A program made the translations under genes and the position numbers. Below the pieces are notes generated by a model that worked only from the letters and a program-made list of their open reading frames with translations, did no database searches and was not told the DNA's origin. From a virus: a DNA stretch of 33,396 bases. This document shows, one piece after another, positions 1 through 33,396 of this stretch; positions within the stretch are counted from its first letter, which is position 1; every line of letters starts with the position of its first letter. The stretch lies in IMG/VR virus record IMGVR_UViG_3300025711_000271, positions 1 through 33,396 of that record, one strand, 5' to 3'.

Positions 1-21
1 TACCGCACTGTAGTCGTTAAG

Positions 22-48
22 AAAAAAGCACCTTCGGGTGCTTTTTTT
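22..48. terminator. Bidirectional intrinsic terminator at the left end
   Basis: A perfect 11-bp stem (22-32 pairs with 37-47) closes on a TTCG tetraloop. It has an A-run on one side and a T-run on the other, so it can stop transcription in both directions. It lies about 95 bases beyond the stop codon of the leftward int gene and would end the C-int transcript. It would also insulate the prophage from plus-strand transcription entering from the left. Whether it is phage or host DNA cannot be decided, because the left attachment junction is not identifiable. Confidence 0.8.
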
Positions 49-133
49 ATGCCTTTCATACCGTGACTTAGAGTCATAACCCCTTATATTTCAACAACCA
101 TAGACAACTGTAAGCCACGGTAAAACGTCGAAC

Positions 134-152
134 TGTGGACATTATGTGGACA
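134..152. repeat. Paired TGTGGACA direct repeats, candidate integrase arm sites
   Basis: TGTGGACA occurs at 134-141 and again at 145-152, an 11-bp step or about one helical turn. The second copy overlaps the end of int. P2-type integrases bind short direct repeats on the arms flanking the attachment core, next to the 3' end of int, and this pair sits at that place. Their role as arm sites is inferred from position and repetition. Confidence 0.5.
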
Positions 153-1134
153 CGCTTTTTGCTTTACCCTTAAGCGGATTTAGCAAAACAGCATCATTCA
201 GAAAGTCCGGCGAAAAGTGAGCATACGCCATAGTCTGAAGTATTTTTGTATGTCCGAGTATGCGCTGTAGGGTCACGATGTTGCCCCCATTCATCATGAA
301 ATGAGTCGCAAAGGTATGGCGCAAAACATGCGTTGACTGCCCTTTAGGTAAATCCGGCTTTACCTCTTTTAGCAACAACCTAAACTCTCCGTAATCTGCA
401 TCAGGAAACATCAGCCCGGATTTTCGGGTAAAAACTTCTTCAATGATTTCAGATGAAACAGGTACGGTGCGTTTTACAGATGTTTTAGTCTGAACGAAAG
501 TTACTTTTCCATTCACCACGTGCTCAACCCTGAGCTTTTTCGCTTCCCCCCACCTGGCCCCGGTGCTTAGACATAACAACGCTAGCTTGTGGTTGTCGCC
601 GGTTAAGGCATCAAGTAGGCGATCCATTTCTGGCTTGGAAAGAAAGCCCATAGCGGTCTGACTCTCCTTAACTTTCGTTATTCCCCTGATTGGGTTCTGA
701 CCATGATAAAGTCCAGAATTCGTCAAGAAAGTAAACATTCCAGATAAAACAGCAATGTTTCGGTTAAGCGTTGAAGCCTTATTCCCGGCCATCAATCTTT
801 CAACACGATATTTTGCGATCATCTTGTTATCGATTTGGAAAACCGCAGGTGACCCCATGCAATCATCCATCCTCTTTAACTTCCCATGATAATCTACTCC
901 ATGCTCAACAGTTTTACCGTAATACTGCCACCACAGCTCAATTAACTCAGTTAGAGATCGCTTGTCTTTGGGTCTGGCAAGCCATTCTTTATCGTGGTAG
1001 TTCACCACAGTATATTTTTCGAAGGCTATAGCTTCATGTTTTTTATCAAACTTCCGCCGAATGCGTTTTCCGTTTCGTCCGGTCGGTCTTACGTCCACTT
1101 CATATCGACCATCTTCGAGCTTCTTAATCGCCAT
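142..1134 (-). CDS. int: P2-type tyrosine integrase (first integrase)
   Basis: This 330-residue site-specific recombinase should integrate and, with Cox, excise the prophage. The N-terminal arm-binding region (MAIKKLEDGR...GRNGKRIRRKFDKK) is nearly the P2 Int sequence as I recall it, and P2 Int has 337 residues. The catalytic set is complete: R194 in TGARWGEA, K217, H269 and R272 in HVLRH, H295 in ILGH, and nucleophile Y304 in MAYAHF. The start at 1134 gives the canonical N-terminus. The gene lies 66 bases downstream of repressor C on the same strand, as in P2 where both share a transcript. It reads outward toward the left end, where paired TGTGGACA repeats and a terminator follow. A second integrase of the same family lies at the opposite end of the prophage. 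Confidence 0.95.
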   Translation of the reverse strand: MAIKKLEDGRYEVDVRPTGRNGKRIRRKFDKKHEAIAFEKYTVVNYHDKEWLARPKDKRSLTELIELWWQYYGKTVEHGVDYHGKLKRMDDCMGSPAVFQIDNKMIAKYRVERLMAGNKASTLNRNIAVLSGMFTFLTNSGLYHGQNPIRGITKVKESQTAMGFLSKPEMDRLLDALTGDNHKLALLCLSTGARWGEAKKLRVEHVVNGKVTFVQTKTSVKRTVPVSSEIIEEVFTRKSGLMFPDADYGEFRLLLKEVKPDLPKGQSTHVLRHTFATHFMMNGGNIVTLQRILGHTKILQTMAYAHFSPDFLNDAVLLNPLKGKAKSVST

Positions 1135-1200
1135 AGCGATGCCCTCCGATGAAATATGAATTTTGGTAACAAATAGTGAAAATATATTTCTTATAAATCG

Positions 1201-1500
1201 TTAACCAATCTTTTGGCCGGATTGGCCGGATGTTATTCCGTCTTGCCCACAGTGTGCGAGGGCCGGCGCAATTTGGCCGGCCTCTGGCGCTGTCTGCCCT
1301 GACATAAACCACAGTGTGTATTTTCTAAACTGCGGATGGCTAAGCAACCTCATCGTAACGTCTGTTGGGGGTGTAGATCTTCCAGTTTCATAGTAGGTTA
1401 AAGTTCCATAAGGAATGCCAACTAAATCAGATAGTTCCCTTCTATTTAGTCTCTCTGACTCCCGCATGACTACTAATTTGTCTCCAAGTGAGCTTGACAC
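1201..1500 (-). CDS. C: P2 C-type immunity repressor
   Basis: The product represses the early promoter to maintain lysogeny. Starting at the GTG at 1498-1500, preceded by GGAG, it has 99 residues, exactly the length of P2 C. It matches the P2 repressor I remember along its whole length, including PYGTL.YYE.GRSTPPTDV, PQF.KYTLWFM and GQIAPALAH. The N-terminal two thirds is a lambda-repressor-like HTH fold. There is no LexA/RecA cleavage domain, so this repressor type is not directly SOS-cleavable. A longer reading frame exists upstream (TTG at 1575) but would cross the divergent promoter region, so I reject that start. The gene is divergent from cox and followed by int. Confidence 0.93.
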   Translation of the reverse strand: MSSSLGDKLVVMRESERLNRRELSDLVGIPYGTLTYYETGRSTPPTDVTMRLLSHPQFRKYTLWFMSGQTAPEAGQIAPALAHCGQDGITSGQSGQKIG

Positions 1501-1614
1501 TTCGTTTAGATCTCCATAGTATTTTTCTAGATGTTGATTAATTGAGGTTGGATATCGACAAACAATCGCAAGCAATTATAAGCCATTGATTAGATCCAAA
1601 TAGGAGATTAGCAG
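1501..1614. promoter_or_regulatory. Divergent C/cox switch region with early promoter and candidate operators
   Basis: This is the intergenic control region between repressor C (left) and cox (right). A rightward promoter for cox is visible: -35 TCGACA (1555-1560), a 16-base spacer and -10 TATAAG (1577-1582), followed by AGGAG before the cox ATG. The leftward promoter for C is less clear; candidates face the early promoter, as in P2. Three similar short sequences, TTTAGATC (1505-1512), TCTAGATG (1526-1533) and TTAGATC (1590-1596), are in the same orientation. P2 C recognises directly repeated half-sites, so these are candidate operators. Confidence 0.6.
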
Positions 1615-1890
1615 ATGAGCAATAAGATCGTAAGTGTGTCTGATGCCATTCCTTATCCGGAATTTGCCCGCCTTATTGGGAAGACTCCTGAAGCTGTAAA
1701 AGGAATGATTGAAAAGAATAAGTTGCCCATTGTTGAAATGCGCAACCCTGAAAATCCTACCGCCCGTGCAGAGTCTTGGGTTTATCTTCCAGCCTGGAAC
1801 ACCGGATTAAAATTAGCTTTTGATAGCCGCCCGAAAGAAATCCGTGACGGCTGGCTAATGTGGCTAGGTCTGGGAGAACCATCAGCATGA
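1615..1890 (+). CDS. cox: Cox excisionase and antirepressor-type regulator
   Basis: In P2, Cox represses the C promoter, acts as the directionality factor for Int-mediated excision and so commits the phage to lysis. This product has 91 residues, the same length as P2 Cox. It shares its core, including DAIPY.EFA.LIGK near the start and WVYLPAWN.GLKLA..SRPKEIRDGWLMWLGLGEP at the end. The N-terminal part (about 10-45) is a winged-helix DNA-binding fold. The ATG at 1615 has AGGAG seven bases upstream. It is the first gene of the rightward early operon and overlaps the next start by ATGA. Confidence 0.93.
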   Translation: MSNKIVSVSDAIPYPEFARLIGKTPEAVKGMIEKNKLPIVEMRNPENPTARAESWVYLPAWNTGLKLAFDSRPKEIRDGWLMWLGLGEPSA

Positions 1891-2177
1891 AACAGCAATT
1901 ATTTACTGCACCATTAAATGGACTCACTTCAGCACCGTTCTATATCGCCGCCAACTGTGTTTTGAACATTTACGACCTGCGTCAGGAGCATGGCAAAGGA
2001 GTTTGTGATCCAAATACTCCAGCTGAAATTGAGTGGGCCGCTGAACAGTTGAATTATCTCGCAGGTGTTGCAGCTTACACCGGTAGTAGGGAAGCAATTA
2101 TCTTGAGGAACGCCGCAGATATCTGGAAGCGTTACGCAAGGAAACCTGATTTATTCCCCGTAGAAATTGAGGTCTGA
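1887..2177 (+). CDS. Early phage protein of unknown function (96 residues)
   Basis: The start at 1887 overlaps the cox stop codon (ATGA) and has GGGAG ten bases upstream, so it is probably translationally coupled. I prefer it to an in-frame upstream start inside cox. The product begins MKQQLFTAPLNG and is soluble and mixed in character, without membrane segments, cysteine clusters or a clear HTH. It occupies the position of P2 orf78 or gene B (just after cox), but I do not recognise the family and see no similarity to P2 B. An early accessory or replication role is only inferred from position. Confidence 0.75.
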   Translation: MKQQLFTAPLNGLTSAPFYIAANCVLNIYDLRQEHGKGVCDPNTPAEIEWAAEQLNYLAGVAAYTGSREAIILRNAADIWKRYARKPDLFPVEIEV

Positions 2178-2179
2178 TA

Positions 2180-2386
2180 ATGACTTTGACAACACAATCC
2201 CCATCACTATCTTCATTGTTGGTTAATCACCAGCGCCCCGCAAAATGGGCAAATAACGGTTTCTGGATGGAGTTACCCGCTGGCAGAAAATATATAGCCG
2301 ATCCTAATGCTCCTCATTCCCAAGTCGTCGGTCAGGAAAGTCAGCGACCCCGATGGTTTGCCCGGTTGATGGGCATATTTTTTTGA
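2180..2386 (+). CDS. Small early protein, possibly Fil-like (68 residues)
   Basis: The ATG at 2180 follows the previous stop by two bases and has GAGG seven bases upstream. The product is 68 residues with a Ser/Leu-rich start (SLSSLLVNHQRPAKW), an aromatic and glycine-containing middle (NNGFWMELPAGRKY) and a tail PRWFARLMG. This layout resembles the short filamentation-protein (Fil) family found between cox/cII and dam in P2/186-like phages, where overexpression blocks cell division. The resemblance is from memory of the family pattern and is not strong. It sits in the right operon position for that family. Confidence 0.6.
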   Translation: MTLTTQSPSLSSLLVNHQRPAKWANNGFWMELPAGRKYIADPNAPHSQVVGQESQRPRWFARLMGIFF

Positions 2387-2397
2387 AGGTGGCAGCT

Positions 2398-2748
2398 ATG
2401 GAACAATTAAAAGAAATGTCGTTTAAGGATTTTGCTGTCGATTGGCGCATCAAGGCTAAAATTGCCAGTAATAATGCTGCACGCTTTTTTAATATGAATC
2501 CTCAACAAGATCGACATGGCGAGGAAGTTGGACGCGCAAACAGAGAGATGATTTTATTTCGCGCTAACAGGATTGCCATTCGGGAAGGAAAGGAGAAGCC
2601 TTTCCGTGAAAATGATGCTGATAAGAACTTTGTTGATTTTACCGAGGAACAAAGGATTTTTATTATCGACGCATTAAATGAAATCAGCCATTTTGGCAAA
2701 AACCTGCCGAGTTATATCCCTATAGCTGATTGTCGGATTAACATTTAA
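2398..2748 (+). CDS. Early phage protein of unknown function (116 residues)
   Basis: I place the start at ATG 2398, 11 bases after the previous stop and preceded by AAGGTGG. An upstream in-frame start inside the preceding gene is less likely. The product begins MEQLKEMSFKDFAVDW and is charged and probably helical, with a segment around residues 35-60 (DRHGEEVGRANREMILF) and a helix-rich second half (FTEEQRIFIIDALNEISHFGKNLPSYIP). No metal-binding or transmembrane motif is visible. Uncharacterised families of this size are common before dam/A in P2-like prophages; I cannot name one with confidence. Confidence 0.7.
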   Translation: MEQLKEMSFKDFAVDWRIKAKIASNNAARFFNMNPQQDRHGEEVGRANREMILFRANRIAIREGKEKPFRENDADKNFVDFTEEQRIFIIDALNEISHFGKNLPSYIPIADCRINI

Positions 2749-2815
2749 ACCATAAAAATAATTTTCGGCGTTTTATTACGTCGGGTTTTACTCATTTAAA
2801 ATTCAGGAACAGTCA

Positions 2816-2950
2816 ATGATTAATTTTTCACTTAAATATTTTCTGAAGAGCTATCCACGCCGTACATTCGCTGTTGTGATTATCCTGTGCGGCAGTATTT
2901 GGTTAGCTGCCGCATTAGCAGCACTTGCTATCATCTGGGGTCTAGTATGA
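2816..2950 (+). CDS. Small single-pass membrane protein (44 residues)
   Basis: The ATG at 2816 has AGGA seven bases upstream and opens a 44-codon frame ending at TGA 2948-2950, which overlaps the dam start (ATGA). The first 17 residues are basic and aromatic (MINFSLKYFLKSYPRRT). The remainder is one continuous hydrophobic helix rich in Ala, Ile, Leu and Trp running to the C-terminus. Good ribosome site, overlap with dam and a clean membrane protein translation support a real gene. The topology suggests a basic cytoplasmic N-terminus and an inner-membrane helix. Function is unknown. Confidence 0.7.
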   Translation: MINFSLKYFLKSYPRRTFAVVIILCGSIWLAAALAALAIIWGLV

Positions 2951-3765
2951 ACAGCGTTGTGCGCTCACCTCTAAAATGGGTAGGCGGCAAAGCCAGCGTA
3001 ATTGCCGAGTTACGCCGCCACTTGCCGGAGGGTAAGCGCCTGATCGAACCTTTTACGGGTTCTGCAACAGTGTTTTTAAATACTGATTATGACTCTTATG
3101 TGCTGGGTGATATTAATGGCGACCTGATCAATATGTTCAACATGATAAAGCGTAACCCAAGCCGATTTATTAGTTATGCGGCCAGCCTATTTAATAATGA
3201 AAATAACCCTATCTCTTATTATCAACTGCGTGATGAATTTAACAGATCAAGCAATCAGTTTTACCGTGCAGCAATATTCCTTTATTTGAACCGACACGGC
3301 TATAACGGTATGTGTCGTTATAACCAGTCGGGCGGATTTAATATCCCATTTGGGAAATATAAAAGCCCTTATTTTCCTGCTGCCGAGATCCGTACCTTTG
3401 CGGAAAAAGCAGATAAAGCCGTTTTCCTGTGCATGGATTTTAGCGAGTGCATAGAAATGGCGAATCCAGGCGATGTTATTTATTGCGACCCACCTTACAT
3501 CCCTACTTCCAAAACTGCCGATTTCACGGCCTATCACACGGCGGGTTTTTCAATCGCCGACCAGCAACGCCTGGCTGATGCGCTGCGTGTTGCTTCTGCC
3601 CGTGGTTGTCATGTCGTGGCGTCAAATAGCGACTCACCAGAAGCCTTAAAGATTTATGACGGCTTCGAAATTAATCAAATCGACGCGCGCCGCTCCATCA
3701 GTTGCAAGTCTGATGGGCGTAATAAATCGCGTGAAATCATCGCAATAATGGGGGCACCGCTATGA
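2947..3765 (+). CDS. dam: DNA adenine methyltransferase, Dam family
   Basis: The product is a 272-residue N6-adenine methyltransferase that should methylate GATC or a similar site on phage DNA using S-adenosylmethionine. The N-terminal RSPLKWVGGK (7-16) and EPFTGSA (34-40) are the SAM-binding region. DPPY (181-184, preceded by VIYC) is the catalytic motif. This is the order and length of the Dam/D12 class. I choose ATG 2947, overlapping the stop of the small membrane gene, because it places the SAM motif at the usual distance. A longer frame from 2887 would overlap that gene. It lies in the early operon ahead of A, a frequent position in P2/186 relatives, where it may protect incoming DNA or affect timing. 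Confidence 0.92.
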   Translation: MNSVVRSPLKWVGGKASVIAELRRHLPEGKRLIEPFTGSATVFLNTDYDSYVLGDINGDLINMFNMIKRNPSRFISYAASLFNNENNPISYYQLRDEFNRSSNQFYRAAIFLYLNRHGYNGMCRYNQSGGFNIPFGKYKSPYFPAAEIRTFAEKADKAVFLCMDFSECIEMANPGDVIYCDPPYIPTSKTADFTAYHTAGFSIADQQRLADALRVASARGCHVVASNSDSPEALKIYDGFEINQIDARRSISCKSDGRNKSREIIAIMGAPL

Positions 3766-4148
3766 ATGTGAATCTCGCAACACTGGTTGCTAGTGAGATT
3801 TGTGATTTTTGTGCTGGCCTTGGGTGCATCGGGGAGCCTAAAGACCACGAGGCAATTCAGGCGGAACTGATGCGCCGCATATTACCTTTAGTTGGGTCCG
3901 TCGTAATTTTAGATGCGACTGAGCTTGTTGAAGGGCAAACAGTAGCGACAGATGCAGCCTGGTTGTATGGGGAGTTTGGCAACGAAGATGAGGCACAAGC
4001 ATGGGAAGCCTTACTCTCAGGAGAGCTTTCTAAGCCGGAAGTAATTAACTGCTGGTCATGTGAAGAAATGCTGACTATCGGCGAACTATCTGAAAATGAT
4101 GGATTTTGCTCTCACTGCAATAATGAAATTGAATTAAATGATGAATGA
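3762..4148 (+). CDS. Early protein with C-terminal four-cysteine zinc-finger-like motif
   Basis: This 128-residue acidic protein starts at ATG 3762, overlapping the dam stop, and ends by overlapping the start of A. Its C-terminus has two CxxC pairs (CWSC ... CSHC, about residues 98-119), as expected for a small structural zinc ribbon. Another CxxC with a nearby Cys lies near residues 14-21 (CDFCAGLGC). The middle is acidic and helical. Zinc-ribbon proteins are common just ahead of the replication gene in P2-like phages, but this is not a recognisable DksA/TraR protein, and I cannot assign a role. The tight overlaps suggest coupled translation with dam and A. Confidence 0.75.
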   Translation: MNVNLATLVASEICDFCAGLGCIGEPKDHEAIQAELMRRILPLVGSVVILDATELVEGQTVATDAAWLYGEFGNEDEAQAWEALLSGELSKPEVINCWSCEEMLTIGELSENDGFCSHCNNEIELNDE

Positions 4149-6456
4149 TAATCGGGGGCGCAAAGCCCCCACGCCGCCGCCCCCATTCCGTGTAACTAAG
4201 CCTGCTGCACCTGAGTGGGCTTACTCATGGAATGCAGAACGCGAAGCAGTGCGCCCTGCTGAAATCCCAACCTATGCAGAAAAACATGCATCTGACCTTC
4301 AGATGTATGCGCAGCTTGCAGAAACTGCTCGCGCCTATGACATGCTCGACCAGCAGCCGGATTTTATTCAGCGCGTAGTCATGGGGACCATCACCAGCCT
4401 GGAACGCAGCAACGGCGCTAAACGGGCAAATATGTACTTAACGAAAAACTTCGTTGAGCGCATATTTCCACGTCTACACCTCGTTAATTCTCAATATCGC
4501 CTTGAAAAGCAGACCGCAGACAACATCAATTTTCACTGGATGTACAACAAGCTGCCAGATCTGAGTACGGAAAAAATTGACGCCTTGGCTGAGGATATTG
4601 CGCAGTTTATTGCTCTCGAATTGAGCAAGGTCAGTACTGAAGCCGAAGAGCACAATCTTTCTGATTTTAAAACCGCCGCCGCGATGCTCAAGCGCGCGAA
4701 GTCTATTGCCGGTGACGTTGGGCAACCCTTGCCTGTAAAGGGCAAAAAGAGGTTATCCCTTGATGATATGACGCCCATTATTGCTCGCCTGCTCTCCCCT
4801 GATTGGTGGAAAAGAAAGCTACGCCGTCAGGCCGCAATCTGGCGCGAACATCTGTATATCGCGTTTGGTCAGGTGAGCAAGAAAACCAGCCCATACGCCA
4901 GCCGCAAGACCATTCTTGAATGGCGTGAGCAAAAGCGCCGCACGCGTGAGTTTTTGAAATCAATGGAGCTGGAAGACGAGGAAGGTAACCGCATAAGCCT
5001 GATCGATAAATATGATGCCAGCGTATCAAATCCGGCGATCCGTCGCTGTGAGTTAATGACCCGCATTCGTGGCTTTGAAAATATCTGTGAAGAGCTGGGC
5101 TACGCCGGTGAGTTTTATACCATCACGGCTCCTTCCCGCTACCACGCCACCAATGTTCATGGGCACCGTAACCCGAAGTGGGACGGCACTAGCCCATCTG
5201 GAACACAAAAATATCTCTGCAATATATGGGCGAAGATACGCGCCAAGCTGGCCCGCAAAGAAATTAGTATTTTTGGCATACGTGTTGCGGAGCCGCACCA
5301 GGATGGGACACCCCACTGGCACATGCTGATGTTTATGAAACCTGAGCATGTCGACACTGTTCGACAAGTCATAGCTGATTACGCTATGGACGAAGACGCC
5401 TATGAATTACGAAATGACAGAGCACGCAAGGCACGTTTCCATGTTGAACCCATCGACCCAGACAAGGGCAGCGCCACGGGTTATATCGCAAAATACATTT
5501 CTAAGAACATCGACGGCTTCGCGTTGGACGATGAAACAGACGACGAGTCAGGAAAGCCACTGCGGGAAATGGCAGCATCCGTTTCTGCCTGGGCGGCACG
5601 CTGGCGTATTCGTCAGTTTCAGTTTATTGGGGGTGCGCCGGTCACGGTTTATCGCGAACTTCGCAAGCTGGAAGACAGTGAAACAGCGCTGGGCTTATCT
5701 GTCGAGTTTGCCACCGCGCATTTCGCTGCTTATTGGAGCGATTGGGCTGGTTACACCAACGCACAGGGCGGGCCGTTCGTGAAGCGCTCCGCACTGGCCG
5801 TCAAGAACTGGTATGAGTCCGGCGAAGAGCTATCAGCCTTCGGCGAGGAAGTGGTGAGAATTCGCGGCGTTTATGACACACAGGTCGGGAGCGACTGCCC
5901 GATCATCACCCGATTGGTTGAGTGGAAGATAGTGCCCAAGCGTGCCGTTGATTTGGCCGTTGATTTGAGCGGCGCGAACGCGACGCCTTGGAGTTCTGTC
6001 AATAACTGTACGGGACCGTTTGACAGGCCGCAGGATGATAGAATTGGAAGTGATTTTGAAATAACCGACCTTCAAAGTATGACCCCCAAAGAGCGGCGTA
6101 AGCTGCTAAGAACAGTCAGGGATGATGAGACGAAGAAAAAAGAGGAAAGACGCACCAGAGCGTGGCACAACCACTTCAGGCTAATTTTTAAACCGGAGGT
6201 TGTAGAGAAAATGCGTGAAGCTTCGAGGGTTGCATACGGGATTGAGTTAAGTCTCGGAGAAATAAAATATTTGATTGACGGCAGGGCTATGCACTGCGGC
6301 GATGAATCCTTTAGAGGATACGCCGACGGGGAAATTTATTCAGTTCCAGCCGTACCGGAGCCACTGAAACGATTTGAAAAATTAAGGCAAAAGTACGGAC
6401 CGAAAGCTGAAACTGAGCAGCAGGAATTAGTCAGAAAGCACCTTGAGAAAATGTGA
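4138..6456 (+). CDS. A: Replication initiation endonuclease gpA (HUH superfamily)
   Basis: This is the rolling-circle replication initiator: it nicks the phage origin, stays covalently attached to the 5' end and rejoins strands. It has 772 residues against 761 in P2. The HUH metal motif is at GTPHWHMLMF (His393 and His395). The paired catalytic tyrosines are in GYIAKYISKNIDG (Tyr449 and Tyr453), matching the P2 pair Tyr450/Tyr454. In P2 the origin lies inside gene A, so the origin here is probably internal too, but I could not locate it. Two adjacent ATGs (4138, 4141) overlap the preceding gene; the ribosome site is weak, so coupling is likely. The gene ends at the boundary with the AT-rich cargo genes. 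Confidence 0.95.
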   Translation: MMNDNRGRKAPTPPPPFRVTKPAAPEWAYSWNAEREAVRPAEIPTYAEKHASDLQMYAQLAETARAYDMLDQQPDFIQRVVMGTITSLERSNGAKRANMYLTKNFVERIFPRLHLVNSQYRLEKQTADNINFHWMYNKLPDLSTEKIDALAEDIAQFIALELSKVSTEAEEHNLSDFKTAAAMLKRAKSIAGDVGQPLPVKGKKRLSLDDMTPIIARLLSPDWWKRKLRRQAAIWREHLYIAFGQVSKKTSPYASRKTILEWREQKRRTREFLKSMELEDEEGNRISLIDKYDASVSNPAIRRCELMTRIRGFENICEELGYAGEFYTITAPSRYHATNVHGHRNPKWDGTSPSGTQKYLCNIWAKIRAKLARKEISIFGIRVAEPHQDGTPHWHMLMFMKPEHVDTVRQVIADYAMDEDAYELRNDRARKARFHVEPIDPDKGSATGYIAKYISKNIDGFALDDETDDESGKPLREMAASVSAWAARWRIRQFQFIGGAPVTVYRELRKLEDSETALGLSVEFATAHFAAYWSDWAGYTNAQGGPFVKRSALAVKNWYESGEELSAFGEEVVRIRGVYDTQVGSDCPIITRLVEWKIVPKRAVDLAVDLSGANATPWSSVNNCTGPFDRPQDDRIGSDFEITDLQSMTPKERRKLLRTVRDDETKKKEERRTRAWHNHFRLIFKPEVVEKMREASRVAYGIELSLGEIKYLIDGRAMHCGDESFRGYADGEIYSVPAVPEPLKRFEKLRQKYGPKAETEQQELVRKHLEKM

Positions 6457-6504
6457 AGCTTATTAAGGTTAAAAATATGGCACCAAACATTTCTCATTAC
6501 TTAG

Positions 6505-6564
6505 TTGACAAAACACAGAAATTGCACCAACATCTCGATTGACAAAATCAATTTTTTGCACCAA
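6505..6564 (+). repeat. Two 26-bp direct repeats, candidate operators of the cargo pair
   Basis: Bases 6505-6530 and 6539-6564 are near-copies, each starting TTGACAAAA and ending TTGCACCAA, separated by 8 bases (34-bp period). A third partial copy (GCACCAA) is at 6480-6486. The terminal TTGCACCAA is a short inverted repeat (TTG-3-CAA). A TATTAT -10-like element is at 6572-6577, 24 bases before the ATG of the first cargo gene. Repeats over the promoter of an operon that encodes an Xre DNA-binding protein suggest autoregulation by that protein. The -35 for this -10 is poor, so the exact promoter is uncertain. Confidence 0.6.
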
Positions 6565-6600
6565 AACTTACTATTATATAGCCAATCGAGAGAGCTTATT

Positions 6601-7200
6601 ATGCCGAATACGAGTTTACCTTGGGAGTTTCATCAGCAATTAAGCGCTGAGCGACTAGCAATTATTGCTGAGAATCTTTTAAAGGTTCTTGATGCCACCC
6701 ACGAGCAACTTTCAACGCCGCTGGATGATAATTACACCCGTGGAACTTGTACTTTTGGCAGGCAGCGCCAATCTCTGATTCAACTTTGTATGGAAGGCGG
6801 CCAAGAGTGGTTAACTTTAGTTAATCCTGGAATGGATCTAACCTTCAGTATTGATACAATCCCTATCCGTTTTTTTGCAGATGACCCAGAACATCCTAGA
6901 AAACCAGGCTTTTTCAGACGAAATAGCGTGGACCAGTTGTGGGCACCTGAAGTCACAATCCCCACCCTTTGGCGATTTGTTGTTGAAAAGCCAGAGTTCG
7001 AAGGCGAAGGAGCTCAAATCCATCTAGTAGGCTACAACCCTATGGGAGAAGTCTTATCCAAGTGGACATATGGTGAGGATAAGATTGCCGTGCTGCATTC
7101 AGTAGACAATACCCCGCCAGCACCAGTGCACGTGGAATTGGATGAAATTAGCCCATCCGTGCCTGATAAAGCTAGCGATAAAAAACGCAATAACGAATAA
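6601..7200 (+). CDS. Unknown cargo protein paired with the Xre-ImmA/IrrE gene
   Basis: I choose ATG 6601 (MPNTSLPWEFHQQL, 199 residues), just downstream of GAGAG and the promoter-like repeats. The frame extends upstream to 6505, but that would translate through the repeats. The protein is soluble, with no signal or membrane segment. Distinct parts are an N-terminal helical region, a central DDNYTRG.C.FGRQRQSL element, a segment with FSIDTIPIRFFADDPEHPRKP, a WRF..EKP..EG region, and a charged, proline-containing disordered tail (after about residue 165). I do not recognise the family. It is 9 bases ahead of the Xre-peptidase gene, and the pair sits in the A-to-cos interval where P2 carries tin and old. 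A toxin or defence effector role is an inference from that partnership. Confidence 0.8.
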   Translation: MPNTSLPWEFHQQLSAERLAIIAENLLKVLDATHEQLSTPLDDNYTRGTCTFGRQRQSLIQLCMEGGQEWLTLVNPGMDLTFSIDTIPIRFFADDPEHPRKPGFFRRNSVDQLWAPEVTIPTLWRFVVEKPEFEGEGAQIHLVGYNPMGEVLSKWTYGEDKIAVLHSVDNTPPAPVHVELDEISPSVPDKASDKKRNNE

Positions 7201-7209
7201 AGGTGAAAA

Positions 7210-8325
7210 GTGTTCAACGGTTCTAATTTACGGTTGGCTCGTCTGTATCACGAGCTTTCACTTGAGCAGGTGGCTGAGCGTGTCAATAAAACTCGCCAGT
7301 ACATACAGCGGCTGGAGACCGGCATTGCTGTACCCACTATTGAGCTTGCTAATGAATTGGCTACCGTTTTAAAAGTTGCCCCTGTGTTTTTTGACACGGA
7401 TGAACAATCTCCTTTGAATGAGGAGATTGTTCACTTCCGTAAACGCAGTTCAACAAGAGTGGTAACTAAATTAGCAACTCTCGCAAAAGCGGAACTTTAC
7501 AGACGCCTTATAGAAGTTTTCGAGCAGAATCTCAATCTCCCCCCGGTTAGATTCGAACAGATTGATGCACACACCCAGGATGAAATTGAGAAAGCTGCGG
7601 AGAAATGTAGGATTGATTGGGGCTTAGGACTTGGCCCAATAGATAATATGACTCGTGTTGCTGAGAAAATGGGCGCGTTCGTTACATCTTTCGATTCGGT
7701 TTGTGACGAAGTTGATGCTCTTTCTGTTCCTCTTGAAAGGCCTTTTATCGTCAGGAACACTGCCAAAAAATCTCCGTGTCGACAACGTTTTGACATCGCA
7801 CATGAGGTTGGCCATCTTGTTCTTCATGGTGGAATATCAACTGGGGATCGGGCTACAGAATCAGAAGCCAACCGTTTTGCTTCTGCAATTTTATTACCTC
7901 GCAGCGCAATGGCTAAATATTTCCCTCGTCCTATTGGCGGGCGCATCGATTGGCAAGGATTAAGCGAATTTAAGCTAACTTGGAAAGTTAGCAAAGCAGC
8001 AATTATTTACCGTGCTCATCAATTATCGCTTCTCAGCGATGCACAGTACAAAACTGCTTTTTTTGGCCTTAAGAGGAAAGGCGAAGCAATTGAGGAAAAA
8101 GAAGACTATTTGATTGCTCATGAAAAACCAGAGTTATTTCACCGAGCAATGCGGGTTTTGTTAAAAGATCTAAATATGGATGCCGAAAGTCTGGCAAAAC
8201 GGCTTAAAATATCGGTCCCTATGCTTTTAGAACTTGCCAATGATCCAGATCTCCATAATAGCAGTCTTGACTGTGCCTCAGGTAACGTAGTTTCCCTCCT
8301 CGCTTACCGTAACATGACAGCTTAG
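7210..8325 (+). CDS. Xre HTH and ImmA/IrrE-type metallopeptidase fusion protein
   Basis: This 371-residue protein has two recognisable domains. Residues 5-60 are an Xre/HTH_3 DNA-binding domain (LRLARLYHELSLEQVAERV, then TRQYIQRLETG). Residues about 140-240 are an ImmA/IrrE (COG2856) zinc peptidase domain with HEVGH at 198-202 and a SEANRFA.A.LLP segment that supplies the third ligand (Glu219). A C-terminal region (305-345) contains a second HTH-like helix pair (LAKRLKISVPMLLELA). The start is GTG 7210, with AAGG upstream and 9 bases after the previous stop. Proteins of this layout act as regulators or antitoxins, and the peptidase may cleave a repressor or partner on a signal. The intact zinc motif argues for activity. 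A terminator follows directly, so the two genes form one unit. Confidence 0.88.
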   Translation: MFNGSNLRLARLYHELSLEQVAERVNKTRQYIQRLETGIAVPTIELANELATVLKVAPVFFDTDEQSPLNEEIVHFRKRSSTRVVTKLATLAKAELYRRLIEVFEQNLNLPPVRFEQIDAHTQDEIEKAAEKCRIDWGLGLGPIDNMTRVAEKMGAFVTSFDSVCDEVDALSVPLERPFIVRNTAKKSPCRQRFDIAHEVGHLVLHGGISTGDRATESEANRFASAILLPRSAMAKYFPRPIGGRIDWQGLSEFKLTWKVSKAAIIYRAHQLSLLSDAQYKTAFFGLKRKGEAIEEKEDYLIAHEKPELFHRAMRVLLKDLNMDAESLAKRLKISVPMLLELANDPDLHNSSLDCASGNVVSLLAYRNMTA

Positions 8326-8339
8326 CTTTAAAAATTAGT

Positions 8340-8362
8340 CCCTGCTCCGGCAGGGTTTTTTT
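8340..8362 (+). terminator. Intrinsic terminator of the cargo operon
   Basis: CCCTGC pairs with GCAGGG around a TCCG loop, followed by seven T residues. It is 15 bases after the stop codon of the Xre-peptidase gene and closes the two-gene unit before the cos region. Confidence 0.9.
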
Positions 8363-8662
8363 ATCATATTGACTAGTTAAATATTCCAGTTTTGCCAACT
8401 TAAAATCGCTGCAAAAAAATGCATTGAAATGCACAGTTTAGATCCCACCTTCTGGAACCTTCCAGGCCACACGGGGCGCGGGATTGGCCGGACTGCAAAA
8501 GTGCAAAAAAAAGCACCATTTTTGTGCGCGGGCGAGGCGGGGGAGCAGTCGCGCGCTGAGAGGGGGTACATAGGGCATTCCTCCAAAATCGTTTTTTTGG
8601 CCGAAAATCGGCTCAATTTGAGGTTTTGAGCGGTGCGCCCATGCCTTGCGTAGGAAATGAGA
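8363..8662. other. Non-coding packaging region around cos
   Basis: About 300 bases between the cargo terminator and the Q terminator have no convincing gene. Short frames crossing this stretch read through the cos site, have unusual composition and lack good ribosome sites. The region contains A/T-runs alternating with GC-rich blocks and short inverted repeats near 8494-8525 (GCAC/GTGC), as expected for terminase binding next to the cohesive-end site. Confidence 0.7.
8531..8549. other. cos: cos site (cohesive-end packaging site)
   Basis: The sequence GGCGAGGCGGGGGAGCAGT is very close to the 19-base cohesive end of P2 as I remember it (GGCGAGGCGGGG followed by AAGCAC). It is at the P2 position, between the cargo interval and the 3' end of portal gene Q. 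Terminase subunits gpP and gpM would cut here to package monomeric circles. The exact nick positions are taken by analogy with P2. Confidence 0.85.
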
Positions 8663-8691
8663 AAGCCCCGCAGCATGGCGCTGAGGGGCTT
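8663..8691 (-). terminator. Terminator of the leftward P-Q operon
   Basis: Read on the minus strand, AAGCCCC-T-CAGC pairs with GCTG-C-GGGGCTT in an 11-bp stem with one mismatch, followed by TTTCTC. It lies 36 bases past the stop codon of Q and should end the P-Q transcript before cos. Confidence 0.75.
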
Positions 8692-8726
8692 GTAGAAGGG
8701 GTGAGGTTCGGGTTATTGAAGGCGGA

Positions 8727-9791
8727 TCAGTTGCTGTTTTCTGCCAAGGCGTAAGGGGTAAAGCTGAACACCTCAACGCCCATCCAGTCATTCAGGTCCT
8801 TCAGCACTTCCTGAATGGGGTACAGTTCATTGATAGCAAACACCTTGGCCGCCTTTTCAATATCACCTAGCCCCCCGGCGTTGTTGGGTATCACACCCAT
8901 GAGCTGCGGAGGGACACGATGCACGGCCAGCATATCGTCACGGGTCGCATCCTTAATCCCGGTAAATTCATCCTTTGCGGCTATCTGGCTAAATGGCATG
9001 ATCTGCAAGCCGTCTTTCTTGCCCCCTGCGGCATAGACAAAAAGATTTTTAAACGCTCCGCCTCCCCTCGCATCTTTCAGTGAGCGCTTAAGTTTCTCGA
9101 CGTCACTACTGTTGGCGACGGGGTCAGTGAGGTAAACAATCACCCCGGCATGACTGCCGTTGATGTAATAATTTCGGCGAAACAGCGTGGCCTCACCGTT
9201 TAGTAAAATGGACTGCATGGCGGACATATATTCCGGTGTGCCGTAAATCTCCTGATGAATGCTGGGGCTGCGCAGGTGGTAAACCTTGCCGGGCGGAAAT
9301 GCGTAGTCTTCGTTGTAGTAGGTCACGAACCAGTACTGATCCAGGTCCTCGCCGCGCCGCGTGTACTTCGCCAGGGTATGCTTCAGCTTCAACGGCTCGC
9401 CTAGCCGGTTTTCCCTGAGTTCAAGATATGCATTCCCGAACACCAGATAATCCATGATGAACGCGCTGGCGTCTTGCCTGGACAACAGCGGATGCGGTTT
9501 GTAGCAGGACATAATCACATTACGCTTAAAAATCAGCGGCGACTGATGATGCACGGCCCCTTCCAGCATACGCGCTAGGCCATAAGGGCTAATCGGCGGC
9601 TCATACCAGCGCCCATTTTTAGCGCACTCCATGCAGTCCTGCAGATCACGTTGGTCCATGATGGGGGTAGAGTCACCGAAGCTAAAAGACTGGATTTCAT
9701 CAATCGGTTGCTGCACTGAGTCGCCGGATTGCAGGGTATCACCTGCGGCATTGAGACTGACTTTATGGGTGGTTTTACGGCGGCGGCTCAT
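8727..9791 (-). CDS. Q: Portal protein gpQ
   Basis: The product forms the dodecameric portal at the capsid vertex through which DNA is packaged and to which the tail connector attaches. It has 354 residues against 344 in P2. Typical P2-family segments include the N-terminal FSFGDSTPIMDQ, YEPPISP.GLA, HHQSPL.FK, and the C-terminal HRVPPQLMG..P.NAGG.GD..KA. It starts at 9791, three bases from the stop of P on the same strand, so the two are co-transcribed leftward from the P/O intergenic promoter. No defects are seen. Confidence 0.95.
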   Translation of the reverse strand: MSRRRKTTHKVSLNAAGDTLQSGDSVQQPIDEIQSFSFGDSTPIMDQRDLQDCMECAKNGRWYEPPISPYGLARMLEGAVHHQSPLIFKRNVIMSCYKPHPLLSRQDASAFIMDYLVFGNAYLELRENRLGEPLKLKHTLAKYTRRGEDLDQYWFVTYYNEDYAFPPGKVYHLRSPSIHQEIYGTPEYMSAMQSILLNGEATLFRRNYYINGSHAGVIVYLTDPVANSSDVEKLKRSLKDARGGGAFKNLFVYAAGGKKDGLQIMPFSQIAAKDEFTGIKDATRDDMLAVHRVPPQLMGVIPNNAGGLGDIEKAAKVFAINELYPIQEVLKDLNDWMGVEVFSFTPYALAENSN

Positions 9792-9793
9792 TA

Positions 9794-11506
9794 TTAAAAC
9801 TCCTCAACGAAACTTTCAGTACCACTACCGGCATCATTGCCGAGTGGCTCATTTTGCAGGGCATGCATGGTTGCCCATGCCAGGTCACCGTGGCTGCTGC
9901 CGCGCTTACGGTCAGAGGCATAGGAGGTCTGGCCGCCCTGCGTGATAAATTTTCTGATGGTCATGAAGCTGGTCACGACATCCATCATCCCCGCGTCATA
10001 TTCAAAGCGTCCGGCGCGAATAACCATTTGTGCTTTCAGTACCAACTGGCGTTTAACGGCCGGGGTATAGGTATGCTTTTGTGCCGCCGGGAAAAATTTC
10101 ACGACCAGCTGATACACCGCCTCGCCAATGCCGGTCCCGTCTATATCGATATGCTGGACGTCATAAATATGGGTCAGCTGTTTGATGAAGTTCGCCTGCT
10201 CTTCAAACTCCATACCGCGCAGCTGATGGCGTTCAATCACGCGGAACTTGCCACCGGGCACCATGGGCGGAGCCAGGACGACGAGACCGGCACTGTCCCC
10301 CTTGTCGCTGTTACCGTTAGGGTCGTAACCTATCCATACCTTGCGATTGCCCAGCGGGCGCGGGGCGTAAGGGTTCCAGTCCGGCCAGATGCCGCTGTAA
10401 CCGTCCACGCCGCAGCCTATCAGCGCGTTATAGTTAAATGCCCTTTCCCCCTGCTTCACGAAGATGCAGCGATAGAGGTTATCGAATTCATCCGGACTGT
10501 TTTCGTTCTGGATCTCTTCCAGGTCAATCAGCGTGAAACCCTGATCGATAACGTCATGCACCGTCACAATTTGACGCCAGATATTGTCCCCGCACAGCTT
10601 CCCGTCCTTCAGTGCCTTATGACTAAGGTCTAATTCCGCCCTGTCTTTCTTGCCTCGACCGCTGTTGAACAGGTTACCAGACCAGAATTCATAGGCTTCA
10701 TGCTCTTCGCTGGACGGCGTTGAGAAATAGGTACGCCGCAAGCCGACGTGCGTCGCCATGCCTGCCGCCACTTTTCGCAAATTCAGGAAGTTAGCGACCC
10801 AGAACGCCTCATCAAAATAGAGGTCACCGGTATAGGATTGCGCGCTGGCCGCCGAGGTGCCGAGAAAATACAGCGTCGCCCCGTTGGATAAAATAATTTC
10901 ATCCCCGCCTTTCAGCTCCACGCCAATGCTACGCGCCAGAAAAATAATGAATTTCTTGAACTGGAACGCCTGGGCACGGGAGGCCGACAGGAAAATCTGG
11001 TTCGTGCCGGTTTCCAGCGCCCTGAGCAGCGCCTCGCGTGCAAAGTACCAACTGGCCCCAATCTGGCGCGATTTCAGAATGAAGCGGTTGCGCAGATTCC
11101 TTTGCTTATACCAGCGCTTTTGATGTTCATAGAGCGACTCCATCACCAGGGCGCGCAGCTCGGCAACCTGCTCCGCGCTGAAGTGGTTTTTAGGTGCCTT
11201 CTCCTTTTTCTCCAGCTGCTTTTCTTTGCGCTCATCGCGCGACAGCCGGGCCATTTGTCGCCCGAGTAAATCAATCGTCTTGTAGTCCTGGGCGCTTAAG
11301 TCCTCCTTTTCAATCAGCCGCAGATAGCGAACCTCGGTTCGCTCCACCGCACGTTCAATGAACGTGGCTGCGTCCCAGGCGTCGCGCCGACGCCAGGAAT
11401 AAATCGTGTTGGCACTCACCCTAAGCCGCTGTGCGATTTGGGGGATGCTGTAAGCCTGCCAGTAAAGGCTTTTGGCTTCGATGCGGGGATCGGTCGTGGT
11501 TTTCAT
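9794..11506 (-). CDS. P: Terminase large subunit (ATPase/nuclease) gpP
   Basis: This is the DNA-packaging motor subunit that cuts at cos and translocates DNA. It has 570 residues against 590 in P2. Residues 12-45 form a DNA-binding HTH (YWQAYSIPQIAQRL...IYSWRRRDAWD). The ATPase domain shows the atypical Walker A SRQIGASWYF (146-155) and Walker B DLYFDEAFW (228-236). The C-terminal RNase H-like nuclease begins at WIGYDPNGNSDKGD and ends with a SSHGDLAWATMHAL segment. The ATG at 11506 gives the P2-like N-terminus. It is divergent from O, with an Ogr-type activator site between them. Confidence 0.95.
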   Translation of the reverse strand: MKTTTDPRIEAKSLYWQAYSIPQIAQRLRVSANTIYSWRRRDAWDAATFIERAVERTEVRYLRLIEKEDLSAQDYKTIDLLGRQMARLSRDERKEKQLEKKEKAPKNHFSAEQVAELRALVMESLYEHQKRWYKQRNLRNRFILKSRQIGASWYFAREALLRALETGTNQIFLSASRAQAFQFKKFIIFLARSIGVELKGGDEIILSNGATLYFLGTSAASAQSYTGDLYFDEAFWVANFLNLRKVAAGMATHVGLRRTYFSTPSSEEHEAYEFWSGNLFNSGRGKKDRAELDLSHKALKDGKLCGDNIWRQIVTVHDVIDQGFTLIDLEEIQNENSPDEFDNLYRCIFVKQGERAFNYNALIGCGVDGYSGIWPDWNPYAPRPLGNRKVWIGYDPNGNSDKGDSAGLVVLAPPMVPGGKFRVIERHQLRGMEFEEQANFIKQLTHIYDVQHIDIDGTGIGEAVYQLVVKFFPAAQKHTYTPAVKRQLVLKAQMVIRAGRFEYDAGMMDVVTSFMTIRKFITQGGQTSYASDRKRGSSHGDLAWATMHALQNEPLGNDAGSGTESFVEEF

Positions 11507-11552
11507 GGGTACAGGCTATCGCGTGCGCGGGGGCAGGAATATCACCGGAGAT

Positions 11553-11570
11553 TGTCGCTGACCTCTGACA
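11553..11570. promoter_or_regulatory. Ogr activator site for the divergent P and O late promoters
   Basis: TGT-N12-ACA (TGTCGCTGACCTCTGACA, flanked to give TTGT...ACAA) is the consensus for the zinc-finger activator Ogr/Delta, which binds about 55 bases upstream of P2-type late starts. A centre at 11561.5 predicts a rightward start near 11617, after a weak -10 (GAATAT, 11605-11610). Its symmetry could also serve the leftward P promoter, but the predicted start there would fall at the P start codon, so the leftward promoter may use other signals. Confidence 0.8.
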
Positions 11571-11655
11571 ATTCCTATGTGTGGCATGCATTTGCCGGGC
11601 GATTGAATATAGGGGCACAGGGTGAAACCACCACTAATTAACCGGAGTTTGAACG

Positions 11656-12495
11656 ATGCCAAAGTCTAAGTTTTTCCGCGTGGCCGTAGAGGGTGCGACC
11701 TGCGACGGACGCACGCTGGAACGCCAGCACATTCAACAAATGGGTGATAGCTATAACCCGCAGGTTTATGGCGCGCGCTGCAATCTGGAACACCTGAGAA
11801 GCCTTTTCCCGGATAGCGTGTTTCGTATGTATGGCGATGTGCTGGCGCTGAAGGCTGAGGAAATCAGTGACGGCCCACTGAAAGGCAAGCTGGGCTTGTA
11901 TGCGCAAATTGACGCCACCGACGAGCTGGTTGGGTTGAACAAGTCCCGCCAGAAGATTTACAGCAGCATCGAAGTGAGTCCGAAGTTTGCCGATACCGGC
12001 GTTGCTTATCTGGTGGGGCTGGCATTTACGGATTCACCGGCAAGCCTCGGTACCGAAATGCTCCAGTTCTGCGCCAGCAGCCCGGTTAACCCGCTGGCGG
12101 GCCGTAAAACTGATCCCTCCTGTTTCTTCACCGTCGCCGCAGAAGTGGCTCTGGAATTCGAAGACGATGCGCCAGAAGCCAACCGCGGAAAAGGTTTTTT
12201 CAACAGCATCAAAGAGCTGCTTAACAAAGGGCAGCGTCAGTTCTCAGCTGAAGCCTCTGAGATCCGCGAAGCGGTCGAAGTGGTGGCACAGTCGCAGGCA
12301 GATACGCTGGACCGCCTTGATACCTTCAGTCAGCAATTAGACAAGTTTGCCGACGCTGAGGCACTGAAAAGCCTTAAAGGTGACCTGGCCGACTTGAAGG
12401 CAAAGCTGGAGAAACAGGACAGCAATTTTAACCAGCGTCCACCATCACACGGCAGTGCCAACGGTGCCGATCAGACCCTTCTGGCTGACTGCTAA
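11656..12495 (+). CDS. O: Capsid scaffold and maturation protease gpO
   Basis: The product is the internal scaffold that directs gpN assembly and the serine protease that processes N, O and the portal. It has 279 residues against 284 in P2. The catalytic triad is recognisable as Asp17 (TCDGR), His46 (NLEHL) and Ser104 (IYSSIEVSP), matching P2 Asp19, His48 and Ser107. The C-terminal part (about 165-260) is charged and coiled-coil-like, as expected for the scaffold domain. CCGGAG precedes ATG 11656. It is the first gene of the long rightward late operon. Confidence 0.95.
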   Translation: MPKSKFFRVAVEGATCDGRTLERQHIQQMGDSYNPQVYGARCNLEHLRSLFPDSVFRMYGDVLALKAEEISDGPLKGKLGLYAQIDATDELVGLNKSRQKIYSSIEVSPKFADTGVAYLVGLAFTDSPASLGTEMLQFCASSPVNPLAGRKTDPSCFFTVAAEVALEFEDDAPEANRGKGFFNSIKELLNKGQRQFSAEASEIREAVEVVAQSQADTLDRLDTFSQQLDKFADAEALKSLKGDLADLKAKLEKQDSNFNQRPPSHGSANGADQTLLADC

Positions 12496-12538
12496 GACCG
12501 CAAGCCATTAACCGAATTTGAGCGTAAGGAAAGATATC

Positions 12539-13588
12539 ATGAAGAACGAAACCCGCCTGAAATGGGACCAGTACAACCAACGCCAGGCGCAGCTTAACGG
12601 CGTATCCGCGCAGCACGTGGATAAACACTTTGCTATCGCGCCGAGCATTTCGCAAACGCTGGAAGACAAGGTGCAGCTGTCTAGCGAGTTTTTGCAAAAG
12701 GTCAACGTGGTCGGCGTGCCTGAGCAGGAAGGTCAGAAGCTGGGCCTCGGTATCAGCGGGCCGGTTGCCAGTGCAAATTCCGGCAACACCGACCGCCGTG
12801 AACCGCGCTCCATTCTTACCCTGGACGATGACAAATACCGCTGCGAACAGACCAACTACGACACCTATATTCCGTATTCGCAGTTGGATATGTGGGCGAA
12901 GTTCCCGGACTTTCAGCAGCGTATTACTAACCAGATCATTAAACGCCGCGCGCTTGACCGCATCATGATTGGCTTTAACGGCACCCGCCGTGCCGATAAG
13001 TCGGATTTAAACGCCAACCCGTTGTTGCAAGACGTCAATATCGGCTGGCTGCAAAAGTACCGCACCAACGCCGCCGCGCGGGTCATGAAAAACGTGACGC
13101 TAACCAGTCGAGACGAATCCAACAAAATCCTTGCCAAGGGCATGTACAGCAGTCTGGACGCGTTGGCCTATGACGCAACCAGCTCGCTGCTGGATGAATG
13201 GTACAAGTCCTCGCCAGATTTGGTGGTGGTCTGTGGCCGTAATATCGTCACCTCCCGCGAGTTCCCGCTGATTAACGGTATCAGCGAGAACAACCCGAAC
13301 AGCGAAGCGCTGGCCGGTCAGCTGATTTTGTCCCGCAAACAGATTGGCAATATGCCGACGTTTGTCGCGCCGTTCTTCCCGGACCACGCGATGTTCATCA
13401 CCTCGCTCTCTAACCTGTCGATTTACTGGCAGGAAGAAAAACAGCGCCGGATGCTCAAGGAGGAGCCGGAATACAACCGCGTCGCGACTTACGAGTCGTC
13501 CAATGATGCGTTTGTCATCGAAGATTACGGCTTCGGCTGCCTGATTGAGAACATCACCTGGGCAGACGCTGCCGCCGGTGGCGCATAA
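12539..13588 (+). CDS. N: Major capsid protein precursor gpN
   Basis: This is the HK97-fold major head protein, processed by gpO. From ATG 12539, with AAGGA eight bases upstream, it has 349 residues against 357 in P2. An upstream in-frame start (12518) lacks a comparable site, so I reject it. P2-family segments include KWDQYNQRQAQLNGV, F.I.PS..Q.LE.K.Q.SS.FLQK.N...V..Q.G..LGLG, and DRR.PR near residue 87. A strong hairpin follows the stop codon. Confidence 0.95.
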   Translation: MKNETRLKWDQYNQRQAQLNGVSAQHVDKHFAIAPSISQTLEDKVQLSSEFLQKVNVVGVPEQEGQKLGLGISGPVASANSGNTDRREPRSILTLDDDKYRCEQTNYDTYIPYSQLDMWAKFPDFQQRITNQIIKRRALDRIMIGFNGTRRADKSDLNANPLLQDVNIGWLQKYRTNAAARVMKNVTLTSRDESNKILAKGMYSSLDALAYDATSSLLDEWYKSSPDLVVVCGRNIVTSREFPLINGISENNPNSEALAGQLILSRKQIGNMPTFVAPFFPDHAMFITSLSNLSIYWQEEKQRRMLKEEPEYNRVATYESSNDAFVIEDYGFGCLIENITWADAAAGGA

Positions 13589-13601
13589 GTCTTAACACCA
13601 T

Positions 13602-13621
13602 GCCGGGGAATGCTCCCCGGC
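13602..13621 (+). other. Perfect hairpin between N and M
   Basis: GCCGGGGA pairs with TCCCCGGC in an 8-bp stem around a four-base loop, 13 bases after the N stop and 16 before the M start. There is no T-run, so it is not a classic intrinsic terminator. It may stabilise or process the message so that the abundant capsid protein is made in excess over the terminase subunit. Confidence 0.7.
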
Positions 13622-13637
13622 CTTCGGGGGAAACATC

Positions 13638-14465
13638 ATGCTGACACCGGCAAGAAAGCATTTCGAGAACGTCATGGCGCAAAACCGTGGCAACGGGGCC
13701 AGCACGCTGGCTGACCAGACGGCCTATGAGCAAATCCTGCACCGGCTGCGCATCGACCAGAGCCGCCTGAAGGGCATTCAGGCAAACAGGGCCAAGGCCG
13801 AAGAAAAGCAAAAATTGCTGCCTGACTATCAGGGCTGGGTAGACGGCACGCTTGCCGCCGACAGCGGCCAGGCAGACGACGTGCTGACCCGCGTCATGCT
13901 CTGGCACATTGACGCCGGAAACATTGCCGAAGCCTTGCGCATCGGGGAATACGTCATTCGTCACAAGCTGGCAATGCCTGACAAATTCAACCGCACCGCC
14001 GCCGTGACGCTGATGGACGAAATTTGTGACCCCGTGCTCGCCGCCTTTAAGGCCGCGCCCAACGTGGCGACAGTGAATGTGGATTTACTGAAGGCGCTCG
14101 ACGGTCTGACGGCCAATGAAGATGCCCCGGAAGCGGTGCGCGCCAAGCTGTGGAAAGCCATCGGTTACACGCTGCGCACGGTAGAAGCCACCCAGCCAGA
14201 AGCCCTGGAATATCTGCAAAAAGCCATTGCAGAATTCAGCGACATTGGCGTCAAGCGCGACATTGAGCTGCTTACGCGACTGCTGAAAAAGGCCGAGACA
14301 GAAACCCCGCTAACGGATGAATCGGAGATTAAACCCGAGGAAAAACCGGAGCCGGAGCCTAAGGCAGTACCTGCAAAAGCGAAGCGCCAGGCAACAGCAA
14401 AAAAGAACGCCACGGCGAAATCTAAAAAGCCAGCAGCCAGGAAAACGGTAACCGCTGCTGAGTAA
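13638..14465 (+). CDS. M: Terminase small subunit gpM
   Basis: The product is the endonuclease/cos-recognition partner of gpP in DNA packaging. It has 275 residues against 247 in P2. The conserved central region includes YEQ.L..L..DQ..LK.I, LLP....WV.G.L and VMLW..D.G....AL.I..Y......MP. The last 60 residues form a low-complexity tail of Glu/Pro followed by a Lys/Ala-rich basic stretch, longer than in P2, that may bind DNA. GGGGGAAAC precedes ATG 13638. Confidence 0.93.
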   Translation: MLTPARKHFENVMAQNRGNGASTLADQTAYEQILHRLRIDQSRLKGIQANRAKAEEKQKLLPDYQGWVDGTLAADSGQADDVLTRVMLWHIDAGNIAEALRIGEYVIRHKLAMPDKFNRTAAVTLMDEICDPVLAAFKAAPNVATVNVDLLKALDGLTANEDAPEAVRAKLWKAIGYTLRTVEATQPEALEYLQKAIAEFSDIGVKRDIELLTRLLKKAETETPLTDESEIKPEEKPEPEPKAVPAKAKRQATAKKNATAKSKKPAARKTVTAAE

Positions 14466-14487
14466 AAGAATGTGCCCCCGCGCACCA

Positions 14488-14544
14488 GGGCGGCACGGCG
14501 GAAGTTCTCAACCTCGTTGTATGACTTCATGCCGTCCACCGCCC
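14488..14544 (+). other. Long imperfect stem-loop in the M-L gap
   Basis: Three paired blocks line up: GGGCGG (14488-14493) with CCGCCC (14539-14544), ACGGC (14495-14499) with GCCGT (14531-14535), and AAGT (14502-14505) with ACTT (14524-14527), leaving an 18-base loop. The 98-base gap between M and L holds no gene. The structure ends 19 bases before the L start and could affect L translation or message processing. Confidence 0.5.
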
Positions 14545-14563
14545 GACCTGTTGAGAGCGAACG

Positions 14564-15052
14564 ATGAGCCTGGTAGCCAAAGCAGCAATTAACCCCCTCG
14601 AAGGGAACGCCGATGACATCAACGACGGCGGCGCAAAAGTCACCAGCGGCCCCTTTTGGCCGGAAATACGCCTGGCTGACCTGCGTCTCAGGATGCGGCT
14701 TAACGGCCTGGTCACGACTGACCGGCTCAATGAGTCGGCCACCGAGGCGGTGGTTTACGTAAACAAGCAGCTGGCTGACTGGAAATTCAACCAGGCAGGC
14801 TACGCCGCCCTTGAAGACGTGCCCGCAGAGGTGATTAACGACACAACGGTATTGGTTTTTCGCTATCGACGCGCCGTGTATTCCATCGCCAAGGCGCTGT
14901 TAACCGAAGGCTATCGGGATTTTGACACCACGGCACAGGGTGAAAAGCATGCCCAGGCGCTGACCTCGCAGATTGACACGCTATGGCGAGACGGTAACTG
15001 GGCAATACGCGATATCCAGAACCTCAGTCGCGGACTGGCGGAGCTGGTCTGA
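14564..15052 (+). CDS. L: Head completion protein gpL
   Basis: The product fills the head-tail connector region after packaging. It has 162 residues against 169 in P2. The N-terminal half carries the usual GPFWPEIRLADLR segment, and the rest is helical (RRAVYSIAKALLTEGYRDFDTT). ATG 14564 is preceded by GAGAG. Its stop overlaps the start of X (TGATG), so L and X are coupled as in P2. Confidence 0.92.
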   Translation: MSLVAKAAINPLEGNADDINDGGAKVTSGPFWPEIRLADLRLRMRLNGLVTTDRLNESATEAVVYVNKQLADWKFNQAGYAALEDVPAEVINDTTVLVFRYRRAVYSIAKALLTEGYRDFDTTAQGEKHAQALTSQIDTLWRDGNWAIRDIQNLSRGLAELV

Positions 15053-15261
15053 TGGACGTTATGGCCTTGCAGGGGGATACGCTGGACCTTGTGTGTTATC
15101 GCTATTACGGCAAAACGGCGGGCGTGACAGAGGCCGTGCTGAGTGCCAATCCGGGGCTTTGCGAAGGCGGCCCGTTACTTACGGCCGGTCAGGTTATCAC
15201 CCTGCCTGAGCTTGCCGCCGACACGGAAAACAAAGCGGAGATAGTACAGCTATGGGATTAA
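15052..15261 (+). CDS. X: Tail protein X (LysM-like)
   Basis: This 69-residue protein (67 in P2) has the short LysM-like fold of gpX: GDTLDLVCYRYYGKT, then VL.ANPGL...GPLL.AGQVI.LPEL. It is a minor tail component, probably close to the tail's peptidoglycan-facing or completion parts. It overlaps both L and the holin gene, so translation is probably coupled. Confidence 0.92.
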   Translation: MDVMALQGDTLDLVCYRYYGKTAGVTEAVLSANPGLCEGGPLLTAGQVITLPELAADTENKAEIVQLWD

Positions 15262-15545
15262 GCATGGAGCGCCTGACGGCCTTTCTGTCTTACCTGCCTT
15301 CGGCGTTTCTGACCACGATTGGGATCGTGTCACTGGCGCAGTGGTCAATGCTGGCGGGGATTGTTTTAGGCGTGCTGACTTACCGCCTTAACAAAAGCCA
15401 TAAGCGGCGGGTCGAGAAGGAAGAAGAAAAACGCACGGCCATTCTTGAAGATCTGGCAGCCAGGGCGACGCAGCACAACATGAATGACGTGGTGTGCACC
15501 CTGCAGGATATGGCACGTACTGAAAAGAGGCGGTCAACGCCATGA
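15252..15545 (+). CDS. Class II holin, probable pinholin, with two possible starts
   Basis: The product is a small inner-membrane protein that triggers lysis. It has two hydrophobic helices (about residues 8-28 and 30-46), then LTYRLNKSHKRR and a highly charged cytoplasmic tail of about 45 residues. The start, MGLSMERL, offers two initiation codons four residues apart (15252 and 15264), like the paired starts of phage 21 holin S. The QWSMLAGIVLGVLTYRLN helix resembles the second helix of that class. It is unlike P2 holin Y, whose sequence and length differ. It overlaps X on the left and the endolysin on the right. Because the endolysin has a SAR domain, a membrane-depolarising pinholin is the natural partner. 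Confidence 0.8.
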   Translation: MGLSMERLTAFLSYLPSAFLTTIGIVSLAQWSMLAGIVLGVLTYRLNKSHKRRVEKEEEKRTAILEDLAARATQHNMNDVVCTLQDMARTEKRRSTP

Positions 15546-16087
15546 GCATAAAGAAAAAAGCAGTAACCTGCCTCGTGACGGCGATCATCGCGATTGTAGG
15601 CGTGAAGTACGCCGGAGAGGTGCGCACCAGCGCACAGGGTCTGGCCCTGATTGGCGATGCGGAAGGCTGTCGGCGCGACCCTTACCTTTGCCCGGCCAAC
15701 GTACTGACGGCGGGGATTGGCTCAACGTCCGGCATCAATATTTCGCACCTTTACAGTGATGCGGAAATCGCCGCGATGTGGGTGGAAGACCTGCAACGCG
15801 CCGAGCGCTGCATCAATAAAAATTTCCATGGCGACGAGATGAACCAGAACCAGTTCGACGCCATGGCGTCAGCAGCATTCAACATGGGGTGTCTTGGGCT
15901 GATGTGGTTTACCGACAGTCGGGGCGTGCGCCAGCGCACCACAATTTGGAAGCATGCACAGGCCCGCAGCTGGGCTGCCATGTGCAACCGCCTGCCCGAT
16001 TTTGTGAACGGCGGTGGAAGAAAACTCCCAGGGCTGGTTAAGCGCCGCGAAGCCGAACGCGTGATGTGCCTGGAGCCGGTGACATGA
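15542..16087 (+). CDS. SAR endolysin, lysozyme of the P1 Lyz/R21 class
   Basis: This 181-residue muramidase degrades peptidoglycan. Residues 7-25 form a weakly hydrophobic N-terminal signal-anchor-release segment, so it should be exported by Sec and tethered until the membrane is depolarised. The catalytic arrangement Glu41-8-Cys50-5-Thr56 is that of T4-type glycoside hydrolase 24 enzymes with Cys replacing Asp. Cys10 in the SAR helix, Cys43 and Cys50 closely copy the cysteines of P1 Lyz (13, 44, 51), where a disulfide cages the active-site Cys until SAR release permits isomerisation. The P2 endolysin K is different. It overlaps the holin and Rz genes. Confidence 0.92.
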   Translation: MSIKKKAVTCLVTAIIAIVGVKYAGEVRTSAQGLALIGDAEGCRRDPYLCPANVLTAGIGSTSGINISHLYSDAEIAAMWVEDLQRAERCINKNFHGDEMNQNQFDAMASAAFNMGCLGLMWFTDSRGVRQRTTIWKHAQARSWAAMCNRLPDFVNGGGRKLPGLVKRREAERVMCLEPVT

Positions 16088-16506
16088 TGTCGGTCAGGCT
16101 GCCGCCGCTGCTGCTGATGTCAGTTATCGCCGTGCTGGCCGTGGTGACCAGCGGGTTTCTGTGGCATCGCGCGGCTGACGCAAACGAGGCGCTCAGGCAG
16201 GCGAATGCGCGGGCTGACAGTACCGAGGCCATGATTAAAAACGTGCAGTACACGCTGAAAATATTCAACGACATAACGCAAGGCCGAGCCGATGAAAAAG
16301 AACGTGACAGGCAGGAAGGTGAAACGCGCCGCACCGCGCTGCGCAATGATTTGCAGGGTGACCGCTGCGCTGTCGTGTTTGTGCCTGCTGCTGCTGAACG
16401 TCGCCTGCTCGACCGTGCAGCGCGTGACCGTGCCCGCGCCGTGCCTGGCACTACCGGCGGAAATCCTGCAACCCACACCGGTGCCCTACCCGCCGTTAAG
16501 CGGTGA
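16084..16506 (+). CDS. Inner-membrane spanin subunit, Rz-like (LysB)
   Basis: This 140-residue protein starts at ATG 16084 (a second ATG follows at 16087), overlapping the endolysin stop. It has an N-terminal membrane anchor (LPPLLLMSVIAVLAVVTSGFLW) followed by a periplasmic coiled-coil-like region (EALRQANARADSTEAMIKNVQYTLK) and an arginine-rich segment. This is the Rz pattern: it would span the periplasm and, with Rz1, fuse inner and outer membranes at the last step of lysis. The Rz1 gene lies nested inside it in another frame, which is typical. Confidence 0.82.
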   Translation: MMSVRLPPLLLMSVIAVLAVVTSGFLWHRAADANEALRQANARADSTEAMIKNVQYTLKIFNDITQGRADEKERDRQEGETRRTALRNDLQGDRCAVVFVPAAAERRLLDRAARDRARAVPGTTGGNPATHTGALPAVKR

Positions 16507-16645
16507 GCATCTGACCTACGGCGAAACAGTGATATGGGCCGATGCGTTGCTTGACGCGCTGGACAGTGCAAACAAAGACAAGGCCGCCGTCCTCACTATC
16601 GAAAAACGGCGAACCCAAACGGGAGGGGCACATGTTAAAGGCTGA
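16292..16645 (+). CDS. Outer-membrane lipoprotein spanin, Rz1-like (LysC)
   Basis: This frame begins inside the Rz gene and extends past its end to overlap the start of R. It has a basic N-terminus, a hydrophobic segment (LCLLLLNVAC) with a lipobox-like Cys, and a proline-rich mature region (PAPCLALPAEILQPTPVPYPP), as in Rz1 lipoproteins. Residue -3 of the lipobox is Asn, which is unusual. The true start may be the internal ATG at 16346, which gives a shorter basic leader. It should pair with the Rz-like protein. Confidence 0.75.
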   Translation: MKKNVTGRKVKRAAPRCAMICRVTAALSCLCLLLLNVACSTVQRVTVPAPCLALPAEILQPTPVPYPPLSGEHLTYGETVIWADALLDALDSANKDKAAVLTIEKRRTQTGGAHVKG

Positions 16646-17120
16646 ATTACTGCGCGCGCAAATCGTCGCCCACAATCAATTTTTCCGTGAAAACCCTGAC
16701 CAATTAGAGGTCTACGTAAAAAAGGCGCAGGTGATTTCCACCGGCAGGCCGTCGCCGTCGTTCACCTACGTGTATGACCTCAACGTGTTGGCGATGGATT
16801 ACCCCGGCAATATTGATGACCTCACCCTCCCGATACTCACCTGGGCGTATGTCCATCAGCCGGAGCTGCTGTTTAACCCGGCAAAACGTGAAGACGGGAT
16901 TGGCTTCGAGGCGGAGATCCTGAATAACGATACCGCCGATATCTTGTATGTCATCAAGGCCAGCGAATTGGTCATCGTGACTAAAGACCCTGACGGCAAG
17001 GTGACGGTCACGCACCGCGACCAGCCGAGGCATTTTGAAGACGAGCCAGGCAATCAGTGGTCGGAAATATTGGTCAAGGCCGCTGACGGCGATGAAATAA
17101 CGCTGCCGGAGGGTCCGTAA
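16632..17120 (+). CDS. R: Tail completion protein gpR
   Basis: This 162-residue protein (155 in P2) starts at ATG 16632 after the strong ribosome site GGGAGGGG. A longer upstream frame overlapping Rz1 is not supported. It shows the gpR pattern: MLK...LR......N..F...NPD.L, FTYVYDLNVLAMDYPGNID.L..PIL.W....QPELL, then NNDTADI. It is thought to help finish the tail so it can join the head. It overlaps the stop of Rz1 and the start of S. Confidence 0.92.
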   Translation: MLKAELLRAQIVAHNQFFRENPDQLEVYVKKAQVISTGRPSPSFTYVYDLNVLAMDYPGNIDDLTLPILTWAYVHQPELLFNPAKREDGIGFEAEILNNDTADILYVIKASELVIVTKDPDGKVTVTHRDQPRHFEDEPGNQWSEILVKAADGDEITLPEGP

Positions 17121-17764
17121 TGTCTGAGACTCCCTTGTTTCATGAGCTTGATGCCCTTTTGCATGACGTTGTGGGGGTGGCAAAACCGACTACGCGCCGC
17201 GCCATGGCCCGGCGTATCGCGGGTGACCTTCGCCGCAGCCAGCAAAAGCGCATCGGCCAGCAGAAAAACCCCGACGGCACGGCCTTTGAAGCCCGTAAAA
17301 AAAAGACGCTGGGCACCCAGGGCGGGGTCAGCTTTATACGTGATGGTGAAGTCAGGCGCTTAAGGAACTGGCGTCACAGCAAGGGGCGCTACGGGGACAG
17401 AATGATCACCGGCTTTGATGAAGAAAAAGGCGGCATTCGATCCTTTCTGCGCGCGGACATTGAGCGCTATCTGAGTATTGATTTAGCCAGGAAAACAACA
17501 GCAAAAACGTCAAAGAATCCGATGTTTCGCAAGCTGCGCGCCGCGCGATTCCTGCGGGCAGACGCTTACCCGGAGGCGGTCGTGGTGGGCTTTAAAGGGA
17601 GTGCGGCCAAGATTGCCCGCGTTCACCAGTATGGTCTGACTGACCAGGTCGCTCACCGTGCGAGCGCCAAGTATCCCGCGAGGAAGTTGCTGGGCCTGAC
17701 GGAGAAAGACATTGACGCCATCGCTGACGCCGTATTCAGCGCGCTAGAGGGAGCAGGACAATGA
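17120..17764 (+). CDS. S: Tail completion / virion morphogenesis protein gpS
   Basis: The product belongs to the phage virion morphogenesis family and probably joins tail to head. It has 214 residues against 150 in P2. The N-terminal RRAMARRIAGDLRRSQQKRI..Q.NPDG..F..RK and C-terminal VVGF.G.A.KIARVHQYGL.......KYPAR.LLGLT.KD are typical. Between them lies extra sequence of roughly 60 residues (about 70-130). ATG 17120 overlaps the R stop, and the gene end overlaps V. Confidence 0.92.
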   Translation: MSETPLFHELDALLHDVVGVAKPTTRRAMARRIAGDLRRSQQKRIGQQKNPDGTAFEARKKKTLGTQGGVSFIRDGEVRRLRNWRHSKGRYGDRMITGFDEEKGGIRSFLRADIERYLSIDLARKTTAKTSKNPMFRKLRAARFLRADAYPEAVVVGFKGSAAKIARVHQYGLTDQVAHRASAKYPARKLLGLTEKDIDAIADAVFSALEGAGQ

Positions 17765-18312
17765 CCATCGCCGAGCTGTACAGATTACTGATGAACCTGA
17801 TCCGCGTTGGCACGGTCAGCGAGGTTGACCCGGTGAACTACGTGGCACGGGTCAAAACCGGCGCAAATGAAACCGACTGGATACGCTGGGGCGCGCAGCG
17901 AGCCGGGGACGGCGTGACGTGGTGGGCACCTTCGGTGGGCGAACAGGTTGTGATCCTTTCGCCTGGCGGGGAGCTGGAAAACGCGTTTATTGCGTTCAGC
18001 CTGTACGCCAGCGATGCCCCCCCGCCTGATCCGGGCCTGACGTCACGCGTCACCACATACCCGGACGGTGCCAGGGAAAGCTATGACCCGGCCAGCGGCA
18101 TGCGCCGGTGCGAAGGCATTAAAGGTGCGCTGCTGTCGGCCAGCGGCACGCTCACCCTTGAACTGGCGCGCCTGATCATCAATGCCGAGGTGGTGATTAA
18201 TGGCGAGGTTATCCAGGGCGGCGGCGCGATGAGTTCCAACGGCATCATTGTCGATGCGCATGGGCATAAAGGAGTCAAAAAAGGCGATGACATTTCTGAG
18301 GGGCCGGTATGA
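17761..18312 (+). CDS. V: Baseplate spike protein gpV
   Basis: This is the central spike that pierces the outer membrane at contraction. It has 183 residues against 211 in P2. It shows the OB-fold N-domain (V..VDP.NY.ARVKTG...TDWIRWG..RAGDG.TWWAPSVGEQV..LSPGGEL) and a short beta-helical end. The HGH motif near the C-terminus (residues 168-170) matches the HxH that binds iron at the spike tip in this family. It overlaps S and W. Confidence 0.95.
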   Translation: MTIAELYRLLMNLIRVGTVSEVDPVNYVARVKTGANETDWIRWGAQRAGDGVTWWAPSVGEQVVILSPGGELENAFIAFSLYASDAPPPDPGLTSRVTTYPDGARESYDPASGMRRCEGIKGALLSASGTLTLELARLIINAEVVINGEVIQGGGAMSSNGIIVDAHGHKGVKKGDDISEGPV

Positions 18313-18665
18313 GCAGTAACTGGAAAGGTATGAACAGCACAACCGGCAAAGCTTGCGAGGATGAAGCGCATCTGCGGCAGTCAATTGCCGACATTCTCAT
18401 GACGCCCCTGGGAAGCCGTGTTATGCGCAGGGAATACGGCTCTGCTGTACCGTCACTGATTGACGAGCCAGACAACGACGTCACGCGCCTGCGGTTGATA
18501 GCTGCCGCCGTGATCGCTCTTTGGCGCTGGGAACCGCGGATAACGCCCTCGTCCGTGACTTTTGCACACAGTGAACAAGGTGCACTCACCATGCAAATAA
18601 CATCGCAGCGCAGTGATTCGTTAAGCGCTGTTACAACCGATATCACGCTAACGGGAGGCGTATGA
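18309..18665 (+). CDS. W: Baseplate assembly protein gpW
   Basis: This 118-residue protein (115 in P2) is the gp25-like baseplate wedge protein: SIADILMTPLGSRVMRREYGS.VP.LID.P, then ALWRWEPRI. It connects the sheath base with the wedge. Its ends overlap V and J by four bases each, indicating coupled translation. Confidence 0.95.
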   Translation: MSSNWKGMNSTTGKACEDEAHLRQSIADILMTPLGSRVMRREYGSAVPSLIDEPDNDVTRLRLIAAAVIALWRWEPRITPSSVTFAHSEQGALTMQITSQRSDSLSAVTTDITLTGGV

Positions 18666-19573
18666 GCGCAGTGATTGATTTATCCCAGCTACCTGCGCCT
18701 GAAGTCGTGGAAACGTTGGACTATGAAACCCTTTTAGCTGCCAGCAAAGCCCGGTTGGTTGCGCTCTATCCGGCAGACGAGCAGGCGGCCATTGCGCGCA
18801 CGCTTACCCTGGAATCAGAGCCGATTGTCAAAATATTGGAAGAAAACACCTACCGCGAAATGCTGTTGCGCCAGCGCGTAAATGAAGCCGCCAAGGCGGT
18901 TATGGTGGCTTACGCGATGAATACAGACCTCGACCAGCTGGCCGCCAACAATGACGTGCAGCGCCTGGTTATTACGCCTGCCGATGCAGAGGCTGTGCCG
19001 CCGGTCGCGGCCGTGATGGAGGCTGACGCTGATTTGCGCCAACGCATCCCCGCCGCCTTTGAGGGCATGAGCGTGGCGGGGCCGTCCGGCGCTTATGAAT
19101 ATCACGCGGCCAGCGCCAGCGGGCTGGTTGCCGATGCCTCCGCGACCAGTCCGGCACCGGCTGAAGTGGTAGTGACCATTTTGTCACGCGACGGCGACGG
19201 CACGGCCTCGGCTGAATTACTGGCGACGGTAAGCACGGCGCTCGACGACGAAGCCGTGCGCCCGGTGGGCGACAGGGTCACGGTGCGGTCGGCGGAAATT
19301 GTGAACTACGAAATTGAGGCAACGGTATTTGTTTACCCAGGTCCCGCGATTGAGCCGATTTTAGCGGACGCGAAGGCGCGGCTGGTTGCCTATATCAACG
19401 AACAGCGCCGCCTCGGGCGCGACATTCGTCACTCGGCCATTTACGCCGCCCTGACCACGCAGGGGGTGCAGCACGTCGAGCTGACTTCTCCGCCTGCTGA
19501 CGTGGTGCTGAATAAGACGCAGGCCGCCAACTGCACGGCCTACACCATTACGTCGGGCGGCTCAGATGAATGA
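18662..19573 (+). CDS. J: Baseplate wedge protein gpJ
   Basis: This is a 303-residue baseplate protein (302 in P2) of the gp6-like J family. The N-terminal IDLSQLPAPEVVETLDYETLLA and the middle GPSGAYEYHA.SA are characteristic. The C-terminus (GRDIRHSAIYAALTTQGVQ.VEL) is also conserved. It lies between W and I with short overlaps. Confidence 0.95.
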   Translation: MSAVIDLSQLPAPEVVETLDYETLLAASKARLVALYPADEQAAIARTLTLESEPIVKILEENTYREMLLRQRVNEAAKAVMVAYAMNTDLDQLAANNDVQRLVITPADAEAVPPVAAVMEADADLRQRIPAAFEGMSVAGPSGAYEYHAASASGLVADASATSPAPAEVVVTILSRDGDGTASAELLATVSTALDDEAVRPVGDRVTVRSAEIVNYEIEATVFVYPGPAIEPILADAKARLVAYINEQRRLGRDIRHSAIYAALTTQGVQHVELTSPPADVVLNKTQAANCTAYTITSGGSDE

Positions 19574-20171
19574 TTTGCTGCCCTCCGGCTCCACGCCGCT
19601 TGAGCGCCACGCGGCCGAGGCCTGCGCAGGCGTCAGCACGTTGGCCGTGCCGCTGCGCGACCTGTGGAACCCGGACACCTGCCCAGTGAATTTCCTGCCC
19701 TATCTGGCCTGGGCTTTTTCCGTTGACCGCTGGGACGAGAAGTGGACGGCGGCAGAGAAACGCCAGGCCGTGAAAGAGGCGTTCTACATTCACCGTCGCA
19801 AAGGCACGGTAGCGGCCATCCGGCGCGTTATCGAAAACCTCGGTTACGGCATGACGTTAACGGAGTGGTGGCAGGTCGCCGACCCCGCAGGCACGTTTCG
19901 CCTGACGATTGACGTCAACGAGATAGGCATTACTCCTGCAATGGTGAATGAGCTTGAGCGGCTGATAGGGGATGCACGGCCAGTCAGTCGCCCTATCTCA
20001 CAGCTTGCCCTGTCGGTGAAAGTCGCGGGCGTCGTCAGCGTCGGTACCGCCCTGTATGACGGCGACATTCTCACGGTTTACCCGCTGGACTATCAGCCTG
20101 AGGACAGTATTTTTTATGACGGCATCGCCCATCACGACGGCAATGTTATGTATTCGGAGAAAGCAGAATGA
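19566..20171 (+). CDS. I: Tail protein gpI (baseplate to fibre connector)
   Basis: This 201-residue protein (176 in P2) has the gpI pattern: LLPSGSTPLER, then LR.LWNPDTCPV.FLPYLAWAFSVDRWDEKW, AIRRVIENLGYG, and E..RLIGDARPVSR. It joins the wedge to the tail fibre or spike. ATG 19566 lies within the end of J. The C-terminal extension of about 25 residues relative to P2 adjoins the unusual spike gene and may be its adaptor. Confidence 0.93.
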   Translation: MNDLLPSGSTPLERHAAEACAGVSTLAVPLRDLWNPDTCPVNFLPYLAWAFSVDRWDEKWTAAEKRQAVKEAFYIHRRKGTVAAIRRVIENLGYGMTLTEWWQVADPAGTFRLTIDVNEIGITPAMVNELERLIGDARPVSRPISQLALSVKVAGVVSVGTALYDGDILTVYPLDYQPEDSIFYDGIAHHDGNVMYSEKAE

Positions 20172-22525
20172 CAACTATCACAGAGGTGCCGTCGTGGGAT
20201 GAAAGTATTCATCAAATCCAGCGCGGCGAACGCGTAGAGGGTGGCCGCGACGGTGTCGCCAATATCCAGGCCTCGCAGCTGGCTAACCGTACGCGCTATT
20301 TAAAGCAGGCTTTACAGACTATCCCGGATTATCGGGAGTTTACCTTTTACACCACGGCTTCAGACCCTGACGGCACGATTGCCGGGCTGGCTGCCACACG
20401 CTCGGGCCAAACGTTCAGAGTGGGCCAGGGCGTCAATGCGGACATCGGTTTTACGTATTACTCCAACATTGAGGGGACCGCCTTCGCTATCGCCTCTTTC
20501 GCCGGTAAGGCGGCCTATGACCGGCAAATACAGCAGGAGGACAGAGACTGGCGCACCCAAATGCAGTTGCAGCAGCGCGCCGCCGCCGACCAGCGCCAGC
20601 AGGAGAGCACCGAGTTTAATGCCTGGTACACCACCTGCCAGAGCGTGGCGAATACCTTCGTGAATGCCCAGGAAGCGCGCCTTGATACGTTAATTCTGAA
20701 TGCCGAGGACGTGCCGCTGGGTGATTACACCACGGGGCCGCTGACCCTTAAGGCCGCGAATAACACCATTACGCATGGCGGCTACACCTACAAGCCCAAA
20801 GCCAGCACGGCGCTGCCTTTTACCACCACGGGCAATACGGAAAACACGTGGGCGCAGGACGCCAGCAAGTTCCGCCTGATGAGCGATGCCACCTTGCGCC
20901 AGGCGCTGGGTACAACGTCGGGCGCGACGAACATCGGCCTGCATCACGGCACGCTTAACGATGTGATTGGGGATGTGGTCTCGGTCGAGCAGTTTGCCGT
21001 CGCCGGAGAAACCACCTGGGAAGGGGCCATTCAGCGCGCCTTTGATTGGGCGGTCGCGCACGGCAAAAGCCGCATTTGGGGACCGGCCGTGTACGACGTC
21101 AAATCGACCATTTTCTGGCGCCATTCCGGCGCGAGCAAAATCCGTCTGGAGCTGGGCGGACTGCGGGCAACCGATGACTGGCCGAAAAATACCAACCTCT
21201 GGGACGCGACGCCGTTTTTCAAGATTGGCGACAATAACGGCAACATCACTAACTTCGAGCTGGTCGTGGGCGTCGTGGATGGCAACGACCGCGCCGACGT
21301 TATTCAAACCACAGGCTACGGTTTTTCGCTGGCGCTGCTCGACATCGGCTATGCGCACAACAATATTTCGGTTATCCATCTTGGCGGCCAGAATTTTAAC
21401 ACCGGCTCGGTGGATGCCATCGGCAAAAACTGGTCAGGAAACTGGCTCGGCGCACTGATTCAGAACGGCCAGAATGCGTCCAATGCCATCGCCGAAGGAT
21501 GGCGCATTAACGTCATGTTCAATGCGGCAAACAAGGTGGGCGGCGTCTGGTTCCGACGCACGGGGCAATATGGCCGCGTGCTTGGCAGCATGGACTACAA
21601 CGGCACGTCACTCTCTGTCGTCAAGCTCTCCGCCGTCACGGGCCTTGATGATACCGGCAACACGCGCGGGCTGCGCTGCACGAACGGCAGCGCCTCCGCC
21701 GAGTTCCTTTTCTATTACATGTATCACGGGTCGCTGTATGTGGTGTTGCTCGAAGACGTCGACGTGCAGATTAACCAGAACACCCATACCGGGCGCGGAA
21801 GTTCGTTCAAGCCGGGCGAGGTGCTGACCTTCCCTGATTTGCCCGGTACCACGTTTACCGTCGGGTCCGTCACGGTCGCGGGCGATAACTACGCGTATGC
21901 GAACTACTTCGACCTGCTGCACGATTTCCAGCTGGCACCGTTTGGCAAGATTGACGTCAATTGCGGCTACATGGCGGGCGTTATCGGCGGCAACCTGCAC
22001 AGCTCCCGATTCTTTTATTACAACGTGTTCGACGGCCTGACCGATAAATGGAATGGCCTCACGGTCTCCCATTCCGGCAGCACCTTGTCGTTGTATGACC
22101 GCGTGGCCTCTGATGAAGCATTTTTAAACGTCACTAACGATTACCTGAACATCAACCGCCGCCTGTACATGGGCGTGCACAAAATCACGGGGTTTGAGAC
22201 GGTGGTCGGACTGAAGCGAAACAGCGGCGCGGCGACGCCGGTACTGACCCTCCAGGATACCTCAACGGATAAATATGGCCCGGCAGGGTCAACCTACCAC
22301 GTGGAGTTTCAGAGTACGTTTAGCGAGACCGGCGGCAGCTTCGACGTGATGATTATCGGCACACAGGTTTACGTGAAAAACCGTAAATGGTACGGCGTGG
22401 CGCTGTGGGAATGGTGGGAGCAACTCAGCGCAGACGGTAATTCTGTCGTCGGTGCCGAGCTGCGCATGCGTCAGGAAACGCAGGACATGATTTATTTCAC
22501 GTTGACCGTGACGAGGATTGGCTGA
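20168..22525 (+). CDS. Tailspike-like receptor-binding protein in the gpH position
   Basis: The product has 785 residues. Its N-terminal 50 residues (ITEVPSWDESIHQI...GGRDGVANIQASQLANRTRYLKQAL) are a baseplate/tail adaptor seen in enterobacterial prophage tail proteins, not the gpH N-terminus of P2. A helical linker (about 120-170) follows. Near residue 270 a pectate-lyase-like start is visible (VEQFAVAGETTWEGAIQRAFDWAVAHG..RIWGPA.YDVKSTI). After this come repeating beta-strands consistent with a right-handed beta-helix and a C-terminal beta-rich domain. This suggests a trimeric tailspike that binds, and possibly degrades, a surface polysaccharide. No catalytic residues can be named from sequence alone. 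It directly follows gpI with a four-base overlap. Confidence 0.8.
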   Translation: MTTITEVPSWDESIHQIQRGERVEGGRDGVANIQASQLANRTRYLKQALQTIPDYREFTFYTTASDPDGTIAGLAATRSGQTFRVGQGVNADIGFTYYSNIEGTAFAIASFAGKAAYDRQIQQEDRDWRTQMQLQQRAAADQRQQESTEFNAWYTTCQSVANTFVNAQEARLDTLILNAEDVPLGDYTTGPLTLKAANNTITHGGYTYKPKASTALPFTTTGNTENTWAQDASKFRLMSDATLRQALGTTSGATNIGLHHGTLNDVIGDVVSVEQFAVAGETTWEGAIQRAFDWAVAHGKSRIWGPAVYDVKSTIFWRHSGASKIRLELGGLRATDDWPKNTNLWDATPFFKIGDNNGNITNFELVVGVVDGNDRADVIQTTGYGFSLALLDIGYAHNNISVIHLGGQNFNTGSVDAIGKNWSGNWLGALIQNGQNASNAIAEGWRINVMFNAANKVGGVWFRRTGQYGRVLGSMDYNGTSLSVVKLSAVTGLDDTGNTRGLRCTNGSASAEFLFYYMYHGSLYVVLLEDVDVQINQNTHTGRGSSFKPGEVLTFPDLPGTTFTVGSVTVAGDNYAYANYFDLLHDFQLAPFGKIDVNCGYMAGVIGGNLHSSRFFYYNVFDGLTDKWNGLTVSHSGSTLSLYDRVASDEAFLNVTNDYLNINRRLYMGVHKITGFETVVGLKRNSGAATPVLTLQDTSTDKYGPAGSTYHVEFQSTFSETGGSFDVMIIGTQVYVKNRKWYGVALWEWWEQLSADGNSVVGAELRMRQETQDMIYFTLTVTRIG

Positions 22526-22971
22526 TGGCGATTGAACCCAGAAAACTTTTCAGCTCTTACGAATATCTTGAGCCCACTAACGGCACTGAATTTGCCCTTG
22601 AAACGGTGGACGGCAAACAGTTCAAGGTCGCCAACGTCATGGCGCGCGCATTGAACAAGGGCACCACGAAGGAAGTACAGGCTGTGCTTGAAATCGGTCA
22701 GCGCATGGTCGAAGTGGCGACCGAGACGGCGCTGGGCTCGGTGGTTCAGGTCGTCAATATCGATGACCTTGAGCTTAACCAGCAGGATGACGGGAGCGTG
22801 AGCGCCGAACAGGCCAGCCGAAACCAGGCCGAAGCCATCAAGCGCAATAACGTCGCCCTGAATGCGCTGCTCAAAGAGTGGCACATCCTGGTTAACTACC
22901 TCCTGAACAATCGCCAGCTGGTGCGCGCACCGGTTTCCACGAACACCACGGCAAACGACAACGCATCATAA
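22525..22971 (+). CDS. Unknown protein following the tailspike (148 residues)
   Basis: The start overlaps the tailspike stop (TGATG), so the two are probably coupled. The soluble product has a beta-rich beginning (YEYLEPTNGTEFALETVDGK), a helical middle (VQAVLEIGQRMVEVATETA), and a helical C-terminal part (ASRNQAEAIKRNNVALNALL) ending in a Thr/Asn-rich tail. I do not recognise it; it is not a gpG-type fibre assembly protein. Its position suggests a spike partner, chaperone or additional baseplate-attached protein. Confidence 0.75.
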   Translation: MAIEPRKLFSSYEYLEPTNGTEFALETVDGKQFKVANVMARALNKGTTKEVQAVLEIGQRMVEVATETALGSVVQVVNIDDLELNQQDDGSVSAEQASRNQAEAIKRNNVALNALLKEWHILVNYLLNNRQLVRAPVSTNTTANDNAS

Positions 22972-22980
22972 GGGGCCATC

Positions 22981-23328
22981 ATGGCAATCACGGGAAAATA
23001 CAGTTTCAACGCCTACCTGCTGGATGAGGCCTATGCCGTCATTGGCCGCATGAATATCAGCGAGTCGTCAGCGGTCGTTTACTTCAACGTTTACGCCTCG
23101 CTGTCGGCGTACACGATGGGAAACCCGCCGGTGTCTACGGTACCGCTGCCGATGCGTTACGCCTCGGGCGACATTCCCATTGAAGCGTTTGAGGCACAGG
23201 CGCTCAACACGCCGATATTTGACGGTTTTGAAAAGGTCGCCACGGAGGCGATTACGCGCAGCGAAGCGAGTACGCAAAGCCTGGGTGCTTCGATACTCCC
23301 CCAGAAAACCGATGAAAAGACGGCGTGA
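22981..23328 (+). CDS. Unknown protein between the two receptor-binding genes (115 residues)
   Basis: It starts nine bases after the previous stop with AAGGGG upstream. The product looks beta-rich (KYSFNAYLLDEAYAVIGRMNISESSAVVYFNVYASLSAY) with a polar, helical last third. No membrane segment, cysteine motif or enzyme signature is seen, and I do not recognise the family. Tight spacing with the preceding gene suggests that both serve the tailspike. Confidence 0.72.
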   Translation: MAITGKYSFNAYLLDEAYAVIGRMNISESSAVVYFNVYASLSAYTMGNPPVSTVPLPMRYASGDIPIEAFEAQALNTPIFDGFEKVATEAITRSEASTQSLGASILPQKTDEKTA

Positions 23329-23423
23329 TTTTATTATCCCTCTGCCCTGCGGCCCCCTGTCAACATGCCAGGGCGCGCGTTGCTGAATGTTGAAGACGAC
23401 TGACTGAATGTAAGAAGGTGAGT

Positions 23424-24581
23424 ATGAGTGACAAGCGATTTAATTCCGTGCTGACGGCGGCGGGTGAGGCAACGCTCTCGCAAGCCATGGTGAGTGGCTC
23501 ACCGGCGGGATTGACTTTTATGGCCGTGGGGGATGGTGGCGGCACCGTGCCGGTATTCGGTTCAACGTCGACCGGTATAAAACGCGAAGTGTATCGCGCC
23601 TACCTCAACAGCCTTACCCTCGCCGACGGTAATAAAAACATCGTCCAGGCCGAGATGATTATTCCTCCGCAGGTCGGCGGATTCACTATCCGGGAAGCGG
23701 CGATTTTTGATGCAAACGGCGTGTGTCAGGCGGTGGCCAGCGTGCCGGAGACCTATAAACCCTTGCTGGCCGAGGGGGCCGGACGGCACCAGGTGATTAG
23801 AATTTGGCTGGCGGTCAGCAACGCGGCCAGCGTGCAACTCACCGCCGACCCGTCTGTGATTGTGGCGACGGCAACACAGTTAAAGAAAACGCAGGACACG
23901 GCGAAAGACTACACGGACGCGGTGGCGGATACCGTCTCTACCCAATTAACCCGTGCGATAAAAAAGGCGCAGGATACGGCGCACGACTACACCGACACCG
24001 TCTCTGAAAGCTTGAAAGCGGCCATTAGCGACGCAGTAAAAACCGCAAGCCGTGCCGTTTGGGAAGACGATAACCCGGTAGGGACTGTGCGATTCTTTCA
24101 GCAGAAAATTGACCCGAACGCGAAATGGCCCTGGTCTACCTGGGTTTACCTGGGTGAAAACAAAACGATCCGCCTGGGAAAACAGGACGGCAGCGACGTG
24201 TTTACCACGGGCGGCGCGGACAGTGTCACGCTCACAAGGGGAAATCTGCCGAACGTGCAGGTTGACGTCTCGGGTACGGCGGCGGCTACTGACCTGGGAA
24301 CAAAACAAACCACCCTCGCCGGTAAGCATGGTCACGCCGGTAAATTTACAGAGAGCAATACCGCCCTTGACGGCGGAAGCTCAGATCGTCGCAGCTGGTC
24401 GTCAAAAGCCAGCCCAAACAACGAAGACCTGATCCAGGCCGCGGACGATCACCAGCACGACGTGGTGCTAGGTCCGCACGGGCATGACGTAAGCGGAAAG
24501 ACAGCGGCGTTAGGTTCCGGCAGCAGCATTAACATCACCAACAGCTATATTAAGTTGATGGGCTGGTATCGCACCGCCTGA
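23424..24581 (+). CDS. Second tail fibre, gpH-type N-terminus with T4-like collar/tip
   Basis: I choose ATG 23424 (AAGGTG five bases upstream), giving 385 residues; a GTG six bases earlier is possible. Residues 1-150 match the P2 gpH-type N-terminal domain: F.SVLTAAGEA.LS.A...G.PAGLTFMAVGDGGG, then REVYRAYLNSL, GGFTIREAAIFDANG and PLLAEGAGRHQVIRIWL. Two copies of a helical repeat follow (KKTQDTAKDYTDAV, KKAQDTAHDYTDTV; about 155-195). After a collar-like VGTVRFF...TWVYLGENKTIRLGK region, the tail has three HxH motifs (KHGHAG, DHQHDV, PHGHDV), typical of metal-bound fibre tips, and ends YIKLMGWYRTA. It is a short complete fibre attached by the standard P2 site, so this phage has two receptor-binding proteins. 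Confidence 0.88.
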   Translation: MSDKRFNSVLTAAGEATLSQAMVSGSPAGLTFMAVGDGGGTVPVFGSTSTGIKREVYRAYLNSLTLADGNKNIVQAEMIIPPQVGGFTIREAAIFDANGVCQAVASVPETYKPLLAEGAGRHQVIRIWLAVSNAASVQLTADPSVIVATATQLKKTQDTAKDYTDAVADTVSTQLTRAIKKAQDTAHDYTDTVSESLKAAISDAVKTASRAVWEDDNPVGTVRFFQQKIDPNAKWPWSTWVYLGENKTIRLGKQDGSDVFTTGGADSVTLTRGNLPNVQVDVSGTAAATDLGTKQTTLAGKHGHAGKFTESNTALDGGSSDRRSWSSKASPNNEDLIQAADDHQHDVVLGPHGHDVSGKTAALGSGSSINITNSYIKLMGWYRTA

Positions 24582-24601
24582 CCCCGCTATATATCTTTCG
24601 T

Positions 24602-24619
24602 TGTGCCACTGCTGGAACA
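24602..24619 (+). promoter_or_regulatory. Ogr activator site of the FI late promoter
   Basis: TGTGCCACTGCTGGAACA is an exact TGT-N12-ACA Ogr/Delta site. Its centre at 24610.5 predicts transcription starting near 24665, 25 bases before the FI ATG, with a weak -10 near 24654-24659. This corresponds to the P2 promoter that drives the sheath-to-D operon. Confidence 0.82.
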
Positions 24620-24638
24620 TCCCGAATAAGGTGCCTCA

Positions 24639-24675
24639 CATGAGGGGGCGCGGCATCCTAACCGCACCCCTCATG
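24639..24675 (+). other. Large inverted repeat in the FI leader
   Basis: CATGAGGGG (24639-24647) pairs with CCCCTCATG (24667-24675), and GCGG (24650-24653) pairs with CCGC (24662-24665), with an 8-base loop. The predicted Ogr-dependent start near 24665 lies inside it. The full hairpin would therefore form only in messages reading through from the fibre gene. It ends three bases before the FI ribosome site. Confidence 0.6.
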
Positions 24676-24689
24676 ATGGAGCAATACAG

Positions 24690-25862
24690 ATGCCTGATTT
24701 TCATCACGGTGTGCGAGTTGTAGAAATTAACGACGGCACGCGCACTATCTCGACCGTTTCAACGGCAGTCATCGGCATGGTGTGTACCGCCGAAGATGCC
24801 GACGCCGCGACCTTCCCCCTAAACACGCCCGTTTTAATCACTAATGTGCTGAGTGCAACTGCAAAAGCAGGCACCAAAGGCACGCTATCGGCGGCGTTAA
24901 AGGCGATTTCCGAGCAGGCCAAGCCGGTGACCGTTGTCGTGCGCGTTGCTGAAGGGACAACCGATGCAGAAACCACCTCCAATATTATCGGCGCTATAGA
25001 CGAAAACGGCCGTTACACCGGCATGAAAGCGCTTCTGAGCGCCCAGGCTGAACTCGGCGTTAAACCACGTATTCTTGGTGTGCCTGGTCTGGATAATCAG
25101 GAGGTGGCAACAGCATTAGCCTCTCTCTGTCAGCAGCTGCGCGCCTTTGGCTATATTTTTGCATGGGGGTGTAAAACCGTCGCCGAGGCAAAGGCCTACC
25201 GCGAAAATTTCAGCCAGCGCGAATTAATGCTGATTTGGCCGAACTTTATTAGCTGGAACACCACGGCCAACAAATCCGAAACGGCCTACGCCGTATCGCG
25301 TGCGCTGGGGCTGCGCGCCAAAATCGACCAGGACACCGGTTGGCATAAAACGCTGTCAAACGTCGGCGTGAACGGCGTTACCGGTCTGTCGGCCAGCGTA
25401 TTCTGGGATTTGCAGACCGTCGGCACTGATGCCGATTTGTTGAACGAAGCTTGCGTGACAACGCTTATTCGTAAAGACGGCTTCCGCTTCTGGGGCAACC
25501 GTACTTGTTCAGATGATCCCCTTTTCCAGTTTGAGAACTATACGCGCACCGCGCAGATTATTGCCGACACGATGGCCGAGGCGCACATGTGGGCGAGCGA
25601 TAAGCCTATGACGCCAACCTTGGTTAAGGAGTTAATTGACGGTATCAAGGCCAAGTTCCGCGAGCTGGTAAACGCCGGTTACCTGCTGGGTGCGGATGCC
25701 TGGTATGACGAAAGCGCTAACGATAAAGACACCCTCAAGGCGGGCAAGCTGTCGATTGATTACGATTATACGCCCGTTCCCCCACTCGAAGACCTCACAC
25801 TGCGCCAGCGCATCACCGATTCATATCTGGTGAGCTTTGCCGCGTCGGTCACCAGCAATTAA
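24690..25862 (+). CDS. FI: Contractile tail sheath protein gpFI
   Basis: This 390-residue protein (396 in P2) forms the contractile sheath around the tube. It shows the gpFI pattern: PDFHHGVRV.EIN.GTR.I..VSTAVIG.V.TA.DAD...FPLN.PVL, the middle YIFAWGCKTVAEAKAYRENFSQRELMLIWPNF, and the C-terminal RFWGNRTCSDDPLF.FENY.RTAQ. GGAG lies eight bases before ATG 24690. It heads the operon FI-FII-E-T-U-D. Confidence 0.96.
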   Translation: MPDFHHGVRVVEINDGTRTISTVSTAVIGMVCTAEDADAATFPLNTPVLITNVLSATAKAGTKGTLSAALKAISEQAKPVTVVVRVAEGTTDAETTSNIIGAIDENGRYTGMKALLSAQAELGVKPRILGVPGLDNQEVATALASLCQQLRAFGYIFAWGCKTVAEAKAYRENFSQRELMLIWPNFISWNTTANKSETAYAVSRALGLRAKIDQDTGWHKTLSNVGVNGVTGLSASVFWDLQTVGTDADLLNEACVTTLIRKDGFRFWGNRTCSDDPLFQFENYTRTAQIIADTMAEAHMWASDKPMTPTLVKELIDGIKAKFRELVNAGYLLGADAWYDESANDKDTLKAGKLSIDYDYTPVPPLEDLTLRQRITDSYLVSFAASVTSN

Positions 25863-25875
25863 GGAGCTGTAAACC

Positions 25876-26391
25876 ATGGCTTTGCCAAAGAAATTAAAGC
25901 TAATGAACCTGTTTAACGACGCCAATAGCTATCAGGGCGTTGTGTCATCCATCACGTTGCCAAAGCTGACCCGCAAGCTTGAAAACTATCGCGGCGGCGG
26001 AATGAACGGCTCGGCACAGGTAGACCTTGGGCTGGATGATGACGCGCTCTCGGTCGAGTGGGCAATGGGGGGTATCGATGAGCGGGTGCTGTCTCAGTGG
26101 GGCAGCGCGAAAATTGCAGGCGTCCCGCTGCGTTTTGCTGGCTCTTACCAAAGTGACGACACCGGCGAAACCGTAGCGGTGGAGATCGCCATGCGGGGCC
26201 GCCACAAAGAAATCGATTTTGGTGATGCCAAACAGGGCGAAGACACCGAAACCAAGATATCCACGGTGTGCACCTATTACAAGCTCACGATGGGGGGCAA
26301 AGACCTGATTGAAGTGGACACCGTCAACCTGATTGAAAAGGTTAACGGTGTGGATGTGTTAGCCGAACACCGCAAAAACATCGGCCTGTAA
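25876..26391 (+). CDS. FII: Major tail tube protein gpFII
   Basis: This 171-residue protein (172 in P2) polymerises into the tail tube inside the sheath. It begins MALPKKLKLMNLFNDANSYQGVV and contains the usual EYL-type beta-barrel strands and KEIDFGDAKQGEDTE near the end. It starts 13 bases after FI with GGAGCTG upstream. A perfect hairpin follows eight bases beyond its stop. Confidence 0.96.
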   Translation: MALPKKLKLMNLFNDANSYQGVVSSITLPKLTRKLENYRGGGMNGSAQVDLGLDDDALSVEWAMGGIDERVLSQWGSAKIAGVPLRFAGSYQSDDTGETVAVEIAMRGRHKEIDFGDAKQGEDTETKISTVCTYYKLTMGGKDLIEVDTVNLIEKVNGVDVLAEHRKNIGL

Positions 26392-26399
26392 TGCTCAAT

Positions 26400-26419
26400 G
26401 CCAGCGGGTCTCCGCTGGC
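26400..26419 (+). other. Perfect hairpin between FII and E
   Basis: GCCAGCGG pairs with CCGCTGGC in an 8-bp stem around a four-base loop, in the 57-base gap after the tube gene. Only a short C/T-rich segment follows, so termination would be partial at most. It mirrors the hairpin after the major capsid gene and may keep the abundant tube protein in excess of the tail chaperones. Confidence 0.7.
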
Positions 26420-26448
26420 CTTACTCCCTTATTAAAGAGAAATAAATC

Positions 26449-26727
26449 ATGGAAAAGAAAGACAACATCGTGACGTTAGAAACCCCCATCAAGCGCGGCG
26501 AAACTGAAATTAGCCAGGTTGAAATTATCAAACCTAACGCCGGAGCGCTGCGCGGCGTCGGGCTGGCCGCCGTGGCAAATGCCGACGTTGACGCGCTGCT
26601 GGTTGTCCTGCCGCGCATTACGCTGCCGAACCTGACCAGGGATGAGGTGAGCAGGCTCGATTTGTCCGACCTTGTGGCACTGGCGGGCGGGGTGATTGGT
26701 TTTTTGTCGCCGAAGTCGGAGCAATAG
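26449..26727 (+). CDS. E: Tail assembly chaperone gpE
   Basis: This 92-residue protein (91 in P2) begins MEKKDNIVTLETPIKRGETEI and has the typical ITLP.LT..E...L...DLV.LAG.V.GFL ending. It helps the tape measure assemble the tail tube. A slippery T TTT TTG near its end (26700-26706) directs part of the ribosomes into the extended form. Confidence 0.94.
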   Translation: MEKKDNIVTLETPIKRGETEISQVEIIKPNAGALRGVGLAAVANADVDALLVVLPRITLPNLTRDEVSRLDLSDLVALAGGVIGFLSPKSEQ

Positions 26728-26879
26728 ACTGGCCTTGCGGCCTGATGGTCGATGACCTGATGGCCGACATTGCGATTCTTTTCCACTGGGCACCCTCCGA
26801 AATGTTTGAAATGACGCTGTCTGAGCTGTTGTCCTGGCGTCATAAGGCTCTTTTACGAAGCGGGAACACTGATGAGTAA
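26449..26879 (+). CDS. E': Tail assembly chaperone gpE+E', made by -1 frameshift
   Basis: The zero-frame codons GGT TTT TTG place the heptamer T_TTT_TTG (26700-26706) exactly in slippery phase. A -1 shift there continues from GTC at 26706-26708 through 57 more codons to TAA 26877-26879. The total is 143 residues, against 142 in P2 E+E'. The extension includes PCGLMVDDLMADIAILFHW, the same kind of segment found in P2. The T start (26872) overlaps its end. The short and extended forms act together as tail chaperones, as gpG/gpGT do in lambda. Confidence 0.92.
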
Positions 26880-29343
26880 CAGCTTAAAGTTACAGGTATT
26901 GCTCAAAGCCGTAGACCAGGCGAGCCGCCCATTCAAAGCCATTCAATCCGCCACTAAAGCCCTCTCCGGCGATATACGCGGCACGCAGGAAAATCTTAAG
27001 GCGTTAAATGCGCAGGCCGCTAAAATCGACGGTTTTCGCAAAACCAGCGCCCAGCTCGCCGTTACCAGTCAGGCACTAAAAAAGGCCAAAGAGGACACGG
27101 CCGCGCTGGCGATGGAGGTCAAAAACGCAGAGAACCCGACAAAAGACCAGGTGCGTTTACTGGAATCCTCCAAGCGTGCCGCGTCCGAGCTGCAAATCAA
27201 ATACAACGGCCTGCGCCTGTCGGTACAGCAGCAGCGAGAAGCCTTGAACGCCTCCGGCATTTCGACCAAAAAGCTAAGCACCGAGCAACAACGCCTCAAG
27301 GCCAGTGCTGACACGGCAACCAATAGCCTCATTCAACAGAAACAGCAGCTTGAACAGCTTAGCCAAAAACAGGCGCAGTTAAATCGGGTCAGTCAGCGTT
27401 ACAAGGCAGGCCAGGAATTTTCCGGTAAAGTGCGCGGCGCGGGCGCAGCAGGTATCGGCATGGCAACGGTCGGCGCAATGGCGGAAATTGCAATACTGAA
27501 GCCCGGCTACGATTTCGCGCAGAAGAACTCGACGTTACAGGCCACGCTCGGGTTAGAAAAACAGTCGCCAGAAATGAAAGCGCTGCGCACCCAGGCGCGC
27601 CAGATTGGTGATAACACGGCGGCCTCAGCGGGTGATGCAGCGGCGGCGCAAAATATCATTGCTAAGGGGGGCGGCGATGTTAAGGCCATCATGGCCGCGA
27701 CGCCGGTCACGCTGAATATGTCCCTGGCAAATACGCGCTCAATGGAAGAAAACGCGGGCCTCTTGATGAGCAGTAAAAATGCCTTTGGCCTAGCGAACGA
27801 ACAGGTTGCGCACCTGGGCGATGTGATTTCCTCCACGCTGAATAAGACAGCCACTGATTTTGAAGGCCTGAGCGACGCAATGACGTACATTGCACCAGGG
27901 GCGAAAAACGCCGGTGTGAGTGTTGAGCAGACGGCGGCAATGGTCGGATCGCTGGCCGATAAAGGCATAACGGGCAGTATGGCCGGGACTGGCACAAGCG
28001 CTTTACTTACGCGGCTGCAGGGCCCTACGGGGCAGGCATTTACGGCACTTAAAGAGCTTGGGGTGAAAACGTCCGACAGCAAGGGCAACATGCGGCCCGT
28101 GTTTACCATTCTGAAAGAAATGCAGAGGTCGTTTACCAAAAACAGGCTCGGCACAGCGCAGCAGGCGGAATATCTCAAAACCATTTTCGGCGAGGAGGCC
28201 ATGAAATCGGCGGCTATTTTGCTGGATGACGCCGTAAGCGGCAAATTAGATCGCCTGACTAACACTTTCCAGCACTCAGACGGCAGCACGGAGAAGCTGG
28301 TCAAGGTGCAGCAAGACAACCTCGGCGGCGACTTTAAAGAATTTCAGTCTGCCTATGAGGCTATCGGTACTGACCTTTTCGACCAGCAAGACAGCAGCCT
28401 GCGAAAGTTAACGAAAGATGTCACGGAGTTGCTGCTTAAATTTGATGGCTGGATACAGAAAAACCCCGTTTTAGCTGGCGGTATCTCCAAGGCGGCAACA
28501 GCGGGGCTAATTTTGGTTGGTGCAATGGGGGCGATTGGACTTGCGTCATGGCCGCTTATTGCAGGGTTTAACGTCTTGATTGCGGGTGCTGGTATGTTTG
28601 GCACCGCGTTAAGTATTGCGGGTGGCACCATTGCCACGGTGTTTGGCGCGATCTCCTTCCCTGTTGTGGCAGCCGTAGCGCTAATAACGGGGGCAGTGCT
28701 GCTTATTCGCAAATACTGGGAGCCTATCAGTGCGTTTTTTGGCGGCGTGATGGATGGCATTAGGGCGTCATTTTCCCCGGTAGTGGCGGCGATGTCCCCG
28801 TTTGCTGACCAATTCGAATGGCTTGCCGATAAGGTCAAGGCCGTATGGGGTTGGTTTAAAGAGCTAATTTCTCCGGTGCAATCTACCAAAGAGGCGCTTG
28901 ATAGTTGTCGAGACTCGGGAAAATTCTTCGGCGAGATACTGGGTTTTGTCCTGCGTGCGCCGCTTGATACGTTGAACCAGTTACGTGAAGGCATTGATTG
29001 GGTACTGGATAAACTCGGCTTAATCGACAGTAAGTCTAGCGGGCTGGCCGATAAGATACCGAAGAACGGCGAGCCTGGGGGCGCAGCATGGGGCGGCGGT
29101 GCTTACCCCATGTTGCCAGGCGAACAGATGCCGTTTGCGTTTGGCGGTGGTGTAACCTATTCGCCGGTGACGGCAGGTGCGGGCGGTAGCTATGTCGATA
29201 GAAGCCAGACGAACAACCAGTATCACATTACGATCCCGCCAGGGATGAGCAAAGACGATGCACTGGCCCTGATGGCGCAGGACAGGCAGCGCCAGGATCG
29301 CGAACGTGCAGCACGCCAGCGCAGCCAGATGGGGAACGATTAA
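26872..29343 (+). CDS. T: Tape measure protein gpT
   Basis: This 823-residue protein (815 in P2) sets tail length and occupies the tube lumen. The N-terminal 180 residues are coiled-coil-like and rich in Lys, Gln and Ala. A central tape-measure domain (about 215-460, with ENAGLLMSSKNAFGLA and DKGITGSMAGT) follows. A hydrophobic glycine-rich stretch of several segments (about 540-610) should insert into the host membrane. The C-terminus ends in a charged R/Q-rich segment. The start overlaps E'. Confidence 0.95.
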   Translation: MSNSLKLQVLLKAVDQASRPFKAIQSATKALSGDIRGTQENLKALNAQAAKIDGFRKTSAQLAVTSQALKKAKEDTAALAMEVKNAENPTKDQVRLLESSKRAASELQIKYNGLRLSVQQQREALNASGISTKKLSTEQQRLKASADTATNSLIQQKQQLEQLSQKQAQLNRVSQRYKAGQEFSGKVRGAGAAGIGMATVGAMAEIAILKPGYDFAQKNSTLQATLGLEKQSPEMKALRTQARQIGDNTAASAGDAAAAQNIIAKGGGDVKAIMAATPVTLNMSLANTRSMEENAGLLMSSKNAFGLANEQVAHLGDVISSTLNKTATDFEGLSDAMTYIAPGAKNAGVSVEQTAAMVGSLADKGITGSMAGTGTSALLTRLQGPTGQAFTALKELGVKTSDSKGNMRPVFTILKEMQRSFTKNRLGTAQQAEYLKTIFGEEAMKSAAILLDDAVSGKLDRLTNTFQHSDGSTEKLVKVQQDNLGGDFKEFQSAYEAIGTDLFDQQDSSLRKLTKDVTELLLKFDGWIQKNPVLAGGISKAATAGLILVGAMGAIGLASWPLIAGFNVLIAGAGMFGTALSIAGGTIATVFGAISFPVVAAVALITGAVLLIRKYWEPISAFFGGVMDGIRASFSPVVAAMSPFADQFEWLADKVKAVWGWFKELISPVQSTKEALDSCRDSGKFFGEILGFVLRAPLDTLNQLREGIDWVLDKLGLIDSKSSGLADKIPKNGEPGGAAWGGGAYPMLPGEQMPFAFGGGVTYSPVTAGAGGSYVDRSQTNNQYHITIPPGMSKDDALALMAQDRQRQDRERAARQRSQMGND

Positions 29344-29344
29344 T

Positions 29345-29851
29345 ATGATGATGACGCTCGGCATGATGGTGTTTATGCGCCAGACGCTACCCTATCAGGG
29401 TTTACAGCATAACGTTGACTATCGCTGGCCGACCAATAGCCGCGTGGGTCAGCGTGCTACCGTGCAGTTTCTCGGGCCAGGTGATGAAAAAATTACGCTG
29501 TCCGGCGTGCTGCTGCCGGAGATCACCGGCGGTAAAATCTCCCTGGTGACGCTAAAAACGCTGGCCGACCTCGGGCGCACCTGGCCTCTGATTGGCGGTG
29601 ATGGCACGATTTATGGCATGTACGTGGTGACAGATTTTAGCGAAAATCGCAGCGAGTTCTTCTCCGATGGCAGCGCCCGCCGCATTGAGTTTACGCTTAA
29701 CCTGCTGCGGGTTGATGAGTCGCTGACGGCGATGTTTGGAGATTTGAAAAAGCAGGCTAATGACCTGCTGGGCCAAAGCGGCAATCTTTCATCAAGCCTG
29801 CAAACCGTTGTAGGCAGTCTGTCCTCTCAGGTAGGAGGATTATTTTCATGA
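29345..29851 (+). CDS. U: Tail protein gpU
   Basis: From the triple ATG at 29345 it has 168 residues (159 in P2) and begins MMMTLGMMVFMRQTLPYQ, the family N-terminus. A longer frame overlapping T is rejected. The core (NSRVGQR...FLGPGDE..TLSGVLLPEITGGK.SL..L..L...G..WPLI.G.GTIYGMYV) is typical. It is a tail tube or baseplate hub component acting with gpD. Confidence 0.95.
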   Translation: MMMTLGMMVFMRQTLPYQGLQHNVDYRWPTNSRVGQRATVQFLGPGDEKITLSGVLLPEITGGKISLVTLKTLADLGRTWPLIGGDGTIYGMYVVTDFSENRSEFFSDGSARRIEFTLNLLRVDESLTAMFGDLKKQANDLLGQSGNLSSSLQTVVGSLSSQVGGLFS

Positions 29852-31002
29852 TAACCAATCTGAGTCTGCCCGCAGGGGCAGAAATAACCCCCGACTTTAT
29901 GATTAACCTCGACCAGAAAGACATTACACAAAATATCCGGTCGCGGCTTATTTCCTTAAGCCTGACAGACAATCGCGGCTTTGAGGCTGACCAGTTAGAC
30001 ATTGAACTTGACGACGCAGACGGGCTGCTGGCAATGCCAGAACGCGGCGCAGTGCTGTCTATTTTCCTTGGCTGGAAAGGCTCGGCGCTGATTGGCAAGG
30101 GGAGTTTTACGGTCGATGAAGTGGAGCACCACGGCGCGCCGGATACGCTGACTATTCGCGCCCGCAGCGCAGATTTCAGGGGTAGCTTGAATTCACGCCG
30201 TGCGGTGTCCTATCACGATACCACCCTGGGCGATGTGGTTAAGCAAGTGGCCGAGCGCAACAATCTCACCGCCATGCTGGCCGACGGTTTGGCCGATATT
30301 GCGATCCCACATCTCGACCAGACGCAGGAGACAGACGCGAAATTTATCACGCGCCTCGCCACGCTCAACGGCGCGGTAGCCGCCGTCAAGCAGGGGAAAC
30401 TTTTGTTTATCAAGCCAGGGAGCGGCAAGACGGCCAGCGGTAAAGCTATCCCGCAGATGACCATTACCCGCAAAGACGGCGACCGGCACAGTTTCAGTAT
30501 TGCTGACCGAGGCGCATACACCGGCGTAACGGCAAGCTGGCTGCACACCAAAGACCCTGCTCCTAAAAAGGTGAAGCTGCAGCGTAAGAAAAAAGAGCAG
30601 CACCTGCGCGCCTTGCAGCATCCCAGCGCCAAAGCCACCGTGAAGAAAGTCACGAAAACGCCGGAGGAAAAAGAGGGCGAGTATATGGCCGGTACCGAGG
30701 ATAACGTCTTTGCCTTGACTACGGTCTATGCGACAAAGGCAGCTGCGATGCGCGCCGCCGCGTCAAAGTGGAGCAAGTTACAACGCGGCGTTGCCGAGTT
30801 CTCGCTAACTCTGGCGATGGGGCGTGCCGATATCTATCCCGAAACACCTGTGGCGGTAAGTGGGTTTAAAGCGGTGATAGATGCGCAGCCGTGGATCATT
30901 AGCAAGGTTCAACATAGCTTGAGCAATAGCGGCTTTATCACTACGCTGAATTTAGAGGTATTGTTGTCAGATGTGAGTTATGAAGAGGCAGAATTAGATT
31001 GA
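29848..31002 (+). CDS. D: Tail hub protein gpD
   Basis: This 384-residue protein (387 in P2) is the late-control/hub protein D, a gp27-like baseplate hub. Characteristic segments are LSLTDNRGFEADQLDIELDDADG, FLGWKG, VDEVEH.GAPD.LTIRARSADFRG and E.PV.V.GFK..ID...WII..V.H. It overlaps the U stop (ATGA) and is the last structural gene before ogr. Confidence 0.95.
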   Translation: MITNLSLPAGAEITPDFMINLDQKDITQNIRSRLISLSLTDNRGFEADQLDIELDDADGLLAMPERGAVLSIFLGWKGSALIGKGSFTVDEVEHHGAPDTLTIRARSADFRGSLNSRRAVSYHDTTLGDVVKQVAERNNLTAMLADGLADIAIPHLDQTQETDAKFITRLATLNGAVAAVKQGKLLFIKPGSGKTASGKAIPQMTITRKDGDRHSFSIADRGAYTGVTASWLHTKDPAPKKVKLQRKKKEQHLRALQHPSAKATVKKVTKTPEEKEGEYMAGTEDNVFALTTVYATKAAAMRAAASKWSKLQRGVAEFSLTLAMGRADIYPETPVAVSGFKAVIDAQPWIISKVQHSLSNSGFITTLNLEVLLSDVSYEEAELD

Positions 31003-31003
31003 G

Positions 31004-31041
31004 TTTGTTTTTGCAAGTTTATTCTTGCATAATCAAACAAA
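31004..31041 (+). promoter_or_regulatory. Probable ogr promoter within an inverted repeat
   Basis: A -35 TTGTTT (31005-31010) and -10 CATAAT (31028-31033) are 17 bases apart, giving a start near 31040, about 46 bases before ogr. The same stretch is a nested inverted repeat: TTTGTTT with AAACAAA and GCAAG with CTTGC. It could be an operator or a weak stem after D. The promoter reading is by motif only. Confidence 0.5.
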
Positions 31042-31085
31042 GGCTCATTTAATTCTCAAAATTCAAGCTACAGGCGGGTAAAAAG

Positions 31086-31304
31086 ATGATGAACTGTCCT
31101 ATGTGCCAATATGCTGCACATGCCAGATCCAGCCGTTATCTCAGCACAGAAACCAAAGAGCGCTATCACCAGTGCACAAATATTAACTGTGGCTGCACGT
31201 TCAAATCTCTTGAGTCCATTACCGATATCATCGTAAAGCCAGCGCTAATTAACCCTGTCCCGCCGCACCCTGGCCGAGGCAATCAGGGCAATCTCTGGAT
31301 CTAG
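31086..31304 (+). CDS. ogr: Late transcription activator Ogr (zinc finger)
   Basis: This 72-residue protein has the same length as P2 Ogr. It has four cysteines for zinc (CPMC at residues 4-7, then CTNINC at 30-35) and shares CP.CQ.AAHAR.SRY.....KERYHQC.N.NC and the end IVKP...NPV.PHP. It binds TGT-N12-ACA sites and contacts the RNA polymerase alpha subunit to switch on late promoters. ATG 31086 is followed by a second ATG. It is followed directly by a terminator. Confidence 0.95.
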   Translation: MMNCPMCQYAAHARSSRYLSTETKERYHQCTNINCGCTFKSLESITDIIVKPALINPVPPHPGRGNQGNLWI

Positions 31305-31311
31305 TCCCCTG

Positions 31312-31335
31312 CCCCGCTGATGCGGGGTTTGTTTT
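31312..31335 (+). terminator. Intrinsic terminator after ogr
   Basis: CCCCGC pairs with GCGGGG around TGAT, followed by TTTGTTTT. It lies eight bases after the ogr stop and closes the FI-to-ogr transcription unit, separating it from the second integrase. Confidence 0.88.
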
Positions 31336-31383
31336 ATCTGCTAGGTATTGGCATCCAACTAATCGCCAGTTTGCATTTTACTT

Positions 31384-31434
31384 GGCTAACTATTCACAAA
31401 TCGGCTAATCATATCCACAAAAGGCTAAAAGGCT
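31384..31434 (+). repeat. GGCTAA repeats in the ogr to second-integrase gap
   Basis: GGCTAA occurs at 31384-31389, 31403-31408 and 31423-31428, with a partial GGCT at 31431-31434. The step is 19-20 bases, nearly two helical turns. Two copies are preceded by CACAAA, giving a longer similar unit. The 240 bases of AT-rich DNA around it hold no gene. Phased short repeats next to ogr, where P2 has its attachment region, may be integrase arm or Cox/IHF-type sites. Confidence 0.5.
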
Positions 31435-31569
31435 GCTATGAGCGAGCTAACAAGTTGATAGTTTAGAATATTTGTCAAGTTTCCCGTCAAAGCGATCAAA
31501 TGATTTATGTAAAAATCATCAAATTACATGCCCTCCGCAACCAGGTGTATAAAATCCTTAAAACAAACA

Positions 31570-31598
31570 TTGAATACTGTTTTTATATACAGTATTTT
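31570..31598 (+). promoter_or_regulatory. LexA (SOS) box inside the promoter of the second integrase
   Basis: TACTGTTTTTATATACAGTA (31575-31594) has perfect CTGT-N8-ACAG ends and, by my count, 18 of 20 positions of the E. coli LexA consensus. It lies between -35 TTGAAT (31570-31575) and -10 TATTTT (31593-31598), spaced by 17 bases, so LexA binding would block the promoter. Predicted transcription starts near 31605, about 20 bases ahead of the integrase ATG. Confidence 0.85.
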
Positions 31599-31624
31599 GC
31601 GTCTTTTGATTTCAAAAGCGCAGA

Positions 31625-32668
31625 ATGATTATGGGCCCTAAAAAGCTTGCGGACGGAAAATGGCAGTGTGATTTCTACCTCAATGGCCGTGGTTCTAAGC
31701 GGGTTCGTAAAACCTTTATAACCCGTGGGGAAGCCATCAATTACGAAAAATTTATGATGGCTGAAATTGAGTCTAAACCCTGGCTGGGCGAAAAAGACGA
31801 CCAACGCCACCTCAGTGAGCTAATCGACCTCTGGTATAAACTGCACGGCTGTTCACTCAATGACAAAAAAGGCCGCCTAGGCAAACTGCATATCATTTGT
31901 CGAGGTCTAGGCGATCCTGTTGCCAATACCTTGACGGCAAAAGATTGGGCGCACTATCGCGATCGCCGACTGCGTGGCGCGATTGAAAATGGCTATAAGA
32001 CCAGCACAAAGTCCCTCAAAGTCTCGATTGCGACCGTAAACTGTGAACATGCTTTTATACGTGCAGTGTTTAATGAGTTAGTCCGGCTTGGGGAGATCAG
32101 CTACCCTAATCCGCTAAAAAACGTCCGTGAGTTCGATGTGCCAGAAAAAGAGATGGCCTGGCTGACCGATGAACAGTTAACCCGCCTGATGCGCGCCTGT
32201 CGCGGCCACGCAAACCCCGACCTCACTTTAATCGTTAAGATATGCCTGAGCACCGGTTCACGCTGGAATGAAGCAGCCAAGCTTAAAGCCTCGCAGCTTT
32301 CGCCAGGGAAAATAACCTTTATCAAAACCAAAGGTAAGAAAAACCGCACAGTACCCATTAGCCAGGCACTCTACGATGAGTTGATAGCTCGTGAAGGCAA
32401 ACCCTTTGATGAATGCTACCGGCAATTTTACCGCGTGCTAAAGATTGCAAAAATACAATTACCAGAGGGTCAGATGAGCCATGTATTACGGCACACCTTC
32501 GCCAGTCATTTTATGATGTCAGGGGGAAATATAATTGTATTGCAGCGTATTCTCGGGCACTCAGATATTCGCGTAACAATGCGTTATGCACATTTCGCCC
32601 CAGACCATTTAGAGGACGCAATTAATTTTAATCCATTGCAAAGGCTGAATTCGCTGACTACAAATTGA
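31625..32668 (+). CDS. Second P2-type tyrosine integrase, SOS-regulated
   Basis: This 347-residue recombinase is of the same family as the left integrase. Its arm-binding N-terminus reads GPKKLADGKWQCDFYLNGRGSKRVRKTF, and its catalytic set is complete: Arg213 (GSRWNEA), Lys236, His286 and Arg289 (HVLRH), His312 (ILGH) and nucleophile Tyr321 (MRYAHF). Initiation could be at 31625 or at the ATG two codons later (31631), which aligns better with the first integrase. It reads rightward, away from the phage and toward the sdsR terminator, about 90 bases on. In this family att lies beyond the 3' end of int, so its target is probably the sdsR 3' end. It could be a remnant of an older element or a second functional integrase. 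The LexA box upstream is unusual. Confidence 0.93.
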   Translation: MIMGPKKLADGKWQCDFYLNGRGSKRVRKTFITRGEAINYEKFMMAEIESKPWLGEKDDQRHLSELIDLWYKLHGCSLNDKKGRLGKLHIICRGLGDPVANTLTAKDWAHYRDRRLRGAIENGYKTSTKSLKVSIATVNCEHAFIRAVFNELVRLGEISYPNPLKNVREFDVPEKEMAWLTDEQLTRLMRACRGHANPDLTLIVKICLSTGSRWNEAAKLKASQLSPGKITFIKTKGKKNRTVPISQALYDELIAREGKPFDECYRQFYRVLKIAKIQLPEGQMSHVLRHTFASHFMMSGGNIIVLQRILGHSDIRVTMRYAHFAPDHLEDAINFNPLQRLNSLTTN

Positions 32669-32673
32669 CTACG

Positions 32674-32707
32674 AGGGGTCTACACAGGGGGTACAGGGTA
32701 GAACAGG
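32674..32707. repeat. G-rich short repeats just past the second integrase
   Basis: Three related units follow the stop codon: AGGGGTCTACAC (32674-32685), AGGGGGTACAGG (32686-32697) and AGGGTAGAACAGG (32695-32707). They lie where paired TGTGGACA repeats lie beside the first integrase, between int and the attachment point. This suggests arm-type binding sites for the second integrase. The repeats are imperfect. Confidence 0.4.
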
Positions 32708-32761
32708 ACTACTCATAAGTGACTGATTTTAATGTAAGTGGCTGTTTTAAAAACCCCACAA

Positions 32762-32866
32762 AAAAAAGACCGAATACGATTCCTATATTCGGTCTAGGGA
32801 AATGGCTCTTGGGAGAGAGCCGTGCGCTAAAAGTTGGCATTGATGCAGGCGGTTAAGCCATACAAC
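32762..32866 (-). ncRNA. sdsR: SdsR (RyeB) sigma-S-dependent small RNA
   Basis: On the minus strand this region matches the E. coli/Salmonella SdsR RNA I remember through CCAACTTTTAGCGCACGG, CTCTCTCCCAAGAGCC and the terminator GACCGAATA...TATTCGGTC followed by Ts. A sigma-S-type -10 (CTACTCT, minus strand at 32877-32871) gives a start near 32866 and a length of about 105 nt. SdsR is an abundant stationary-phase, Hfq-bound regulator. The plus-strand antisense partner RyeA/SraC normally starts beyond the SdsR 3' end. That flank is now integrase-proximal DNA, so its native promoter is probably displaced. yebY lies on the 5' side, as in E. coli. Confidence 0.92.
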
Positions 32867-33026
32867 TTAAAGAGTAGTCGAGCTTAAATGCTTTTCCAGC
32901 GAGTTTGGCGACCTGTGATAATTACTTAACGAAATGAGTTACGTTTTGTGACAACATTCGCAAAACCACCCATTAACTGTGTGGAATTCAAGCGAGAAGG
33001 GGGTTTTTAGACAGGGGGATATTAAA
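32867..33026. other. sdsR-yebY intergenic region
   Basis: About 160 bases of AT-rich host DNA hold no convincing gene. They include the sdsR promoter (-10 at 32871-32877). In E. coli the antisense RNA RyeA/SraC extends into this side. I see no obvious plus-strand promoter or terminator for it here. Confidence 0.6.
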
Positions 33027-33048
33027 GAGGCCGACGTGGATCAGCCTC
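33027..33048 (-). terminator. Probable terminator of yebY
   Basis: On the minus strand GAGGC pairs with GCCTC around a 12-base loop, followed by TTTAAT. It lies 12 bases beyond the yebY stop codon. The stem is short and the T-run modest, so it is a weak terminator. Confidence 0.5.
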
Positions 33049-33060
33049 AGGAAGCTCAAC

Positions 33061-33396
33061 TTAACACAGGGTTCCAGCGCGCTCGATAAACGGGGCAAGA
33101 CTCATCTTGTGGCCGGGATTTTTGGGGTCATCCAGCTGAATAATGCTCAGCGGCTGTGCACTCACCTTCCCTTCTTTCACCCACTGCTCTGCTACATCAT
33201 TCAGCGGATACTGCGCCAGCGTGCTGTCATTAATCACGAACAGGGCTTTGCCCGGTCGGCATTGCAGCATCACTTCTTCACGGGTGAACGCCCATGCCTT
33301 GCCATATTCCAGACGGCTCACGGTAACAACTTGCGGCGCTGCGAAACAGCTGGCAGACAGGGTGAGCAACAGCCCCCCAAGTAGCGTTTTTTTCAT
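33061..33396 (-). CDS. yebY: YebY, periplasmic DUF2511 protein
   Basis: This is a complete 111-residue host gene whose start codon is the last three bases of the window. The N-terminus is a signal peptide ([19 protein letters not shown], cleavage before APQVV), so the product should be periplasmic. The mature part matches E. coli YebY: VVTVSR.E.GK..AF.REEVML.CRPG.AL.VIN..TL.QYPLND, and [16 protein letters not shown]. Two Cys (about 47 and 111) could form a disulfide. In E. coli yebY precedes yebZ and yobA, a membrane/copper-related cluster; its exact role is not established. It marks the right chromosomal flank. Confidence 0.93.

Follow-up and report, generated by a model that had tools for sequence, protein, structure and literature searches.

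A predicted RosmerTA module between genes A and Q of a P2-like phage and the beta sliding clamp as a candidate target of its toxin family

Results

Organization of the Locus

The analysed stretch of DNA (hereafter, the window) is 33,396 bases long and is the virus record of a P2-like phage. Its replication gene A (gpA profile match 1.3e-115 at 4138–6456) ends at position 6456, and a two-gene operon is located between this gene and a cos-like sequence with portal gene Q (8727–9791 bp, minus strand). A first-pass annotation of the same DNA had described a self-contained unit between A and cos at 6457–8362. These borders are correct; gene A ends at 6456, a T tract ends at 8362, and all parts of the unit were found, namely a 199-aa ORF, a 9-nt gap (7201–7209), a protein with an Xre-type HTH and an HEVGH motif, and a terminator-like stem. 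The features are as follows:

6505–6530, plus strand: putative operator/promoter copy 1, with TTGACA (-35-like), TTGCAC starting 17 bp on and then CAACAT at the -10 place
6539–6564, plus strand: putative operator copy 2, with TTGACA and TTGCAC starting 17 bp on; 34 bp after copy 1
6601–7200, plus strand: rmrT, 199-aa predicted toxin of the RosmerTA module; ATG start; PADLOC PDLC03929 (2.2e-89, residues 1–198); PHROG 5786, of unknown function
6928–6942, plus strand: VDQLW, RmrT residues 110–114, a degenerate site of a putative clamp-binding motif, within the model region 101–114 with pLDDT <50
7210–8325, plus strand: rmrA, 371-aa predicted antitoxin/regulator with Xre HTH and M78 (ImmA/IrrE-like) domains; GTG start; PADLOC PDLC03943 (1.2e-195, residues 1–369); Pfam Peptidase_M78 PF06114 (1.5e-16) and HTH_3 PF01381 (2.4e-12)
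7801–7815, plus strand: HEVGH zinc-binding motif of RmrA, residues 198–202; H198, E199 and H202 invariant in 19 aligned rows
8340–8362, plus strand: intrinsic terminator-like stem-loop, with a stem (8340–8355) and a run of seven T that ends at 8362

The terminator scan of the window gave three such sites versus 2.5 in shuffled sequences, a count that is not significant by itself. The sequence GGCGAGGCGGGGGAG at 8531–8545, which we take to resemble P2 cos, was matched within two mismatches in 10 of 100 shuffles. A search of the region 6300–8800 against Rfam (E up to 1) revealed no RNA element. An inverted repeat at approximately 7403–7431 inside rmrA folds well (-20.6 kcal/mol); it is not kept whole in the seven relatives shown and was set aside.

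The GC content is 0.41–0.46 over 6301–8400 versus 0.50–0.56 in most of gene A and 0.52–0.56 in Q and P, and the unit is indeed AT-richer than A and Q, as had been noticed at first pass. Both ends of the window (1–3300 and 30,901–33,300; GC about 0.40–0.50) are AT-rich too, and thus low GC alone is no marker of cargo. Comparison of rmrT and rmrA with seven relatives gave differences of 0.53–0.63 at third codon positions and 0.08–0.22 at second positions; both genes are under purifying selection.

Assignment to the RosmerTA Family

The name RosmerTA had been put forward in the first-pass annotation, and the PADLOC profiles proved it right for both genes; the two proteins are almost certainly members of the RosmerTA (RmrT/RmrA) family. 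The original RosmerTA paper is reportedly that of Millman and colleagues, 2022. RmrT had no family match in Pfam or NCBIfam, and its PHROG match is to a group of unknown function. A structural or lysogeny-related phage protein, the identity that would have spoken against the initial interpretation, was rejected on these grounds. The nearest NCBIfam model for RmrA was antitox_spr1629 (NF052239; 1.5e-48, 165.8 bits), and this score is below the curated cut-off of 335 bits, so RmrA is not the spr1629 equivalog.

Distribution and Genomic Context

Copies of the window (L001–L003) were left out throughout, and two fragments (L006 and L030) were dropped, which reduced the set of RmrT representatives from 46 to 44. 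The RmrT of the window had no match among 50,697 phage records at E 1e-5, and one divergent RmrT used as a query gave a single match there, a Salmonella contig. Matches to RmrT were found in 18 plasmid records, and DNA matches were found in 33 of 5,426 E. coli genomes, one of them covering at least 80% of the query. The single-protein scan yielded four genome contigs and the profile scan 47 viral contigs, 32 of which (L033–L064) showed 31% identity; many of these share one toxin. In whole-genome draws that each included the seed genome, RmrT was present in 7/394 (order), 2/369 (class) and 6/398 (phylum) genomes. Two families of genomes, chosen since one member had a match, gave 8/248 and 2/233.

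RmrA adjoins RmrT in 60 of the 62 external loci (L004–L065), the exceptions being a toxin fragment (L030) and a locus at a contig end (L065). The two genes therefore co-occur elsewhere, as the idea of a two-gene module requires. The same was true of all seven loci of the order draw, seed genome included, and of 89 of 95 loci overall, window included; L075, L081, L084 and L086 are the remaining loci without RmrA. These four (L081, L084 and L086 are Acetobacteraceae plasmids) carry divergent RmrT-like genes without good upstream boxes and form one clade. They retain the clamp-motif site considered below, and L075 and L084 have a second strict motif near the C-terminus. Such RmrT-like proteins with the motif but without RmrA may be non-toxins.

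An A–Q slot like that of the window was found in 13 of 61 external loci examined for context (L004, L013–L015, L017, L019, L020, L022–L025, L027 and L028; two of them repeat the toxin of another). Other pairs were located in lambdoid-like neighbourhoods (L016 and L018) or next to Tn7-like genes (L007). The pair is mobile. Several loci have features of their own. The Acinetobacter plasmid L007 carries the pair beside TnsD- and TnsE-like genes and an anti-phage-associated DUF499 gene, and the E. coli P2-like prophage L014 (4570–5849) has both ParM-type partition genes and RosmerTA in the A–Q slot. The Providencia plasmid L006 (3992–4591), downstream of a gpA homologue, has a broken toxin frame and an intact antitoxin, as toxin decay would predict. 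In L015, RmrA is split beside an intact toxin, and this record has many other frameshifts.

The A–Q interval has been documented as a hotspot of defence genes, with 18,150 E. coli loci showing 1,650 arrangements, and several systems there were tested and found to be defensive (PMC9122126); the initial statement that P2-like prophages carry defence genes at such sites agrees with this report. The word Rosmer is absent from the main text of that paper, and RosmerTA genes have been reported in Acinetobacter baumannii prophages (PMC12421847). The module adds a further RosmerTA to a defence slot that was already known, and it probably operates as a toxin-antitoxin defence module. The first-pass interpretation as toxin-antitoxin or defence cargo is supported; toxicity, protection and a role of HEVGH are predicted from the sequence.

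Upstream Boxes and the RmrA Regulator

The repeat-bearing upstream region pointed out earlier is real. The pattern TTGACAAA-N9-TTGCACCA occurs without mismatches at 6505–6529 and 6539–6563; with two mismatches allowed, 0.05 matches are expected in the window, and two matches were found in none of 100 shuffles. Within the window, the pattern is present only upstream of rmrT, where the successive starts of TTGACA, TTGCAC, TTGACA and TTGCAC are 17 bp apart. The promoter consensus scan did not list the first TTGACA, and the -10 candidate CAACAT is identical to TATAAT in only three of six letters. The first TTGACA, followed after 17 bp by this weak -10-like hexamer, may be considered a candidate promoter, so that binding of RmrA to the boxes would shut off its own operon.

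The four-box score was at least 21/24 in every external-locus row shown except L008 (14), where the two box pairs start 32 bp apart, a distance outside those scored. A two-box score of at least 10/12 was obtained for 33 of 44 representatives, namely 33 of the 40 with RmrA and none of the four without it (scores of 6, 7, 7 and 6). The association of boxes with RmrA had a Fisher p of 0.0024, with rows that share ancestry and are not independent. Seven of the 40 loci with RmrA had no good box pair. In addition, the fragment L030, outside the 44, kept the boxes (21/24) without RmrA, which counts against the operator argument. The conserved boxes upstream of rmrT suggest autorepression by RmrA.

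An alignment of RmrA (19 rows at 40–84% identity to the window) contained 114 invariant columns, including H198, E199 and H202. Modeling using AlphaFold2 led to a model with a pLDDT of 79.4. Its HTH part matched ImmR (Z 11.2), DdrO (10.5) and CapH (10.3), which are small all-helical domains for which a Z near 11 is suggestive only, and its peptidase part was similar to CapP (Z 10.6, rmsd 3.2, 158 aligned residues). In CapH/CapP and DdrO/IrrE, the peptidase cleaves the repressor upon DNA damage, and CapP is stimulated by single-stranded DNA (both as cited in PMC10233336). Cleavage of the HTH was proposed for Rosmer-like antitoxins by the authors of PMC10440598.

A Clamp-Binding Motif Site in RmrT

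The literature found does not name a target for the RmrT toxin family. RipA, the pneumococcal Rosmer toxin, interacts with DnaN, and suppressor/resistance mutations cluster in the DnaN hydrophobic pocket; its authors note that DnaN as a mere intermediate target remains possible (PMC12795458). Within one open library, the RipAB paper was the only one found on Rosmer and the sliding clamp.

The RmrT proteins were scanned for the strict motif Q-phi-x-[LM]-[FL] or Q-phi-x-[LM]-x-[FL], which follows the published definition (PMC11139829) but was extended to accept Met and Pro at position 2. Of the 44 representatives, 17 have the motif at the same alignment position (12 of the 17 without Met at position 2). 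All carriers are among the 29 representatives less than 50% identical to the window; their median identity is 21%, and 14 different strings were observed: QMSMF, QMELF, QMSLL, QASLL (3), QLGLF, QIPLL, QLALL, QLTLKL, QLALAL (2), QLSLAL, QMALAL, QMAMAF, QLSLAF and QLSLL. Thus, both the 5- and 6-residue published forms are present. Only three strict matches occur elsewhere in the 44 proteins. When the residues of each RmrT were shuffled (2000 runs), the mean was 0.21 and the maximum was 3, a calculation that ignores kinship; on the tree, the motif label requires six changes. The string at the site is NLELF in L007 from Acinetobacter and in the viral contig L033, and NLDMF in L031.

The RmrT of the window does not contain the strict motif, as VDQLW has neither the Gln nor an aliphatic second residue, and none of the 15 close representatives contains it (0/15). 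The site of the window clade has the form [VAM]-D-x-L-[FW] in 17 of 17 rows, L090 and L091 included. The motif has decayed in this clade to no more than its Leu-Phe/Trp anchor; the Leu-Phe part of clamp ligands is able to bind alone (PMC11139829). The site falls within a low-confidence loop, as read from the model of the window RmrT alone.

RmrA served as a control. The 40 RmrA proteins contained 27 strict matches, and 15 of these are a single site inherited within the window clade. A match can therefore be conserved for structural reasons, without implying clamp binding. Diversity is much greater among the RmrT carriers of the motif. This site (residues 271–275; QLSLL or QLGLL in the window and its clade) is present in 15/15 close RmrAs and is perhaps a matter of helix packing.

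Taken together with the RipA analogy, the site makes the sliding clamp an evenly balanced proposition as the target of the RmrT family. For the RmrT of the window itself, the proposition is weaker than for the family.

Partner Proteins of Other RmrA Homologues

Five partner proteins of other RmrAs were read, and four of them contained motif look-alikes at residues ~127–146. The partner from Macrococcus has a strict match (QLVLNL), while QFDLF (Ligilactobacillus, with EISLF in a relative from a Lacticaseibacillus phage), QADIF (Streptomyces) and NYDLF (Vibrio) are look-alikes by eye and not strict. The Streptomyces partner was not named RmrT by PADLOC, and the single strict match of the Acinetobacter partner is in another place, at residue 74. 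Viral scans with other Rosmer toxins revealed no relatives, and tblastn searches with them gave 2, 3 and 8 records. L103 was dropped as a partner locus: its only upstream ORF shown starts like a secreted protein and is an unlikely toxin.

It is somewhat doubtful, though conceivable, that the proteins of the RmrT family, and perhaps also Rosmer toxins of several families that look unrelated, act as clamp inhibitors whose motif loop would compete with the polymerase, with clades differing in their fit to the consensus. If this is true, RosmerTA defence would commonly work through replication arrest by clamp capture, and the RmrT-like genes that lack RmrA would encode clamp binders in other service.

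Structure of RmrT and Alternative Functions

The AlphaFold2 model of RmrT (21 rows; pLDDT 70.7) consists of two helices and six strands, and residues 101–114 and 162–199 have a pLDDT below 50. The best Foldseek match in the PDB was the restriction endonuclease 3ndh (prob 0.47, E 0.32). A second fold comparison gave NaeI (Z 5.6, rmsd 4.1, 129 aligned residues), 3ndh (Z 4.8) and EcoRV entries (Z 3.6–4.7). These weak matches leave room for a RosmerTA defence module in which RmrT would be a DNA- or RNA-cutting nuclease folded like a restriction enzyme. However, no PDB match had E <0.001, all Z values were below 8 and inositol-monophosphatase-like rows (Z 5.1–5.3) were tied with the restriction-enzyme-like ones. 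In the alignment of 13 RmrT members, invariance is limited to P7, one Leu, G144 and W155, and no acidic, lysine or catalytic residue is invariant. We consider a nuclease unlikely. A search of the viral fold library with the model gave nothing below E 0.001. The best match of the RmrT profile among PDB sequences (E 0.67), to influenza haemagglutinin chains, was taken as chance.

The pair could also simply be an addiction or maintenance module that serves the phage and has no specific part in defence against other phages. Partition genes adjoin the pair in L014, pairs are also carried by plasmids (one of which, L004, has gpA and portal genes), and two RosmerTAs from Streptococcus thermophilus did not protect against most of the phages tested (PMC12322248). 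Nevertheless, the pair occupies a slot whose tested systems proved defensive (PMC9122126), and RosmerTAs can protect, though narrowly (PMC10440598, PMC12322248), which leaves pure maintenance a low probability.

RmrT-D5 of the Gordonia phage Kita, the toxin of a pair active against two phages of one collection, depolarises and permeabilises membranes (PMC10440598). This speaks against the clamp reading and would allow a defence module with a membrane-depolarising toxin. In RmrT, however, no candidate membrane helix was found (best 19-residue hydropathy 0.88 for the window protein; 1.6 is reached by only one of 44 representatives). According to its authors, the Kita toxin has no similarity to other protein families (PMC10440598), and it was compared with RmrT by description. 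Membrane action of RmrT is thus quite improbable. An ordinary ImmR/ImmA-like prophage regulator pair controlling phage genes, suggested by the resemblance of RmrA to ImmR, DdrO and CapH/CapP parts, is very improbable given an operon of its own with a terminator between A and Q, a box pattern confined to that operon within the window and pairs in P2-like, lambdoid and Tn7-like neighbourhoods.

Discussion

Proposed Mechanism

This analysis established family membership, pairing, conserved boxes, an intact peptidase motif and the clamp-motif site in relatives. For repression, trigger, toxicity and target, we infer the following scheme. The module would be defence cargo in the A–Q slot of a P2-like phage. 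The HTH of RmrA would bind the TTGACA/TTGCAC boxes and repress the operon, and RmrT would be kept harmless. A signal that reflects infection or damaged replication (by analogy with CapP, single-stranded DNA) could then switch on the M78 peptidase or inactivate RmrA in another way, which would derepress the operon and free RmrT. RmrT would block DNA replication, most likely through docking of its loop in the peptide pocket of the beta clamp. The cell would stop before the competing phage matures. We consider the chances of the whole chain, from RosmerTA cargo through RmrA repression and the trigger to replication arrest by RmrT read broadly, to be about equal either way.

With this proposal, the target of RmrT becomes directly testable. 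If clamp capture is true, it would join the action of the pneumococcal Rosmer toxin on DnaN and RosmerTA phage defence into one mechanism, and it would supply natural protein ligands for a pocket that has been studied as a target of antibiotics.

Comparison with Known Systems

Like the P2 tin/old cargo and other content of the A–Q hotspot, the module occupies the slot between gpA and gpQ, beside cos (PMC9122126), but its genes differ from tin and old. CapH/CapP, DdrO/IrrE and ImmR/ImmA likewise combine an HTH repressor with an M78 metallopeptidase; in those systems, the parts are separate proteins, whereas RmrA unites them in a single polypeptide encoded next to a toxin. The pneumococcal RipAB pair (Spr1630/Spr1629) is a Rosmer-family toxin-antitoxin system with an Xre-ImmA antitoxin (PMC12795458), and RmrA matches the antitox_spr1629 model, although under its cut-off; the RipA toxin and RmrT are likened by description. 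The closest likeness is with RosmerTA itself: both proteins match the PADLOC profiles over nearly their full length, and the arrangement is the same toxin-first two-gene operon with an Xre-M78 antitoxin (PMC10440598). The difference is that other RmrTs are different proteins, and the putative operator boxes and clamp-motif site of the RmrT/RmrA family are described here from sequence.

Follow-up and report, generated by a model that had tools for sequence, protein, structure and literature searches.

A conserved LexA box at the promoter of an integrase gene in a PSP3/186-related prophage lineage of the SdsR locus

Direct control by LexA has been established for the tum gene of coliphage 186 (PMC7708051), and the promoters of the integron integrase genes (intI) are also placed directly under LexA (PMC3108266). 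The attachment locus considered here is known from phage phiW104 of S. Typhimurium DT104, which is inserted at ryeA/ryeB, in the last 23 bp of ryeB, and whose lysogeny lowers ryeA and raises ryeB (PMC7380047). In the open-access literature searched, no LexA box preceding a phage integrase was found besides those of integrons, nor was any precedent for two integrases in P2-like phages.

The DNA analysed, hereafter referred to as the window, is a stretch of 33,396 nucleotides corresponding to the IMG/VR virus record IMGVR_UViG_3300025711_000271. It harbors two integrase genes, int1 and int2, whose surroundings are reported in Table 1.

Table 1. Features at the two ends of the window (positions refer to the whole stretch).
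Feature	Position	Strand	Evidence
Terminator hairpin at left edge, probable int1 attL core in host DNA	25..44		95 bp from int1 arm
int1 arm-type repeats TGTCCACA, period 11 bp	134..150	-	Repeat analysis
int1, P2-type integrase beside C, without LexA box	142..1134	-	56% identical to P2 Int
P2-type C repressor (HTH)	1201..1575	-	phrog_147
P2-type Cox	1615..1890	+	Pfam Phage_Cox, E 1.2e-33
ogr, late-gene activator, directly 5' of int2 promoter	31086..31304	+	Pfam Ogr_Delta, E 1.1e-20
Terminator hairpin after ogr, end of late operon	31311..31328	+	Terminator scan; same place in relatives
-35 hexamer TTGAAT, int2 promoter	31570..31575	+	Sequence; promoter block kept in clade
LexA box TACTGTTTTTATATACAGTA	31575..31594	+	18/20 to consensus; CTG and ACAGT invariant in 36 clade members
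-10 hexamer TATTTT	31593..31598	+	Sequence; homologues TATTTT, TAATTT, TAAAAT
int2, tyrosine integrase, SdsR-site lineage	31625..32668	+	Pfam Int_N and Phage_integrase; catalytic motifs; monophyletic clade, support 100
Candidate int2 arm-type sites, direct repeat TGACTACAAAT/TGACTAC, period 11 bp	32655..32672	+	Comparable repeats flank attL and attR in relatives
attR core AAAAAAAAGACCGAATACGATT in SdsR terminator	32759..32781		Same core at the left end in relatives (14-25 bp identical)
RyeA/SraC sRNA gene, antisense to SdsR, directly 3' of int2	32757..32902	+	Rfam RF00101, 140.3 bits
SdsR/RyeB sRNA gene, attachment site	32761..32860	-	Rfam RF00111, 109.7 bits
yebY (DUF2511), host gene beside attR	33061..33396	-	Pfam, E 1.3e-41

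The LexA box upstream of int2 matches the consensus TACTG(TA)5CAGTA at 18 of its 20 positions; the runner-up in the window reaches 13/20, and the exact pattern CTGT-N8-ACAG has a single occurrence, at 31577-31592. When the region 31305-31640 was shuffled preserving dinucleotides, just one shuffle out of 3000 gave a box scoring at least 15/20 with intact CTG/CAG. As read from the sequence, the box, which lies at a distance of ~30 bp from int2, fully takes up the 17-bp spacer of the promoter, i.e., the CTGT-N8-ACAG operator overlaps the promoter, as is the case in the LexA regulon. No further LexA box was found in the window, and the box of int2 is likewise the sole one in a second IMG/VR record, G010, described below. 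Since the late operon is closed by the terminator after ogr, int2 requires a promoter of its own. This promoter was not listed by a strict scan of the window, because the cut-off was set at 9/12 matches and the int2 promoter has 8; at the equivalent position, the Rahnella homologues show TTTACA-17-TAAAAT.

The reading frame of int2 is open (translation possibly starts from the ATG at 31631 instead of 31625), and the encoded protein contains the Int_N (E 6.5e-30) and Phage_integrase (E 8.2e-22) domains with the catalytic motifs TGSRWNEA and HVLRHTFA, which places it among the tyrosine integrases of the P2/186 family. A sequence-only reading had reported a near-consensus LexA box between the -35 and the -10 of an intact integrase gene, and these data confirm it. 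Among 50,697 records of isolated phages, no integrase more than 60% identical to int2 was found. The identification of int2 as an integron integrase (IntI with attI and attC) was rejected, the protein being a P2/186 Int with phage arms and an att core in SdsR.

Relatives of int2 were gathered from viral and bacterial contigs, giving a set of 224 distinct integrases; 44 of them, including int2, form a single monophyletic clade (support 100). The box is present in 36 of these 44 members, as expected for an operator conserved within the LexA regulon, and in the alignment of the 36 promoters the box shows no variation in CTG and ACAGT, the flanking columns being mostly variable. The comparison among homologous integrases that had been proposed as a check of the box thus refutes its absence in all close relatives. 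The eight members without it include two pseudogene copies (L003 and L286), one incompletely matched sequence (L025), and five (L021, L022, L026, L095, and L290) in which the box has been lost or altered; the LexA box is, therefore, not indispensable. The promoter pattern of the clade was also searched for in IMG/VR, and 43 matches were retrieved, with int2 located 27-32 bp downstream in 42 of them (the 43rd contig ends) and ogr upstream in 42/43; the pattern having been derived from the int2 clade itself, these counts measure its specificity and not its recall. The P2-type integrases sharing no more than 62% identity with int2 are devoid of the box, with the exception of L150, L239, and L248. 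The conservation of both box and promoter across the clade supports the proposal that LexA controls int2 directly, which, on this comparative ground, is very likely.

As for the three exceptions, all P2-type integrases outside the int2 clade, the LexA-like box lies just 5' of the gene (at 3800 in L150 from Aeromonas salmonicida, 7970 in L239, and 7940 in L248). In L150 and L239, an S24-like repressor gene is found 5' of int on the same strand, directly before int in the latter. These single boxes suggest more than one origin for the wiring.

In those relatives of which both ends were examined, a 186-type cI (Pfam Phage_CI_repr and Phage_CI_C), cII, and a gene of the Apl/Cox type are found at the left end, where cI has no integrase next to it; int2 is located after ogr, on the ogr side of attP and away from cI. 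These elements have the 186-type cI, the cII, and, in most of those checked, a LexA-boxed tumA, and are devoid of an int gene in the cI-side operon. Judging from this gene order, int2 is the native, and usually the only, integrase of a PSP3/186-related prophage lineage; its previous description as a "second" integrase does not apply to the relatives, where it is the sole integrase of the element. A LexA-boxed int2 occurs in Buttiauxella, Winslowiella, Pectobacterium, Rahnella, and a strain named Martelella alba, i.e., the change that made the recombinase a LexA target and moved its gene across attP is maintained across at least five named genera of enterobacteria. The elements of Serratia (L095) and Martelella (L089), used as extra controls, are int2-bearing remnants without a complete surrounding phage.

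In most of the int2-type prophages checked, a further LexA box is located after the replication gene A and before a gene encoding a 58-64 aa protein of phrog_1993, a family of unknown function in PHROGs that includes the TumA of PSP3. All the 16 genes of this family examined (L371-L386) have a LexA box close by; as an example, in G003, the box is at 7602 and the ORF at 7641-7826. This arrangement also bears on the identity of the protein recognizing the palindrome before int2. Being near a phage promoter, the palindrome might bind Int, the Apl-like protein, or a phage repressor; however, its sequence is that of a canonical enterobacterial LexA site, and phages of the same lineage have the same motif before tumA, in the slot occupied by the LexA site in 186, so that a binder other than LexA appears very improbable. 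With LexA boxes at both int2 and tumA, SOS should derepress the two genes together. The suggestion that the integrase acts apart from the lytic switch was, therefore, not borne out for the lineage, most prophages checked having the box before tumA as well.

The sequence AAAAAAAGACCGAATAC of the SdsR terminator was retrieved, slightly varied, at the left end of the Buttiauxella, Rahnella, Pectobacterium, and Serratia relatives, and this repetition identifies it as the att core; the int2 lineage is predicted to insert there, in the terminator at the 3' end of the SdsR gene, next to yebY. Taking operator, gene order, and attachment site together, we consider it quite probable that int2 is the native integrase of an SdsR-inserting lineage related to PSP3 and 186, located on the ogr side of attP and provided with its own LexA-repressed promoter. 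Two further observations concern this locus. A YebY-like (DUF2511) gene lies beside int in many P2-like prophages (PSP3, 22871-23209; L055, L058-L060, L067-L070, L073-L077, L106, and L108), as if acquired from the flank of the SdsR site on which yebY lies. In G449 C1, an int2 pseudogene accompanied by an att remnant of its own is found just left of an int2-type prophage (2539698-2540708 and 2573995-2575011), which indicates repeated occupation of the SdsR site.

Since the att core lies inside the SdsR terminator, insertion should sever RyeA from its promoter (whose position is published for E. coli), consistent with the lowered ryeA of phiW104 lysogens (PMC7380047). No + strand terminator, i.e., on the strand shared by the two genes, was found between int2 and RyeA. 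As RyeA stands directly behind int2, with its own promoter presumably cut off, SOS-induced int2 transcripts may enter RyeA and counter SdsR. It may tentatively be proposed, as a possibility on the unlikely side, that the lysogen makes RyeA as a 3' extension of the SOS-induced int2 mRNA, so that damage would both release the phage and silence SdsR; if this were true, DNA damage would couple phage release to the silencing of a host stress RNA.

The window itself is atypical, with neither a 186-type cI nor a tumA. The P2-type C repressor that had been recognized in it was borne out by its phrog_147 assignment and is accompanied by a P2-type cox; the absence of a tum-like gene, also noticed from the sequence, holds as well, no match to the DinI/Tum-C or TumA (phrog_1993) families having been found in the window, and no tumA in G010. 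The Apl-like protein of the int2 lineage is also absent from the window. In the slot that follows gene A (6505-8325), where tum would be located, the window encodes a phrog_5786 protein and a protein with HTH and M78 metalloprotease domains, possibly an alternative regulator, a toxin-antitoxin pair, or a defence pair.

To the left of int1, the arm repeats are followed by a gap of ~95 bp and by the terminator hairpin. The gap measures 94-103 bp in the int1 relatives L184-L187 and in Rahnella rivi, where the prophage has the equivalent hairpin as its repeated att core; this common spacing suggests that the left edge is probably the int1 attL in a host terminator. The ends of the window thus appear mismatched, the left one being an int1 att site by its anatomy and the right one the int2 attR. 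A search for a direct repeat joining the two ends as an att pair gave only matches of chance length, with no matching core inside the window, and the SdsR core GACCGAATA was not found at the left. An exact search of IMG/VR for the left edge gave no match, and a similarity search in E. coli and about 250 enterobacterial genomes retrieved generic terminator matches only, with no host gene identified. The ends would then not form a pair, and their union would be due either to recombination between two P2-like prophages or to the assembly.

The record might represent a single dual-integrase hybrid, i.e., an SdsR-type phage that acquired an int1-C-cox module and was inserted by int2, its true attL lying just past the left edge. 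In favor of it, G010, an IMG/VR record that contains L015 and is numbered as an isolate genome, is laid out in the same way, with P2-type int and C on the left and LexA box, int2, and yebY on the right, so that at least one independent record shows the int1-left/int2-right arrangement. The left 5.3 kb of G010 (L275, L167) are 94% identical to a P2-type prophage of another Rahnella-group genome (G324, L308-L310), the rest being about 70% identical; on these identities, the P2-type module for regulation and replication has been exchanged recently as a whole. Likewise, gene A of the window is closer to that of int2-type phages (49-53%) than to that of the nearest int1 relatives (34-38%), a grouping that points to an older mosaic at the left. 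The hybrid nevertheless seems rather doubtful, as the succession of int1 arm, about 95 bp, and hairpin at the left edge is that of true int1 attL junctions, and the SdsR core is missing at the left.

The mismatched ends could also result from a metagenome assembly in which a P2-type left end and an SdsR-type right end were joined via shared late genes; a second IMG/VR contig (behind L002) is identical to the window over the right part only, leaving the left uncovered. Such a chimera is, however, somewhat improbable: the late genes diverge about equally from the two types, neither of which shares a nearly identical block with them, and the same layout recurs in G010. The same ends, together with the fact that two int2 copies related to that of the window (85% identical) are pseudogenes, might suggest that the box is just a relic before a disused integrase at a stranded prophage end. 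This is unlikely, though, for the int2 of the window is intact, with a box and a promoter of consensus strength.

From the observed sequence, conservation, synteny, and att site, repression, induction, and recombination may be inferred according to the following scheme. In the unstressed lysogen, LexA would sit on the promoter and keep int2 off; upon DNA damage, its removal would allow int2 transcription. In the usual members of the family, tumA would be derepressed simultaneously, opening the CI switch, and the Apl/Cox-like protein required for excision would appear alongside Int. In the window, SOS would raise int2 without tumA, without the Apl-like protein of the lineage, and on mismatched ends. 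Having a P2-type left module without tumA, the window contains int2 as its only recognisable SOS output, and the mismatched ends and the missing Apl-like protein make precise excision by int2 alone unlikely; SOS should, therefore, raise int2 in the window, but int2 should not excise this prophage precisely. The damage-driven excision, exchange, or deletion without the lytic switch that had been put forward is possible but unsupported, as the family is expected to induce both together. A LexA-repressed int should also handicap integration upon infection of an undamaged cell. Both the SOS timing of excision relative to the lytic switch and the integration into undamaged cells can be tested thanks to the LexA-boxed int2.

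The comparison with the known systems can be summarized as follows. Coliphage 186 (Eganvirus ev186) shares with the int2 lineage the 186-type cI, the cII, the ogr/B gene followed by a terminator, and a LexA-controlled tum after gene A; unlike int2, its int is part of the lysogenic operon, next to cI and on the cI side of attP, and no LexA site is annotated for it; in the stretch of the 186 annotation that was read, the only such site is that of p95-tum. In 186, the damage signal enters via the antirepressor Tum, int being co-expressed with the repressor operon, whereas here the recombinase itself is the predicted LexA target. Salmonella phage PSP3, among the closest isolated phages (its integrase is 57% identical to int2), has cI, tumA, and a DUF2511 gene near int; however, its int lies on the cI side of attP, in the opposite direction, downstream of cI and of the DUF2511 gene. 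The attachment locus is common to phiW104, for which a LexA-controlled integrase is not described (PMC7380047). Lastly, the integron intI is, like int2, a tyrosine recombinase gene directly under an E. coli-like LexA site (PMC3108266), but it belongs to another recombinase family and moves cassettes rather than a prophage. An integrase of the P2/186 family under probable LexA control is, thus, a new arrangement of known parts.
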